Part shown: in pieces, positions 1 through 64,000 of the stretch
Layout of the letters: each line of letters starts with the position of its first letter
Numbering within the stretch: the stretch's first letter is position 1
Assembly (NCBI GenBank): GCA_019038645.1
Contig: JAHOYT010000018.1
Location: 1 to 64,000, forward strand
Length of the DNA: 64,000 bases
Origin: Bacteroidales bacterium
GTDB taxonomy: Bacteria > Bacteroidota > Bacteroidia > Bacteroidales > UBA12077
Direction of reading: 5' to 3'
The notes under the pieces: model-generated
Seen by the model: the letters and a program-made list of their open reading frames with translations, nothing else
What the model was told of the DNA's origin: nothing
Database searches by the model: none
Program-made: the position numbers and the translations under genes

Positions 1-135
1 TCTGATGACTATTTTGTTGATATTCAATGATTTATTTTTTTGTCATGTACTAAAAAAGCACACATAAAAGATTTATAATTTCATGTAATAATTTGATTAC
101 TTTTTCAACTAATAAAAAAATATAAATTGAAAAGT

Positions 136-1614
136 ATGTATAAATGGTTTTTATCCCATCAGTGGAAAGAAATGACCCGATCTAATTTCTGGCAGAAAAG
201 CCTGGTAATTAATATTATCATTGGTTTTTTTATGCTTATAATGTTTTCGTACCTTGTTTTACTGGGTCTTTTTATCGACAAAATATTAATCGATATTAAC
301 CCGAAAGGCGATGTTTTTGCTATGTTTAACGGAGGATTACTCTATTATTTGGGAGTTGATCTTTTCGTACGGTTTTTTATGTATAGTTTGCCGGTTATTA
401 ATATTGAATCATACCTTCATTTACCAATCCAAAAATCAAAAATATTAAATTTCCTTCTTCTGAAATCATCATTAAACATTTTTAATATATTGCCATTACT
501 GATGTTTATTCCATTTGCTTTCAAAGTTGTTGTAGTTGGTTATTCAGGGAATATTGCACTTTCCTGGATGATATTAATGGTAATCCTGATATTAAATAAT
601 AGCTTTTTATTGCATTACCTGAAACGTAGATTTATTGATAAACCAGCTATTATCGGAATTTTTGCGCTAATTCTTGTTTCAGCAATGCTTCTTGATAAGT
701 TTAATATTATCGCTTTATCAGAGTTTTCATCACAGATGTTTGTTTTTTTAGCATATAATCCGCTTTATATAATCTTTCCACTTATTTTGTTAATTCTGAT
801 TTACGGAATAAATTTTTCGTACTTAAAATCACGAATGACACTGGAAGATGTTAATGTAAAAAAACAGAAGAAAATTGATTCATTATCCAGAATAAAGTAT
901 TTCGACTCATTTGGCGATTTAGGCGAAATGATATTACTGGAAATGAAACTCGTTTGGAGAAATAAACGATGCAGGTCTGTTATTAACATGAGCCCAATAT
1001 TCCTGCTTTATGGGTTTTTCTTTTATCCGCAGGATATTTATCTGGAGGGCTTTGGCTTTTTAATTTTTGTTGGTGTGTTTATGACCGGCGGAATAATGTT
1101 TAATTATGGTCAGTATATGTTGAGCTGGGAAAGTAACTATTTCGATGGGATATTAGCTCATAACGTTGATTTTCAAAAACATTTCAGAGCGAAGTATATA
1201 ATGATTATTTCAACGGTAATTATTTCATACATATTAACTATTCCATATGTATTTTTTGGCACTAAGGTGTTAATTATCAATACGGCAACATTCTTGTTTA
1301 ATTTAGGTTTTCTTTCATTTTTATTAATGTATTTTTCGAGCAACAGCCGAAAACGAATGGATATGACAAAAAGCTCTGCGTTTAACTATCAGGGTTTGGG
1401 AGCTACAAACTGGATAATGATATTACCGTTCTTTTTATTACCAATAATAATTTGGTTACCGTTTAATTTATTTGGTTTGCCGTATATGGGAATTGGAGTG
1501 ATAGGAGGAATTGGTGTTGTGAGTTTGGCATTTCATAAATCATTAATGAAAATAATTGTAAAACGTTTCGAAGAAAAGAAACATGCAATTGCAGAAGGTT
1601 TTAGAGAATTATAG
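136..1614 (+). CDS. DUF5687 family ABC-exporter permease
   Basis: Polytopic inner-membrane protein of about 492 residues with roughly ten or more hydrophobic segments over its whole length. The N-terminus (MYKWFLSHQWKEMTRS) and the overall pattern match the Bacteroidota DUF5687 family, which sits next to ABC ATPases and is taken to be the membrane half of an exporter. The ORF track opens at a TTG; the ATG three codons later (136) is preferred. The ATPase gene follows 71 bp downstream on the same strand and should be its partner. Substrate unknown. The family call is by recognition; the exporter role is inferred from the neighbour. Confidence 0.8.
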   Translation: MYKWFLSHQWKEMTRSNFWQKSLVINIIIGFFMLIMFSYLVLLGLFIDKILIDINPKGDVFAMFNGGLLYYLGVDLFVRFFMYSLPVINIESYLHLPIQKSKILNFLLLKSSLNIFNILPLLMFIPFAFKVVVVGYSGNIALSWMILMVILILNNSFLLHYLKRRFIDKPAIIGIFALILVSAMLLDKFNIIALSEFSSQMFVFLAYNPLYIIFPLILLILIYGINFSYLKSRMTLEDVNVKKQKKIDSLSRIKYFDSFGDLGEMILLEMKLVWRNKRCRSVINMSPIFLLYGFFFYPQDIYLEGFGFLIFVGVFMTGGIMFNYGQYMLSWESNYFDGILAHNVDFQKHFRAKYIMIISTVIISYILTIPYVFFGTKVLIINTATFLFNLGFLSFLLMYFSSNSRKRMDMTKSSAFNYQGLGATNWIMILPFFLLPIIIWLPFNLFGLPYMGIGVIGGIGVVSLAFHKSLMKIIVKRFEEKKHAIAEGFREL

Positions 1615-1685
1615 TTAAAACCTTAAGTATTTCACACTTCAGGCACTTTTTGCAAATAATAGTAAAAAATAAAAAACATAAAATA

Positions 1686-2381
1686 ATGATACAAGTTAAT
1701 AATTTAGAAAAGGCATATAACGGAACAGTTGTTTTGAATGTTCCTGAGTTGAAAATTGAAAAAGGCGAAAGTTTTGGTTTAGTTGGAAATAATGGAGCTG
1801 GAAAAACAACCTTTTTCAGGTTAATACTCGATTTAATTAAAGCAAATAAGGGCGAAGTACTATCGCAGGGAATTGATGTTAAAAAAACAGCTGTATGGAA
1901 GTCGTACACAGGTTCATATTTAGACGAAGGTTTTTTAATTGACTTTCTGACTCCTGAAGAATATTTCGATTTTATTGCGAGTGTTAATAACCTGTCTCAA
2001 GGCGATGTAAAGAAATTTATGGATCAGTTCGAAGATTTCTTTAATGGCGAAATCATTGGAAAGAAAAAATATATAAGAGAATTATCACGTGGGAATAAAC
2101 AAAAAGTAGGAATTGCAGCTTCGATAATGACTGATCCGGAAATTTTAGTACTCGATGAGCCATTTGGAAGCCTTGATCCGTCGACACAAATCAGGTTGAA
2201 GAATCTTTTAAAGCAATTAAAGCAGGAAAATGGCCTTACTATGTTAATTTCGAGCCATGATCTGAACCATGTAACTGAAGTTTGTGAACGAATTGTTGTT
2301 TTAGATAAAGGAAATATTATTCACGATATAAAAACACAAGAAGATACTTTAAAAGAACTTGAAAGTTATTTTGCAGTTTAA
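1686..2381 (+). CDS. ABC transporter ATP-binding protein
   Basis: Cytoplasmic ATPase of an ABC transporter, about 231 residues. It has a Walker A motif (GNNGAGKTT), a degenerate signature (LSRGNKQKVG), Walker B (ILVLDEPFGSLDP) and a switch His (SSHDLNHV). The track starts at a TTG 12 codons upstream, but that extension (QIIVKNKKHKI) is not family-like. The ATG at 1686 (MIQVNNLEKAY) gives the usual beginning. It probably energises the DUF5687 permease encoded just upstream, giving a two-gene exporter. A hairpin with a T-rich tail follows the stop codon. Confidence 0.88.
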   Translation: MIQVNNLEKAYNGTVVLNVPELKIEKGESFGLVGNNGAGKTTFFRLILDLIKANKGEVLSQGIDVKKTAVWKSYTGSYLDEGFLIDFLTPEEYFDFIASVNNLSQGDVKKFMDQFEDFFNGEIIGKKKYIRELSRGNKQKVGIAASIMTDPEILVLDEPFGSLDPSTQIRLKNLLKQLKQENGLTMLISSHDLNHVTEVCERIVVLDKGNIIHDIKTQEDTLKELESYFAV

Positions 2382-2391
2382 AATTATTGTC

Positions 2392-2424
2392 ATTCCGGCC
2401 TTGAGCCGGAATCTATTCTTCTTT
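2392..2424 (+). terminator. Hairpin, probable terminator of the ABC operon
   Basis: ATTCCGGC / GCCGGAAT forms a perfect 8-bp stem with a 5-nt loop ten bases after the ATPase stop codon, followed by a T-rich stretch (CTATTCTTCTTTT). The sequence also resembles the short palindromes scattered between Bacteroidota genes, so it may be a repeat used as a terminator. Confidence 0.5.
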
Positions 2425-2464
2425 TAATTTCAAACTGAGTAATAAGAAGCGCGACATAAAAGAA

Positions 2465-2508
2465 AAAATGTTGTTCATACTTCGATGAACTTAGCATGAC
2501 AACATTTT
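2465..2508. repeat. Degenerate intergenic palindromic repeat, copy 1
   Basis: Outer arms AAAATGTTGT / ACAACATTTT pair over 10 bp. They enclose TTCATACTTCGATGAACTTAGCATGA, a decayed form of the TTCGACAAGCTCAGCATGA type of dispersed element also seen near 4.0 kb. The rest of the 417-bp gap between the ABC operon and the next gene (2382-2798) holds no convincing ORF or RNA gene. Confidence 0.5.
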
Positions 2509-2798
2509 GTCTTTTCGGACAGTTATGCTTATGTAATGGTTTGCTTTATAATTATTTGGGCTGGAGTTTGTACAGGGAATCTATTATATATAAATTAATA
2601 TTTTCTTAAAATTTAAAGCGTTTTATCAGATCGAAATAACAGCGTATTTTAAGTGTAAATTATTAATAACAAACTATTTGAAATCAGATTATTTATTTCT
2701 ACATTTATGTCATAAAAATTATATTTGGCATTCCTTAATTATTGTTTTTTGAATAGATTTTTGGTATTTGTTATATAAATAATTTAATCTACAGGTTC

Positions 2799-3494
2799 AT
2801 GAAAAATTTATTATTATTAATTGTCGTAATACTTTTTGGTATTAATCAGGTAGCTTATTCGCAGGATATAATTCTTATGAAAAGTGGTGAGGAAATTAAG
2901 GCTGTTGTTAATGAAGTTGCTGTAGATGTAATAAAATATAAAAAATTTGAAAATCCTGAAGGGCCTTTATACACTATAGAAAAAAATAAGCTTGTGATGA
3001 TAACTTATTAAAATGGCTCAAAGGATATATTTTCTGAATTACCCAAAATAATTCCACAGGAACAAAAACAAGAAGAAACAAAGCAGAATAGTGTTTTAAT
3101 TGCCAAAAGGGGAGCGGTAAAGCAAAATAATGTATACCTAACCAAAGCTGATGTTAGAACTTTAATGGTAAATAATACCGATGCTCTTGAATTGTATAAT
3201 TCCGGAAAAAATTTAATTCTTGTTGGAGATGTTTCCGGCTATGTTGGATTGGGTGTTATTGTTGTTGCAGCAATTGTTGAAAAGCAAGGTAATTTCAAAG
3301 AAAATAGCGCTAATATGGTTGGACTTGTTAGTGGTGTTGCTTTACTTGCTACAAGCATGACCTTTACCTTTACAGGAAGAAGTAAAATTAAAAAAGCAGT
3401 AAACCGATATAATTCTGATTTAAACAAACCTGTGTCTTATAAAATAGATTTTGGAATAAACCAGAATGGAATTGCTTTAACGCTAAATTTTTAA
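2799..3494 (+). pseudogene. Secreted/outer-surface protein interrupted by one in-frame stop
   Basis: The track shows two ORFs (70 and 109 aa), but they share one reading frame. The only break is a TAA at 3009-3011, and the frame stays open between them: ITY-stop-NGSKDIFSELPKIIP continues to the second ORF. The first part has a signal peptide ending VAYSQ and then a beta-rich repeat (DIILMKSGEEIKAVV) typical of small Bacteroidota exported proteins, in which a Glu or Lys codon normally stands where the stop is. The second half has two hydrophobic segments. The full product would be about 231 residues. This is either a nonsense pseudogene, a sequencing error, or two pieces still expressed. Function unknown. 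Confidence 0.7.
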
Positions 3495-3565
3495 GTTAGA
3501 GTAATATCTTTAACATTTTATTTTAATTAGATGATATAATTTATATTTTCAAAATCTATTTTGAT

Positions 3566-3937
3566 ATGATAACTGCAAAATTTAATCTTAAGGAAGAATA
3601 TTTAGATTCAATCTTTGAAGGAGATATAAAAAAACAAGATCTTATTGATTATATTGATGCTACAAGATTAAACAAATCATACCCGCGCAAGCTCAAAATA
3701 TTAACGGATTCAACAAAGGCAAGCCTGTTAGTTTCCAAAGAAGACCTAAAATTGGTGGTTGAGGCAAATTTGAAATCATTAGAGCACTACGATTTTATTA
3801 CCGATGCAATTATAACTTTATATCCAAAAGAAACTGCATATTCAGTACTTTACAAAGAAATGAGTGCAACAAATAAGTATAAATTTGAAGTGTTTACAAG
3901 CAGGGAAGCTGCTTTGGCATGGCTTTTAAGAGAATAA
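3566..3937 (+). CDS. SpoIIAA/STAS-like small protein
   Basis: Small soluble protein of 123 residues with no signal peptide. The pattern (beta start, a central LKILTDSTKA segment, a C-terminal helix EAALAWLL) resembles the SpoIIAA-like/STAS-fold proteins common in Bacteroidota. The gene at 8060 encodes a protein of similar length and layout (ending EAAKKWI), so the two look like distant paralogues. It stands alone, with an intergenic repeat downstream. Binding partner unknown; fold assignment is moderate. Confidence 0.55.
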   Translation: MITAKFNLKEEYLDSIFEGDIKKQDLIDYIDATRLNKSYPRKLKILTDSTKASLLVSKEDLKLVVEANLKSLEHYDFITDAIITLYPKETAYSVLYKEMSATNKYKFEVFTSREAALAWLLRE

Positions 3938-3981
3938 TATATCTTATTTAAGAATCATAAAGTCCAAAAAGGATTAAGATT

Positions 3982-4110
3982 GTTCATATTTCGACAGGCC
4001 TGACTGCCGGTTTAACTGCCGAAGGAAGTCAGGCAGGCTTAATATGACAGCTGTCGAATAATCAAGCTGTCACACTGAGCAATGTCATCCTGAGCTTGTC
4101 GAAGGATGTC
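3982..4110. repeat. Intergenic palindromic repeats, copies 2 and 3
   Basis: The copy at about 3982-4049 runs TTCATATTTCGACAGGC ... GCTTAATATGACAG and contains inner arms CTGACTGCC / GGAAGTCAGGCAG. A second hairpin at 4086-4108 has arms CATCC / GGATG around TGAGCTTGTCGAA. These match the dispersed 'TGAGCTTGTCGAAGGA' intergenic sequence of many Bacteroidota genomes and are related to the decayed copy at 2.47 kb. No coding potential. Confidence 0.6.
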
Positions 4111-4158
4111 GATGTGTAGACAAGAAAAAAGAAGCTTTTGAGACAGCCCCTTTTATTT

Positions 4159-5232
4159 TTATAAGGATACTATTTCCCCAATTTTCGGATTCTGAATTAA
4201 TACATTATTCTTAGTGGATGCTTCGTTGGCACGCTCAATAGGTTCTGTCCATGTATGTATACTTAACTTGAATTTACTCCAATGAATTGGTAACAGATAT
4301 TTCCCTTTTAAATCGATGTGTGCCTGCACAGTTTGTTCGGGCATAGCATGAATTTGAGGCCAGCCCTCATTATATTGACCACATTCTATAAATGTAAGAT
4401 CAAAAGGTCCGTGCTCATCACCAATTTCTTTAAAATGTTTTCCATAACCTGAATCGCCACCAAAAAATACTTTATGATTTTTTGAAGTAATTACCCACGA
4501 GCACCATAAAGTTTTATCCCGGTCGTGAGTTCCTCTTCCGGAAAAGTGCCGGGCAGGAGTGGAAGTTAAAATTAAATCTGTATCAAACTTTAAGGAATCG
4601 CCCCAATCGGCAATTTCAATTTTTTCTTCCGGAATTCCCCATCGAATTAAATGAGCATCTACACCAAGTGGAACATAAAACTTTTTAGTTTTGGAGTCTA
4701 TCTTTTGTATTGTTTTATAATCAAGATGATCATAATGATCATGGGAAATAAGTACAATATCAATGTCAGGTAAATCTGCAACCGAATATTCATTATTATA
4801 ATCGAACGATTTATTTAGGAACGATACAGGCGATGCGGCTTTACTAAAAACAGGATCGGTTAAAATAATTTTTCCGTCTATTTTTATAAGAACTGTTGAA
4901 TGGCCAAACCATGTATAATTAAGACTATTGTTATTTTGTAAAAACTGTTCTTTAACAAACGGAATAGTTTTTATCGGCTCTGAAGGTTTTCCATTTTCAA
5001 CTCCGGCAATGAATTTTCTCATTGCTTTTCTTGTTGAACCATCTTTAGGTGTCATTACAGTATGTTCAAGGTTTTGGAATTTACCATCTTTAAAGTTTGG
5101 CGATTTGTTTAATCTTTCGGTATTTATTTCCTTTTGTTTACCTCCAAAAGTGGGGTGGAATTTTGTGAATATTTTTACGCCAATTATAAAAACTACAATA
5201 CTTGATATAATAATAATTAATGTCATCTTCAT
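4159..5232 (-). CDS. Membrane-anchored MBL-fold metallo-hydrolase (UlaG/NAPE-PLD-like)
   Basis: Metallo-beta-lactamase-fold hydrolase of 357 residues. An N-terminal hydrophobic helix (about residues 3-20) anchors or exports it. The metal-binding motif SHDHYDHLD is intact, with later ligands in TPARHFSGRG, FFGGDSGYG and LPIHWSKF. The order and spacing match the group containing UlaG-type lactonases and NAPE-PLD-like phosphodiesterases. It begins 5 bp after a TetR regulator on the same strand, so the two form an operon and the regulator probably controls it. The substrate cannot be told from sequence. Confidence 0.82.
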   Translation of the reverse strand: MKMTLIIIISSIVVFIIGVKIFTKFHPTFGGKQKEINTERLNKSPNFKDGKFQNLEHTVMTPKDGSTRKAMRKFIAGVENGKPSEPIKTIPFVKEQFLQNNNSLNYTWFGHSTVLIKIDGKIILTDPVFSKAASPVSFLNKSFDYNNEYSVADLPDIDIVLISHDHYDHLDYKTIQKIDSKTKKFYVPLGVDAHLIRWGIPEEKIEIADWGDSLKFDTDLILTSTPARHFSGRGTHDRDKTLWCSWVITSKNHKVFFGGDSGYGKHFKEIGDEHGPFDLTFIECGQYNEGWPQIHAMPEQTVQAHIDLKGKYLLPIHWSKFKLSIHTWTEPIERANEASTKNNVLIQNPKIGEIVSL

Positions 5233-5237
5233 TTTAT

Positions 5238-5777
5238 TTAATTTATGTATTTTGATTTTATAAAGTTTACGAGATTCAGATTTGCTTCCTCATCTTTATT
5301 TTGTTTATGCATGCTTGATAATCCTGCAATAGTTAAAAACAGGTACTTCATTTCCATTTCTGGATTTTCATAGTTTAATTTTGTGAATGCTTTTTCTAGA
5401 ATTTCTTCAAGTTGCTTAAAGATTTCAGTGTTATGATATTTAGCTGCAATTTCGGGGCTTTGAAACTTTAAGGAGCTTACTAATTGCCAATAATCTTTAT
5501 TTTCTTTCATTATAATTACAGGAAAGTCAATAGCTTGTGAAATAATTTTCTTAGGATCATTTTCGTTAAGTAATTCCGTAGTATAGTCTTCAATTGATTG
5601 TGTACCAATTGCGACAATTGCATCAAGCAATCCTTCTTTATTCCCAAAATGCCTGAATATTAAGCCTTCAGAAACTCCTGCTGCTTTTGCAATTTTACTT
5701 GTGGATGTATTTACATAACCCTGGTTTGCAAATAATTCCAAAGAAACGTTTAATATGTTATCTCTTTTTATAGTCAT
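5238..5777 (-). CDS. TetR/AcrR family transcriptional regulator
   Basis: DNA-binding repressor of about 179 residues. The N-terminal helix-turn-helix is clear (TSTSKIAKAAGVSEGLIFRH, about residues 24-43), followed by a divergent helical ligand-binding domain. The track starts at a TTG; the ATG two codons in (5777) is preferred. It is the first gene of a two-gene operon with the MBL-fold hydrolase and is divergent from the DUF4846 gene across 141 bp, where its operator should lie. No clear palindrome was picked out there. Ligand unknown. Confidence 0.85.
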   Translation of the reverse strand: MTIKRDNILNVSLELFANQGYVNTSTSKIAKAAGVSEGLIFRHFGNKEGLLDAIVAIGTQSIEDYTTELLNENDPKKIISQAIDFPVIIMKENKDYWQLVSSLKFQSPEIAAKYHNTEIFKQLEEILEKAFTKLNYENPEMEMKYLFLTIAGLSSMHKQNKDEEANLNLVNFIKSKYIN

Positions 5778-5918
5778 AATCAATATAAAAGTGAGTAATC
5801 ACTTACAAAAGTAATAATTATTTTTGAATTACAATATTTTTTGTGAAATATTTAATGAACTACAATCATATTATTGAAATTATTACGTTAAATATTTAAT
5901 TTAGAACCTATTCAAAGT

Positions 5919-6761
5919 ATGCTTTTAAAAATTAAGTTAATAAATATTATTTGCGTTTTCTTACTTTCTTCGATTTCAGCTTGTGGACAGATAACAGAAA
6001 ATACAAGTTCGATTAATATCACCGGAATGACAGTTGAAAAACGATTTATTCCGCCTTTATCTTATAAAGGAATTGAACTTGATCCAAATACTTTTCAATT
6101 TTATCTCAGGAGCTTACCGTTGAAGTCTCATAGCACGAAGGTTAAATTCTATAACGGAATTATAAAACCAAATTATTGGGTTTATGAAGCGGTTGTGGAT
6201 ATTGATGTAGGTGAACGTAATCTGCAGCAATGTGCCGATGCTGTTATGAGATTAAAAGCAGAGTATCTTTATAAATCAGAGCAATTCGATAAGATACATT
6301 TTAATTTTACCAATGGTTTTCGTGTTGATTATTCTGAGTGGATGAAAGGGAAAAGAATAGTTGTTGAAGGAAATAAAACATATTGGAAAGATCAGGCTTC
6401 TCCATCCAATACCTACCATAGTTTTAGAAAATACATGAATATTATTTTTGCTTATGCCGGAACTCTTTCACTATCTAATGAAATGATTTCGGTAGATATA
6501 AAGAACATTCAAATTGGTGATGTTTTTATTCAGGGTGGTAGTCCCGGCCATGCAGTAATTGTTGTAGATATGGCAATAGACTCAAACCAGAATAAAGTGT
6601 TTTTATTAGCACAAAGTTATATGCCGGCACAGGATATTCAAATTCTGGTTAATCCTGATAACAGGAAATTAAGTCCATGGTATAACCTGGATTTTGAAGG
6701 AGATCTGGTTACACCTGAATGGACTTTCAAAAAAAGCGATTTAAAACGATTTAAAGATTAG
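5919..6761 (+). CDS. DUF4846 domain lipoprotein
   Basis: Exported lipoprotein of 280 residues: signal peptide with a lipobox-like end (SSISAC, Cys at about residue 22). The mature part matches DUF4846, including the conserved GDVFIQGGSPGHAVIVVDMA and LAQSYMPAQDIQILVNP stretches near the C-terminus. The SPGH/AVIVVD segment is reminiscent of NlpC/P60 or CHAP-like folds, but no catalytic set can be assigned with confidence. Transcribed alone, converging on the DUF2891 gene with only 2 bp between stop codons. Confidence 0.8.
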   Translation: MLLKIKLINIICVFLLSSISACGQITENTSSINITGMTVEKRFIPPLSYKGIELDPNTFQFYLRSLPLKSHSTKVKFYNGIIKPNYWVYEAVVDIDVGERNLQQCADAVMRLKAEYLYKSEQFDKIHFNFTNGFRVDYSEWMKGKRIVVEGNKTYWKDQASPSNTYHSFRKYMNIIFAYAGTLSLSNEMISVDIKNIQIGDVFIQGGSPGHAVIVVDMAIDSNQNKVFLLAQSYMPAQDIQILVNPDNRKLSPWYNLDFEGDLVTPEWTFKKSDLKRFKD

Positions 6762-6763
6762 TA

Positions 6764-7864
6764 TTACTGAACCTGCGACAAGGCATAAATTGCAAATGAA
6801 CCTAACCAGTGACCACCTTCATAACTATCACCAACAACATTCGGTAAAGAATATACAATATGCTCATTGGCAATTTTCTTCAAATGATTATACTCTTCAA
6901 AATTATTGGCAATTCCGTATAAGCACCATGCTCTGCTAAAATTTAAACCATCAAGATGAACTAATTTACCGTCTGTTCTATCCAGAATTATTGCAGTTTC
7001 CAGGTTGAAATCTGTATCTGATAATTGAGGAAGAAATTTGCACAACCAGGTTTTAAATTCATCCTTAGTTAAAACACGTCTCATAAGATCAGCTTCTTCC
7101 AGACAAGGTGAAAGGAAATCAAAACCACTCGGTTCCCAGCTTAACGGACATTGTTTGTCTTTAAAATAGAAATCGCGTGCTCTGCTTTCAATTAATGTTT
7201 TTAATTCAGTGCTATTTGTTGTGTTTGCAAAATCCCAGGCAAATGTAAGTCCAAAAGCAGTATTGGTATGTTCGCCAACTCTTATGGGATATTTTAAACG
7301 GGGAAGGAAATCAATATATTTCTCAACGATAAAATCTGTAAGAGGTTGTAAATTGTTTTCAAGTTCTTTTGCTATAGGATTATCCCAGGTATGCAATTCT
7401 TCGGCAAGTTTTAGAAGCCATGCCCATCCGTAAGTTCTTTCATACGATTTTTCTGTTGATCTTTTAAAATATTCAAGCTCCGACATGATGTTTTCTGCTG
7501 ATATATTTTCTTTGAGTTTTTGCTCAATTAATTCATGCTCATCTAATTCAGAAAAGGTTTTAAGCAACCTTATTAGTGTCCAGTGTCCATGAACAGATGA
7601 ATGCCAGTCAAAGCAACCATAAAATGCAGGATGTAACTCTTTGGGTGTTCCAAGATCATTTTCATCAGCTAAAGTTTGACCCAATTTATTTGGAAATTCC
7701 TGTTGCATGCAATGTAAAGGCATTTGTGCAAGTCTATTTGCTTGTTCTGCATCCAATTTCAAAAATGCCGTAGTTGACTTGCTTAAATCTTTTGGTTGAT
7801 CATGTTTTTCTGATGTGCAAGCGAAAATTGCAGAAACTAAAAGTATTAATAGTATTTTTTTCAT
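6764..7864 (-). CDS. DUF2891 family lipoprotein
   Basis: Lipoprotein of 366 residues with signal peptide and lipobox (LLVSAIFAC). The mature region carries the DUF2891 landmarks: the LHPAFYGCFDWHSSVHGHW block (about residues 77-95), a long all-helical region with EHTNTAFGLTFAWDFA, and the C-terminal YEGGHWLGSFAIYAL. The many His, Trp and acidic residues and all-alpha pattern suggest an alpha/alpha-barrel, as in glycan-active proteins, but the activity of the family is not known to me. Single gene, convergent with DUF4846. Confidence 0.85.
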   Translation of the reverse strand: MKKILLILLVSAIFACTSEKHDQPKDLSKSTTAFLKLDAEQANRLAQMPLHCMQQEFPNKLGQTLADENDLGTPKELHPAFYGCFDWHSSVHGHWTLIRLLKTFSELDEHELIEQKLKENISAENIMSELEYFKRSTEKSYERTYGWAWLLKLAEELHTWDNPIAKELENNLQPLTDFIVEKYIDFLPRLKYPIRVGEHTNTAFGLTFAWDFANTTNSTELKTLIESRARDFYFKDKQCPLSWEPSGFDFLSPCLEEADLMRRVLTKDEFKTWLCKFLPQLSDTDFNLETAIILDRTDGKLVHLDGLNFSRAWCLYGIANNFEEYNHLKKIANEHIVYSLPNVVGDSYEGGHWLGSFAIYALSQVQ

Positions 7865-8059
7865 ATTTCAGAGTTTAATTTCAAAAGTTACTAAGTTACT
7901 ATTTCTTTCATTTGATGTCAAAACACTACAAAAAGTTTAACCATAAGATTAAATTGATTTGAACTTTATTGTAAATATTATTAACTTGCTATAGGTTTAA
8001 TATGCAAAAAAGGTTTTGTGGAAATTGAGGTCATAACAAAAGAAAAATAATTTAAATTC

Positions 8060-8437
8060 ATGGCTAAAGTAGAGTATACACATGAGATTATTAACGGAAA
8101 AGGAATAATGACAAGAAAATTCTATGGCAAAATTGATGCAGATTATATTATTGATTCTTTTGTATATTTAATTGATAATAATTTGATTAAAGATAATTGT
8201 ATTGGTATTATTTCTGATTTTTGTAATGCAACAATTGAGATGGATATAAAAGATTTTAAAAAAGTAATAGCCTTTATTAAACAAAATAAAAAATCAATTA
8301 ACTTGAAACTTGCTGCAATAGTTGATACTCCAAATAAATCTGTTTTCCCTTTTCTGGCCCAATCTTTTGATATGCCAGTTCGTCCATTTAGCACTGTTGA
8401 AGCAGCAAAAAAATGGATAATTTCAGTAGATGATTAA
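8060..8437 (+). CDS. SpoIIAA/STAS-like small protein
   Basis: Cytoplasmic protein of 125 residues with alternating strands and helices (GKGIMTRKFYGKIDADYII, CIGIISDFCNATIEMD, C-terminal VEAAKKWI). It fits the SpoIIAA-like proteins of Bacteroidota and looks like a distant paralogue of the product of the gene at 3566. No phospho-acceptor serine can be assigned confidently. Followed 76 bp later by a radical SAM gene, without evidence of shared function. Confidence 0.55.
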   Translation: MAKVEYTHEIINGKGIMTRKFYGKIDADYIIDSFVYLIDNNLIKDNCIGIISDFCNATIEMDIKDFKKVIAFIKQNKKSINLKLAAIVDTPNKSVFPFLAQSFDMPVRPFSTVEAAKKWIISVDD

Positions 8438-8513
8438 ATAAACAAAAAAATATTTGTAATTCAGCTGCTCCACTTTTTGTGAATTGATCATAAAGTGCTA
8501 TTTTCGAATCCGT

Positions 8514-9401
8514 ATGTTATTTTCTGCTCTAAAATACGATGAACCAGTTTTTCGTCCGCCTGGCGAAGCACGATCTGCTATTCTGCAAGCTACTTTGGGT
8601 TGTTCGTGGAATAAGTGCGCATTTTGTGAAATGTACACATCTAAAAAATTCAAAATACGAAGCTTTGATGAATTGAAGCCTGAGATTGAAACTCTGTCAA
8701 AAGTTTATAAAGGAGTAAAAAAAGTATTTTTAGCTGATGGGAATGCATTCGTTTTATCGGCTGGTAAGTTAATTCCTATAGTTAGTGAGATCAATAATCA
8801 ATTTGGGAAATTACAACGTATTTCCTCATATGCTTTGCCTAAGGATATTTTAAATAAATCAGAAAGTGAATTGAAAGAGTTAAAAAGCCTTGGCTTAAAA
8901 CTTTTATATATTGGAATAGAAACCGGTGATAATGATTTACTTAAACTTATTAATAAAGGAGAAACTTTTAATTCAACCATTGATGGAATATTAAAAGCTC
9001 ATGAAGCAGGAATTGATACATCAATAATGATTATTAATGGATTAGGCGGAAAAAAATATTCTAAACAGCATGCATTAAAATCTGCAGAAATTATTAATCA
9101 GGTAAGCCCAAAATTTCTGTCTACACTCACTTTAAGTTTACCATACGGTTTAGATCATTTCCAAAACAGGTTTAAAGGCGAATATCAACAGCAAACAATT
9201 GTTGAGCTTTTTGAAGAGTTAAAATTATTTATTGAACACATGAATGTGGAGAATACAATATACAGAAGCAATCATGTTTCAAATAACCTGCCGTTACAGG
9301 GTACATTATCAAAAGATAAGGATCAGCTTATCGAATCGCTTCTATTTGCAATAGAAAATACTCCTGCAAATAAATATCCATCGGCACCTGCATTTCTTTA
9401 A
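8514..9401 (+). CDS. Radical SAM protein
   Basis: Radical SAM enzyme of about 295 residues. The cluster-binding motif is CSWNKCAFC (C-x4-C-x2-C) at about residues 30-38, followed by the GxIxTGD-like strand YIGIETGDNDLL. Start chosen at ATG 8514 (MLFSALKYDEPVFRPPGEA), where family members normally begin; the track's TTG adds ten unrelated residues. It belongs to the COG1032-like group without a cobalamin-binding domain, and no auxiliary cluster is obvious. Substrate unknown. The small membrane protein gene downstream is on the same strand (41 bp gap). Confidence 0.85.
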   Translation: MLFSALKYDEPVFRPPGEARSAILQATLGCSWNKCAFCEMYTSKKFKIRSFDELKPEIETLSKVYKGVKKVFLADGNAFVLSAGKLIPIVSEINNQFGKLQRISSYALPKDILNKSESELKELKSLGLKLLYIGIETGDNDLLKLINKGETFNSTIDGILKAHEAGIDTSIMIINGLGGKKYSKQHALKSAEIINQVSPKFLSTLTLSLPYGLDHFQNRFKGEYQQQTIVELFEELKLFIEHMNVENTIYRSNHVSNNLPLQGTLSKDKDQLIESLLFAIENTPANKYPSAPAFL

Positions 9402-9442
9402 TTATTTGTAATTTAGATTGGCTAATAATAAAACTCAAAATT

Positions 9443-9760
9443 ATGAATGACATTTTTATCGCTTTAATAATTGGTATAATTGCCGGAGTAATTGATGTTA
9501 TTCCAATGCTTATTCAAAAACTCAATAGATTTGCAAACTTGGCTGCTTTTACCCATTGGGTTATTTTAGGATTAATAATTCCATTTGTTAGCTGGAATAT
9601 TGACCCTTGGTTAAAAGGCCTGATTATTGGAGAACTTACAGCAATTCCTGTGATATTAATGGTTATACAAAAGGATAGAAAATCTGTTATTCCAATACTC
9701 CTCATGTCAGCACTTTTGGGAATTGGAGTGGCAATTGCCGGAGCAAGGTTTATAGGATAA
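9443..9760 (+). CDS. Small integral membrane protein
   Basis: 105 residues with three or four hydrophobic helices: about 4-24, 35-53, 60-75 and 82-103. The pattern GIIAGVIDVIPMLIQKL followed by a HWVILGLIIPF helix recurs in uncharacterised Bacteroidota membrane proteins. Likely cotranscribed with the radical SAM gene. No function can be assigned. Confidence 0.7.
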   Translation: MNDIFIALIIGIIAGVIDVIPMLIQKLNRFANLAAFTHWVILGLIIPFVSWNIDPWLKGLIIGELTAIPVILMVIQKDRKSVIPILLMSALLGIGVAIAGARFIG

Positions 9761-9775
9761 TTAACATATTAAAAA

Positions 9776-9810
9776 AGTAGGTTCTGGTTATATTCAGAGC
9801 CTACTCATTT
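9776..9810. terminator. Bidirectional terminator
   Basis: GTAGGTTCTG / CAGAGCCTAC pair over 10 bp (one G-U) with an 8-nt loop, in the 62 bp between converging genes. Read on the minus strand the stem is followed by TTTTTT, a good terminator for the gene at 9823-10404; read on the plus strand the tail is a weaker TCATTTTAATTT. Confidence 0.7.
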
Positions 9811-9822
9811 TAATTTAGAAAT

Positions 9823-10404
9823 CTAGTACAAATCTTTTTCAGCTTTAAAATTTTCTAAATTTTCCTTAGCTATTTCCAGAGCTTTCTGGTATTCTTTTAG
9901 TTTAGGATTATATTGTTTAAGTTTTTCTTTCCCTTTTGTATTATTAGATTTCGCCTTTACCAACTTTTTATCTTCAGCGCTTAACCTTTTGTCAATTGAT
10001 TTGATTTCAGTTTTATAGGAAGTATTAAGAGCTTTCAATTCAGTTTCAATTGATTTTGCATCTTCATCATCAGCTTTTTTAAGTTGCTTAACCAGAATTT
10101 TACGTTGCGCATTATTTTCTTTCAAAAAAAGTTTTTCTTCACCGACAATAACCTTTTGTTCATTATTTGATTCCATAGCCATTTCATAACCTTTATTTAT
10201 TAGGCTATCCGCCTGAACAATTTTGATTTTTGTAAGTCTGATTTTTTCTTCAATTCGCGAAACTTTCTCTTCCAGTTTCATCAATTTAAGTTCATCTTTA
10301 CTTAAGTTTTCGGTTGCAGGATCCTGTGCACACAACATATTGCTGGTTAAAAATATAATTAGAAATGCAATTGCCGATAGAAATTTGAATGGATTATTTT
10401 TCAT
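9823..10404 (-). CDS. Secreted coiled-coil protein
   Basis: 193 residues: signal peptide ending at about SNMLCAQ (residues 1-27), then an almost continuous charged alpha-helical coiled coil (KDELKLMKLEEKVSRIEEKI ... YQKALEIAKENLENF). The Cys two residues before the predicted cleavage point could be read as a lipobox (SNMLC), though Gln-Asp after it argues for ordinary signal-peptidase I cleavage. Periplasmic or surface structural role is possible; no family recognised. Single gene. Confidence 0.7.
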   Translation of the reverse strand: MKNNPFKFLSAIAFLIIFLTSNMLCAQDPATENLSKDELKLMKLEEKVSRIEEKIRLTKIKIVQADSLINKGYEMAMESNNEQKVIVGEEKLFLKENNAQRKILVKQLKKADDEDAKSIETELKALNTSYKTEIKSIDKRLSAEDKKLVKAKSNNTKGKEKLKQYNPKLKEYQKALEIAKENLENFKAEKDLY

Positions 10405-10599
10405 AATGTTAAAGATTAAGGTTCACTTAATATTTACTTTATTAAAAATGAAAAGTTACGAAATTGAATGTTATTTGTCAACAGAATTATGTTTTCTGTC
10501 AAATAAATTTAAATTATTTTATATAGAATTCGATAATTAGAATTGTTTTAAATAAAAGATGTAATGCTCAGTTATATTAGGGGTTAGAGCAAAAGTATT

Positions 10600-10615
10600 T
10601 TAGGACATGTTCTAA
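10600..10615. promoter_or_regulatory. Imperfect 16-bp palindrome upstream of the redox operon
   Basis: TTAGGACATGTTCTAA is symmetrical at 14 of 16 positions and lies 80 bp before the first gene of the NuoE/NuoF-like operon. Position and symmetry suit an operator. The binding protein is unknown. The remainder of 10405-10695 shows no ORF or stable hairpin that I can support. Confidence 0.4.
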
Positions 10616-10695
10616 GTGTTGCTATTAATAAATCAAAATTTTAAATTGAGCGATTATTTTGAAACCCATTAATTATAAACTAAGCGTTTTAAGCT

Positions 10696-11214
10696 ATGCG
10701 TGTTAAACGAATACTACAGGAAAAAGAAGCAGCCTTAAAGTCTTCTGTGGATCTGGCTTTAATTGATCCGTTAATAGAAAAATTTAAAAGCAAAAAAGGT
10801 AACCTGATTCCTATTTTACAGGGTACTCAGGATGTTTATGGATACCTGCCGAAAGAATCTTTTGTTAAAATTGCTGAACTAACAGGCTTAAAACTTAGCG
10901 AGATGTACGGTGTTGCTACATTTTACACACAGTTCAGATTAAATCCCGTTGGGAAACATATTGTTAAAGTATGTCATGGTACTGCCTGCCATGTACAAAA
11001 TGCCACTGCTATTTCTGAAGCTGTTGAAGATGCTTTAGGAATTAAAGATGGAGAAACTACTGAAGACAGACTTTTTACTTTAGAGTCTGTAGCTTGTCTT
11101 GGTTGTTGTTCTTTGGCTCCGGTTATGATGATCGGTGATGAGACTTATGCTAAACTTACAGGAAATCAGGCTGTAAAAATTGTGAAAGAAATCAAGATTA
11201 AGGAAAGTAATTAA
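10696..11214 (+). CDS. nuoE: NuoE/HydC-like [2Fe-2S] subunit
   Basis: 172-residue thioredoxin-like [2Fe-2S] protein of the complex I 24-kDa/NuoE/HydC family. The four ligands are present as CHGTAC (C-x4-C) and CLGCC (first and last Cys, C-x3-C), spaced as in the family. It passes electrons to or from the FMN subunit encoded next. First gene of a tight operon (34 bp to the NuoF-like gene, then 52 bp to the 1244-residue fusion). There are no membrane Nuo subunits nearby, which points to a soluble HydABC/Nfn-like complex rather than respiratory complex I. Confidence 0.9.
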   Translation: MRVKRILQEKEAALKSSVDLALIDPLIEKFKSKKGNLIPILQGTQDVYGYLPKESFVKIAELTGLKLSEMYGVATFYTQFRLNPVGKHIVKVCHGTACHVQNATAISEAVEDALGIKDGETTEDRLFTLESVACLGCCSLAPVMMIGDETYAKLTGNQAVKIVKEIKIKESN

Positions 11215-11248
11215 TTTATTCCTACAGGAAAAATAAAAAGAATTTAAC

Positions 11249-13027
11249 ATGGAAAAAACTAAAGTTTTAATAGGACTGGCAAGTTGCGGAATTGCTGCTG
11301 GTGCTAATAAAGTATATGATAAACTCAAAGCTTTACAAGCGGCCGACAATCTGGATATAGAACTTAAGAAAACAGGTTGCATTGGAATGTGCTATCGCGA
11401 ACCATTGGTTGAAGTAATTGATGAAACCGGTTCGTATTTGTATGGCGAAATTAACGAAGAAAAAGCAGTTGAAATATTCGATAAACACCTGAAGCAAAGT
11501 GAACCCGTAAAAGATTATATAGTCAAAAGCGATCTTTTTGAATCAAAGGATGATAATTTTTGGGAAGGACAGGTAAAAATTGCTCTTCGTAATTGTGGTG
11601 TTATCGATCCTGAAAATATTAATGAGTATGAAGAACATAATGGATATAAGGCTATTAAGAATATATTAGAAGGAAAAATTTCTAAAGAGCAGGTTATTCA
11701 AACTGTTTTGGACTCAGGTATTCGTGGCCGTGGTGGTGGTGGATTTCCAACCGGATTGAAATGGAGATTTGCTCAAAAGAATGAAGCTGATACAAAATAC
11801 ATTATTTGTAATGCCGATGAAGGTGACCCGGGAGCTTTTATGGATCGTTCATTATTGGAAGGTGATCCTCACGCAGTTATAGAAGGATTGGTAATTGGTT
11901 CTTATGCAATTGGAGCCAGCGAAGGAGTTATATATTGTCGTGCTGAGTATCCTCTTGCAATTAAACGATTAAATATTGCTATTGGTCAGGCCAGAGAAAA
12001 AGGATACTTAGGAAAAGATATTATGGGAGTTAAAGGATTTAACTTCAATTTATATGTTAAAGAAGGTGCAGGAGCGTTTGTTTGTGGTGAAGAAACTGCA
12101 CTTATGGCTTCAATTGAAGGCGAGCGCGGAATGCCGCGTAAACGTCCGCCATTTCCTGCAGAAGCAGGATTATGGGGCAAACCATCCAATATTAATAATG
12201 TTGAGACATTCGCAAATATTCCATATATCTTATTGAATGGTGCAGAATCGTTTGCAAAATACGGAACAGAAAAAAGTAAGGGAACTAAAGTTTTCGCTTT
12301 AACAGGTAAGATTAATCATGGTGGTTCTGTTGAGGTTCCCATGGGAGTTTCCATAAAAGATATCATCTTTAAATTAGGTGGTGGAATAACCGATGGTAAA
12401 AAATTTAAAGCCGTTCAGCTCGGTGGTCCGTCTGGTGGTTGTATCCCTGAATATCTTGCAGATACAATTGTTGATTACGATTCTGTAAATGCAACCGGAG
12501 CCATTATGGGATCAGGAGGTATGGTTGTAATGGACGAAACAACCTGTATGGTTGATATCGCACGGTTTTTTCTTGATTTTACATGTAAGGAATCATGTGG
12601 AAAATGTACTTTCTGTCGTGTGGGAACAAAGCGTATGTTAGAAATTCTGGAAAGAATTACTCAGGGTGAAGGTAAAGAAGGTGATATTGAAAAACTTGAA
12701 GAATTAGCTTATCAGATTAAAGATAATTCCCTTTGTGGATTGGGACAAACAGCACCAAATCCTGTTTTAACTACCATAAAGTATTTCCGTCATGAATATG
12801 AAGCTCATATAAAGGATAAAAAATGTCCTGCTTTAAATTGTAAAAAACTAATTACTTATACTGTAAATCCTGAAACATGTACAGGTTGTACAGTTTGTGC
12901 AAAAAACTGTCCTACAGATGCAATCGACGGAGCAAGAAAAGAGTTGCATTTTATCCGTCAGGATGCATGTATTCAGTGTGGCATGTGTTTTAGTAAGTGT
13001 AAGTTTGATGCTATTACTTTATCATAA
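11249..13027 (+). CDS. nuoF: NuoF/HydB-like NADH-binding FMN, Fe-S subunit
   Basis: 592 residues, longer than respiratory NuoF and with the HydB layout. An N-terminal thioredoxin-like [2Fe-2S] domain (C13, C44 and C48 visible) comes first. Then come the NADH/FMN-binding core with GRGGGGFPTG and the NADEGDPGAFMDR stretch, the [4Fe-4S] site CGKCTFC with a further Cys, and a C-terminal 2x[4Fe-4S] ferredoxin domain (CTGCTVCAKNCPTDAI; CIQCGMCFSKC). Such subunits of electron-bifurcating hydrogenases and transhydrogenases oxidise or reduce NAD(H) at FMN. The extra ferredoxin clusters give a route for low-potential electrons. Cytoplasmic; partner of the NuoE-like and the fused subunit. Confidence 0.92.
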   Translation: MEKTKVLIGLASCGIAAGANKVYDKLKALQAADNLDIELKKTGCIGMCYREPLVEVIDETGSYLYGEINEEKAVEIFDKHLKQSEPVKDYIVKSDLFESKDDNFWEGQVKIALRNCGVIDPENINEYEEHNGYKAIKNILEGKISKEQVIQTVLDSGIRGRGGGGFPTGLKWRFAQKNEADTKYIICNADEGDPGAFMDRSLLEGDPHAVIEGLVIGSYAIGASEGVIYCRAEYPLAIKRLNIAIGQAREKGYLGKDIMGVKGFNFNLYVKEGAGAFVCGEETALMASIEGERGMPRKRPPFPAEAGLWGKPSNINNVETFANIPYILLNGAESFAKYGTEKSKGTKVFALTGKINHGGSVEVPMGVSIKDIIFKLGGGITDGKKFKAVQLGGPSGGCIPEYLADTIVDYDSVNATGAIMGSGGMVVMDETTCMVDIARFFLDFTCKESCGKCTFCRVGTKRMLEILERITQGEGKEGDIEKLEELAYQIKDNSLCGLGQTAPNPVLTTIKYFRHEYEAHIKDKKCPALNCKKLITYTVNPETCTGCTVCAKNCPTDAIDGARKELHFIRQDACIQCGMCFSKCKFDAITLS

Positions 13028-13079
13028 TTTCAAGCTTTAAATGATAATTTAAAAATCGTTAACCAAATTAGAAAAGAAA

Positions 13080-16000
13080 ATGAGCGATCAACTAAATATA
13101 ATTCTTAACGGAAGAAACGTTAAAGGGAATCCCGGTGAAACTATTCTTCAGCTAGCAAAACGATACGGAATTGAGATTCCAACCTTATGTAACGATCCGC
13201 GTCTAAAGCCTTTCTCATCATGTTTTGTATGTGTTGTTGAAGTTGAAGGGATGAAAGGAATGCAATCATCCTGTTCAACAAAGATTCAGGAAGGAATGAA
13301 AGTAGAAACAGAAAACGGTAAAGTTAAAAAAGCACGTAAAACAGCACTGGATTTATTGGTAAGTAATCACTATGCCGATTGCGAAGCGCCTTGTAAGCAA
13401 ACTTGTCCTGCAGGTGTCGATGTACAAGGTTACATTTCATTAATAGAGAAAGGACTTTACAGTGATGCAATAGGTTTAATAAAAGAAACCAATCCGTTGC
13501 CTGCAATTTGCGGTAGGGTTTGTGTTCGACCTTGTGAAGTTGCTTGTCGTCGTAATCATTTAAACGAAGGTGCTGCTGTAGGTATTGATTATATGAAACG
13601 TTTTGCTGCCGATCAGGATTTACTTTCTGAAACAAGATATATCCCGGAAATAGCACCAACAACCGGAAAAAAAGTGGCAATAATTGGTGCTGGACCAGGT
13701 GGATTATCAACAGCATACTTTTTACAACAAAAAGGACATCAGTGTGATATATTCGAAGCTGCACCAAACCCTGGAGGTTGGTTACGTTATGGTATTCCTG
13801 AGTATCGTTTACCTAATGATATTTTAGATAAAGAGGTAGCGGCTGTAACTGAATTAGGAACAAAAATATTTTATAATAAAAAATTAGGAGATAATCTTAC
13901 TTATAAAGAATTAAAGCAAGATTACGATTCAGTAATCTTGACTATCGGATCGCAGAGGGGAACATTAATTGGTTGTGAAGGCGATGATGCAGAAAATGTT
14001 TATTCCGGGATTGATTTCCTTAGAAATATGGAAATTACGGGTCAGAAATATGACTTTGCCGGAAAAACTGTTGCTGTTGTAGGTGGTGGTAATACAGCTA
14101 TGGATTGCTGTCGTACATCATTGCGTTGTGGTGCCGAAAAAGTTTATGTAATTTATCGTCGTACTGAAAAAGAAATGCCAGCTAATCCAATCGAGATACA
14201 CGAATCAAAGGTTGAAGGTGTTGAATACTTATTTCTTACAAATCCGACAAAAGTAAATAAAGACAAGGATGGGAAGTTAAAATCGATGACTTGCCTTAAA
14301 ATGGAATTAGGCGAGCCTGATGCTTCAGGTCGTCGTCGTCCTGTACCAATTGAAGGCTCTGAATTTGAGATTGAACTGGATTATGCCTTAGCTGCAATTG
14401 GACAAAAAACAGAAGTAAATTTCTTAGATGATATTAATGAACATGCTACCGATGGTAAATTAGAAGTAAATCGTTGGGGCGACATTGATGCTGATAAACA
14501 AACATTACAAACAGGTGAAAAATCAATATTTGCAGCTGGTGATGGTGTGTCCGGCCCTGCTACAATTATTGAGGCAGTAGCTCAGGCTAAAATAGCAAGT
14601 CGAAGCTGTCATCAATATTTAACGGGATTAAAAATAGAACCGGAACCAAAAGAATTTATTAGCCGCAGAGATAATTTTAAAGAATTAACTTCAGATGATT
14701 TCTTAGGGAGATATCAAAACCAAATTCGCGAAGAGATGCCTGTTCTTCCTGCAGACGATCGTGTTAATTTTAAAGAAGTAGAATTAGGTTATGCTGATGA
14801 AATAGTTGCAAAACACGAAGCTGAACGTTGTTTTGAGTGTGGTTGTACAGAATTTCATACTTGTGACCTGAAAAAGTATTCAACACAATACGATGCTGAT
14901 CAGAAGCATTTCGAAGGTGAATTTCATGCACATGAGCTTGATTTTTCACATCCGTTTATTGAGATAGATAATAACAAGTGTATTCTTTGTGCACGTTGTG
15001 TAAGAATTTGTAAGGAAGTGGTTGGAGCAAATGCACTGGGATTGGTAAACCGGGGTTTCGATACTTATGTTGCTCCAGGTATGGGGAATTCACTAACCGA
15101 AACGGACTGTGAGTCATGTGGATTATGTATTTCAACTTGTCCTACAGGTGCGATTACTGAAAATGTTGCTTTTAAACCCGGACCGGTTAAAATGGATATC
15201 GTAAACACTATATGTAATTATTGTTCAGTTGGTTGCGAAGTTGAATATCATCATAAATCTGAGTTTGTCTGGAAAGCAACAGGTAAAGAAGGACAAATTA
15301 ATAAAGATGGAAATATTTGCCGTTATCCTAAATTTGGGTATGGTATTATGAATGATGCTAAGCGACTAACTCAGCCATTACTAAAAGTTGATGGTAATTT
15401 TGAAGTAATAAGCTGGCAAAAAGCTTTTGATATTATTGCGGACGAAATAAAGGGAACAGATCCTGACGAAAATGGATTCTTTGCAGGAGCACGTTTAAGC
15501 AATGAAGAAATGTATATGATTCAAAAACTTGCACGTGTTGGAGTAAAAACCAATAATGTAACAAGTTTCCATTACGATGGTCAGGGAAGATGGTACGGTC
15601 AGAATTCCGAAGTAAATGTTCCGTTCGAGCAAATCCAGGACGCAAGCAGAATCTTTTTATTAGGTTCGGAAGTGAATATGGATAATGCGGTTGTTAGCTT
15701 CATGATTAACAATGCCCGTGAAACTAAAAGTACTCCTGTTGAATTAGTTACAAACAAGGAGTTAAGTGCACTGGAGCATAAAGTAGATAAAACAGTAAAG
15801 GTTAAATCGTATTATCATTTCATAAAAGCAGTTAATTATTATTTAATAGAAAAAGGATTGCATAACGCTCTGTTTATTAAAGATAACTGTAATGGATTTG
15901 ATGAATATAAGAAAGATTTAGTTAAAGAAAACTACGAAGAATTAATTAAGGAATCAGGAGTTTGTTGCAAAGAATCTATTGAAGAATTTGCTGAAAAATA

Positions 16001-16814
16001 CAATAACGAGATAAATGCCATTCTTATTTTTTCTGAAAAAGAAGTTTCTTCAAATGTAAGCCGGGAATTATTTAACTTAGCAATGATAACAGGTAAGTTA
16101 GGAAAAACTGCAAATGGACTTATTTCGCTTAAAGAAAAGAATAACTCACAGGGAATTTTCGATATGGGAATTTCTACAAAAAATGGCGTTGGAAATGTTG
16201 ATCTTGGAAATAAAAAATACATTGAAAAATTAGCAAAACGATGGAATATTTCTGAATTTCCGGATGTAAATGATAAATGCATGAGAGAACAATTAAACGA
16301 TGGTTTAATTAAGAAATTCTATATTTTTGGTGAAGATCCTGTTGGATGTACAACTGATAATGCTAAAGTTCAAAAGTGGTTTGGGGATGCAGAATTTATC
16401 ATGGTTCAGGATTACTTTATGACAGAAACAGCTAAACAAGCGAATCTTATTCTTCCGGCAGTTTTCCCTGTTGAAACATCAGGTAGTTTTACAAATACAC
16501 AAAAAAGTATTCAGATATTTGAGAAACAATTTAATGGTAAAGTTGAAATAGAAAACTATATGCAACTTGTGCAGATATTTAATCAGCTTTCAGAAACTAA
16601 GATTGAATCAGTTGATGATGTCAGAACAGAAATATTTGAATTATTACAGGATATCGACAAGAAAGAAAACCACGAATTCATTTATACTGAAAAGGATAAT
16701 TTGAATAAACTCTTTAAACATGGCTGCGACTTTGTTGTTAAATACTTTGATGAACATTTTAAGGAGTCATTTGAAATGAATCAGGTAAAAACTAAAGATG
16801 CTATTGAAAAGTAA
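13080..16814 (+). CDS. Fused NuoG-like / GltD(NfnB)-like NADP(H), FAD and Fe-S subunit
   Basis: 1244 residues in one frame. Order: [2Fe-2S] ferredoxin (C37, C48, C51, C65); cysteine-rich dihydropyrimidine-dehydrogenase/GltD-type cluster region (about 101-156); FAD site VAIIGAGPGGLS (about 199-210); NAD(P) site VAVVGGGNTAMDC (about 340-352); two [4Fe-4S] motifs (CILCARCVRIC near 634, CESCGLCISTC near 675); another [4Fe-4S] site (CNYCSVGC near 710); then a shortened molybdopterin-oxidoreductase domain to the end. At the place where formate dehydrogenases carry the catalytic Cys/Sec it reads NNVTSFHYDGQGRWY, with no Cys, and the C-terminal molybdopterin-binding domain is missing. The domain is therefore probably structural, as in NuoG. 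With the NuoE/F-like genes this suggests an NAD(H)/NADP(H)/ferredoxin transhydrogenase. Annotation pipelines may call it formate dehydrogenase. Confidence 0.85.
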   Translation: MSDQLNIILNGRNVKGNPGETILQLAKRYGIEIPTLCNDPRLKPFSSCFVCVVEVEGMKGMQSSCSTKIQEGMKVETENGKVKKARKTALDLLVSNHYADCEAPCKQTCPAGVDVQGYISLIEKGLYSDAIGLIKETNPLPAICGRVCVRPCEVACRRNHLNEGAAVGIDYMKRFAADQDLLSETRYIPEIAPTTGKKVAIIGAGPGGLSTAYFLQQKGHQCDIFEAAPNPGGWLRYGIPEYRLPNDILDKEVAAVTELGTKIFYNKKLGDNLTYKELKQDYDSVILTIGSQRGTLIGCEGDDAENVYSGIDFLRNMEITGQKYDFAGKTVAVVGGGNTAMDCCRTSLRCGAEKVYVIYRRTEKEMPANPIEIHESKVEGVEYLFLTNPTKVNKDKDGKLKSMTCLKMELGEPDASGRRRPVPIEGSEFEIELDYALAAIGQKTEVNFLDDINEHATDGKLEVNRWGDIDADKQTLQTGEKSIFAAGDGVSGPATIIEAVAQAKIASRSCHQYLTGLKIEPEPKEFISRRDNFKELTSDDFLGRYQNQIREEMPVLPADDRVNFKEVELGYADEIVAKHEAERCFECGCTEFHTCDLKKYSTQYDADQKHFEGEFHAHELDFSHPFIEIDNNKCILCARCVRICKEVVGANALGLVNRGFDTYVAPGMGNSLTETDCESCGLCISTCPTGAITENVAFKPGPVKMDIVNTICNYCSVGCEVEYHHKSEFVWKATGKEGQINKDGNICRYPKFGYGIMNDAKRLTQPLLKVDGNFEVISWQKAFDIIADEIKGTDPDENGFFAGARLSNEEMYMIQKLARVGVKTNNVTSFHYDGQGRWYGQNSEVNVPFEQIQDASRIFLLGSEVNMDNAVVSFMINNARETKSTPVELVTNKELSALEHKVDKTVKVKSYYHFIKAVNYYLIEKGLHNALFIKDNCNGFDEYKKDLVKENYEELIKESGVCCKESIEEFAEKYNNEINAILIFSEKEVSSNVSRELFNLAMITGKLGKTANGLISLKEKNNSQGIFDMGISTKNGVGNVDLGNKKYIEKLAKRWNISEFPDVNDKCMREQLNDGLIKKFYIFGEDPVGCTTDNAKVQKWFGDAEFIMVQDYFMTETAKQANLILPAVFPVETSGSFTNTQKSIQIFEKQFNGKVEIENYMQLVQIFNQLSETKIESVDDVRTEIFELLQDIDKKENHEFIYTEKDNLNKLFKHGCDFVVKYFDEHFKESFEMNQVKTKDAIEK

Positions 16815-16842
16815 TAATGTTATAAGATAAAAATATATCAAT

Positions 16843-17298
16843 ATGAATGAATTTAAATCGATTGATGATGTTCTTGATTTTGCCATAAGTGCAGAACAGG
16901 AAGCTGTTGATTTTTATAATCAATTAGCTGAAAATTCAAAAACTGAAGATATGCGTTTTGTGTTTGCTTCATTTGCCCAGGAAGAAATTAATCACAAAGC
17001 ACGATTAACTCAGATTAAACAAGAAGGTTCGTTTAAAGTTGAACCAAAGGAAATTCAGGATCTGAAAATAAGTGATTATATTGCTGATGTACAGATCACT
17101 CCGAATATGAGCTATCAGGAAGCACTGATAGTTGCAATGGGTAAAGAGAAAGCAGCTTTTAAGCTTTATTACGATTTAGCTAAACGTGCCGAAAATGAAG
17201 GAATGAGAGATGTGTTTATATCCTTGGCTCAGGAAGAATCCAAGCATAAGTTAAGATTCGAAATAGAGTATGACGAATACGTACTAAGAGAAAATTAG
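16843..17298 (+). CDS. Rubrerythrin-like ferritin-family protein
   Basis: 151-residue four-helix diiron protein lacking the C-terminal rubredoxin domain. The two helix-pair motifs are visible: EQEAVDFY with QEEINHK in the first half and KEKAAFKLYYDL with QEESKHK in the second, giving the Glu and ExxH iron ligands. Homologues reduce peroxide or store iron in anaerobes. It starts 28 bp after the fused redox subunit and ends the operon, so it may take electrons from that complex or protect it. That coupling is inference from position. Confidence 0.85.
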   Translation: MNEFKSIDDVLDFAISAEQEAVDFYNQLAENSKTEDMRFVFASFAQEEINHKARLTQIKQEGSFKVEPKEIQDLKISDYIADVQITPNMSYQEALIVAMGKEKAAFKLYYDLAKRAENEGMRDVFISLAQEESKHKLRFEIEYDEYVLREN

Positions 17299-17337
17299 AA
17301 CTTTAAGTAATGCTTTTTCAGCAATTTAATTTTGAAG

Positions 17338-17369
17338 TTTTTTTTATTGACTGACTTCATGTAATTTTG
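17338..17369 (+). promoter_or_regulatory. Candidate Bacteroidota promoter for the LysM gene
   Basis: TAATTTTG matches the -7 consensus TAnnTTTG exactly, with TTTT (consensus TTTG) 20 bp upstream. It would give a leader of about 65 nt before the GTG start at 17442. Confidence 0.35.
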
Positions 17370-17441
17370 TGAATGATATTTTATTTATAACACAATTTTT
17401 ATCTTTTATATAGGTTAATTAACTAGAAAATAAGTTTATAA

Positions 17442-19436
17442 GTGAGAAGAATAACCCTAATATTAATTTTACTTTCATTAATTCTTAATCATTCTTTTGC
17501 TCAAAGCGATACGGTTATAGTAGTAAAATCGAAGGATAAAGTAATTATCGGCGGACAGGTTTATTATGTTCATATTGTTAAAAAAGGAGAAACTCTCTTT
17601 TCACTAAGTAATGCCTATGATGTTACACAAAAGGAAATAGCAAAAGAAAATCCGGAGATTTTTCTGGGGTTTCAAATTGGACAGGCACTTAAAATACCTT
17701 TTACAGAAAAAGATAATGAATCCAATGATAGAGATTCTAAAAAGGATTTTATATATCACCGGGTGAAAAAAGGACAAACCTTGTATTCATTATCGAAGAA
17801 ATATAATGTTTCCCAGGAAGATATTATTGCCTGCAATCCAACTGTGCGTTATGGTGTTAACGAAAATCAGATAGTTAAAATTCCTAAATCAAAGGATGTT
17901 GTAGAAGCCATTCAGTTTCCGGTTAGCGAAACATTTAATGACACTATTCGCGTTGCAAGTCAGTTCATATATTATACTGTTAAAACGAAAGACACAGTTT
18001 ACTCTTTAACGCGATTTTATAATATTACTGAAGATATTCTTATTGAACATAATCCATTTGTTAGCGGGGGTTTAAAAGTAGGACAGATATTAAAAATCCC
18101 GGCTGTTATAGATATTGAAAGTGCTACCGTATTAATAAAACCTGATGAAGAATCAGGAGATACAATTTTGTATGAAAAAAGAGCGTCGGTTGCATATTCT
18201 GATTCAATGTATATTCCGGACTGTGAAAAAATAACATGGGAACAAAATGAACCATATCAGGTTGCACTTTTACTGCCATTTTATCTTGATAAAAACGATG
18301 AGGAATTTTATGTTGATTCATCAGAAGTGAACGATTCAGGAGAAAAAATATACGAGAAAGTATTTTATAACCCGTTTCACATCTATCCCAGGTCTTTGAA
18401 TTTTGTTGAGTTTTACGAAGGCTTTTTAATGGCGGTTGATTCATTAAAGCAAAATGGTTTATCAATTAATTTACACGTTTACGATACAGAAAAAGATACA
18501 GCCAGAATAAGGGAAATTTTAAGTTTCCCGGAGTTTGGTAGCACTGATTTAATAATTGGGCCGATATATAGTAATGAGATAAAACTTGTTTCAGGATTCT
18601 CAAAAGAAAATCACATAAAGATGATTTCTCCTTTATCTGATAATTTAAGTTTGGTTAATGAAAATCCTTATTTATTTCAGGTTTACCCATCCCATAACTC
18701 ACAAATAGATGAGTTTGCAAAATTCATTTCTGGTTTCGGCCATAAAAATATTGTTCTGGTGCATAACGGAGATAGTCTGGGATATAGTAATATTCAGATG
18801 GTTAAGGATAAAATATTTAATAATTTGTCCATTGATACACTTGTGAATAATATTCAGTTTAAAGAAGTTGTTTTCGTCGATAGTATTAACGTACTGGAGC
18901 ACGCATTAAATGAAGAAATCGAAAATGTGTTTATTATTCCTTCAAACGAAGAAGCATTTGTTACAGATGTTGTAACAAATTTGAATACGCTTAAAGCATT
19001 CGGGCATCAGGTTAGTGTGGTTGGATTATCGCGTTGGCAACGTTTCAGAAATATTGATCCTGAATATTATTTTAACCTGGAATTATGTATTGCTTCACCA
19101 TTTTTTATAGATTATCACGAAAGGGATGTTAAAAACTTTATTTTAAAGTATCGCGATATATATAGAACAGAACCAAACCAAATGGCAATACATGCTTATG
19201 ATGTCGGTTTATATTTCCTTACAGCAATGATGTATTACGGGAAAAATTTTGAACAATGTATTTATAACCATAGCATGGATTTGTTACAGGCAGATTACAG
19301 ATTTGTTAAGTGGTATAAAACATCAGGGTATGAAAATGTTGATGTTGATATTATAAAATATTTCGATGGTTATAATATTTTTAGAATAGACGATACTAAG
19401 AAAAGTATACTCCCTGTTTCACACAGTTTTGAATAA
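17442..19436 (+). CDS. Triple-LysM protein with periplasmic-binding-like domain
   Basis: 664-residue exported protein with a GTG start: MRRITLILILLSLILNHSFAQ is a good signal peptide and no ATG lies before it. Three LysM domains follow (about 42-88, 103-149, 174-219), each with the [VK]KxGxTLxSL ... NP ... GxxxxIP pattern, so it should bind peptidoglycan. From about 270 to the end it resembles a type 1 periplasmic-binding protein (YQVALLLPFYLDK; LIIGPIYSNEI), as in LpoA-like activators and branched-chain amino-acid receptors. The combination recurs in Bacteroidota, probably in cell-wall synthesis or sensing. Single gene with its own terminator. Confidence 0.85.
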   Translation: MRRITLILILLSLILNHSFAQSDTVIVVKSKDKVIIGGQVYYVHIVKKGETLFSLSNAYDVTQKEIAKENPEIFLGFQIGQALKIPFTEKDNESNDRDSKKDFIYHRVKKGQTLYSLSKKYNVSQEDIIACNPTVRYGVNENQIVKIPKSKDVVEAIQFPVSETFNDTIRVASQFIYYTVKTKDTVYSLTRFYNITEDILIEHNPFVSGGLKVGQILKIPAVIDIESATVLIKPDEESGDTILYEKRASVAYSDSMYIPDCEKITWEQNEPYQVALLLPFYLDKNDEEFYVDSSEVNDSGEKIYEKVFYNPFHIYPRSLNFVEFYEGFLMAVDSLKQNGLSINLHVYDTEKDTARIREILSFPEFGSTDLIIGPIYSNEIKLVSGFSKENHIKMISPLSDNLSLVNENPYLFQVYPSHNSQIDEFAKFISGFGHKNIVLVHNGDSLGYSNIQMVKDKIFNNLSIDTLVNNIQFKEVVFVDSINVLEHALNEEIENVFIIPSNEEAFVTDVVTNLNTLKAFGHQVSVVGLSRWQRFRNIDPEYYFNLELCIASPFFIDYHERDVKNFILKYRDIYRTEPNQMAIHAYDVGLYFLTAMMYYGKNFEQCIYNHSMDLLQADYRFVKWYKTSGYENVDVDIIKYFDGYNIFRIDDTKKSILPVSHSFE

Positions 19437-19468
19437 AAAACCATAAATATAAGTTTACAATAATTCCG

Positions 19469-19499
19469 CACTCTTTTACTCAAAAGGGTGTTTTTTTTT
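19469..19499 (+). terminator. Rho-independent terminator
   Basis: CACTCTTTT / AAAAGGGTG stem (one G-U) with a 4-nt loop and a run of nine T, 32 bp after the LysM gene. Confidence 0.85.
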
Positions 19500-19573
19500 A
19501 GATAAAAGATTTTGATTTTAAAATATTTACCTATATCTTACTCTAAAATTCATCTTAATTTTATTATAATTTT

Positions 19574-19852
19574 ATGGCAAGTTGCAGAGACATAAAGAAG
19601 GATATTAATTTTCTGGCTAATCAAATGATAAACGAATGTTTTTCTTTTATGGAGTATTCGCCTGTAAATAATCAGGAGAATGTTTTGGATATTTTACATG
19701 ATGTTGAACAGCTTCGCCGCAATTTATTGTTTAAGGTGAATAATCCTCCTGAAAATGGCAGTATCAAAGAGCATTGTAGAAATATTATTAGTGAGATGTA
19801 TGAAACAAATATGAAATTACTTGACGAGCTAAATAGTTTATCTGATAAGTAG
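19574..19852 (+). CDS. Small conserved hypothetical protein
   Basis: 92 residues, no signal peptide, mostly helical. It starts MASCRDIKKDINFLANQMINEC and has a central LHDVEQLRRNLLFKVNNP segment. Proteins of this look (with the CRDIKKDI start) occur widely in Bacteroidota without assigned function. It is bounded on both sides by terminators, so it is transcribed alone, just before the chemosensory island. Confidence 0.7.
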   Translation: MASCRDIKKDINFLANQMINECFSFMEYSPVNNQENVLDILHDVEQLRRNLLFKVNNPPENGSIKEHCRNIISEMYETNMKLLDELNSLSDK

Positions 19853-19854
19853 AT

Positions 19855-19878
19855 GCCGGAAAAATCCGGTTTTTTTTT
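19855..19878 (+). terminator. Rho-independent terminator
   Basis: Short stem CCGGA / TCCGG with loop AAAA and nine T directly after the stop codon of the preceding small gene. Confidence 0.75.
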
Positions 19879-20044
19879 GTTCATTTTTGGATTTTAATTT
19901 TATATCTTCTCAATCAATTTTTACAGACTGAATAACAAATTCAGTATCCCATTTCTTAAACGAACCAGTTTAATTTTAATCCTGGTACAAGAGATTCTAA
20001 ATTTATTTTATTACTATATTTTGATAGATTGTATAGGAGGAATT

Positions 20045-20419
20045 TCAGGCACAAAAAGATTCAATAGCATTTATAATTTTGTTAAACGAATATGGTTTAG
20101 TTAATAGTTGATTAAAACCGGCGTCGCTATAGCTTTCAAAGAAATCATCTGGATTATGAGCCGTCAGAGCAATAATAGGTAATTTATTTTTAGGGGAGGA
20201 CATCATGGTTCTGATATACTTTGTCGTTTCAATTCCATTCATAACAGGCATTTCGATATCCATGAGAATAATATCAATATCTTCATTTTGAATGATGTCA
20301 ATTGCTTCTTTCCCATTTGCAGCTTCTTTGATTACGCCACATAAATCCTGAATAATTTCTTTAAGCAATAGTCTATTTATAAATATATCATCAACAATTA
20401 AAAAGTTATATTTTTTCAT
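20045..20419 (-). CDS. Single-domain response regulator (receiver)
   Basis: CheY-like receiver of about 124 residues with no output domain. Acidic pair at VDD, phospho-acceptor Asp in IDIILMDIEMPVMNG, Thr in IALTAHN, Lys in LLTKPYSF. The track starts at a TTG; the ATG at 20419 (MKKYNFLIVDD) is preferred, leaving a 7-bp gap after the Crp/Fnr gene. It may receive phosphate from one of the hybrid kinases or CheA in the island, since no kinase is directly adjacent. Confidence 0.85.
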   Translation of the reverse strand: MKKYNFLIVDDIFINRLLLKEIIQDLCGVIKEAANGKEAIDIIQNEDIDIILMDIEMPVMNGIETTKYIRTMMSSPKNKLPIIALTAHNPDDFFESYSDAGFNQLLTKPYSFNKIINAIESFCA

Positions 20420-20426
20420 ACTATAA

Positions 20427-21113
20427 TTACCCAATCCTGCTAAGTGTTTTAATAATTTCCAGACTCCTTATTTTTACAAATCGCCCATCCAGATCAATAA
20501 TTTTGTCATTTTTGAATTCTGTTAGTGTTCTTATAAAGCTTTCTTTGGTAGTGCCTGCTAGTTCTGCAAGTTCATTACGGGTTATTGGAAATTCGAAAGC
20601 GTAAGAATTATATATATTTTCAGCAAAGTATAAAATAATATCAGCAATTTTTCCGGGTAATTGTTTCTGATATTGAGATGTCATTCTATTAAAAATATTT
20701 AAGCTGTCTTTACATACTTCTTTTAGCAAATAAACTGAATATTTGCCGTTGTTTTCAATAATTGAATAAAATGTATTAAAATCTATAAAGTAAACTTTGG
20801 AATCTTCAATTGCAGTGGCTGAATACTGAAATGTATTATTTCCAAAAATTGAAACTAATCCGATTAAAAAACCCGGAGTAGCAATTTTTAATATGATTGA
20901 TCTGTCATTTTTACCACTCCTGAAAAGCTTAACCAGACCAGATTCAAGAAACATAACATGCGATGTTAAGGTGTCTTGTCGGAAAATAACATCCTTTTTT
21001 TTAAAGAGAATTGTTTTGCCTTTTGATTTTAATTGATTGATTTCCTTACCAGTTAAGATATCGTCCTTTGGAAAAAGTTTATCATAAATATCGAAGTTAT
21101 CTTTTAAAATCAT
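20427..21113 (-). CDS. Crp/Fnr family transcriptional regulator
   Basis: 228-residue regulator: N-terminal cyclic-nucleotide-binding-like beta barrel (about 25-140), long dimer helix, C-terminal winged helix with TRNELAELAGTTKESFIRTL as recognition segment (about 178-197). No N-terminal Cys cluster as in Fnr, and the cNMP phosphate-binding signature is not conserved, so the signal is unknown. The ATG at 21113 is preferred over the TTG in the track. Divergent from the chemosensory operon and followed by a receiver. A TGAT-N4-ATCA dyad in the shared upstream region could be its own site. Confidence 0.85.
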   Translation of the reverse strand: MILKDNFDIYDKLFPKDDILTGKEINQLKSKGKTILFKKKDVIFRQDTLTSHVMFLESGLVKLFRSGKNDRSIILKIATPGFLIGLVSIFGNNTFQYSATAIEDSKVYFIDFNTFYSIIENNGKYSVYLLKEVCKDSLNIFNRMTSQYQKQLPGKIADIILYFAENIYNSYAFEFPITRNELAELAGTTKESFIRTLTEFKNDKIIDLDGRFVKIRSLEIIKTLSRIG

Positions 21114-21179
21114 CAAGTGTGCATTTCGGTAAATTTATTAAAATCTTTTTATAAATCCTTTATGAATTAAATTTATTGG

Positions 21180-21191
21180 TGATTTATATCA
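21180..21191. promoter_or_regulatory. Candidate Crp/Fnr-type operator
   Basis: TGATTTATATCA is a perfect TGAT-N4-ATCA dyad, the core of the Fnr/Crp half-site arrangement. It lies 66 bp before the ATG of the Crp/Fnr gene and about 35 bp upstream of a candidate promoter for the divergent che operon. Assignment is by similarity to the general family consensus. Confidence 0.4.
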
Positions 21192-21224
21192 TCTAATTGC
21201 AGTAATTAATGTCATTATCTATTA

Positions 21225-21257
21225 TTTGTATTCAGGGACCCTTTATTTGTAATTTTA
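21225..21257 (+). promoter_or_regulatory. Candidate promoter of the chemosensory operon
   Basis: TTTG, 21-bp spacer, TAATTTTA, close to the Bacteroidota -33 TTTG / -7 TAnnTTTG consensus (last base differs). It lies about 70 bp upstream of the first receiver gene. Confidence 0.4.
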
Positions 21258-21329
21258 CATTGTCAAACATAAATAGAATCTAAGTAGTTTAGAAGCAAAA
21301 AAATATCTAATGATTGTAAATCAAAAGTT

Positions 21330-21722
21330 ATGAATAAAGAATTTAACATTCTGGTTGTAGATGATTCTGAAACAAACCTGGTATTGTTGGAGGCAATACT
21401 GGAAGACGATGGGTTTAAAATACAAACTGCATATAGCGCAATGGAGGCGGTGGAGCATGTAAAGAATTGTATTCCGGATATAATACTTTTAGATTTATTA
21501 ATGCCTAATGAAAACGGATTTGATTTGCTTAAGAAATTGAAAGCTAACGAGAATTATAACCAAATACCTATTATTATTGTTACTGCATTTGCCAATCAGG
21601 AAAATAAGGTTATCGCAAAAGACCTGGGAGCTGAGGATCTTATAGAAAAGCCAATTGATATTCCCGAATTTTTAGACAAGGTACATAAGGTATTAAAGAA
21701 TAATAAGAAAATTGTAAAATAA
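21330..21722 (+). CDS. Single-domain response regulator (receiver)
   Basis: 130-residue CheY-like receiver. Acidic residues in VVDDSE, phospho-acceptor Asp in PDIILLDLLMPNENG, Thr in IIVTAFA, Lys in IEKPIDI. No output domain. First gene of the che operon, 7 bp ahead of the CheZ-like coiled-coil gene, so it is a good candidate substrate for that protein. Confidence 0.88.
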   Translation: MNKEFNILVVDDSETNLVLLEAILEDDGFKIQTAYSAMEAVEHVKNCIPDIILLDLLMPNENGFDLLKKLKANENYNQIPIIIVTAFANQENKVIAKDLGAEDLIEKPIDIPEFLDKVHKVLKNNKKIVK

Positions 21723-21729
21723 TTTTGGA

Positions 21730-23535
21730 ATGATAGATAAGGAAGTAAACGATAAAATTAAAATAAAAGCCTTGCTGGAGACTTATTCTGTAAAGGATAT
21801 CTCTACTACATTTTCACAGATTGATAATAAATTGATGTCATTACATGAATGTTCAGCGGATGATTTTCTTCAATTAAACAGCGATTTCAAAAATTTATAT
21901 AAGCAATCTAAAATAATATCAAATAATGTTAATACAATCTTTGATATATTTAATACGAATAAGAATAAGGATTTATATGATGCGATTCATTCTTTTTATG
22001 ATAGCCTAAAAAGCCAGACAGATATATTTGATCAAAAAATATCATTAACAATGGAGTTTTTAGAGGAGTTGTCAAATCAACTTCGATTTATATTTTTTCC
22101 TTTAAAAAATTTTGGTCAAAATTTAATGAGCCTGAAATATTTATTAGCAAACTTAAATTTATCGTTATCAATTGCGGATGATTCTTCCGATATAATTGAT
22201 CAATTTAAACTAGTTGAAGAAAAAATAAATAATATAAAACTGTTATCTGAAAGAATATTCAAAAGCTTAAACCATCTTCGCAAAATTTCAAAAATAACAA
22301 ATTCAAATTTTTCTCAGGTAAAGAATCAAAATGTACTTAATATAGAAGCGTTATTGTTGCGTGTTAAATCAAGAATAAATAGTTTAGAAAAAAAATATAA
22401 TAATAATAAAGAATGTATCCCAAAAATAAGAAGGAAAACAGATAAAACAGCTGACAGTATAAGTGATATTATTAAAAAGCTTCAGTATCAGGATATCATA
22501 AAGCAAAAAATGGAGCATATTCAACAAACCCATAGAGATTTGATCAGTGAGCTTCATAAATTTGAAACTACTTCAAAAGATGAAAAACACTTAAACGATA
22601 AAGCTAAGTTCTTTCTTCGGATAAGAGATATTGCCGGATTGCAGGCAGCACAGTTAATTCAGGCAAATAAAGAATACCAGTCAGCATTGGAAATCATTGT
22701 TAATAATTTTATGCAGGTTGGAGATAATATGAAAGTTATTTCGGAAATGTGTGGGAATATAAATACAGAAGAAAATGATGATGAAGTAAAATTGTTTAAT
22801 GAAATTGTTGATCAGATAGCTATTACTGAAGCTAACTTTATAAGCAAGTTTGATCTAAATAAAAAATTAAATAAGGATATTACTTTAATTGACCACCAAC
22901 TGGAGCAATCAGAAAAATATTTTACTGTTCTTAAGAACCTGACTTCTGAGCTAAATCAAAGTATGGAATTGTATTTTGTTAGTATTAATAAATATTCTTC
23001 GGTAGATGAGAACATAACAGAGTCTCTTAATCAGGTAAAAAACTTATTTGTTGAAATCACGGAAAATGCATCTGGTTTAGATGGTGTAAATGAAAAACTA
23101 ATCCCAATTAAGAAAAGAGTACAAAGTTTTATAAATGAATATAATAAACTTACATTAAATACAGATTTTAGTGAAATAAGGGATATTGTGTCACGATTAC
23201 ATTCTTTTAGAAAAGATATAGACAATAAATTAAAAGAAAATAATGAAATAAGTAATCAGGCATTAGAGAGTATTAAAAAATCAATATCTGAGATAAAATA
23301 CTATGATTACTTCGAAAAAATTATTGAAAAAATTATCTCGGAGTTAAATACAGTAAATTATAATCTTAAGGTTGAAAGTAGTGATGTGAATAGCACTGTA
23401 GAGGAAAACCTGATAAAGCTTAAAGAGTATTATACCATGGAAACTGAGCATAAAATTCATGATCAGATATCTAAAGGGGAGGAAATGGAAATAGATATTG
23501 ATAGTGAAGATGATGGAGATATTGAATTTTTCTAA
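21730..23535 (+). CDS. Large helical protein with CheZ-like motif
   Basis: 601 residues, predicted almost wholly alpha-helical/coiled coil, no signal peptide or membrane segment. Around residues 251-265 it reads LQYQDIIKQKMEHIQ: Q-D255-x3-Q259 in a helix, the same pattern as the catalytic Asp/Gln of CheZ (QDLTGQ). The last residues (EIDIDSEDDGDIEFF) are acidic and end in Phe, as in the CheY-binding tail of CheZ. A related helix at about 523-537 (YYDYFEKIIEKI) lacks the Gln, so the protein may be two CheZ-like halves with one active. It sits between two receiver genes and before cheA. Proposed role: phosphatase of phosphorylated CheY-like receivers. No homology search supports this yet; a structural role in the array is the alternative. 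Confidence 0.5.
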   Translation: MIDKEVNDKIKIKALLETYSVKDISTTFSQIDNKLMSLHECSADDFLQLNSDFKNLYKQSKIISNNVNTIFDIFNTNKNKDLYDAIHSFYDSLKSQTDIFDQKISLTMEFLEELSNQLRFIFFPLKNFGQNLMSLKYLLANLNLSLSIADDSSDIIDQFKLVEEKINNIKLLSERIFKSLNHLRKISKITNSNFSQVKNQNVLNIEALLLRVKSRINSLEKKYNNNKECIPKIRRKTDKTADSISDIIKKLQYQDIIKQKMEHIQQTHRDLISELHKFETTSKDEKHLNDKAKFFLRIRDIAGLQAAQLIQANKEYQSALEIIVNNFMQVGDNMKVISEMCGNINTEENDDEVKLFNEIVDQIAITEANFISKFDLNKKLNKDITLIDHQLEQSEKYFTVLKNLTSELNQSMELYFVSINKYSSVDENITESLNQVKNLFVEITENASGLDGVNEKLIPIKKRVQSFINEYNKLTLNTDFSEIRDIVSRLHSFRKDIDNKLKENNEISNQALESIKKSISEIKYYDYFEKIIEKIISELNTVNYNLKVESSDVNSTVEENLIKLKEYYTMETEHKIHDQISKGEEMEIDIDSEDDGDIEFF

Positions 23536-23556
23536 AAATAAGCTAAATCTAAATAT

Positions 23557-23880
23557 ATGAAAACAGAAGATAAAAACATTCAAATAAAGCCTTCAAATAA
23601 AAAAGGAGAAAGTTCGGTGAGTATAATAATTGAAAATGAGCTTACAATTTTTTCTGTTGAAAGCATGAAAGATAAAATAATTGAAGCCGTAACAAAATAT
23701 GATCATATTGGATTTGTATTAAAGACTGTAAACAATATGGATCTGACTTTTATTCAGTTATTATATTCTGTTAAAAAAACAGCTGAAACACGTAATAAGA
23801 AAGTATCATTTGATGTTGAACTATCTGATGATATTAAAACATTATTTAATAATTCTGATTTGAGCAAAGTATTAATATAG
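23557..23880 (+). CDS. STAS-domain protein of the che operon
   Basis: 107 residues; after a charged start, the pattern VSIIIENELTIFSVESMKDKI ... NNMDLTFIQLLYSVKKTAE ... VSFDVELSDDIKTLF is that of a STAS domain (anti-sigma antagonist/MlaB fold). At the usual phospho-serine position the sequence has Thr (MDLTFIQLL). STAS proteins occur in several chemosensory operons, with unclear roles, perhaps modulating CheA. Here it lies 21 bp after the CheZ-like gene and 21 bp before cheY. Confidence 0.7.
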   Translation: MKTEDKNIQIKPSNKKGESSVSIIIENELTIFSVESMKDKIIEAVTKYDHIGFVLKTVNNMDLTFIQLLYSVKKTAETRNKKVSFDVELSDDIKTLFNNSDLSKVLI

Positions 23881-23901
23881 AATTTTGAAAATTTAAATGT
23901 T

Positions 23902-24267
23902 ATGAGCAAAAATATCTTAATTGTCGACGATTCGGAAAGTATACGGGAAGTTGTAAGTTTTACTCTTGAAAATGAAGGTTACAATGTACTTGTTGGTGTT
24001 GATGGGAAAGATGCGTTAAAGTTTCTTGACGGAAGCCATATTGATCTTATAATTACAGACCTTCACATGCCGGAAATGAATGGTATAGAATTTATTAAGC
24101 ATGTAAGAGCGACGGATCAATACAAACGAATTCCAATCTTATTTCTAACAACCGAATCACAATCTTCTAAAAAAATGGAAGCGAAAGATGCCGGAGCTAC
24201 AGGATGGATTATTAAACCATTTGTTCCTGCAAAACTAATTGGTGCACTTAAAAAGGTATTAAGATAA
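23902..24267 (+). CDS. cheY: CheY-like response regulator
   Basis: 121-residue receiver. Acidic pair VDDSE, phospho-acceptor Asp in IDLIITDLHMPEMNG, Thr in FLTTES, Lys in IIKPFVP. This set is fully canonical and close to CheY. The stop codon overlaps the cheA start by one base, so translation is probably coupled and this is the best candidate for the direct CheA output regulator. Confidence 0.9.
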   Translation: MSKNILIVDDSESIREVVSFTLENEGYNVLVGVDGKDALKFLDGSHIDLIITDLHMPEMNGIEFIKHVRATDQYKRIPILFLTTESQSSKKMEAKDAGATGWIIKPFVPAKLIGALKKVLR

Positions 24268-26315
24268 TGGATAAATTCAGAAATAAATTTATAGAAGAAG
24301 CAACAGATAATATACATGATCTGGAGGATGCTCTATTATTAATTGAAAATGATCCGGAAGATAAAGAACTAATCGAAAGAATTTTTCGGGCAATGCATTC
24401 TCTTAAGGGGGGTGGTGCAATGTTTGGATTTGATTCTTTAAGTGAATTCACACATCATCTGGAAACATTATACGATTTGGTTAGAGAAGGGAAATATAAA
24501 ATAACTAAAAAGTTATTAGATGTTACTCTCGCTTCTGTGGATCATATGAAAGCACTTTTGGCTAATGATGATTTAGATTCTGCTGATTTGAGAACAATAC
24601 ATACTGATTTATCACTACAGATCAGGAAATTAATTGATAAAGAAAATGAAGAAAAACAACAACTTATTGTTGATGAACCGCAAACAGATAAATCTAAAGT
24701 AAAATCATATTATATATATTTTGAACCTGATATTGATATTTTTAGCGATGGTACTAATCCTTTATTCCTTTTGGATGAATTACACACAATAGGAGAGTGT
24801 AAAGTTTTTGCTCATTTTAATAAAGTACCTGAAATTGAAAAAATTGATATTACGAAATGTTATACTTATTGGGAAATATTAATTGCTACTAATGAAGATG
24901 TAAATACAATTTCTGATGTTTTTATTTTTGTTGAAGATCAATGTAAATTAGAAATAAATGAAGTTGCGGATTTTGATATCACAGAAAATGATAATATAAT
25001 TGATCAGGTTTCAAAACTGACTGAAGAAAGAACAGATGTTGGAGTTTCGGAGATTCAAAGTATTATTAAAAAAATCACATTATCTGAAAAACGAATTGAA
25101 CAGATTGAGGAAACAATAAAAAAGAAAGGCCCTTTACCTTCAGTTAAAGAAAACGTAATATCAAGCATAAGAGTGTCATCGGGTAAGCTTGATCAATTAA
25201 TGAATTTAGTAAGCGAGCTGGTTACTACACAGGCACGATTAAGTTTATTTGCCGAACAATCCGGTGATTCAGAACTAGCAGCAATAGCAGAAAATGTACA
25301 AAAATTGTCTCGTCAGTTGCGTGATAATGCATTTGATATTGTTTTAGTCCCTATTGAAACAATGTTAACCCGTTTTCAAAGATTAGTAAGGGATTTATCA
25401 AAAGAATTGAACAAAGATGTTGTATTTATTGCTGAAGGAGCAGATACTGAGCTTGATAAGACAATAATTGAATCATTAACAGATCCTTTGTTACATATTT
25501 TAAGAAATAGTATTGATCATGGTATTGAGTCTGCAGAAATAAGAAAGAAACTTGGGAAACCGGAACAAGGTAAAATAATTTTAAAAGCATTTTATTCAGG
25601 TGCAAATGTACACATTCAGATTCATGATGATGGTGCAGGTATTGACCCTGAAAAAATAAAGGATAAAGCAATTAACAAAGGAATAATAAATAAAGATACT
25701 TCACTCACTAAAAAAGAAATATTGGATTTAGTTTTTCTGCCAGGGTTTTCAACAGCAGAAAATGTTACAGGTGTTTCAGGGCGAGGAGTAGGAATGGATG
25801 TTGTAAAACGTAAATTGATTGAAGTAAGAGGAGAAACAGAGCTTGATTCAGAAATTAATGTTGGAACAACATTAACGATAAAATTGCCATTAACATTATC
25901 TATAATTGATGGGTTATTAGTTAAAATAGCTCATAATTACTATGTTATGCCGTTGTCAGTAGTTAATAAGATTAATGCTGTAGATCACAAAAATGTTGTA
26001 AATAAATACAATAACTTAATAGTATTGGACGGAGAGCAAATACCATTCTATTACTTAAGAGAAGAGTTTGATCTGCCTGAAGGAGAACAAGAGAGAGAAC
26101 AGGTTATTGTTGTTCGATATGATGATAAAGAAATAGGACTTGTGGTTGATGAAGTTGTTGGTGAATATCAGGCAGTTTTAAAATCACTTGGTAAAATGTA
26201 TAAAAAACAGGAAATTATCTCGGGTGCAACTATTTTGGGTGACGGAACAGTAGCTTTGGTAATGGATACAAATAAGATAATTTCCAGGTTTTCGCAAGCT
26301 AAGTTAAACGTGTAA
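24267..26315 (+). CDS. cheA: Chemotaxis histidine kinase CheA
   Basis: 682 residues with the full CheA order. P1 Hpt domain (about 1-105) has the phospho-acceptor His44 in MHSLKGGGAMFGF. A P2-like response-regulator-binding region (about 140-235) follows, then P3 dimerisation helices (SGKLDQLMNLVSELV), the P4 ATPase with N-box LRNSIDHGIE (near 410), DDGAGID (near 455) and GRGVGMD (near 505), and the C-terminal P5 CheW-like domain from about 545. It couples receptor/CheW arrays to phosphorylation of CheY and CheB. All catalytic elements look intact. It is the core kinase of this island. Confidence 0.96.
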   Translation: MDKFRNKFIEEATDNIHDLEDALLLIENDPEDKELIERIFRAMHSLKGGGAMFGFDSLSEFTHHLETLYDLVREGKYKITKKLLDVTLASVDHMKALLANDDLDSADLRTIHTDLSLQIRKLIDKENEEKQQLIVDEPQTDKSKVKSYYIYFEPDIDIFSDGTNPLFLLDELHTIGECKVFAHFNKVPEIEKIDITKCYTYWEILIATNEDVNTISDVFIFVEDQCKLEINEVADFDITENDNIIDQVSKLTEERTDVGVSEIQSIIKKITLSEKRIEQIEETIKKKGPLPSVKENVISSIRVSSGKLDQLMNLVSELVTTQARLSLFAEQSGDSELAAIAENVQKLSRQLRDNAFDIVLVPIETMLTRFQRLVRDLSKELNKDVVFIAEGADTELDKTIIESLTDPLLHILRNSIDHGIESAEIRKKLGKPEQGKIILKAFYSGANVHIQIHDDGAGIDPEKIKDKAINKGIINKDTSLTKKEILDLVFLPGFSTAENVTGVSGRGVGMDVVKRKLIEVRGETELDSEINVGTTLTIKLPLTLSIIDGLLVKIAHNYYVMPLSVVNKINAVDHKNVVNKYNNLIVLDGEQIPFYYLREEFDLPEGEQEREQVIVVRYDDKEIGLVVDEVVGEYQAVLKSLGKMYKKQEIISGATILGDGTVALVMDTNKIISRFSQAKLNV

Positions 26316-26339
26316 TAAAAAAACATAAAAAAAATATCC

Positions 26340-26347
26340 GGAGGAAG
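26340..26347 (+). promoter_or_regulatory. Strong Shine-Dalgarno before cheW
   Basis: GGAGGAAG ends 5 bases before the cheW ATG at 26353. Most genes in this AT-rich Bacteroidota window lack a recognisable Shine-Dalgarno sequence, so this one is unusual and may reflect a need for high CheW output after cheA. Confidence 0.5.
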
Positions 26348-26352
26348 TAATT

Positions 26353-26907
26353 ATGAATAATGAGACAATAACTAAAATTAATTCTTATCTGTCATTTAAT
26401 CTGGGAGAAGAAGAATTTGCTGTTAATGTTAGCAAAGTACTTAATATACTCGAAATGCTAAAGATTACTGAAGTTCCCAAAGCTCCCGAATACATGAAAG
26501 GTGTTATAAATTTAAGAGGAACAGTATTACCAGTTGTTGATACAAGAGTAAAATTTGGGATGACACCAACTGAATACACATCTAATACTTGTATTGTGGT
26601 TATGGAGATCGAAATGGATAATGATACTGTCCAGGTTGGCACTTTAGTTGATTCTGTTCAGGCTGTTTTGGAACTTGAAGATAGCCAAATACTACCACCA
26701 CCTAATATAGGCACTAATTTTAAATCTGAATTTATTTACGGTATGGTAAAAGTTGATGAAAAATTTATTATGCTACTTGATATGGAAAAGGTTTTTTCTG
26801 TAGACGAAATAAGTTCAGTTAAAGAAAAGATAAAGAAGGGTGAAGTTAAAATTGAAGAAAAGGAAAAAGTAATTGAAAAGAAAAAAGTAAAGAAAAGTAA
26901 AAAATAG
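26353..26907 (+). CDS. cheW: Chemotaxis adaptor CheW (copy 1)
   Basis: 184 residues: a CheW SH3-like double barrel (about 10-150; VPKAPEYMKGVINLRGTVLP is the typical receptor/CheA-binding stretch), then a Lys/Glu-rich C-terminal tail of about 25 residues (ending KKKVKKSKK) not seen in the second CheW. It links CheA to chemoreceptors at the inner face of the membrane. Close paralogue of the CheW gene at 31196. Ends the cheY-cheA-cheW block; a 246-bp gap with hairpins follows. Confidence 0.95.
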   Translation: MNNETITKINSYLSFNLGEEEFAVNVSKVLNILEMLKITEVPKAPEYMKGVINLRGTVLPVVDTRVKFGMTPTEYTSNTCIVVMEIEMDNDTVQVGTLVDSVQAVLELEDSQILPPPNIGTNFKSEFIYGMVKVDEKFIMLLDMEKVFSVDEISSVKEKIKKGEVKIEEKEKVIEKKKVKKSKK

Positions 26908-27050
26908 GAAATCAAAAACCTTTTGATATCCGAAATTTCCGGAATTTGAACAAAAAACTGAAGATAATAAAAAAGGGAAGATTAATATCTAAATGTGGAT
27001 GATAAACATTTGGATAATGAAATCGAAAGTTTTATTACATAATTAAATAT

Positions 27051-27135
27051 CAAAAGATGATTCATAGATTTTTGGGTTAGGGTTCATATTTATACATCTT
27101 TTGAAAAGGAGAGGGGAAAACCTCCCCTCTCTCTT
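27051..27135 (+). promoter_or_regulatory. Structured leader before cheR
   Basis: Two nested signals precede cheR. CAAAAGATG (27051) pairs with CATCTTTTG (27095) over 9 bp. Just after it GAGAGGGG / CCCCTCTC (27109-27131) forms a perfect 8-bp GC-rich hairpin with a 7-nt loop, 22 bp before the ATG. There is no T-run after the second hairpin, so a simple terminator is unlikely; attenuation or mRNA processing is possible. The rest of 26908-27050 shows nothing clear. Confidence 0.4.
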
Positions 27136-27153
27136 AAAATAAAAATAAGTTTC

Positions 27154-28011
27154 ATGGTTGATTCTACTTTAAATAAAATTTTTAATGCAAAAATGACTAA
27201 AGATGATTTTAATCGTTTAAGTGATTACATTTTTAAGCAATCAGGAATAAAATTACCTCCTGTTAAAAAAATAATGCTGCAAAGTCGTCTGCAAAAAAGA
27301 TTAAGAGAATTAAAAATAGCATCATATACAGAATATGCTGATTATGTTTTTAGTCCTGAAGGACAAAAAAATGAAATTATTCATATGCTTGATGTTGTTA
27401 GCACAAATAAGACTGATTTTTTCAGAGAACCGATCCACTTCGATTTTTTAATTGATACCGTACTTCTCAATTTCATGAATGATCAAAAAATAAATTACCA
27501 TTTAAAAGTATGGAGCGCAGGTTGCTCAAGTGGCGAAGAACCATATACAATTGCAATAACCTTAAATGAGTTCATGAATAAAGCCCCTAAATTTAATTAT
27601 ACAATAACAGGTACAGATATCTCTTCTCAAATTCTTCAAAATGCTGCGTTTGCAGTTTATAAGGATGAAAGAATTGCAAACATTCCGCTTGAAATTAAAA
27701 AGAGATACTTCTTAAAAAGTAAAAACAAAGAAAAGAAAACTGTGCGTGTTGTGAAACGCTTAAGAGAAAAAGTGAACTATCAGCGCTTAAATTTTATGGA
27801 TAATACATATAATGTAGCAGATATTTTTGATGTTATTTTTTGTAGAAATGTTTTAATTTATTTTAACAGAGAAACACAAGAGCAAGTAATTAGCAAACTA
27901 TGTAGTAAATTAAAAAGTGGAGGATATTTATTTATAGGCCATTCGGAATCTATTCTGGGAATGAACCTTCCATTAGAACAAATAAAACCAACAATATTCA
28001 GGCGAATTTAA
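27154..28011 (+). CDS. cheR: Chemoreceptor methyltransferase CheR
   Basis: 285 residues. N-terminal helical domain (about 15-85) and a SAM-dependent methyltransferase domain with WSAGCSSGEEPYTIAI (about 119-134) and FCRNVLIYF (near 228-236), both diagnostic of CheR. It methylates glutamates of the signalling domain of receptors such as the MCP at 31734. Start ATG gives a normal length. Begins the second block of the island (cheR, His-less kinase, cheD, receiver-PAS). Confidence 0.95.
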   Translation: MVDSTLNKIFNAKMTKDDFNRLSDYIFKQSGIKLPPVKKIMLQSRLQKRLRELKIASYTEYADYVFSPEGQKNEIIHMLDVVSTNKTDFFREPIHFDFLIDTVLLNFMNDQKINYHLKVWSAGCSSGEEPYTIAITLNEFMNKAPKFNYTITGTDISSQILQNAAFAVYKDERIANIPLEIKKRYFLKSKNKEKKTVRVVKRLREKVNYQRLNFMDNTYNVADIFDVIFCRNVLIYFNRETQEQVISKLCSKLKSGGYLFIGHSESILGMNLPLEQIKPTIFRRI

Positions 28012-28021
28012 ATTATATATT

Positions 28022-28939
28022 ATGAGAGATTTAACAGACAAGGAACTAATAGATGAACTTAAAAAACGCTTTGAGCAGAATAAAAGTGTTTTAAAAGAAG
28101 TACAAGAGCTTAACAAAGAATTAATAGAGGTAAATAAAAAATTAGAAAACTCTGAAGCTCTTAAAAGTCATTTTATTTCAAATATTACTAATGAAATAAT
28201 TAACCCTTTTGCCTCAATTTTGGCTCTTTCAAAGAATATTCTTTCTGTAAAAAAAGAGAATTGGAAAAAGGTTTTTTCAATGGTATCCTTAATATATTCT
28301 GAAGCTTTTAATCTCGATTTTCAACTTCGCAATATTTTTGTTGCAGCACGACTCGAATCCGGAGAAATATTCCCCGAAATTTTAAATGTTGATATTAAAC
28401 ATTTAACGGAAAGTGTAATTGAATCGTTCAAATTTGAAACAAAAAGAAAAAAGATTGTTGTGAAATTCCAATTTAATATTAAATCAGAAAACGATAAACC
28501 TTTCTTCTTTAAGACTGATCCTGAAAAATTTAGATTGATTCTTTCTAACTTATTAAGTAACGCAATCAAATTTAGTATTGAAAAGAAAGAAATAATAATT
28601 GATACTCGCATTGATAATGACAAATTAATTGTTTCAGTAAAAGATTATGGAACAGGTATATCTTTAGAAAATCAAAAAATTATTTTTGATAGATTTAAAA
28701 GACTGGATTCCGGAATTAATTCAATTCACAGAGGGCACGGATTGGGATTGTCAATTAATAAAGCTTTACTTGACCTGTTAAGTGGAAGTATTGATATTCA
28801 GAGTAAAATAGACGAGGGTGCTAGTTTTACTATTTCAATCCCCGAAAGCGAATCTCAGGTTAGTGGTTTTGCCTTTGATGGAAATGAATTATTCTTTGAT
28901 AATGATAAGGATTTTGACACAGAACCTGATACCTTTTAG
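28022..28939 (+). CDS. Histidine-kinase-like protein lacking the phospho-acceptor His
   Basis: 305 residues, soluble. An N-terminal coiled coil (about 5-45) leads into a HisKA-like helix pair whose H-box reads FISNITNEIINPF. Asn57 stands where the His of the usual SNISHEIRTP should be, and the following Arg/Thr are also changed. The HATPase_c domain is intact: N-box NLLSNAIKFS, G1 DYGTGIS, G2 GHGLGLS. It may bind ATP but cannot autophosphorylate in the standard way. It could allosterically modulate another kinase or act by dimerisation. An acidic tail (FDNDKDFDTEPDTF) ends the protein. It lies between cheR and cheD (10 and 14 bp gaps), so it belongs to the chemosensory system. Confidence 0.8.
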   Translation: MRDLTDKELIDELKKRFEQNKSVLKEVQELNKELIEVNKKLENSEALKSHFISNITNEIINPFASILALSKNILSVKKENWKKVFSMVSLIYSEAFNLDFQLRNIFVAARLESGEIFPEILNVDIKHLTESVIESFKFETKRKKIVVKFQFNIKSENDKPFFFKTDPEKFRLILSNLLSNAIKFSIEKKEIIIDTRIDNDKLIVSVKDYGTGISLENQKIIFDRFKRLDSGINSIHRGHGLGLSINKALLDLLSGSIDIQSKIDEGASFTISIPESESQVSGFAFDGNELFFDNDKDFDTEPDTF

Positions 28940-28953
28940 ATTTTGTTTTAAAG

Positions 28954-29427
28954 ATGGATAAACTAGAATCACATTTTTTATATCCTGCCGCACTTTTTGC
29001 AAGCAAAGAACCTTTTCAGATTAATACAATCCTGGGTTCTTGTGTAGCGGTTTGTTTTTGGGATGCTGTATTAAAAACAGGAGGTATGTGTCATTATATG
29101 CTTCCTTACTGGAATGGAGAAGGATTAGCTTCTCCTAAATATGGTAACATTGCTATTGAAAAACTATTAGAAAAAATGTATTCTTTCGGATCCAAAAAAA
29201 ATAATATTGTCGCTAAAGTTTTTGGAGGAGGAGATGTTCTTGAAATTAAAAGCTCGCATTTTCATATTGGGGAAAGAAACATTAAATTGGCATGGGAGCA
29301 GCTTAAAGAATTAAGAATTCCTATAACCAGCTCAAGTGTAGGTGGTAAAGACGGAAGAAAAATCATATTTTATACCGAAACAGGTGAAGTAAAACAACGA
29401 TATGTGAAAGGACAATCGAAAGCTTAA
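28954..29427 (+). CDS. cheD: Receptor glutamine deamidase CheD
   Basis: 157 residues. The catalytic Cys30 (LGSCVAVCFWD) and His47 (GMCHYMLP) have the CheD spacing of 17; the GERNI and GGKDGRKI stretches near the end are typical. CheD deamidates glutamines of chemoreceptors and in many species is paired with the phosphatase CheC, but no CheC is present here; the CheZ-like protein may take that place. Follows the His-less kinase by 14 bp. Confidence 0.93.
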   Translation: MDKLESHFLYPAALFASKEPFQINTILGSCVAVCFWDAVLKTGGMCHYMLPYWNGEGLASPKYGNIAIEKLLEKMYSFGSKKNNIVAKVFGGGDVLEIKSSHFHIGERNIKLAWEQLKELRIPITSSSVGGKDGRKIIFYTETGEVKQRYVKGQSKA

Positions 29428-29468
29428 AATATTTTTATGCATCATATTTAATTTATAAAAAATGTGAA

Positions 29469-30248
29469 ATGAAACATATTTTAATTATTGAATCAAATAA
29501 AAACGAATTATTAAAGCTTTCTGATTTTTTAAGCAAAAATAATTACAAAGTAACTGCTGTAATGAAAGGATCATCGGGTATTCAGAAGATCTTAGAAACA
29601 ATACCCGATTTGATCATATGCGATAGCAATTCCGGTGATTTAAGTGGATATCAGGTATTTAACACTTTAAAACAAATTAATTCAACTGCTGCTATTCCTT
29701 TTATTTTTACAATCGATAATAATTCGTATAAGGAAGTTCGTGATGTAGTGGATCTTGAAGTAGATGATTATATAATAAAACCAATTAATTCCTTAGAGTT
29801 ATTGGATTTAATTGAAACCAGGCTTCTAAAACTGGAAAAGATTACTTGTATTGCTGATGAGAAATTTAGTACATTAATGGATTATTCACTTTACGGAGTA
29901 TATATATATCAAGAAGATAAGCTTGCATACGTGAATCATAAATTTTGCAAAATTGTGGGATATTCCAGACAAGAATTAATCGGAATGAATTTAGTGAATA
30001 TTATTTATAAAGATGACATTAGCATGGTAATTGAAAGGATGAACAGGAGTTTTCGTGATATAGAGAATGAGTTACACGTTCAATTCAGAATATTAAGACG
30101 CGATCAGAAACTGTTAACAGTTAATTTGTCTGGATGTATTGTAAATATTGATAATAAGAAAAGTATTATAGGAAATATCAGCGATGTAGAAAAAAATGTA
30201 TTAAAAAAGCATATTTTCCCATCCGATATTAATATTACCAAAGTATAG
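29469..30248 (+). CDS. Receiver-PAS protein
   Basis: 259 residues: a receiver domain (about 1-120) with phospho-acceptor Asp in PDLIICDSNSGD and Lys in IIKPINS, then a PAS domain (about 130-245; FCKIVGYSRQELIGMNLVNI). The first acidic pair is partly changed (IESNKN instead of V/I-D-D). No enzymatic or DNA-binding output is present, so it probably works by protein contact, perhaps bringing a ligand-sensing PAS to the CheA array. Last gene of the block before a 545-bp non-coding region. Confidence 0.8.
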   Translation: MKHILIIESNKNELLKLSDFLSKNNYKVTAVMKGSSGIQKILETIPDLIICDSNSGDLSGYQVFNTLKQINSTAAIPFIFTIDNNSYKEVRDVVDLEVDDYIIKPINSLELLDLIETRLLKLEKITCIADEKFSTLMDYSLYGVYIYQEDKLAYVNHKFCKIVGYSRQELIGMNLVNIIYKDDISMVIERMNRSFRDIENELHVQFRILRRDQKLLTVNLSGCIVNIDNKKSIIGNISDVEKNVLKKHIFPSDINITKV

Positions 30249-30469
30249 TTAGAAATTCTTAAGCAAATTCGCTAACCAAATTATGTTGTTACTGTTACTT
30301 AGAGTGTAAATATTTATTTCTTACTTATCCAACAATTACAAAGTTTTAGGTATTGAACATCAGGAGAATATAACTATGAGAATATCTTCTCCTGACAACA
30401 GATACTAAAATCTTCCTGCATATTGATTAAACAACTGTTACACTTTTGTATTGCCATTAAAAATTGTAT

Positions 30470-30486
30470 ACTGTATCGGATACAGT
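30470..30486. promoter_or_regulatory. Perfect 17-bp dyad
   Basis: ACTGTATCGGATACAGT: two perfect 8-bp arms around one central G. Symmetry and size suit a dimeric DNA-binding protein. Confidence 0.45.
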
Positions 30487-30490
30487 TATG

Positions 30491-30541
30491 TAGGTATTTA
30501 TACCGAAAAACAACAGTAAGAGTTATAGGTATTAATACCTA
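30491..30541. promoter_or_regulatory. Tandem TAGGTATTAATACCTA palindromes
   Basis: TAGGTATTAATACCTA (30526-30541) is a perfect 16-bp palindrome. TAGGTATTTATACCGA (30491-30506) is a near copy exactly 35 bp upstream. A further TAGGTATT stands at 30347. Likely repeated operator sites. Confidence 0.45.
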
Positions 30542-30793
30542 ATTTAGCAAATAATCGGCAATTATGATTATTTAGATTTGTATTTAATGAATTAACAATA
30601 AGCCAAATAGGCTTACATGCCTTAAGCGTCTGATATACAAGATAAAAAGACCCACAACTCCGCTGAAGCGTGTATTCACAAAATAATCAGGTCTTTACAC
30701 AATAAACTCGTACAAGTAATTTTACGTAGCCTGTAATACACGTAATTCTCACCTGTTATACGGGATTTATTGCACGTAAATTTGTTTACATAA

Positions 30794-31183
30794 ATGAAAA
30801 TTATGAATACAAAAATTCCTGTAATACTGATTATTGATGATGCCGATTCTCATTTATACTTATTACAAAGCATATTGAGTGAGGAAGGTTATAATGTTAT
30901 AATTGAGAATGATGCTCAAAACGCTTTAGTGATTATGGATGAAATTAATTTTGATCTCATTCTGCTTGATTTAATGATGCCAAAAATAGATGGATTTACG
31001 ATTCTTGAGATTATAAAAACTAATTATAAAAATAAAAATATTCCTGTAATTATGGTTTCGGCAAAATCCGATATTAAAAGTATAGAGCGTTCAATTAGGG
31101 AAGGTGCACATGATTATATTGTTAAACCTGTTAATATACGTGATGTAAAAAATAAAATAAAATCAGCTTTAAATAATTACTAA
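30794..31183 (+). CDS. Single-domain response regulator (receiver)
   Basis: 129-residue CheY-like receiver. Acidic pair IIDDAD, phospho-acceptor Asp in FDLILLDLMMPKIDG, Ser in IMVSAKS (the Thr/Ser switch position), Lys in IVKPVNI. No output domain. It starts the block receiver-CheW-MCP after the palindromic non-coding region. The ATG three codons downstream is an alternative start. Confidence 0.88.
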   Translation: MKIMNTKIPVILIIDDADSHLYLLQSILSEEGYNVIIENDAQNALVIMDEINFDLILLDLMMPKIDGFTILEIIKTNYKNKNIPVIMVSAKSDIKSIERSIREGAHDYIVKPVNIRDVKNKIKSALNNY

Positions 31184-31195
31184 AATTTGAAAAAT

Positions 31196-31696
31196 ATGGA
31201 AGAAAATGAATTGAGAATTAATTCGTATTTGTCATTTAAACTTGGAGATGAGGAATTTGCTCTTCATGTTGATAAAGTGCTAAATATACTTGAAATGACA
31301 AGTATTACCGAAGTGCCAAAAGCTCCTGATTATATGAAAGGAGTTATTAATCTTCGTGGAACTGTCCTCCCGGTAGTAGATACCAGACTTAAGTTTGGTC
31401 TTACCGAAACCGTTTATACCGACAAAACCTGTATTATAGTGTTGGAACTTAACCTCGAGAATCAAAAAGTTTTTGTTGGTTCATTAGTCGACGAGGTACT
31501 ATCGGTACTTGAAATTGAATCAGGCGGGATTCAGGATCCTCCGAGTATTGGAAGCAAGTACCGTGCTGAGTTTATTAATGGAATGGTAAAGGTTGATGAA
31601 AAATTCATTATGATATTGGACATGGAAATGGTATTTACCTTAGACGAGCTGAATGTTCTAAAGGATAAAATGTCACAAAAAAAAGAAGTAGTATAA
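31196..31696 (+). CDS. cheW: Chemotaxis adaptor CheW (copy 2)
   Basis: 166-residue CheW, closely similar to copy 1 over the whole core (VPKAPDYMKGVINLRGTVLP is almost identical) but without the Lys/Glu-rich tail. The track starts at a TTG; the ATG at 31196 (MEENELRINSYLSF) matches the start of copy 1. It directly precedes the chemoreceptor gene (37 bp), so this adaptor may be dedicated to that receptor while copy 1 serves CheA in general. Confidence 0.93.
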   Translation: MEENELRINSYLSFKLGDEEFALHVDKVLNILEMTSITEVPKAPDYMKGVINLRGTVLPVVDTRLKFGLTETVYTDKTCIIVLELNLENQKVFVGSLVDEVLSVLEIESGGIQDPPSIGSKYRAEFINGMVKVDEKFIMILDMEMVFTLDELNVLKDKMSQKKEVV

Positions 31697-31733
31697 AATT
31701 TAAAAACGTAATTAACACAAAAACAATAAAATT

Positions 31734-33776
31734 ATGAAATGGAAAAATTTTAAATTAGGAAAAAAGTTCTTTATTTCTTTTGGTTTAATAATAGTTCTTT
31801 TGGTTGTTGTTGCTGTATGGGCAATTAACGGAATCGGAGGAATAGTTGGTAATGCAGGAGAAGTTATCCAAGGAAATATTTTAAGAACTGATCTGGCACA
31901 AAAGTATGTTCAACATCTTCAATGGGCATCAGATGTAAATAAACTATTAACCGATGAAACTGTTACAAAACTTAATGTTCAGACCGATCCAGGTAAATGT
32001 GAATTTGGTATATGGTATTATGGCGAAGGAAGAAAACATGCAGAAACACTTGCCCCGGAATTAAAGTCTCTTTTCGATGAAATTGAGGAACCTCATACAC
32101 AATTGCACGAATCGGCCATAAAGATTGACGAAGTTTTTTATCAGGCGGATGTAGCACTTGGGGCTAAACTTAGAAATGTTAAAAGTGAACACCTGTTATG
32201 GACGCACTCAATTAAGGATGCATTATTACAGGAAAAAAATGTTCTTAATGTTCAAACCGACCCTCAAAAATGTAATTATGGAATATGGGTAAATTCAGAT
32301 GAAATTGTTCAAATGAGAAAAGATGACCCTGAACTTGATCGGCTGTTAACTAAAATTGATGAACCACATAATAAATTGCATACAAGTGCTATTCAGATTG
32401 AAAATTATCTTGCTCAGGGAAATCTAACGGCAGGGTATAATTATTTCAATAACAATACCAGTAATTACGCAATAGCAACATTAGATCTTATTGATGATGT
32501 TGTTGAGTGGAATGACAAGAATCTGGAAGGAATGAATGAAGCCAATGCAATTTATAATAATCAAACAATGGTTCACCTAAATCAGGTTGGCGATTTATTT
32601 GATGAGATAATTGAAAGATCTAAGGATTATATTCTAACTGATGCAGTAATGCTTCAACAAGCAGGAAATACTCGTATGGGAGTTATTATTTTTAGCATAA
32701 TTGCCTCGCTTATTGCAATATTATTGGCTGTGGTTATAACCAGAGGAATTGTAAATCCGGTTAAAAAATCGGTTGTATTCGCAAAAGATGTGGCTGCCGG
32801 GAATTTGACTACTACTGTTGATATTGATCAGGAAGATGAAATTGGAGATTTAGCAAATGCTTTAAAAAGCATGGTTGATGAGTTGCGTAAAATTGTAGCA
32901 AATATTCAGGATGGAGCTGCAAATATTACAAGTGCCAGTTTACAAATGAGTTCTACTTCGCAGCAAATGTCGCAGGGGGCTTCAGAACAGGCATCGTCAG
33001 CCGAAGAAGTTTCTTCTTCGATGGAAGAAATGGCATCTAACATACAGCAAAATACCGATAATGCACAGCAAACAGAAAAGATTGCAATTAACGCTTCCGA
33101 AGGTATAAATAAAGGTAACGCATCAACGGAAATTTCTGTAAATGCAATGAATAAAATTGCTGAAAAAATCACTATTGTAAATGATATCGCATTTCAAACA
33201 AATATACTTGCTCTTAATGCAGCTGTTGAAGCAGCACGTGCAGGTGAACATGGAAAGGGTTTTGCCGTGGTTGCTGCCGAAGTAAGAAAACTGGCTGAAA
33301 GAAGTAAGATTGCTGCCGATGAAATAGATCAGCTTTCACGTGAAGGTGTTAAAATTTCGGAAGAAGCTGGAACTCAACTGGCCGAAATTGTACCTGAAAT
33401 TGAGAAAACAGCAAAATTAGTTCAGGAAATAGCTGCTGCAAGTATGGAACAAAATAGTGGTGCCGATCAGGTAAATAGTGCTATACAACAACTAAATCAG
33501 GTAACTCAGCAAAATGCAGCCGCTTCTGAAGAAATGGCTACAGGCTCTGAAGAACTTTCCAGTCAGGCAGAGCAACTTCAGGATATAATTTCATATTTTA
33601 AAATTGACAGAGAGAACACAAAACAGAGGAAGAGTAAAACTGTTGTAGCAAAAAAACAGGTAAAATCAGCAAAAACAGATCAAATAAACAAACCCAAGGA
33701 AAAAAAATTAGAAAAGGGTGTTGATATTAAGCTGGAATCATTTAATGCAGCAGACAGTGATTATGAGAAATTCTAA
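31734..33776 (+). CDS. Chemoreceptor (MCP) with two extracytoplasmic CZB domains
   Basis: 680-residue transmembrane methyl-accepting protein. TM1 about 13-33. The extracytoplasmic part holds two CZB (chemoreceptor zinc-binding) units with full Zn ligand sets: H61/C89/H121/H125 and H153/C180/H212/H216, each in HxxW ... CxxGIW ... HxxLH. TM2 about 313-335, HAMP about 337-390, then the cytoplasmic signalling hairpin with the conserved tip [24 protein letters not shown] domains bind zinc and in some bacteria sense zinc or hypochlorous acid through the Cys. It is the only canonical MCP in the window. The C-terminus is Lys-rich and has no obvious CheR-tethering pentapeptide. Confidence 0.93.
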
Positions 33777-33793
33777 AAAGTAGAATAATTAGG

Positions 33794-33822
33794 GGCAGGA
33801 TAAGTTTCCTGCCTTCCTTTTA
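33794..33822 (+). terminator. Probable terminator after the MCP gene
   Basis: GGCAGGA / TCCTGCC, 7-bp perfect stem with 6-nt loop followed by TTCCTTTT, 18 bp after the MCP stop. It separates the MCP block from the large kinases. Confidence 0.65.
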
Positions 33823-33845
33823 TTAAATTTTCCTTACTTAAGAAT

Positions 33846-36011
33846 ATGAATAAATTATTATTAAATAAAGAAAAGCAAGAGAAATCAAATCTTAACGATT
33901 TGGGTACGGATAATGATTTCATCTTACAAAACTTAGATGAAGGTTATGCGCGTTATAAAATTCTATTTGATGAAAATAGCAAACCATACGACTTTGTTTA
34001 TTTGTCGGTAAATAAGGCTTATGAAAAAATTACTAATTTAAAAAGTGAGGATATAATTGGGAAAGAGCTGAGTGAAGTATGTAATGATTATGAGAAAAAA
34101 ATTCTTGAGGGTTTTAAGAATACAATCCTTAATGAACAATCTTATACTTTTGAATATCATTCTATTAAACACGACAAATATTATAAAACATTAGCCTTTC
34201 CTGTTAACAAAGTAAGTTTTGTAACAATATTATCCGAGATTACTGATACGGTAAAAATAAAAATACGAAATAATCATTTAATAAAAATGTTAAATGCTAT
34301 TCGTAAAGTTAAAAGCTTAATAGTTAAAGAAAAAGAACAAGATGGTTTGTTGAATAGTACTTGCGAAATACTTGCCAACGTCTTAGGATACAGCAAAGTA
34401 TGGATTTTATTATTTAATTATAACAATAAAGTAGAACAACTGTATTGTTCCGATAAATGTATGATTAAAGATAATCAGCATTCTATTGAGCTTCCTCCTT
34501 GCTTACAGAAAGTAATTGAAACCAGAGAACAGGAAATTTGTTTTGAATCTTCAACAAAATGTAACAATTGTATGTTTGAAGGTAATTTAAGAGACCAAAC
34601 ACACATTATTGTTCCTATATTATTTAATAATACGTTTTATGGAGTTATTACTATCGCTTTTCCAACAAAATACGAATTTAATATTGAGGAGAGCTCATTG
34701 TTTAAAGAAGTCGCAGAAGAACTTGCTTATGCACTGTTTAATATTGATGTTCAGAAAGATCTTGAGTTAGCAAGAGAACGAATACGACTTTTTTATAAAG
34801 AAATTGAATCGCAGAACTCTAAATTAAAAAGTGTTAATCAAGCTTTAGAGTATAAAAATAAAAAATTGGAAAAAGCTAATAAAAGAGCTCTCGAATCCGA
34901 CAGGCTTAAATCTGTATTTTTAGCTAATATTTCTCACGAAATAAGAACTCCTTTAAATGGAATACTTGGATTTTCTCAATTACTTACTAAAACAACAAGT
35001 ACACCCGATGTGATGAGAGAATATGCAGACCTGATATCAAATTGCGGAGATAATCTACTACAAATTATTAACAACATTATGGATATATCTAAAATAGAAA
35101 CAAGTCAGTTAAAAATAAGTTATTCGGAATGTAATATAAGTGGTATTTTAAATGATGTGTATAATTCTAATAAAAACCATATAAAAGATCCCGGTAAACT
35201 TTTATTTGAAATAAATGAGAAAGATATAATCTCTGATAAAAAAAATCGGTGTGATGGGAAAAAGGTGAATCAAATTTTAAATATATTAATAGATAATGCG
35301 ATAAAATTTACAGCTGAGGGATTTATTAAAATTGGATGTAAACAACAAGATGATAACAATCTTCTTTTCTATGTTGCTGATAGCGGAATAGGAATAAAGA
35401 AGGAAAATTACAATTTAATATTTGAGCGTTTCAGACAAGTTGATGAGTCAAATTCACGGGAATATGGAGGAGCAGGTTTAGGATTAGCAGTAGCTAAAGG
35501 CTTAGTAGAAATAATGAATGGTGAAATTTGGTTTGAATCTAAGTTAGTAACGGGAACAACCTTTTATTTTAAAATTCCGTATCAGTCAAATTATGCTACA
35601 GAACAAATAAACAAAAATATGGATATAGATAAGATTAATCTGATAGATTGGAGTAATAAAAAAATACTGATAGTTGAAGATGATATATATAGTTTAGAAT
35701 ATCTTTCAGAAGTTCTTTCAGAAACAAAAGTAAATATTGAAGTTGCTAAAACCGGAAAAGAAGCTTTACTAAAAGCAAAGGAAAACAACGATCTGGATTT
35801 AATTTTAATGGATATTCAATTACCAATAATGAGTGGAGATAAAGTAACTACTTTAATAAGAGAATTTAATAAGGATATTCCGATAATAGCACAAACAGCA
35901 CATGCAATGGTTAACGATAAAGAAAATTATATTAAAGCGGGATGTACAGATTATATTTCTAAACCAATTGGGGTAAACGAATTATTTTCAATTCTATGTA
36001 AATATATTTAG
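33846..36011 (+). CDS. Hybrid histidine kinase, PAS-GAF-HisKA-HATPase-REC
   Basis: 721 residues, cytoplasmic (no membrane helix seen). PAS-like sensor (about 25-140), GAF-like domain (about 150-300) with a Cys pattern C-x12-C-x6-C-x2-C (PPCLQKV ... CNNCMF), coiled coil, HisKA with the acceptor His in NISHEIRTP (near 363), HATPase_c (NILIDNAIKFT, DSGIGIK, GAGLGLA), and a C-terminal receiver with Asp in [13 protein letters not shown] (near 653). An internal phosphorelay kinase. The Cys-rich GAF is shared with the next gene and could sense redox state or bind metal. Alone in its transcript or cotranscribed with the following kinase. Confidence 0.9.
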   Translation: MNKLLLNKEKQEKSNLNDLGTDNDFILQNLDEGYARYKILFDENSKPYDFVYLSVNKAYEKITNLKSEDIIGKELSEVCNDYEKKILEGFKNTILNEQSYTFEYHSIKHDKYYKTLAFPVNKVSFVTILSEITDTVKIKIRNNHLIKMLNAIRKVKSLIVKEKEQDGLLNSTCEILANVLGYSKVWILLFNYNNKVEQLYCSDKCMIKDNQHSIELPPCLQKVIETREQEICFESSTKCNNCMFEGNLRDQTHIIVPILFNNTFYGVITIAFPTKYEFNIEESSLFKEVAEELAYALFNIDVQKDLELARERIRLFYKEIESQNSKLKSVNQALEYKNKKLEKANKRALESDRLKSVFLANISHEIRTPLNGILGFSQLLTKTTSTPDVMREYADLISNCGDNLLQIINNIMDISKIETSQLKISYSECNISGILNDVYNSNKNHIKDPGKLLFEINEKDIISDKKNRCDGKKVNQILNILIDNAIKFTAEGFIKIGCKQQDDNNLLFYVADSGIGIKKENYNLIFERFRQVDESNSREYGGAGLGLAVAKGLVEIMNGEIWFESKLVTGTTFYFKIPYQSNYATEQINKNMDIDKINLIDWSNKKILIVEDDIYSLEYLSEVLSETKVNIEVAKTGKEALLKAKENNDLDLILMDIQLPIMSGDKVTTLIREFNKDIPIIAQTAHAMVNDKENYIKAGCTDYISKPIGVNELFSILCKYI

Positions 36012-36126
36012 AATGTATTTGATAAGAATATCCAAAGTGAAGTTATAAAACTATTCAGGCCTTTAGTGATTTCTGACAGGAAATATTGAATTATGGTACA
36101 AAGTGTAAAAACAATAATTGTATAAT

Positions 36127-39100
36127 ATGAAATCCAAAATAAACTTTAACACCGATAAATCCGGCAATTTAATTGATAGTAAGTATTCTGCTTTAATAGA
36201 ACACCTGCCGTATGGTTATGCTCTTCATAAAATAATAACCGATGAAAATAATACTCCCGTCGACTATATTTTTATGGAGGCTAATTCACTATTTGAGTCT
36301 TATACCGGATTAAAAAAGAAAGATATAATTGGGAAAAAAGTAACAGATATTATTCCGGAAATCAGAAAAGACAAATTTGACTGGATCTCATTTTATGGAG
36401 ACATTGCTTTGAATAACAAAAATGGAAGATTAGAACAGTTCTCCGAGGTAATTAATAAATGGTTTTATATTTCTGCTTTTTCGCCTGAGATCGGTTATTT
36501 TATTACTTTTTTCGAAGATATTACAATAATTAAAGATCAAACAATTAAATATAAACATGGTAAAGATGAATATTCTGCATTAAGTGAAGAGTATATTGCA
36601 CAAAACGAAGAACTACGCTCCTTACTTGAACAGCTGGAAGATCAGAATGCAATAATATCGGATAGGGAAGAGCTAACCAGGCGAATTCTTGATTCCACTG
36701 CCGATGGAATTTTAGTAATTGATAATGATGGTAAAGTTACTCACACAAATAAGAAATTCGGTCAAATGTGGAATATTCCTGAGAATATTATTCAGACCGG
36801 TGAAGATGAAAAATTGTTAAAATACGTAATCGATAAGATTAAAAATCAACAGGAGTTTTTAAATAAAGTAGAACAATTATACAAATCAAAAGAAGTTGAT
36901 TTTGATACGATATACTTAAAATCAGGTAAAGTATTTGAAAGGTATTCATCTCCGCTTATTAGAAATAAAAAAATAACAGGCCGGTTATGGAGTTTCAGGG
37001 ACATTACAGAAAAGATAGAAGCTGAAGTACGAATGGGATATCTTAATGCTGTAATGAAAGGACTACGAAATGTTAACAAGTTGCAATCCGGAAAATCAAC
37101 CCGCAATGAATTTCTGAAAGCTGCGTGCAAAGCTATTTTGGGGAATCTGGGCTATTATAGCATAATGATCGTTTTAAAAAAAGAGAAAGATCATTACTTA
37201 GCTGCTTCCGAAGGTCTTAATGGAGATTTTAAAGATGTAGAAGATTATCTTAACAAACATAAAACCTTGCCTTGTATAAAAAAATATGGTGTTAAAAAAG
37301 GTGTATGTGTTATATCTGATCCTGTAAAAGAGTGTAGTAAGTGTCCAATGGCTGCAATAAATTATGATAATAAATCCTCTTTAATTATAACACTTAAACA
37401 TAACCGGAATCATTTTGGATACGTTATGGTTGCTGTTCCACATAAATTTTCAAAAGATATTGAAGCGCTTAATTTATTCCAGGAGTTTGCCGATGATGTA
37501 GCTTTAACATTATCGCAAAAACAACTGGAAGAAGAAAATGTTAAATCAATTGAAAAACTAAAAGAAAGTGAACAGAGATTAGCAAGTACATTTTCGGCTG
37601 CACCAACCGGAATAGGTGTTGTTATGAACAGGAATATTCAGGAAGTAAATCAAAAATTTTGTGATATTATAGGTTACAGCAGGAACGAACTTATTGGAAA
37701 AAATGCAGCAATGCTCTATCCGACTGAGGAATTATATGATCAGGTTGGTAAAGAAAAATATGAGCAAATAAAAGAAAAAGGTACTGGCACTGTAGAAACA
37801 AAGATGAAACGAAAAGATGGTAAAATTATTGATGTATTACTTAGTTCCGCGCCATTCGATCCGAACAACTGGGCTAAAGGTGTTTCTTTTACTGCTCTCG
37901 ATATAACCGAATCAAAAAGGAATGCAAGAGTAAAAGATATTCTTTTAGCAATTAATCAGGAGTCAAATAAAACAGATGATGTTGAGCAATTGGCTCCCAA
38001 AATACAAATTGAATTAAGTAAAATATTCAATACAGAAAATTTTTATATAGGATTGTATGATAAAGAAACAAATACTTATTCATTCCCCTATCACGAAGAT
38101 AAATATGATCAGGAGTTTGATTATAAAGATAAGTCTTATAAGTTAGAAAACTCATTAACAGATTATGTAAGGAAAGAAAAGAAAGCAATATTAATTAACT
38201 CTGAAACAGAAAAAGAGTTGTTTGAAAAAGGATTTATTGAAGAATATGGAGAATACTCGCCAGTATGGATAGGTGCCCCGTTAATTAATTCAAAAGGAGT
38301 TTCGTTTGGAGTTATTGCAGTTCAAAGCTACGATGATGAAAGTGCATATAATTATGATGACCTTGATATATTGGATTACGTAGCTAAAAATATTAGTAAG
38401 TTAATTGAAAAAATACAAGCTGAAAATGATTTAAAAGAAAGTGAAGAAAAATACAGGATGTTGATTGAAAATCAGGGCGAGGGTGTAGCTAAGATAGATT
38501 TAGATGAAAACATATTATTTATTAATCCGGCGGGGTGTAAAATTTTTGGTCGTACTATGAGTAAGGTAATTGGCAAAAAACTTTCTGAATTTGTTGATAA
38601 AGAAAAGTTTGAATTAATAAATGAAAAAACTCAAAACAGGTTAAGTGGTAAAAATAAATCATATGAGTTACTAATTAATCATTCCGGAGGTGAAAAAAAA
38701 CATATACTTATTACTGTTACTCCAACTATCGAGTATGGGCGAATTACAGGTAATCTGAGCATTTTCAGAGATATTACCGAGCGTAAAATTTTTGAAAAAA
38801 CATTAAAGCAAAAGAACGAGGAGTTACAGGCTGCCGAAGAAGAATTAAGAGCTGCAAATGATGAGTTACACTGGATTAACGACGCACTTGAAAAAAATAA
38901 TGCAGAGCTAGTAATCGCAAAAGAAAAAGCTGAAAATGCCGACAAACTAAAATCAGAGTTTTTGGCAAATATGAGCCATGAAATAAGAACTCCTATGAAT
39001 AGTATTCTGGGATTTTCGCAATTACTTAAAAAAAGTAATCTTTCAGCTGAAAAAAGAAATAATCTAATAGAAATAATAAACACAAATAGCAATTTACTAT

Positions 39101-40068
39101 TAACTATTATTAACGATATAATTGATATTTCAAAAATAGAGGCACGTCAGATAAAATTGCTTGAAACCAATGTAAATATGAATGTTTTACTTGATGAGCT
39201 TTATGTAATGTTTTATAATGAAATTAAGATTAAAAAGAAAAAAATTAAATTAAAGTTAACAAAACCTGTTACAGAAGAGTTTTTTATTATTACTGATGAA
39301 GTCAGAATTAAACAAATTTTTTCAAATTTAATAAGTAATGCTGAAAAATTTACAGAAAAAGGCGAAATAGAATTCGGAGTTGAATTTTATAAAAAGGATC
39401 AGCTTCTGTTTTTTGTTAAAGATACGGGAGTGGGTATTGCGAAAGATAAATTAGACATTATATTTGACCGTTTTAGACAGGCTGATAGTAGTTCTACAAG
39501 ACAATTCGGTGGTACAGGTTTAGGACTTACAATTTCTAAAGGTTTGATTGATTTATTGGGCGGCGATATTTGGGTAGAATCTGTTAAAGAAAACATGTCC
39601 GCTGGCAAGGCAGGAGGTACTCAATTTTACTTTACTATTCAATTGAAAAATGCTGTCAGGGAAGAAACTATTGATTTGCCCCGGAACGATATAGACTTAT
39701 TGGACTGGTCAGCCAAAACTATATTAATTGTTGAAGATGACGAATATAGTTTCAAATTATTGGAATCAACTTTTTCAGAAACAAAAATAAATATAATATA
39801 TGCTAATTGTGGAGAAGTTGCATTGAAAGCATTTAATAAAAATTCAGATATAGATTTAATATTAATGGACATTCAGTTGCCTGATAAAGATGGCTTGCAA
39901 GTTACAAGGGAAATCAGAAAGCTTAATAAAAAGATCCCGATTATTGCTCAAACAGCATACGCAATGTCCGAGGATAAGATTAATTGTATAAAAGCAGGTT
40001 GTAACGATTATATTTCAAAACCCATAATACTCGACAAATTATTAGAAAAGGTTAAGAGCTATTTGTAA
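36127..40068 (+). CDS. Large hybrid histidine kinase with four PAS and two GAF domains
   Basis: About 1313 residues; the track's TTG start is replaced by the ATG at 36127. Order: PAS1 (about 15-135), coiled coil, PAS2 (about 185-295), Cys-rich GAF (about 300-475; C-x10-C-x8-C-x2-C in LPCIKK ... CSKCPM), PAS3 (about 480-600), GAF2 (about 605-770), PAS4 (about 775-895), coiled coil, HisKA with His in NMSHEIRTP (near 953), HATPase_c ([24 protein letters not shown]), receiver with Asp in [13 protein letters not shown] (near 1245). No membrane segments, so it integrates cytoplasmic signals. Its kinase core is very similar, even in DNA, to the next gene, suggesting a duplication. Confidence 0.9.
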
Positions 40069-40125
40069 CGAAAGATTTTAAAACAATATGGTAGCCTGTT
40101 TATCAGAATAAATATTAAGTAATTA

Positions 40126-42444
40126 ATGAAAAATAAAAACATTATAACTTCTAAAACTGCAATAAGCATAATAATTATTAGCATTATATTCTTAATATCT
40201 TCAATAATTTTTATTGCATGGAGCATTAACAAGTATAGAAGTACAGTTATTTCGAACAGTAAAAACAGCCTGTCGGTTAAAATAGATATTATTACTTACG
40301 GAATAGAAGAATTGTTAAATGAACATACAAATTCATTCACAGCACTGACCTGTGATCCTACAATTATTAGGGCCCTTTTAAATCATCATGATCATGAATT
40401 TTATAATGATTTTTGCCCTATAGAGAATATATATAAGGCTCATAAAAAAGATATAGAGGCAGTAATGTTATTTTCTACCGATGGTGAATTGATACACGGG
40501 CATAATGTAACAAACATTAATCCAAAGGATTCACTCTGTTTGTCAGAAATTGATAATGTATTAACAAAACAAAAGATTCATATAAGCAGTATTTATGACA
40601 ATATTGAAGGCAAGGCGACAATTTCAATTTCGAATCCTGTATTTTATCAAAATCAGTTTATTGGTATTTTACAATTTACCGTTTTGATTGAAACTCTAAT
40701 TAACAGGTTTATTAATCCAGCTGTACAAAAAAATACTTTAGCAATGGTATATGATTCACAAGGAAAAATGTTTTACAAACCTTGTGCATCTTTTGATGGA
40801 GAAACTGTTTATGATTTTCTAAATGAAGATAAAGATAAATATCCGGAATATGATTTTTCTGAACGGGAAGAAACTCTTATGAAAAGTGTGAAAGGTGAAT
40901 CGGGATCTGCTATTTACAAATTAACTGACAATACCGGAGAATTTGCAAAAATGATAATGGTTTATAAATCTGTAAATATAATTGATGGGATGTTTTCTAT
41001 AGCTTTGTATACAAGTTGTAATACAGTTATGGATCCGGTAAGAAGGTATTCTCATAAATTATTGTTTTTTATTTTGTTCATAATATTGATGTTTTCAATT
41101 ATTACTTTTTACTTATTCAGGTTAAAAACACGGCATATAAAATTACAAGCGGAATCCGTTTATTTAAAAAATATAGCCGAAAAAGCGAATGAAATAAACG
41201 AACAAAAAAATAACTTTAAAGCATTATACGAAGAGCATAAATCTCTAAACGAAGAACTCCATATTGCTAAAGATGAAATTGAAGAAAGCGAAAAAAAATA
41301 CAAATTACTTACTGAAAATTCTACCGATGTAATCTGGACAATGGATTTGGATTTTAATTACCTATACCTTAGCTCAAGTTCTAAAAGAATAACTAATTAT
41401 AGTCTTGAAGAAAGAAAAAAGGTTGCAAATTCTGGTTTATTTAAGGATGAATCGCTCTTAAATGCACGAACTATAATAGATGATTTATTAAAAATATACA
41501 AAAATGAACCTCACAAAGCACCTCCATTTACTTTTGAATTAGAAGGCCGGCGTAAAGACAAAACACTATTTTTTGCAGAAGTAGTAGGAAGCTTTATTAT
41601 TGATAACGGACAAATTACCGGATTGCAGGGAGCAACAAGAGATATAACTCAACGAAAAAAACTGAAAAATGAATTAATTGTAGCAAAAGAAAAAGCTGAG
41701 AGTGCAGATGCATTAAAATCAGCATTTTTAGCAAATATGAGCCACGAAATAAGAACTCCTATGAATAGCATTTTAGGATTTTCACAATTGCTTAAGAAAA
41801 AAGATCTTTCTCCTGAAAAAAGGAATAATTTTGTTGAAATTATAAATACAAATGGTAATCAGCTATTAACCATTATTAACGATATTATTGATATTTCAAA
41901 AATAGAAGCACATCAGATAAAATTAGTTGATACCAATGTTAATATTAATAAGCTATTTGATGAACTTTATACAATGTATTTCAATGAAATTAAAAGTAAA
42001 GAGAAAAAAATTAAATTAAAGATAACAAAACCTTTTAAGGAAGATTTATTTATTTTAACTGATGAAATAAGGATTAGGCAGGTGTTTTCGAACTTATTAA
42101 GTAATGCCATAAAGTTTACTCATATAGGCGAAATAGAATTCGGAGTTGAATTTTATAAAAAGGATCAGCTCCTGTTTTTTGTTAAAGATACCGGAGTCGG
42201 TATTGCAAAAAATAAACTAGAAATTATATTTGAGCGTTTTAGACAGGCTGATAGTGGTTCTACCAGACAATATGGTGGTACAGGTTTAGGACTTTCAATT
42301 TCCAAAGGCTTAATTAATTTATTAGGTGGCGATATTTGGGTCGAATCTGTTAAACAGGAATTGTCTGAGGGCGTAACTACCAAAAGTAGTACGAGCGGAA
42401 GTTCACAATTTTATTTTACAATTCCATTAAAAACAACAGGATAG
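40126..42444 (+). CDS. Membrane sensor histidine kinase (Cache-like sensor, PAS, kinase)
   Basis: 772 residues. TM1 about 12-35; extracytoplasmic region of about 275 residues with the pattern of a double Cache (dCache) sensor (IEAVMLFSTDGELIHGH; ISISNPVFYQNQFIGILQF); TM2 about 310-332; coiled coil; PAS (about 390-510; STDVIWTMDLDFNYLYLSSS); HisKA with His in NMSHEIRTP (near 537); HATPase_c (NLLSNAIKFT, DTGVGIA, GTGLGLS). No receiver at the end, unlike the two kinases before it. It probably senses a small extracellular ligand. The phosphate acceptor is likely one of the stand-alone receivers of the island. Confidence 0.9.
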   Translation: MKNKNIITSKTAISIIIISIIFLISSIIFIAWSINKYRSTVISNSKNSLSVKIDIITYGIEELLNEHTNSFTALTCDPTIIRALLNHHDHEFYNDFCPIENIYKAHKKDIEAVMLFSTDGELIHGHNVTNINPKDSLCLSEIDNVLTKQKIHISSIYDNIEGKATISISNPVFYQNQFIGILQFTVLIETLINRFINPAVQKNTLAMVYDSQGKMFYKPCASFDGETVYDFLNEDKDKYPEYDFSEREETLMKSVKGESGSAIYKLTDNTGEFAKMIMVYKSVNIIDGMFSIALYTSCNTVMDPVRRYSHKLLFFILFIILMFSIITFYLFRLKTRHIKLQAESVYLKNIAEKANEINEQKNNFKALYEEHKSLNEELHIAKDEIEESEKKYKLLTENSTDVIWTMDLDFNYLYLSSSSKRITNYSLEERKKVANSGLFKDESLLNARTIIDDLLKIYKNEPHKAPPFTFELEGRRKDKTLFFAEVVGSFIIDNGQITGLQGATRDITQRKKLKNELIVAKEKAESADALKSAFLANMSHEIRTPMNSILGFSQLLKKKDLSPEKRNNFVEIINTNGNQLLTIINDIIDISKIEAHQIKLVDTNVNINKLFDELYTMYFNEIKSKEKKIKLKITKPFKEDLFILTDEIRIRQVFSNLLSNAIKFTHIGEIEFGVEFYKKDQLLFFVKDTGVGIAKNKLEIIFERFRQADSGSTRQYGGTGLGLSISKGLINLLGGDIWVESVKQELSEGVTTKSSTSGSSQFYFTIPLKTTG

Positions 42445-42593
42445 CAGTTTGTTTTAAAGTCTTAAAAATGAGTTCATAATTAATTATTCTAATAAAGATA
42501 AATTTTAACACTGAATTTGAGGGATTATCTGCTGTTATTAACAGTAAGTTATTGAGATACTTATATATAGTTCGTGTAAAACAATTATTACGA

Positions 42594-42624
42594 TTGACAT
42601 TTAAAAATTTCTATAAATAATTTG
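42594..42624 (+). promoter_or_regulatory. Candidate promoter before cheB
   Basis: TTGACA at 42594 and TAATTTG at 42618-42624, 21 bp between TTG and TA, ending 37 bp before the cheB ATG. Close to the Bacteroidota promoter form. No other feature in the 217-bp gap. Confidence 0.4.
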
Positions 42625-42661
42625 TAAATTTAACAAAGATAAAAAAGTGGTTTTATAAATT

Positions 42662-43735
42662 ATGAAAAAAAAAATAAGGGTTTTAATTGTAGATGATTCT
42701 GCTGTTGTTAGACAAAGCCTTGCAGAGATCGTAAACTCCAGCCCTGACCTTGAAGTTATTGATACAGCTTCTGATCCATATGTAGCAGCTACGAAAATAA
42801 GAAAGGAAGTTCCGGATGTAATTACTCTCGACATTGAAATGCCGCGCATGGACGGATTAACTTTTCTTAAAAAAATTATGTCGCAACACCCAATTCCTGT
42901 TGTAATAATTTCAAGTTTAACTGCAAAAGGAACCGAAACAGCTATAAGAGCACTTGAATATGGCGCTGTTGAGATTATTACAAAACCACAAATGTATTCT
43001 AAGGATTTTATTCATGAATCAAAAGTACGAATATGCGAAGCTATTAAGGGAGCAGCTAATGCGCGTGTAAAAAGAAAGATAAAAGCAACACCTGAAATCC
43101 AGGTACAACCTAAATATACTGCCGACGCTGTTTTACCTCCTGCTATCAAACATAGTATGATAAAGACAACTGACATAGTTGTTTCTGCCGGTGCTTCAAC
43201 CGGAGGAACAGAGGCACTTACAGTTTTTCTAAAAGCTCTGCCACCTGATTCTCCTGGAATTGTTATTGTTCAGCATATGCCGGAATTATTCACAAAATCT
43301 TTTGCAGAAAGACTTAATGAATTATGTAAAATAACAGTTAAAGAAGCTGTGAATGGGGATACTGTTATAAGGGGGAGAGCGTTAATTGCTCCCGGAAATT
43401 ATCATACATTATTAAAAAGAAGTGGAGCAAAATATTATGTTGAAGTAAAGGCAGGACCATTTGTTAATCGACACAGGCCATCTGTTGATGTGCTTTTTAG
43501 ATCAACTGCCAGATATGCCGGAGCTAATTCAATCGGAATTATTATGACAGGCATGGGTGATGATGGAGCTAAGGGTTTGTTGGAAATGAAAGTGGCTGGA
43601 GCTAAAACCATTGCCCAGGATGAAAAATCCTGTATTGTTTTTGGAATGCCAAAAGAAGCAATAAAATTAAATGCTGCAGATAAAGTTTTACCACTGGACA
43701 AAATAGCATCTTATATGATAAGTGTAGCACATTAG
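42662..43735 (+). CDS. cheB: Chemoreceptor methylesterase/deamidase CheB
   Basis: 357 residues: receiver (about 1-125; Asp57 in [12 protein letters not shown]) and CheB methylesterase (about 165-355) with the triad Ser in SAGASTGG (near 179), His in VIVQHMPE (near 204) and Asp in MTGMGDDGA (near 301). It removes methyl groups added by CheR, controlled by CheA phosphorylation. It is separated from cheR and cheD by the receptor and kinase genes, but its presence completes the adaptation system of the island. Confidence 0.95.
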
Positions 43736-43815
43736 AAAATAATGCTGGATATCCTTATTTTTTAAATCAATTTAATGTAAATTTAAAACGTTTAAACCAC
43801 TATATTTAATATATA

Positions 43816-43932
43816 ATGGAAGAAAATACTATAAATCAGGAAGAGGTTCAGTCGTCAATATCTTCAAAATCCGGACTAAGTTGGTTTTATAAAATTATTT
43901 GTTGTGTTCGGGAGTCAGGTTATATTTATTAG
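43816..43932 (+). other. 38-codon ORF in a 358-bp gap, possible gene remnant
   Basis: The gap 43736-44093 between cheB and the GAF/PAS gene contains an ATG-started 38-codon ORF (MEENTINQEEVQSSISSKS ... ending ESGYIY) and, 30 bp on, a 24-codon ORF (MNENIDKYIELIEKLTDRD). The frame of the second continues after its TGA with gene-like sequence (KNKKFAETINYF). They look like the decayed start of a signalling gene rather than two real genes, but no family can be named. Confidence 0.35.
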
Positions 43933-44093
43933 AAAAGTAGAAGATAAGAGAATTACTGAAGATGAATGAGAATATTGATAAATACATAGAGCTTATTGAA
44001 AAATTAACGGACAGGGATAATAAAATTTTTACCTGAAAAAATAAGAAATTTGCTGAAACGATTAATTATTTTTAATTTCCGAAAAAATATTAG

Positions 44094-46379
44094 ATGCGAT
44101 ATATGAAAGATAGAAATTCTCAAACTATAGTTTTTAAATATACCGTTAGTGGATTCGTTGTTGGGTTGTTAACCGTGTTATTTATTTTAATTATAGACTT
44201 TTTTATTAAAAAGATTAGTTTTTCGGAGATTGTTGATTTACACAGAAATAATCCGGTTTATTTAATTTTAGATTTATCTCCTTTTGTTCTTGCATTTTAT
44301 GCTTACATATCAAGTAAAAAATATGCCAATACATCTGAATCATTACATTCTTCATTAAAGTACGAATTTGATAAAAATCAAAAAATATTTCGGTTTGTCG
44401 AAAAAATAAGGTTGGGGAAAATTGGAGCTGATTATAAAGTTCAGGGATCTGATGATGTATTGGGACAATCAATTTTGGATCTAAGAGATAATCTGAAAAA
44501 TAATATTGCAGAGGAAGAAAAGAGAAGAAATGAGGATAAACAAAGAAATTGGGTTGCTGAAGGCTTAGCCAAATTTGGAGAGATACTTAGAACGGATACT
44601 GATAATCTTGAAGAATTGACGTATCGTTTAATTAGTAATTTAGTTAAGTATATAAATGCAAATCAAGGAGCCTTGTTTGTTATTGAAGATGAAAATGAAG
44701 CTGACAAACATATAAAAATGACTGCTTGTTATGCTTATGAGCGTAGGAAATATGCTGATAAAAGAGTAGAATGGGGCGAAGGAACAATAGGAACCGCAAT
44801 ATTGGAGCAAGAAACAATTTTTGTAACCGATGTTCCGAAAAGTTACGTTCATATTACTTCAGGGCTTGGTGAAGCCACCCCGGGTTGCGTGCTTGTTGTT
44901 CCTTTAAAATTTAATGACGAAGTTCACGGGGTAATAGAAATAGGAGCATTTCAGGTAATAGAGAAATATATTGTTGAGTTTGTTGAAAAAGTTGCTGAAA
45001 GTGTTGCATCTACTATATCTAATGTGAAAATAAATACACGGACAGCTAAATTATTAAAGGAGTCCCGGTTACAAGCAGAAACTTTAGCTGCTCAGGAAGA
45101 GCAAATGCGTCAGAATATGGAAGAATTGCAAGCTACGCAGGAAGAGGCTGCCCGACAAAGTGAGAAATTTGTTTCCTTCACAAATTCGGTAAATCATACA
45201 CTTATTAGAGCCGAGTACGAAAATGATGGAACATTGATTTATGCAAATACAAAGTTTCTGAAGAAGCTGGGTTATGATAAAAACTCAGATGTAGAAGGTA
45301 AAAATATATCCATGTTTATTAACGAGAAAGATAAGACCTGGTTTAACAAATTATGGGACACCCTTGCAGATGGAGGTAAGCATTTTGAAGGTGATATGAA
45401 ACACGTTACTAAACAAGGGAGGGATTTATGGACAATGTCGACCTATACATGTATGCGTAGAGATGATGGAAGTGTTGAGAAAATTTTATTTCTGGCAATA
45501 GATACAACAGATCAGAAAAAGGAAAGCTTAGATTATTTGGGACAGATAAATGCCCTTAACCGATCAACAATAAAGGTAGATTTCTTGCCAACAGGAGACG
45601 TTTTAGAATGTAATCAAAAGTTTATAGACTTAATGGAGTATCCTGTATTTGAATTAAAAGAAAAAAGCATTTTTGACTTTGTAGATAAATCAGATCTGAA
45701 TAAATTAAAGGAAATTTGGGATAAGGTAGCACAGGGTAAAGCCTGGGAAGGCACTTTGCGCCAAAGAACAAAAGAAGATAAGGATATATGGGTTAGAGTT
45801 TCTTTGTCTGCAGTAAGAGATATGTACGATGATATTGCCAAAATAATATGTATTGGTAAAGATGAGACAAAGGAAAAATTAATGGAAATTGAAACTAAAA
45901 AGCAGACCGAATTACTCAAAAAACAAGAAGAAGCCCTGCAGCAATCAAAAGTTGATCTAAAAGCACAATTAAAGCAAGCAAGAGAGGAAGTTAAGCAGCA
46001 GTTTAAAGAAATTGAAAAAGTGCAAAAAAGAACAGAGCTTACATTACAGGGTGCATCTGATGCTATAATTACATTTGATCAGGATGGAGTAATAAAATTC
46101 TTTAATAAAGCCGCCGAAGAATTATGGGAAATTGAAAGGAATATTGTCATTGGCAGAAGCATGACGAAATTATTTCCTGATGATAATTATGAAGATGATT
46201 TTATTAATTCTATATTAGACACTAAGTCGGAGAAAATTGTAGGTGAAAGAAAAGAGATAAATATAAAAAGTAAAAGTGGAGAAGATATTTCAGTTATAAT
46301 TATACTTTCAGTGGCGAGATTAGAAGGAGAAATTACGTATACCGCATTTATTCAAAATATATCGGTCGACTTCTTTTAA
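44094..46379 (+). CDS. Membrane GAF/PAS sensor protein without output domain
   Basis: 761 residues. Two N-terminal membrane helices (about 14-38 and 48-68), a HAMP-like linker, GAF domain (about 145-325; WGEGTIGTAILEQETIFV), long coiled coil (EEQMRQNMEELQATQEEAA), then three PAS domains (about 360-475, 480-600, 650-760). It ends inside or just after the last PAS: no histidine kinase, cyclase, phosphatase or MCP signalling tip. The coiled coil is of the type seen in Bacteroidota chemoreceptor-like proteins. It may relay signals through protein contacts in the array, or have lost its output domain. The next gene starts 115 bp later and is unrelated. Confidence 0.8.
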   Translation: MRYMKDRNSQTIVFKYTVSGFVVGLLTVLFILIIDFFIKKISFSEIVDLHRNNPVYLILDLSPFVLAFYAYISSKKYANTSESLHSSLKYEFDKNQKIFRFVEKIRLGKIGADYKVQGSDDVLGQSILDLRDNLKNNIAEEEKRRNEDKQRNWVAEGLAKFGEILRTDTDNLEELTYRLISNLVKYINANQGALFVIEDENEADKHIKMTACYAYERRKYADKRVEWGEGTIGTAILEQETIFVTDVPKSYVHITSGLGEATPGCVLVVPLKFNDEVHGVIEIGAFQVIEKYIVEFVEKVAESVASTISNVKINTRTAKLLKESRLQAETLAAQEEQMRQNMEELQATQEEAARQSEKFVSFTNSVNHTLIRAEYENDGTLIYANTKFLKKLGYDKNSDVEGKNISMFINEKDKTWFNKLWDTLADGGKHFEGDMKHVTKQGRDLWTMSTYTCMRRDDGSVEKILFLAIDTTDQKKESLDYLGQINALNRSTIKVDFLPTGDVLECNQKFIDLMEYPVFELKEKSIFDFVDKSDLNKLKEIWDKVAQGKAWEGTLRQRTKEDKDIWVRVSLSAVRDMYDDIAKIICIGKDETKEKLMEIETKKQTELLKKQEEALQQSKVDLKAQLKQAREEVKQQFKEIEKVQKRTELTLQGASDAIITFDQDGVIKFFNKAAEELWEIERNIVIGRSMTKLFPDDNYEDDFINSILDTKSEKIVGERKEINIKSKSGEDISVIIILSVARLEGEITYTAFIQNISVDFF

Positions 46380-46515
46380 CTATTAGTATTTTAGTTGCTT
46401 AATTTTTTGTATAAATGTACCCGGATGATGTTTTTCTTCCATTAATTTTTAATATTTGTTTAAACCTTTCTGATAGAACAAAATCATATAAGTTATGTTA
46501 CTTTATAAATTTTAT

Positions 46516-48273
46516 ATGAAAAATATATTAATTTCTATTTTATTGCTTTTCCTTTTTTCATGTACAAAGGATATTAAAAAACCAGAACATTATAAACTAA
46601 TATTTGTCGAAACAAGTGATGTACACGGAGCAATTTTCGATTATGATTTTATTAATGATCGAAACACTGCAGGGTCCTTATCAAAAGTGCAAAGCTATGT
46701 TAGTGAGCTAAGAGAAATGAATAATGTTATTTTAATGGATAATGGCGACATTTTACAGGGGCAGCCAATTGTTTATTATTATAACTATGAGAATGTTTCT
46801 GGCATGCATATTTGCTCAAAAGTAATGAACTATATGCAGTACGATATAGCTACAATTGGTAATCATGATATAGAGGCCGGCCATGCTGTTTACGATAAAT
46901 TGAAAAACGAATTCAATTTTCCATGGTTAGCTGCTAATGCGGTTAAAAAATCAGATGGCACACCTTATTTTGATCCTTATAAAATAATAATTAAGGATGG
47001 TGTTAGAATCGCGGTTTTAGGGCTTATTACTCCAGGAATTCCTGATTGGTTACCAGAAGAGTTATGGTCGGGAATTGAATTTGAAGATATGGTTATTTCT
47101 GCTAGTAAATGGGTTCCGATAATTATGGAGAAAGAAAATCCTGACCTTTTAATTGGACTGTTTCATTCAGGATACGATTATACTTATGGAAATGTTAATT
47201 ATGACACTTATAAAAACAAAAATGCATCAAGAATAGTTGCTGAGCAAGTACCAGGTTTTGATGTTGTATTTGTAGGGCATGATCATTTTACATGGAACGA
47301 GAAAATTAAAAATATTAATGGCGACGAGGTTCTCGTACTTGGTCCTACAGGATCTGCAAGACAAATTGTAACTGCAAATGTTGATATGAAACTTAACGCT
47401 GAAGGAAAATATGAGAAGATTATTACAGGTAATGTTGTTGACATGAGTGCATTTAAAGCGGATTCATTATTCGACGTTGAATTTAAAAACGAATTTAAAG
47501 AGGTAAAAGAATATGTGTCAAAAGAAGTTGGTATTTTTGAAAACTCTGTTAATACTCACAAAGCCCTGTATGGACCATCGGAGTTTATGGATTTAATTCA
47601 CCAAATTCAATTGGAAATAAGTAATGCAGATATTTCTTTCGCAGCTCCGCTTTCATTTAATTCTGTTATAGAAAAAGGCCCTGTTTATGTTCGTGATATG
47701 TTTAAGCTCTATAGGTTTGAGAATTTTTTATATACAATGAACCTAACGGGCGAAGAAATTGATAAGTATCTTGAATTTTCTTATGCAAGCTGGTTTAATA
47801 CTATGACAACTGAGAATGATCATTTGCTAATATTTAAATCAGACAAGAACGGAAATCCTGAATATTCGGAAAAGTATAGTTCATATTCGTTAGTGAACAA
47901 TTATTACAATTTTGATGTTGCTTCAGGAATAAAATATATTGTGGATATTACTAAACCTGTAAACGAAAAGATAACTATATTGTCATTATCAGATAACAAT
48001 GTATTCTATACTGACAGTACCTATACAGTTGCTATTAATAGTTATAGAGGTAACGGGGGCGGTGGACATTTAACAACCGGAGTAGGTTTAAAAACTGAAG
48101 ATCTCTTAGAAAGAAGAATTAACTCTACCGATAAAGATTTACGATATTATATGATGAAGTGGATTGAGGAAAAAGGAAGTATCAATCCTGAATTTAAGAA
48201 TGAATGGTCAGTATATCCAACAGATTGGTGGTTAAAAGCAAAACTGAAAGACGAAAAATTATTAAATAATTAA
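46516..48273 (+). CDS. 5'-nucleotidase/UshA-like metallophosphatase lipoprotein
   Basis: About 585 residues. Lipoprotein signal MKNILISILLLFLFSC; the start at 46516 is preferred because it begins the signal peptide, while the track's ATG (46495) adds seven residues. The N-terminal metallophosphatase has all motifs: TSDVHG, DNGDILQG, GNHDIE, HSGYD and GHDH. The C-terminal 5'-nucleotidase domain ends with INSYRGNGGGGH. It hydrolyses nucleotides or related phosphate esters in the periplasm or at the surface. It precedes an alkaline phosphatase by 8 bp, so the pair forms a phosphate/nucleoside scavenging operon. Confidence 0.92.
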   Translation: MKNILISILLLFLFSCTKDIKKPEHYKLIFVETSDVHGAIFDYDFINDRNTAGSLSKVQSYVSELREMNNVILMDNGDILQGQPIVYYYNYENVSGMHICSKVMNYMQYDIATIGNHDIEAGHAVYDKLKNEFNFPWLAANAVKKSDGTPYFDPYKIIIKDGVRIAVLGLITPGIPDWLPEELWSGIEFEDMVISASKWVPIIMEKENPDLLIGLFHSGYDYTYGNVNYDTYKNKNASRIVAEQVPGFDVVFVGHDHFTWNEKIKNINGDEVLVLGPTGSARQIVTANVDMKLNAEGKYEKIITGNVVDMSAFKADSLFDVEFKNEFKEVKEYVSKEVGIFENSVNTHKALYGPSEFMDLIHQIQLEISNADISFAAPLSFNSVIEKGPVYVRDMFKLYRFENFLYTMNLTGEEIDKYLEFSYASWFNTMTTENDHLLIFKSDKNGNPEYSEKYSSYSLVNNYYNFDVASGIKYIVDITKPVNEKITILSLSDNNVFYTDSTYTVAINSYRGNGGGGHLTTGVGLKTEDLLERRINSTDKDLRYYMMKWIEEKGSINPEFKNEWSVYPTDWWLKAKLKDEKLLNN

Positions 48274-48281
48274 CTATACAA

Positions 48282-49364
48282 ATGAGAAGATTAAGTTTAA
48301 TTTCAATTGTTTTAGTTGTATTATTTTCATGTAATGAAGTTGAAAAATTAGAACAACAAACAAAAAAAGCCAAAAATATTATTTTATTAATCGGTGATGG
48401 AATGGGAGTGACTCAGATATATGCTGCAATGTCAGTTTCAGAAAAACCTTTAAGTTTTGAGAAATTTAAGCATATAGGATTTCATAAAACTCATTCCGCA
48501 ACTGATTTCGTAACAGATTCAGGAGCAGGAGGAACGGCATTATCAACAGGAAATAAAACTCGTAATAAGTGTATTTCTGTTGATACATCAGGAAATCCTC
48601 TTAAAACTATTCTGGAATATGCAGAAGAAAATCAGCTGGCAACAGGCTTGATATCAACAAGTTCAATTTTGCACGCAACACCGGCTGCATTCATCGCACA
48701 TGAACAAAGTCGTTATAATTATGAAAATATTGCCCTTGATTTTTTAGATGTCGATATTGATGTATTTATTGGTGGAGGAAAAAAACAATTTGTTGACAGA
48801 GAAGATAAATTGAATTTGATTGATTCGCTAAGAAAGAATCAATATAATGTAATCGATGGTATTAATAATTTTAACCCTGAAGCAGATGGTAAATTTGCTG
48901 TTTTTACTGCTGATGAGCATAACCCTGAATATGTTAACGGGAGAGGGGATATGTTGCCTGTATCGACCGAAAAAGCAATAAAAAGCTTAAGTAAACATGA
49001 AAAGGGATTTTTCCTTATGGTAGAAGGTTCCCAAATAGACTGGGGTGGTGAAGATAATGACATTGATTACGTCATTAATGAAACAATTGATTTTGATAAC
49101 GCAATTGCAAAAGCCCTTGAATTTGCTATTGAAGATGGAGAAACATTGGTTATTGTCACTTCCGATCATGAAACCGGAGGATTATCAATTGTTGATGGAG
49201 ATCTGGAAACAAAAACAATAATAACAGAATTTTCAATTGATTATCATACTGCAGTAATGGTTCCTGTTTTTGCATTTGGCCCAGGGGCAGAAGAGTTTGG
49301 AGGAATTTATGAAAACACAGCAATTTTTGAAAAAATGATGAAGGCTTTTGGCTTTTCAAAATAA
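48282..49364 (+). CDS. Alkaline phosphatase (PhoA family) lipoprotein
   Basis: 360 residues with a lipobox (VVLFSCNE). PhoA-family motifs: metal-binding IGDGMG near the start, nucleophile region VTDSGAGGTALSTG, HATPAAF, GSQIDWGGEDND, and TSDHETGG with a C-terminal YHTA His. This is a compact form (about 340 mature residues) with the metal ligands in place. Periplasmic or outer-membrane attached phosphomonoesterase, cotranscribed with the 5'-nucleotidase. No Pho box was looked for successfully. Confidence 0.93.
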   Translation: MRRLSLISIVLVVLFSCNEVEKLEQQTKKAKNIILLIGDGMGVTQIYAAMSVSEKPLSFEKFKHIGFHKTHSATDFVTDSGAGGTALSTGNKTRNKCISVDTSGNPLKTILEYAEENQLATGLISTSSILHATPAAFIAHEQSRYNYENIALDFLDVDIDVFIGGGKKQFVDREDKLNLIDSLRKNQYNVIDGINNFNPEADGKFAVFTADEHNPEYVNGRGDMLPVSTEKAIKSLSKHEKGFFLMVEGSQIDWGGEDNDIDYVINETIDFDNAIAKALEFAIEDGETLVIVTSDHETGGLSIVDGDLETKTIITEFSIDYHTAVMVPVFAFGPGAEEFGGIYENTAIFEKMMKAFGFSK

Positions 49365-49391
49365 GATTTTTAAAAAAAATAAATGCAAAGA

Positions 49392-49428
49392 AAGAGCCCC
49401 GGAATATTTCCGGGGCTCTTCTTTTTTT
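49392..49428. terminator. Strong terminator between convergent genes
   Basis: AAGAGCCCCGGAA / TTCCGGGGCTCTT, 13-bp perfect stem with loop TAT, followed on the plus strand by CTTTTTTT. It ends the phosphatase operon and probably also the minus-strand sigma operon (weaker tail CTTTGC on that strand). Confidence 0.9.
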
Positions 49429-49441
49429 AGTAAATAATTAA

Positions 49442-50527
49442 TTAATCCAGATCAACACTTCCGTATCTTGTTTCAATCTTAACAACTGATTTAGTGTTAC
49501 TGTCTTTTCCAACGAGTCCTTCAACCTGAAGCGATGTGTTTTCTTTTATTCTGCTTATTCTGTTAGGTTCATGATAATCAATGTCAGCATATTTAGCATA
49601 TCCTTTTAAATTGTAGGAAGCTCCGGGGCTAATTCCTATATCAATATTTCCATATTCATTTTCGATGTCAATTTCTTCAAAGCCTTCAGGAACATAGTCT
49701 ACGTTAATGCTACCATATCTATTGTCAAAGTCTAATTTTTTGGTTATTTCATTAAAATCAAAACCAGTATAAGCCGATGTGGTTACAAAATTAGTAACAC
49801 TTCCTATTCTGTACTCATCATATTTTGATTCGCAAACAATAGAACTTCCTTTATCAACATAAAGTTTGGAATATTTAGTTACTGCAATTAGAGCTTTGCA
49901 TTCTTCTATCTCAAGTTTAGAATATTTTAAGGTCACATTCAACCAAACGCATTTATCAATAGTTCCTTTCGAATAAGCAAGATAAACTTCACTTAATGGT
50001 TTAACATTTTCTCTTAAAATTTTATTAACTTTTAAATTACCATATTTTACAGATATTTTCGAATGTCCGGTAATTTCATTTATAAATACGCTCCCGTACT
50101 TATTTGACAAATCAAGCTTAATGTTCTTAGGAATATTTACTTTATAATCTATACTAAAATCCTTATTGTCTTTTCCAAAAGAAAAAGTGTTCCATTTACT
50201 GAATTTTTCATCAATTTCAGTAATTGCTTCAATAGTATTGCCCGACTGTTTAAATTCTACATTAATATAGTCAATAAGCTCTTTGGCTTTTTCTTCGTTT
50301 ATATGATCAACAGTTATAGTTACGTCGATACTAACTTTGTTTTTATCCCAGTTGTTAATATCAACATTTCCAAATTTGTTTTGGATAATTAAGAGAGTAT
50401 TTGCATCTGCATCGTAATCTTTGTGCAGATTCTTAGAAAATTCTTCACCAGCAGCAAATGCCGATGTAATTACTAATATTTGGACGAATATTAGTAATAA
50501 AGTGGATTTAAATTTCGGTGCTTTCAT
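49442..50527 (-). CDS. Exported DUF4097-like beta-repeat protein
   Basis: 361 residues; signal peptide ending ITSAFAA. The mature protein is a series of short beta repeats with a recurrent (K/R/E)YG(S/N) unit: KYGSVFINE, KYGNLKVNK, RYGSINVDY, EYGNIDIG, RYGSVDLD. This is the pattern of the DUF4097/head-GIN type putative adhesin folds (right-handed beta structures). Overlaps the anti-sigma gene by 20 bp, so it is the third gene of a sigma/anti-sigma operon and may be its main target or an envelope stress sensor. Function unknown. Confidence 0.75.
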   Translation of the reverse strand: MKAPKFKSTLLLIFVQILVITSAFAAGEEFSKNLHKDYDADANTLLIIQNKFGNVDINNWDKNKVSIDVTITVDHINEEKAKELIDYINVEFKQSGNTIEAITEIDEKFSKWNTFSFGKDNKDFSIDYKVNIPKNIKLDLSNKYGSVFINEITGHSKISVKYGNLKVNKILRENVKPLSEVYLAYSKGTIDKCVWLNVTLKYSKLEIEECKALIAVTKYSKLYVDKGSSIVCESKYDEYRIGSVTNFVTTSAYTGFDFNEITKKLDFDNRYGSINVDYVPEGFEEIDIENEYGNIDIGISPGASYNLKGYAKYADIDYHEPNRISRIKENTSLQVEGLVGKDSNTKSVVKIETRYGSVDLD

Positions 50528-51068
50528 AGTTTTCAGATTTTTGTTGATTTATATTTTGTACTTGTTGTAATTGCTGTAAAATTTGATTCATTACTTCTAC
50601 TTTTAGTTGGTAATGTTGTATCATAGCATTTATTACTCTTTGGTCATTAGGATTTGTTATTAAGTCTTTTTTTAAATTTTCATAAATAGAATCCATTTCA
50701 TTTAATTCATACACTAACATCTTTTTTTGTGTACTATCTATAGAATGACACTGATTTATTTCTCCATATTTCTGATTTACCAGGAGTGTGTAATACATTT
50801 CTACTTCACCATACTCGGGTGAAATTTCCCTTAATGCAATACCGTCTTTTAATGTCGCTTTATTAAAATTATCATAAACCCACAATCCGGATAAAACAAC
50901 TAAGACTGCTACAACCGCTGCTTTCAGAATATAACCAGCAATAAAAGTTCTCTTCTTACTGTTGAACACGTTAAGCTTTTGCTCAAATCTTTTAAAATGA
51001 TCATCATCCGGTTCATAAGTATCAAATACCGCACGGTTTTCCTGAATTATTTTATCTAAATCTTTCAT
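50508..51068 (-). CDS. Putative membrane anti-sigma factor
   Basis: 186 residues: about 40 cytoplasmic residues, one TM helix (about 45-67; ILKAAVVAVLVVLSGLWVY), then a periplasmic helical region rich in Gln and acidic residues. Placed 2 bp after an ECF sigma gene, with the topology of Bacteroidota anti-sigma proteins. No zinc anti-sigma (ZAS) motif is visible. The cytoplasmic segment (ENRAVFDTYEPDDDHFKRFEQKL) is the likely sigma-binding part. Role inferred from position and topology. Confidence 0.7.
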   Translation of the reverse strand: MKDLDKIIQENRAVFDTYEPDDDHFKRFEQKLNVFNSKKRTFIAGYILKAAVVAVLVVLSGLWVYDNFNKATLKDGIALREISPEYGEVEMYYTLLVNQKYGEINQCHSIDSTQKKMLVYELNEMDSIYENLKKDLITNPNDQRVINAMIQHYQLKVEVMNQILQQLQQVQNINQQKSENYESTEI

Positions 51069-51070
51069 AT

Positions 51071-51643
51071 TTAGTTAGTTTTTTCTAATTTATCTTTTAA
51101 GCATTCTATTAACTTCCTTTTTGCTCTTGCACATTGTGATCTTGATGTTGAGCTACTTATATTCAGAATTTCACTTATTTCATCATGATCATATCCTTCA
51201 ATAAGGTAAAGCGATATTACAATTCTGTATCCATCCGGAAGATTATTTATCTGTTCTTTTATTTCTTCTGCTTTCCAATTATTTTCTTCAGTGGTCTCCT
51301 CATTCTCATCTTCTTTAATCTCATAAACAGAATCTTCAATGGAATCCGTAATCAGTTTTCTTTTTCTTAGTTCATCAAGTGAATGGTTGATAACAATTTT
51401 TTTTAACCAGGCACCAAAACTAACTTCACCTTTATAGAAATTTAATTTTTCAAACGCTTTTAAGAACGACTCCTGCATTATATCTTCAGCCTCGAGGCTA
51501 TCATTTACAATTCGCAGGCATGTATTGTACATTGCTTTGTAATAAAGCTTATACAGTTGAAACTGTGCTTTCTGCTCACCCGACATACACCGATCAATAA
51601 TATCCTGATGTATATTCTTATAAATGCTTTCCTGTTTATTCAT
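51071..51643 (-). CDS. ECF RNA polymerase sigma factor
   Basis: 190 residues with sigma-70 region 2 (YKAMYNTCLRIVNDSLEAED and IMQESFLKAFEKL, about 30-65) and region 4 (LPDGYRIVISLYLIEGYDHDEISEIL, about 135-160, followed by SSSTSRSQCARAKRKL). An acidic linker of about 20 residues (KEDENEETTEENN) separates them. It heads an operon with a membrane anti-sigma factor and a DUF4097-like protein, and is divergent from a TonB receptor across 238 bp, a gene it could also control. The signal is unknown. Confidence 0.93.
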   Translation of the reverse strand: MNKQESIYKNIHQDIIDRCMSGEQKAQFQLYKLYYKAMYNTCLRIVNDSLEAEDIMQESFLKAFEKLNFYKGEVSFGAWLKKIVINHSLDELRKRKLITDSIEDSVYEIKEDENEETTEENNWKAEEIKEQINNLPDGYRIVISLYLIEGYDHDEISEILNISSSTSRSQCARAKRKLIECLKDKLEKTN

Positions 51644-51881
51644 ACTTTCCGATTAAATGACGGTAAAAAAAAGTTAGTGCTGCATAATAACTTACAATTT
51701 ATTAATATTTTCAATAACTGTTTTTTGTACTTATTAAAATGACGAAAATCTTATTCCCGGATGCATAATTTATATTTTATTTTACATGTTTTGTAATATA
51801 ATTTCTAATATCGTTAATTTAGGTTTAAAGATAACTTTTTATATAAATTTGCTGGCTTATTAATTTATTAAATAATTTCCA

Positions 51882-53930
51882 ATGAGAAACCAATTTACAT
51901 CAAATAAAGAAGAAGCAATTATGGTCTTTAAACAATGGAGCAGAAAAGCTTATGCAATATTTAATTCCTTAAGAAAAGTGGTTAAAATTACTACACTGAG
52001 TTTATCTTGTTCTATTGTATTACTTCCATTGCAGGTATTAAGTCAAACTGACACAACAATTACAAGAAACCTCGACCTTGAAGAGGTTATTGTAAGTGCA
52101 CAAAGGGCTCCTGTAATTTACTCCCAACTTTCAAGGCTTGTAACTACAATTGATGAAGATGAAATAAAACTAATGCCTGTTTCTGAAATCAATGAGCTAC
52201 TTGAAATTTTTTCCGCAATAGATATCAGACAACGTGGTGCAAACGGAATTCAATCTGATATTAGCATTCGGGGCGGTTCCTTTGATCAAAATTTAATTCT
52301 TCTCAATGGTATTAATATTACCGACCCTCAAACAGGACACCATAGTTTAAATCTCCCGATAAATTTAAATTCAGTTGAACGTATAGAAATACTTGAGGGA
52401 CCCGGATCCAGAGTTTTTGGTCCAAATGCTTTCAGTGGTGCTATAAATATTATTACAAATCAATCCGATAAAAATTATACAAGAGCCGGGTTTATGGCTG
52501 GTGATTTTGGATTGTTTTCGGGAAATATGGTAAGTTCTCACAAAATTAAAAATACCAAACATTTTATATCAGTTTCGAAATCACAGAGTAATGGGTATGT
52601 TAAAAATACGGATTATGATCAGTATAACTTATTTTATAATTCAAATTATAAATCAGAGATTGGAAAGATTGATTTTCAAATTGGATACACCAATAAAGAA
52701 TTTGGAGCGAATAGTTTTTATACTTCTGCTTACCCTGATCAATATGAACAAACAAAAACGACTTTTACGAGTCTTAAATTTGAAACTGGAGAAAAGATCA
52801 AACTAATACCTGTAGTATATTTTCGCAGACACAAAGATAGATTCGAATTATTCAGATATGAACCCGCAACCTGGTACACAGGACATAATTATCACCTAAC
52901 CGATGTTTATGGAATAAAGCTGGATTCAAGAATTACATCAAAATTTGGAGTTACATCGTTTGGCGCAGAACAAAGATCAGAAAACATATGGAGCAATGTT
53001 TTAGGCGAACCGATAAATGATACAATAAGCGTTGAAGGCGAACCTGACGGTTTTTACTCAAGAAAATATTCAAGGACTATTTCAAACTATTTTTTAGAAC
53101 ATTCATTTTATTACGGAAATTTATCTTTTTCAACCGGAGTACTAACAAGTTGGGTATCCGATAATGATTTTGAATTTAATATATATCCGGGACTTGATAT
53201 TAGCTATCGTTTTTTTGAATCTTTCAGCTCATATTTAACAATTAATAAATCTTTAAGACTACCAACATTTACAGATTTGTTCTATAACGGACCATCAAAT
53301 ATTGGTAATGCTGATTTAAACCCTGAAGAGGCATGGAGCTACGAAGCAGGGTTAAAATTCAATAGTAGTTTTATTAAATCGGATTTGAGTTTTTACTACA
53401 GAGATTCGAAAAATTTAATTGCCTGGGTTAAACCTTTAGGTGCTGATCCTGATGAAAAATGGGAAACACAAAATCTTACAGATGTTGAAACAAAAGGATT
53501 CAAAATATCAAACAGGTTGAATATTAATAAATATGGGATTGATTTTATAAATATAGATTACAACTACATGGAACAGAAATCTGATTCCAAAGATTATGAT
53601 ACAAAATACTCTCTGAATATTTTAAAACATAACCTCATTATTAATATGAATAACAAACTTCAAAAAAATATAAACTTATCATGGAACATAAGATTTCAGG
53701 ACAGAGCTGGAAGTTATTCCAAATACAATTTTTCTTTAAATGATTATGTTGGTGAACAGACTTTTAACCCATTTTGGTTGTTTGATGCAAAATTAGCATG
53801 GAATTACCAGTCAATGACCATTTTTACTGAAGTAAACAATATTTTAAATGTTGATTATACGGATATTGGTAATATTGAAATGCCTGGAAGATGGTTTAAA
53901 ATCGGTTTTAATTTACAATTAACTTACTAA
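51882..53930 (+). CDS. TonB-dependent outer-membrane receptor
   Basis: 682 residues. The N-terminus has an unusually long leader before a hydrophobic segment (TLSLSCSIVLLPLQVLSQ). The ATG at 51921 (MVFKQWSRKAYAIF) is a plausible alternative start because related receptors begin near there. A TonB-box-like LEEVIVSAQR follows, then the plug domain (about 70-180; ISIRGGSFDQNLILLNGI and VERIEILEGPGSRVFGPNAFSGAINI) and a beta barrel ending in an aromatic-rich C-terminus (FKIGFNLQLTY). Medium size, BtuB/siderophore-receptor-like and not the SusC type; no SusD gene adjoins. The extended FKQWSRK leader is one I associate with Bacteroidota vitamin B12-type receptors, but there is no cobalamin riboswitch upstream. 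Substrate uncertain. Confidence 0.9.
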   Translation: MRNQFTSNKEEAIMVFKQWSRKAYAIFNSLRKVVKITTLSLSCSIVLLPLQVLSQTDTTITRNLDLEEVIVSAQRAPVIYSQLSRLVTTIDEDEIKLMPVSEINELLEIFSAIDIRQRGANGIQSDISIRGGSFDQNLILLNGINITDPQTGHHSLNLPINLNSVERIEILEGPGSRVFGPNAFSGAINIITNQSDKNYTRAGFMAGDFGLFSGNMVSSHKIKNTKHFISVSKSQSNGYVKNTDYDQYNLFYNSNYKSEIGKIDFQIGYTNKEFGANSFYTSAYPDQYEQTKTTFTSLKFETGEKIKLIPVVYFRRHKDRFELFRYEPATWYTGHNYHLTDVYGIKLDSRITSKFGVTSFGAEQRSENIWSNVLGEPINDTISVEGEPDGFYSRKYSRTISNYFLEHSFYYGNLSFSTGVLTSWVSDNDFEFNIYPGLDISYRFFESFSSYLTINKSLRLPTFTDLFYNGPSNIGNADLNPEEAWSYEAGLKFNSSFIKSDLSFYYRDSKNLIAWVKPLGADPDEKWETQNLTDVETKGFKISNRLNINKYGIDFINIDYNYMEQKSDSKDYDTKYSLNILKHNLIINMNNKLQKNINLSWNIRFQDRAGSYSKYNFSLNDYVGEQTFNPFWLFDAKLAWNYQSMTIFTEVNNILNVDYTDIGNIEMPGRWFKIGFNLQLTY

Positions 53931-53980
53931 TTAATTTTGGAATTATTTTAAAAATATTCAATAAAAACGGGCTTAACTTA

Positions 53981-54009
53981 TTGATTTTACAAATATTTTG
54001 CTATTTTTG
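53981..54009 (+). promoter_or_regulatory. Bacteroidota-type promoter for the small lipoprotein
   Basis: TTG at 53981 and TATTTTTG at 54002 (exact TAnnTTTG), 18-bp spacing, about 38 bp ahead of the ATG at 54047. Confidence 0.5.
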
Positions 54010-54046
54010 TTGAGAATCCTAAATTATAATTAAATCAAATTACAAC

Positions 54047-54277
54047 ATGAAAAAATTACAATTATTATTGGTAGCCATTGCACTTGTTAGTTTTACTGCA
54101 TTTTACTCTTGCGGCAATATGAAAGATAAAGCTGTTGAAGCAGTAGAAGAAGTAGCTGAAGAATTAGAAGAAGTAGCAGAAGAAGTTGAAGAAGCTGTTC
54201 TTGATACAACTGAAGTTGTTGCTGAAGAAGCAGAAGCAGAAGTTGAAGAAGTAGCAGAAGAAGCTCCTCAGGAATAA
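54047..54277 (+). CDS. Small acidic lipoprotein with EEV repeats
   Basis: 76 residues: lipoprotein signal peptide with a lipobox-like FYSCG, then about 50 residues made almost only of Glu, Ala and Val in heptad-like repeats (AVEEVAEELEEVAEEVEEA). It would be a short, very negatively charged helical rod attached to the membrane. It has its own promoter and a strong terminator, suggesting high expression. Similar Glu-rich small lipoproteins are seen in Bacteroidota; function unknown. Confidence 0.8.
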   Translation: MKKLQLLLVAIALVSFTAFYSCGNMKDKAVEAVEEVAEELEEVAEEVEEAVLDTTEVVAEEAEAEVEEVAEEAPQE

Positions 54278-54300
54278 GCTAATTCGTACAAAGAAATTTT

Positions 54301-54328
54301 AGCAGGACTTTGTAGTCCTGCTTTTTTT
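54301..54328 (+). terminator. Rho-independent terminator
   Basis: AGCAGGACT / AGTCCTGCT, 9-bp perfect stem with loop TTGT, followed by seven T, 23 bp after the small lipoprotein gene. Confidence 0.9.
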
Positions 54329-54368
54329 GTGAATAATTTTTGTGTTGTATGATATACTTACAGATTAT

Positions 54369-55190
54369 TTAAAAAAACAATCCAATAAAACCTGTAACAA
54401 CATTACCGCTTGAATAATCTAATTCAGATCCAAATAAACTATGCGGGATAATGTAAATCAATAAAAGCACAATTGATGCAATTAAAGTGTATCTGTATTG
54501 AGGAGATTTTCGATTGCCTAAAACTGCTACTATCCAAAATATAACAGCAATCAAAGTTTTATTATCGGTTAAATCCCAGCCAAATGGAATACCTGTCCAT
54601 GCTTGTCCAAAAGCAAAATATTGAACAATAGGCCCGAAAATCATTCCCCCAGCTAAAAGTAATATTAAAGTTAACTTACCGTAAAACACATGTTTTTCGA
54701 CTTTACCCAAAGCAAATAATCCAGCAAGATTTGATAGCATCATGGCAGTAAACATGAATATGACATGGGGAATTAAAGCCCATGCAGGAACACTTCCTTT
54801 AAAACGTATAATGACATGTTCAGAATTTATTGTTTCAATGGATTCTGAGGTTTGAAAAGCAATATAATATTCCAGTTTACCAGCAGGGGCTTGTTTGGGC
54901 AAATAAGCTATTAATTTGTTCTCTTGTTGTTCAAAATTAATTACTGAAAAAGATTCATTAACAGGGAAACGTCTATAATGAATTTGTGCTGAACTAAAAG
55001 TGTTATTTTTAGGAATCACAATTTCGTGATCTTCATTGGAATCACCACTCCTTGGTAATTCAAATTTAATTAAATTTTCCGCAATATTTATTTCTATATT
55101 TTTAGGATATGTGGGTCCTGTCTTTCTTTGATAATAAGCAGATGCTAAAGTTATAACAACTGCTAATGTCCAGAATAATGTTTTTTTCAT
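54369..55190 (-). CDS. Membrane protein with periplasmic beta domain
   Basis: About 273 residues from the ATG at 55190 (MKKTLFWTLAVV); the track's TTG adds nine residues. One N-terminal helix, a soluble beta-rich region (about 20-125; ISFELPRS-like strands, YLPKQAPAGKLEYYIAF), then five or so membrane helices to the C-terminus. It resembles uncharacterised Bacteroidota membrane proteins; the helices carry no haem or metal motif that I can name. It follows the M28 peptidase gene by 13 bp on the same strand, so they form an operon with the M23 peptidase upstream. Confidence 0.7.
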   Translation of the reverse strand: MKKTLFWTLAVVITLASAYYQRKTGPTYPKNIEINIAENLIKFELPRSGDSNEDHEIVIPKNNTFSSAQIHYRRFPVNESFSVINFEQQENKLIAYLPKQAPAGKLEYYIAFQTSESIETINSEHVIIRFKGSVPAWALIPHVIFMFTAMMLSNLAGLFALGKVEKHVFYGKLTLILLLAGGMIFGPIVQYFAFGQAWTGIPFGWDLTDNKTLIAVIFWIVAVLGNRKSPQYRYTLIASIVLLLIYIIPHSLFGSELDYSSGNVVTGFIGLFF

Positions 55191-55203
55191 AATATTTATG
55201 TGT

Positions 55204-56976
55204 TTATAATTGAACAATTAAAACTTCTTTTTTCTCATCTCTGATTACCTCAACGGTTATTATCTGACCGGCTTTTAGTTTAGCCAGTCTTTCCATATAT
55301 TCATATACATCACCTACCGGGTAACCATCTATAGCAGTAATAATATCTCCTGTTTTCATTCCTGCTTTGTCTGCTGGTTTTCCTTTTATAACTATGTCTG
55401 CTCTTAGTCCATTCTTTTCTACTCCTGAAAAATCAGGCATTATACCTAAACTAACTTTTAATCTTGCATTTCTGATATTGCCACCCGGTGATTTGGGTCC
55501 GGCCTCCTGATATGTTAATACTCTATCCTCTGATGCTATAGTAAAAGCAAAATCATATATGTAGTTGCTGGCTTCTACAAGTCCGGTAAAATTTATATTA
55601 CCTAAACTATCGCCAGGCGTATGGTAATCGATATGAGCTCCGGTAGAAAAGAAAAATACCGGAATGTCTTTACTATAAAATGATGAATGATCTGAAGGAC
55701 CATATCCTTCATGAGCATATCCTGTTTTAAAATTATAGTTTGTATTTAAGGAGTCTAAGATCGATTCTCCTTCAAGTGAAGTACCAATACCACTAATTTG
55801 GATGCTTCGGTCTTCCTTCATTCTTCCCAGCATATCAACGTTAATCATTGTTTTTATAACAGAATCAGGAATTGGTAAATTGTTTACAAAATATTTTGAT
55901 CCAATTAAACCCATTTCTTCTGCTCCAAATGCAACGAACAGAAAATTATTTTTCAAGCTATCTTTTTTAGTTGCAAGTTTTTCTGCAATTTCGAGCATAG
56001 ATGCAACTCCTGAAGCATTATCATCAGCGCCATAATGAACTTCATGAATTCCATGAGCTCTTGTTCCGGTTCCTGGTCCTCCAAAACCTAAATGGTCATA
56101 ATGTCCGCCAACTACAATGTATTTGTAATCAGGATTAATAATAAGTTGAGCAACTATATTGAATGTTTTAGCATATCCTGTTTCTATATCAGTCTGGCAT
56201 CTTAAAACAGTTTCTGTAAAAAACGAATTTAATTTATTATTTAGTTCGTTCTCTATTTCCTCTAAATTCTCACCCTTTTTGCTTAACAAAATATCACCAA
56301 TATTTCTTTTTATCTGTATAACAGGTATTTCAATTTCACCTTCTGGTCTTGATAGTTTTATTAATTCATCCTCCTCATCAAATTGTTTTCCAGAAACAAA
56401 AATAACTCCTGCTGCGCCTTGGTCCTTAGCTGTTATAGCTTTCGATCTAAGACTGCTAAACATTGAAAAAGGTAATGATATTTCACTGTTCTCTGGTTCG
56501 CCCCTTAATATGAGCACCCATTTATCTTTAACATCAATTGATGCATAATCGTTCCATGAGTTATCTCCTTGTTCAATAATAAATCCGTAACCAACAAATG
56601 CAACTTCTGCCTCAATGTTGCTGTTTGCACTGAATACGGTTGGAATAAAGTCGGTGTTTAAATTAAATTCCTGATCATTTATTGATAATGAATTATTAGG
56701 TCCGGTTTTAATACTCGTTGTTATTTCAAAGGATTGTACACCTTTATTAAATAGAAGTTCCAGTCCACCATTTTTTAGTTCAGCTGCAATGTAGTCTGCT
56801 GCAAGCTTATCTTCCGGCGTTCCCGGATATCTACCTTTTAATGAATCGCTGGCCAGATATTCAATATGATCGTAAAGTTCATCCGGGGTTATTTCCGGTT
56901 GAATTTTGGATGACGAACAAGACTGTCCTAGACCTAAAATTATTGCTATAGCAATTAAAATCGATTGTTTTTTCAT
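55204..56976 (-). CDS. M28 family aminopeptidase lipoprotein with PA and PDZ domains
   Basis: 590 residues. Lipobox GLGQSC; a PA-like insertion (about 95-240, DKWVLILRGEPEN); M28 zinc peptidase with ligands in GGHYDHLG, GADDNASGV, FGAEEMGLIG and the C-terminal HIDYHTPGDS; PDZ domain at the end (about 510-590; GKPADKAGMKTGDIITAIDG). Periplasmic or outer-membrane metallo-exopeptidase. The catalytic Asp/Glu residues appear intact. Middle gene of a three-gene minus-strand operon (M23 peptidase, M28 peptidase, membrane protein), which suggests a role in envelope peptide turnover. Confidence 0.92.
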   Translation of the reverse strand: MKKQSILIAIAIILGLGQSCSSSKIQPEITPDELYDHIEYLASDSLKGRYPGTPEDKLAADYIAAELKNGGLELLFNKGVQSFEITTSIKTGPNNSLSINDQEFNLNTDFIPTVFSANSNIEAEVAFVGYGFIIEQGDNSWNDYASIDVKDKWVLILRGEPENSEISLPFSMFSSLRSKAITAKDQGAAGVIFVSGKQFDEEDELIKLSRPEGEIEIPVIQIKRNIGDILLSKKGENLEEIENELNNKLNSFFTETVLRCQTDIETGYAKTFNIVAQLIINPDYKYIVVGGHYDHLGFGGPGTGTRAHGIHEVHYGADDNASGVASMLEIAEKLATKKDSLKNNFLFVAFGAEEMGLIGSKYFVNNLPIPDSVIKTMINVDMLGRMKEDRSIQISGIGTSLEGESILDSLNTNYNFKTGYAHEGYGPSDHSSFYSKDIPVFFFSTGAHIDYHTPGDSLGNINFTGLVEASNYIYDFAFTIASEDRVLTYQEAGPKSPGGNIRNARLKVSLGIMPDFSGVEKNGLRADIVIKGKPADKAGMKTGDIITAIDGYPVGDVYEYMERLAKLKAGQIITVEVIRDEKKEVLIVQL

Positions 56977-56987
56977 AGTTTTAATTA

Positions 56988-58709
56988 TTACCAGTAAAAT
57001 GTTTTATAAAAAGTTAAAATATTATCATTATTATCAATTACAAATAACTCAAGTTCATGTTCAATCTTTTGTTCAATTCTATCACTATCCAAAATATAAA
57101 ATAATAAATCGTTTTTTTGATCATATTCAAATAGAGCCCAGTTGTTATCAATATATCCATTAAATGATTTTATCCCGGATAAATCATCTGTAATTAAAAA
57201 TTTAATTTTCTTATCACTTAGATTATTAAAATCTGTTAATGGTTTAATCTCAGGTGAAATTGTATCTGCCAAAACAATAAAGTCACCGAATGTTTTTGCC
57301 TCGCAAACAATGTGCCCGTTAATTACTTCTCCTCCAATCGGATTAATTTCATCATCTTCGACAAGCTCTGCAATAAAAACTTTATCTGTTAATTCATCTC
57401 GTAAATCTATAGTTTTAATAGAAAGTGAATAGCTTTTATTTAGAGGAGTATATTTATTATGCACATGATGAATATTCGAATAAGCTTTACGCATTGGCTT
57501 CGATTTACTATATTTGAAATACAGCGTATCAAATAAAGATCTTTCCGGAATGATTATCCTAATTTCATCATCTTCGAAAATGTTTTCAGTATCCCAGTTC
57601 ATAAATTCACCATCTAACGGAACATTAACAACTGGGATAGTTCCATCATTTAACTGCCCTGTTGCGTTAAAAATAAGTTCTGATTTATTTCCAGACACAT
57701 CAGTTGCAACAAGTTTGATATCATAAGTAGTATCATTGCTAAATACATAAATTCCTCTGTCTTGGATTGATTTATAGATACTTAAATTGTTATTTGGAGC
57801 AATAAAAGTTTTCTGAATAGTCTTTTTTGATTTGGTTTTTTCCGCATAATCAATATGACTTTTTACATATCCTGTTTCATAAAATGAAAATTTATCAATG
57901 GAGTGATTATAAATTAATAAACTATCAACAAATACTGATAAAGTATATATTCCACACCTATTCTTTGAATTGTTCAGGTAATCATACATTTCTATTCCAA
58001 AACCAATTTTGCCTGACAAATAAATATGATTGGTATCAACAAGGGAGTAATAACCATTCTTCTTTTCCAGTTTTAAATGTGCTATTTTCTTAGAATTATT
58101 GATCTTACTATTTTCATTTAAAGGATAAATAACCAAACTATACAAAACAGGAGCAATATTATCTTTAATGTCAAAATTAAATAATAATGGATTTATTGGA
58201 ATCTGATCAATAGTTTCACGTACTTCAAAATGCAAATGAGGTCCTTCTGAGCTGCCTGTATTTCCTGAGAATCCAATAATTTCTCCCTTTTTAACCGGCA
58301 AATCATTTTTATCAGGAAAATAATTTACTTCAAATTCATTGTTTTGATATTGGATGTCTTTTACCAATTTGTCAATTTTAGAATTGAATTTACTTAAATG
58401 ACCGTATACAGTTGTATAACCATTGGGGTGATTAACATAAATTGTTTTACCATAACTGTTTACTGAAACTTTTATTCTTGAAATATATCCTTCTTCAACA
58501 GCATAAATTCTTTTACCTATAACTCCTTGAGTTTTAATATCTATTCCTGCATGAAAATGAGCTAAACGTATTTCTCCAAAATTACCTGATAAGTATATAG
58601 GGAAGTCAATAGGCGAGCTAAAATATATATTCTCATATTTTATTTGACTGTAAGTTAAAGAAGTAAATAAGAGAGAGTAAAATAATAAACTTAACTTTTT
58701 ATATTGCAT
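56988..58709 (-). CDS. M23 family metallopeptidase
   Basis: 573 residues, signal peptide (LSLLFYSLLFTSLTYSQ). The M23/LytM domain is near the N-terminus (about 35-180) with zinc ligands in FHAGIDIK and HLHFEVRE and the YGHLSKF strand, so it is predicted to be an active peptidoglycan endopeptidase. The long C-terminal part (about 190-573) is beta-rich, with Ig-like segments. This layout is common in Bacteroidota periplasmic M23 proteins. First gene of the operon with the M28 peptidase (11 bp gap). Confidence 0.92.
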   Translation of the reverse strand: MQYKKLSLLFYSLLFTSLTYSQIKYENIYFSSPIDFPIYLSGNFGEIRLAHFHAGIDIKTQGVIGKRIYAVEEGYISRIKVSVNSYGKTIYVNHPNGYTTVYGHLSKFNSKIDKLVKDIQYQNNEFEVNYFPDKNDLPVKKGEIIGFSGNTGSSEGPHLHFEVRETIDQIPINPLLFNFDIKDNIAPVLYSLVIYPLNENSKINNSKKIAHLKLEKKNGYYSLVDTNHIYLSGKIGFGIEMYDYLNNSKNRCGIYTLSVFVDSLLIYNHSIDKFSFYETGYVKSHIDYAEKTKSKKTIQKTFIAPNNNLSIYKSIQDRGIYVFSNDTTYDIKLVATDVSGNKSELIFNATGQLNDGTIPVVNVPLDGEFMNWDTENIFEDDEIRIIIPERSLFDTLYFKYSKSKPMRKAYSNIHHVHNKYTPLNKSYSLSIKTIDLRDELTDKVFIAELVEDDEINPIGGEVINGHIVCEAKTFGDFIVLADTISPEIKPLTDFNNLSDKKIKFLITDDLSGIKSFNGYIDNNWALFEYDQKNDLLFYILDSDRIEQKIEHELELFVIDNNDNILTFYKTFYW

Positions 58710-58806
58710 TATTTTATATAAATTTATACAAGTTAATTCAGGTTTAGTTTTTAAATAACAAAACTAAAATTAAATTTGTTTTATAATAAAAATATAAGAA
58801 CTTTTA

Positions 58807-58838
58807 TTTTTAAAATAGTTTAGGCTGTATTAATTTTG
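58807..58838 (+). promoter_or_regulatory. Candidate promoter of the zapA operon
   Basis: TAATTTTG (exact -7 consensus TAnnTTTG) at 58831-58838 with TTTT 20 bp upstream, 23 bp before the first ATG of the operon. Confidence 0.5.
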
Positions 58839-58861
58839 CATGTGCTTTTATATAAATAATC

Positions 58862-59155
58862 ATGGAGGTTGAACAAAAAGATATCGTTGTTACTTTAAAA
58901 GATAAGATTAAAAAGTTATTATCTTTGTACAATGATTTAAAAGCAGAAAATGCAAAGCTGAAGAAGCAAACTGAAGAATATAAAATACAGAAAAAAGATA
59001 AAGAAGCTGAATTAGATTTTTTGAAAAATAAATATAATAAGCTTAAATTAGCAAAAAGTCTTTTAGCATCGGCAGATGATAGTCATGATGCTAAAATAAA
59101 GATTAACAGAATTGTGCGGGAGATCGACAAATGTATTGCTCTTTTAAACAGATAG
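58862..59155 (+). CDS. Coiled-coil protein upstream of zapA
   Basis: 97 residues, one long coiled coil (about 10-75; KIKKLLSLYNDLKAENAKL), no signal peptide. It sits 14 bp ahead of zapA, a position where many Bacteroidota carry such a short coiled-coil gene. A ZapB-like partner of ZapA at the division ring is a reasonable guess from size, coiled coil and neighbourhood, but there is no sequence signature to confirm it. Confidence 0.75.
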   Translation: MEVEQKDIVVTLKDKIKKLLSLYNDLKAENAKLKKQTEEYKIQKKDKEAELDFLKNKYNKLKLAKSLLASADDSHDAKIKINRIVREIDKCIALLNR

Positions 59156-59169
59156 AATCTGAATAGATA

Positions 59170-59472
59170 ATGGAAGATAAATTATCAATAAGGGTTAATG
59201 TTGCAGATAGATATTATCCACTTAAAATAGACAGAAAAGATGAGGAGAAGATTCGTAAGGCAGCGAAAATGATAAATGAGAAGGTGTTACAATATAAACA
59301 AAGATACACCGATAAAGATATACAGGATTTTTTAGCAATGGCCGCCTTACAATATGTAATCAAAGTATTAGAATCTGATTCGAATCTTGAAGCATCACCT
59401 GTTTTAGAAGAATTAAAAGACCTGGATAACGAGTTGAATGAATTTTTAAAAGAGAATACCAACGTTCTTTAA
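59170..59472 (+). CDS. zapA: Cell division protein ZapA
   Basis: 100 residues with the ZapA pattern: N-terminal beta part (LSIRVNVADRYYPLKID), DEEKIRKAAKMINEKVLQYK helix, FLAMAALQYVIKVL and a C-terminal coiled coil. It stabilises FtsZ protofilaments at the septum. The next locus is 6S RNA, matching the known zapA-ssrS neighbourhood of other bacteria. Confidence 0.9.
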   Translation: MEDKLSIRVNVADRYYPLKIDRKDEEKIRKAAKMINEKVLQYKQRYTDKDIQDFLAMAALQYVIKVLESDSNLEASPVLEELKDLDNELNEFLKENTNVL

Positions 59473-59490
59473 AATATAAATTAAGATTTT

Positions 59491-59686
59491 GCCCGTATTA
59501 TTTCTTTAATGTCTGTGAAACTCAACACTTTACTAATTGGAGTAAAGCTTATTTAGTCGAGGGCGGGCCCCATTCCGATTCGTCGGAATTCCTTCGGGAA
59601 CAGGGGATGGCCGAAATTGAGTGGCAGCTCCACCCATGTTTATTTGGGGTTTTTAGAGAATTGAAGATAATAATGCGGGTTTTTTA
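59491..59686 (+). ncRNA. ssrS: 6S RNA (RNA polymerase-sequestering RNA)
   Basis: The 236-bp gap between zapA and rny has no ORF but folds as expected of 6S RNA. The 5' end GCCCGTATTATT pairs with the 3' end AATAATGCGGGT over about 12 bp, and the pairing runs on with CTTTAA/TTGAAG. The closing stem is followed by TTTTTTAT. The interior has a GC-richer imperfect hairpin (GGGCGGGCCCCATTCCG ... GGGGATGGCC) with the terminal stem ATTCCGATTCGTCGGAAT, which gives the long rod with a central bubble. Length about 195 nt and location next to zapA both fit. 6S RNA mimics an open promoter and holds RNA polymerase in stationary phase. Exact ends are estimates. Confidence 0.85.
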
Positions 59687-59708
59687 TATATAAATTAAAC
59701 AAACAGAT

Positions 59709-61280
59709 ATGATTATATCAACAATATTCGGAGCAATATCAGTAGCTGTAGTTGGATCAATTGCTGCTTCTGTTGCTTTTGTGGTTGGAGGATTTATTTC
59801 TTATTTCATTTGGGATAAAGCTTTAAAAACAAAAAGCAAAAAAATAATTAGAGAGGCTGAGTCAGAGGCAGAAGTTATTAGAAAAGACAAAATACTTCAG
59901 GCTAAAGAAAAGTTTTTACAATTAAAAAGTGAACATGAAAGAGAAATAAATGAACGCTCTCATAAGTTAGTAGCTGCTGAAAATAAATTTCAGCAAAAAG
60001 AAATTTCTTTATCTCAAAAGTTTGAAGAGAATCAAAGGAAAAGTAAGGAAATAGACATTATCCGTGAAAATTTACAAGTTCAGATGGAGCTTGTTGATAA
60101 GCGTAGTGAAGAACTTGATAAAGTGCATAAGCAACAAGTAGAACAACTAGAGGCTATATCAGGATTGTCAGCTGAACAGGCTAAAGAACAATTGATTGAA
60201 TCTCTGAAGGCGGAATCTAAGACTGAAGCAATGTCGGAGATTAATGAGATAATGGAAGAGGCAAGAATGACTGCCAATAAGGAGGCGAAACGCATTGTTG
60301 TTCAGACAGTTCAGCGTGTTGCGACAGAAGCAGCAGTTGAGAATTCTGTTACTGTTTTTAATATTGATAATGATGAGATTAAGGGTAGGATTATTGGGCG
60401 TGAAGGTAGAAATATCAGGGCGTTAGAAGCTGCAACCGGAGTAGAGATTATTGTTGATGATACTCCTGAAGCAATAATTCTTTCAGCATTTGATCCCGTT
60501 CGCCGCGAAATTGCACGTCTGGCATTACATCAACTCGTTACTGACGGAAGAATTCATCCGGCCAGAATTGAAGAGGTTGTTCAGAAAACTCAGAAACAAA
60601 TTGAAGAAGAAATTATTGAAGTTGGTAAACGAACTGCAATTGACCTTGGTGTACATGGATTGCATCCTGAAATTATCAGATTAATTGGTAAAATGAAATA
60701 TCGTTCATCTTATGGTCAGAATCTATTACAACACTCTCGTGAGGTAGCTAACCTGTCAGCTATAATGGCTGCTGAGTTAGGTCTTAATCCTAAACTAGCT
60801 AAACGGGCCGGATTATTACATGATATTGGGAAAGTACCTGATGATGAGCCGGAATTGCCACATGCAATTCTTGGTATGAAAATAGCGGAGCGATTAAAAG
60901 AAAAACCAGAAGTTTGCAATGCCATTGGAGCTCACCATGATGAGGTTGAAATGACATCTCTTATATCACCCATTATACAAGTTTGTGACGCTATATCAGG
61001 AGCACGCCCAGGCGCAAGAAGAGAAGTTGTTGAGTCTTACATTAAGCGATTAAAAGATCTTGAAGAACTGGCTTTGGCACATCCTGGCGTAATGAAAACA
61101 TATGCTATTCAGGCTGGTAGAGAATTGCGTGTCATTGTGGGAAGCGAGAAAGTAAGTGATGAAGAAGCAGAAAAGCTTTCTTTTGAAATTTCTCAGAAAA
61201 TACAAAATGAGATGACCTATCCGGGTCAAATTAAAATAACGGTTATAAGGGAGACAAGAGCTATTAATTACGCAAAATAA
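59709..61280 (+). CDS. rny: Ribonuclease Y
   Basis: 523 residues. N-terminal membrane helix (about 5-35), long coiled coil (about 40-170), KH domain with [17 protein letters not shown] (about 220-240), HD domain with HDIGK (near 375) and AHHDEVEM. It is a membrane-bound endoribonuclease that starts mRNA decay. Complete, and a normal length for the family. Located directly after the 6S RNA gene and followed by a terminator. Confidence 0.96.
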
Positions 61281-61300
61281 ATTTACAGAACTCTATAAGT

Positions 61301-61328
61301 AAAGCTCTGATTTATTGGAGCTTTTTTT
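61301..61328 (+). terminator. Rho-independent terminator after rny
   Basis: AAAGCTC / GAGCTTT stem (7 bp) with a 10-nt loop running directly into seven T. Confidence 0.75.
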
Positions 61329-61362
61329 ATAATTTATTTTTCTTTTTGTAAAAAATATAAAG

Positions 61363-62493
61363 ATGAATATAAAAATGGTCGACCTTAAAGGTCAGTATGA
61401 TAAAATAAAGGTTGAAATAAATGCAGGAATCCAGGATGTAATTAATTCAACAGCATTTATTAACGGACCAAAAGTTCACGAATTTTCAAAAAACCTTTCA
61501 GAGTATTTAGGAGGAATTAATGTTCTTCCCTGTGCTAATGGAACAGATGCCTTACAAATTGCTCTAATGGCTTTAAACCTGGAACCAGGCGATGAAGTAA
61601 TTCTTCCTGTTCATACTTATGTTGCAACAGCTGAAGTTATCGCTCTTTTGAAATTAAAGCCGGTTTTTGTGGATGTACATCCTGAGTTTTTTACTATTGA
61701 CGTAACTCAAATAGAAGAAAAGCTAAGTAATAAAACCAAAGCTATTGTTCCTGTTCATTTGTACGGTCAGTGTGCTGACATGGAACCAATAATGAAAATT
61801 GCTTCAAAATATAATTTATTTGTAATTGAGGATACAGCTCAGGCTATAGGAGCAGTTTATACATTTTTAAATGGAAAAACAGCTATGGCCGGAACTATTG
61901 GAGATATTGGCACAACTTCTTTTTTCCCATCCAAAAATTTGGGATGTTATGGAGATGGGGGAGCTATGTTTGTTAACGATAATGATCTGGCAAAAAAATG
62001 CAGCATGATTGCAAATCATGGACAAAGCATTAAATATCATCATGATATTATAGGTTGTAATTCAAGACTAGATACTTTGCAGGCTGCTATTTTAGATGTA
62101 AAACTTAAATATATAGAAGATTACACAGCGGCAAGACAAAATGCAGCTAAAATTTATGATGATTTATTAAAGAATATTTCTGGTATCAATACACCAAAAA
62201 ACATGGATAATTCTTCACATGTTTATCATCAGTATACATTAGTTCTGGAAGAATCAGTAGACAGAAATGATCTGCAGAATTATTTAAAAGAAAAAGGAAT
62301 TCCTTCTATGATTTATTATCCGGTAGCATTACACAAACAAAAAGCATATAAAAGCGAATCAACTGCTGGCAATAAATTTCCCGTTACTGAAAAACTGTCA
62401 GAAACAGTTTTATCACTTCCAATTCACACAGAATTAACCAGAGAAGAACAGGAATTTATCGTATCTTCGTTAATTGAATATTTGAAAAGATAA
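61363..62493 (+). CDS. DegT/DnrJ/EryC1/StrS sugar-nucleotide aminotransferase (WbpE-like)
   Basis: 376 residues, PLP-dependent. It starts [12 protein letters not shown]-like after ATG-AAT-ATA-AAA. Conserved [11 protein letters not shown] phosphate-binding stretch, [11 protein letters not shown], and the Schiff-base Lys in [15 protein letters not shown] (near 190). It closely resembles WbpE, which aminates UDP-2-acetamido-3-keto-glucuronate. The acetyltransferase gene 2 bp downstream fits the next step (WbpD). First gene of a polysaccharide sugar operon for LPS/capsule. The exact substrate is inferred from this pair. Confidence 0.9.
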
Positions 62494-62495
62494 TT

Positions 62496-63068
62496 ATGGA
62501 TTATTTTGCCCACAAAACTGCTGTAATTGATGAAGGATGTCATATTGGAGCTGGAACTAAGATATGGCATTTCTCGCATGTGATGCCAAACTGTAAGCTT
62601 GGTGAAAATTGTAATATCGGACAGAATGTAGTCATTTCGCCTGAGGTTATTCTTGGTGATAAAGTTAAAGTTCAGAATAATGTATCTATATATACCGGAG
62701 TAATTTGTGAAGATGAAGTTTTTTTAGGCCCATCTATGGTTTTTACTAATATCACTAACCCAAGATCATCAATAATCCGAAAAGATAAATATGAAAAAAC
62801 ATTAGTAAAAAAAGGAGCCTCAATTGGTGCAAATGCAACAATAGTGTGTGGAAATACAATTGGTGAATTTGCATTTATCGGAGCCGGTACTGTCGTTATC
62901 AAAGATGTAAAACCATACGCTTTAATTGTGGGAAACCCTGGTAAACAAATTGGCTGGATGAGTGAATACGGGCAACGTTTAAACTTTAATGAAGAGGGAA
63001 CAGCAATTTGTTCAGAAAGTAAAGAAAAATACATTTTAGACAATAACAATGTAATAAAAGAGAAATAA
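62496..63068 (+). CDS. Hexapeptide N-acetyltransferase (WbpD/WlbB-like)
   Basis: 190 residues of left-handed beta-helix hexapeptide repeats ([40 protein letters not shown]), with the W-H-F-S-H and [12 protein letters not shown] loop features of the WbpD/WlbB group and the C-terminal [12 protein letters not shown]-like closing ([12 protein letters not shown]). It would N-acetylate UDP-2-acetamido-3-amino-glucuronate made by the preceding aminotransferase, giving UDP-GlcNAc3NAcA. The start codon is 2 bp after the previous stop, so they are cotranscribed. Confidence 0.88.
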
Positions 63069-63074
63069 ATAGGC

Positions 63075-64000
63075 ATGTCAAAAATTCTTGTCACAGGTTC
63101 AGCAGGTTTTATTGGTTCACACCTTTCAGAACTTTTATTGTCAAAAAACTTTGATGTAATTGGGCTTGATAACATAAATGATTATTACGATGTTAACCTT
63201 AAATATGGAAGATTAAAGAAAACGGGTATTGAAAAAGACTCTGTTAAATACAATAATCTAATTACATCAGAAACCAATACCAGGTACAGATTTATTAAGC
63301 TGAATCTTGAAGATCGTGAAAACATAAATAAGTTATTTGAAAAGGAGAAATTTGATTTTGTTGTAAATCTGGCCGCCCAGGCAGGAGTAAGATATAGCAT
63401 TGAAAACCCTATGGCATATATTGATAGTAATATTGTCGGGTTTACAAATATTTTAGAAGCATGCAGGCATAATTCAATAAACCATTTAGTGTATGCCAGT
63501 AGTTCCAGTGTATATGGATTAAATAAAAAAATGCCTTTCACTACAAATGACAATGTTGACCATCCTATAAGCTTATATGCTGCCAGTAAGAAATCAAATG
63601 AATTAATGGCACACACTTATAGTTATTTGTATAAAATTCCAACAACCGGTTTGCGTTTTTTTACGGTATATGGTCCTTGGGGCAGACCTGATATGGCATT
63701 GTTTCTATTCACAAAGGCAATTTTAGAAGGGAAACCAATTAAGGTTTATAATAATGGAAAAATGCAGCGGGATTTTACATACATTGATGATATTGTCAAT
63801 GGAATATTAAAGGTTATTGAAAATCCGCCAAAGGGTAAAGAGAGTACAATAAAACCGTCAGAATCAATCGCTCCTTATAAGATATACAATATTGGAAATA
63901 ATACTCCAGTAAAATTAATGGATTTTATCAAAGCAATCGAAAACAATCTTGATACAATAGCAGATAAAGAAATGCTTCCAATGCAGGCAGGAGATGTTGA
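63075..64000 (+). CDS. UDP-glucuronate 4-epimerase-like SDR enzyme (partial, cut by window end)
   Basis: Open from ATG 63075 to the window end (308 codons), absent from the ORF track because it has no stop here. Extended SDR: NAD-binding [11 protein letters not shown] at residues 7-17, catalytic Ser region YASSSSVYG, and YAASKKSNE giving the YxxxK pair. [19 protein letters not shown] and [15 protein letters not shown] are typical of UDP-glucuronate epimerases. About 30-50 C-terminal residues should lie beyond the window. Six bp after the acetyltransferase stop, so third gene of the polysaccharide operon. Confidence 0.9.

Follow-up and report, generated by a model that had tools for sequence, protein, structure and literature searches.

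Setting of the gene and the question of CheY switch-off

How is the response regulator CheY switched off in a Bacteroidales pathway that has none of the usual enzymes for it? Most chemosensory systems use CheZ or CheC/CheX phosphatases, according to a survey of CheA (PMC10782961). The stretch analysed here (64,000 nucleotides of a Bacteroidales contig, hereafter the window) came from a genome with one CheA, three MCPs and a GldL, in which profile searches identified no CheZ, CheC, CheX or FliM. Given the absence of CheZ, CheC and CheX, the only visible candidate CheY phosphatase in this genome is a 601-residue protein encoded in the window's che operon (Table 1). Encoded by a bacterium without flagella, the protein appears to be a duplicated, reshaped chemoreceptor signalling rod with an Asp/Gln pair like that of CheZ, and its predicted role is probably to switch off CheY. 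The family to which it belongs is real and conserved, and apparently undescribed so far: its nearest relatives lack useful annotation, and the papers found in a literature search did not describe it. CheX-like matches were seen in 3 of 27 genomes carrying the family (G059, G340 and G253), that of G253 falling below the Pfam cut-off.

Table 1. Features of the 601-residue protein and of the surrounding che operon (positions in the window)
Feature	Position	Strand	Basis and remarks
Single-domain receiver, directly upstream	21330..21722	+	Domain profile; 36/50 loci
601-aa protein: tandem MCP-like hairpins, CheZ-like D-x3-Q site; all-helical, soluble	21730..23535	+	ORF, AlphaFold, homologues
N-arm conserved block, residues 31-54 (ID.KI..L.ECS..DFL.LN)	21820..21891	+	Conservation; opposite the D-x3-Q helix by hairpin register (putative pairing)
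Conserved hairpin 1 tip, residues 127-142 (KN..QNL.TLKFL..N)	22108..22155	+	Relatives' MCP-like tip there is MLGISTKIESARLG
Motif helix IIKKLQYQDIIKQKMEHIQQTH, residues 247-268	22468..22533	+	D255 at 22492-22494, Q259 at 22504-22506
Conserved block, base of hairpin 2, residues 298-327 (IRDIAGLQAAQLI.ANKEYQ.A)	22621..22710	+	Orthologue conservation
Turn of hairpin 2, residues 420-427	22987..23010	+	Aligned with relatives' MCP-like tip IALNARVKAARTGDNG
Second-repeat counterpart of motif helix, residues 522-546 (KYYDYFEKI)	23293..23367	+	Alignment; Lys at Gln position
YTMxxExxxH block, residues 568-577	23431..23460	+	Homologue alignment; common to two phyla
Acidic disordered tail ending [VIL]E[FL]F	23473..23532	+	Alignment, AlphaFold
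STAS-domain protein, CheS-like position	23557..23880	+	Domain profile
CheY-type receiver, likely substrate	23902..24267	+	Domain profile
CheA, sole one in genome, without receiver domain	24267..26315	+	Domain profile
CheW	26353..26907	+	Domain profile
CheR	27154..28011	+	ORF; aligned with E. coli CheR
CheD	28954..29427	+	Domain profile

An earlier note on this DNA had placed the gene in a che operon, between two receiver genes. The operon is as described, with STAS, CheY, CheA, CheW, CheR and CheD all encoded downstream, and a receiver does lie directly upstream; the gene directly downstream, however, encodes the STAS protein, with CheY following it. CheA and CheY were downstream of the gene in 53 of 70 related loci, while in 17 of the 70 the gene did not adjoin cheA. 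Loci with no cheA within 2 kb downstream (L047, L049, L052-L055, L057-L059, L062, L064, L069, L078, L079 and L110) were mostly from rumen or gut Bacteroidales, and in two of them, L049 and L078, a CheW match began 13 bp after the gene.

Several other genes of the window also have chemosensory or regulatory features. Immediately ahead of the operon, the opposite strand carries a regulator of the Crp/Fnr type and a receiver-like ORF (20045-21116), and many related loci have a receiver-like match about 1.3 kb upstream, likewise on the opposite strand. Farther downstream, a second receiver and a second CheW (30794-31696) directly precede the gene of a canonical MCP (31734-33776), which ends in DYEKF, a CheR-tethering pentapeptide of the NWETF type.

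Conservation of the D-x3-Q helix

D255 and Q259 sit in the helix LQYQDIIKQKMEHIQ (residues 251-265), where a Q-D-x3-Q arrangement had been noticed from the sequence alone. The protein contains four D-x3-Q matches against approximately 2.1 expected from its composition. Across 25 full-length orthologues, collected by whole-protein search with no selection on the motif and having a median pairwise identity of 27%, D255-x3-Q259 was invariant (25/25), as the earlier note's reading of it as an active site demanded, while the other three matches were kept in only 3, 2 and 4 of the 25. The orthologues had 23 invariant columns, seven of them within residues 247-263; Q252, I256, I257 and H263 were as invariant as the Asp and Gln themselves, so what is conserved here may be a surface for binding. 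A second set comprised 80 loci, all from Bacteroidota and nearly all metagenome-assembled, in which D-x3-Q was kept in 77/77, a count that is partly so by construction; because the patterns used to fetch these loci contained the motif, we excluded the set as independent proof of conservation.

The second half of the protein has a similar helix, IKYYDYFEKIIEKI, with D526 and K530 at the places that match D255 and Q259, in agreement with the earlier report of a Gln-less copy near residue 525. The pair is intact in the first repeat and has Lys for Gln in the second, and the earlier idea of a single live site is supported. Among the pattern-fetched members, the position equivalent to Q259 (window 23308-23319, residues 527-530) was Lys in 49/77, Asn in 10/77 and Gln in 6/77; as D526 is mostly kept, a few members may have two candidate sites.

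Internal duplication and chemoreceptor ancestry

Comparison of the two halves with hhalign gave Prob 87 and E 4e-6, values to which coiled-coil bias possibly contributes, and set D255 opposite D526 and Q259 opposite K530. AlphaFold predicted an all-helical protein in which helices of 55, 70, 47 and 75 residues are repeated as 59, 73, 47 and 66 residues, with moderate packing confidence (AF2 pLDDT 79-83, pTM 0.48-0.55, the upper pTM being that of the full chain); half 1 modelled alone reached pTM 0.48, with helices 3 and 4 merged into one. No transmembrane segment was found in the 601 residues (top 19-residue hydropathy 0.97), nor did a domain profile search of the protein reveal a sensor or any other domain. 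With the AlphaFold turns at residues 146-153 and 423-427, taken as about 149 and 425, block 31-54 would face 247-268 and block 298-327 would face 522-546; by these putative contacts each conserved patch would make up a single surface at the hairpin base.

When half 1 was used as a Foldseek query, chemoreceptor cytoplasmic domains came first (E 6e-4, TM 0.3-0.5), and CheZ was absent from the best 50 matches. The models, of single chains and of moderate confidence, lean to an MCP-like rod over the four-helix bundle, formed in CheZ by a dimerising hairpin, that the earlier note had anticipated. Foldseek with the full model likewise listed no CheZ among the best 50 and returned SMC and other coiled coils at TM 0.08-0.3, which we regard as meaningless, and a PDB profile search with the protein was swamped by coiled coils.

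A profile built from 73 family members identified five full-length homologues (L120-L124) from other Bacteroidota classes (E 1e-25 to 4e-48). FliM was present in the genomes of all five and absent from that of the window and from 22/22 Bacteroidales carriers tested. All five exceeded the PF00015 (MCPsignal) cut-off, with 44.5-58.1 bits against 34.6, four of the five matching in two separate stretches. Both of their halves contain MCP-like hairpin tips, MLGISTKIESARLG and IALNARVKAARTG, which coincide with the turns that AlphaFold independently gives the window protein, and they carry IQFHDITRQQxEHV between the tips and YTMxSERxIH and xELF at the end. Gene order (gene, STAS or small gene, CheY, CheA) was kept in the four contigs of these flagellated relatives with enough context; the remaining contig likewise has CheY and CheA downstream.

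The window protein itself had no PF00015 match above the cut-off, and only 2 of the 73 family members matched, weakly (best E 0.0039). The MCP tip signature has been lost from both tips in the Bacteroidales and kept in the distant homologues, the tip of hairpin 1 being re-specialised yet conserved in the former. Resemblance to the MCP signalling domain lies in the homologues above its cut-off, the tips in both of their halves and the long antiparallel arms, whereas the window protein differs in having no transmembrane segment, PF00015 match or tip motifs and in its additional D-x3-Q helix. Through the distant homologues, computation at the sequence level identifies the duplicated unit as the MCP signalling hairpin. 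Of the earlier reading, a doubled CheZ, the doubling is retained; the repeated unit becomes an MCP hairpin, and what resembles CheZ is the D-x3-Q site.

In plasmids, tblastn gave no match for the window protein or for the motif, and L120 as query was the sole bridge to alphaproteobacterial plasmid homologues of approximately 575 residues (L136-L144). These carry LQIGDITRQRxEH and YTMxxERxxH. In two annotated Shinella loci the gene is divergent from STAS-CheY-CheA, and other alphaproteobacterial homologues adjoin CheR and CheB. Each of these links is weak alone, and together they are convincing because three motif blocks, their order and the neighbours are all shared between Bacteroidota and Alphaproteobacteria. 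The D and Q were kept in all nine alphaproteobacterial homologues, as well as in L120-L124 and a further three from flagellated Bacteroidota (L133-L135). Two of the alphaproteobacterial genes, both from Shinella (L136:1844-3568 and L144:3977-5701), stand beside STAS-CheY-CheA and are called 'type VII secretion target', a label that probably stems from a weak PF10824 match in the coiled coil.

The C-terminal tail and possible non-catalytic roles

We consider it somewhat probable that the 601-residue protein is an MCP-derived CheY-P phosphatase, CheZ-like by convergence or very remote descent. Weighing against it are the lack of a significant phosphatase-family match, the moderate confidence of the models, a helix invariant beyond D and Q, the CheX-like matches in 3 of 27 carriers and the 17 loci where the gene does not adjoin cheA. 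Two other readings draw on the same chemoreceptor ancestry. The first concerns the tail, which ends in EDDGDIEFF and bears out the acidic, FF-terminated end ascribed to it earlier; its last residue, F601, is invariant in the 25 orthologues. Among MCP-like ORFs in related loci, 29/38 end in Glu-x-Phe, mostly with Tyr or Phe before the Glu, as does the DYEKF of the window's MCP. As the family tail, x-[VIL]-E-[FL]-F, shares with these ends the Glu at -2 and the final Phe, it may bind CheR rather than CheY, in which case it would be an MCP-inherited CheR-tethering pentapeptide and the protein would work mainly with CheR. A CheR gene in the operon and the binding of CheR by CheT of Sinorhizobium meliloti (PMC12654446) agree with such a tether; against it, the aromatic residue at -3 has become V/I/L and the polar residue at -1 F/L, and ALF or GLF is the usual ending among the alphaproteobacterial members. 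We hold this alternative to be possible, if doubtful; it is compatible with phosphatase activity.

Less probable still, and in our judgement unlikely, is a non-catalytic adaptor that would tune the array or fix its location by binding CheA/CheW or CheY, with the Q-D-x3-Q-x3-H helix as its docking surface. Such a role would suit the MCP ancestry, a helix that is invariant as a whole and beyond D and Q, and the re-specialised but conserved tip 1 of the Bacteroidales. Half 2 also keeps an equally invariant YYxxF surface without the Gln, so conservation there needs no catalysis. Speaking for the phosphatase instead are the retention of a CheZ-spaced D-x3-Q across two phyla and a genome in which no CheY phosphatase of another known type was identified and whose CheA has no receiver sink.

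Comparison with CheZ and other phosphatases

Pfam, NCBIfam and profile-profile searches gave the window protein no significant match to CheZ, nor to a phosphatase family of any other kind. Profile-profile comparison with CheZ gave Prob <1% and preferred a gapped register. On L120 and L124, the CheZ HMM aligned ungapped, placing their D at D143 and their Q at Q147, weakly (5-7 bits), and NCBIfam Phos_CheZ matched L124 at E 0.0048, far under its cut-off. Run over 3,270 ORFs, the CheZ HMM ranked family members high at E 0.02-5 with CheA-sized ORFs among them, which is no proof.

The likeness to CheZ (PF04344; E. coli, PDB 1KMI) consists of D-x3-Q on a helix, an aromatic residue two before the Asp, an acidic tail ending in Phe, and genes encoded with CheY and CheA. 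The window protein differs in its length (601 against approximately 214 residues), its MCP-derived tandem hairpins and its motif surroundings. In CheZ the motif AXXF(Y)Q stands just before D-x3-Q (PMC7750401), whereas in the family Y/F was at -2 in 77/77, Q at -1 in 21/77 (His in 55), and Ala was absent at -5. A Gly preceding the catalytic Gln and a tail of VDDLL were invariant in 8 CheZ; both are absent from the family, which has K/R/Q258 (Lys or Arg in the comparison with the window protein) and [VIL]E[FL]F instead.

A doubled, divergent CheZ, that is, one chain with two CheZ hairpins, is very improbable: the internal duplication, the aromatic-preceded motif, the Phe-ending acidic tail and the HMM ranking point toward it, yet no CheZ family match was found, the distant homologues score as MCPsignal and have an MCP-type tip in each half, and the Gly-Gln and VDDLL are missing. 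The data do not demonstrate homology with CheZ, and the proposed role does not require it. The sequence likeness may reflect very remote homology, a CheZ-type helix grafted on an MCP rod, or convergence. CheC, CheX and FliY share the CheY phosphatase role proposed here, and their fold and motif differ from the D-x3-Q type.

The nearest functional precedent, by analogy, is the CheT/CheS pair of S. meliloti. CheT is a phosphatase of the D-x3-Q type in which homology to CheZ is not detectable (Agbekudzi et al. 2024, reviewed in PMC12654446), and CheS, encoded in the same che cluster, is a STAS protein that binds CheA (PMC12654446). Compared by description rather than by sequence, CheT and the window protein share D-x3-Q and a che cluster with a STAS gene; they differ in that a CheZ-like AlphaFold model and a complex with CheR are reported for CheT (PMC12654446).

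Proposed mechanism and implications

The phosphatase role is likely, with catalysis, substrate, docking and tether partner all predicted as follows. Tandem duplication of an MCP signalling hairpin would have yielded a soluble protein, one hairpin of which bears a CheZ-like D-x3-Q helix near its base. CheY-P, and perhaps also the upstream receiver, would dock on the base of hairpin 1, where Q259 would enter the receiver active site and position a water for attack on the aspartyl phosphate, assisted by D255, in the manner of D143/Q147 of CheZ. The tail, acidic and ending in Phe, would act as a tether, either for the receiver, like the tail of CheZ, or for CheR, like the MCP pentapeptide, and the second repeat, its Gln lost, would serve as a scaffold.

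In a broader reading, for which we see the chances as evenly balanced, the family would be a cross-phylum group of response-regulator phosphatases born from a chemoreceptor, in which a duplicated MCP rod gained a CheZ-type Asp/Gln pair. Its members would act in flagellar chemotaxis in some of the Bacteroidota, and those of the Bacteroidales, whose tips are altered, in a pathway without flagella, perhaps one for gliding. The presence of GldL makes gliding or type IX secretion a possible output, which is speculation. If true, the proposed role would explain how CheY is switched off in che systems without CheZ, CheC and CheX, would place D-x3-Q chemistry on an MCP-type rod, and would offer an initial way into the chemosensory pathway of Bacteroidales that lack flagella.
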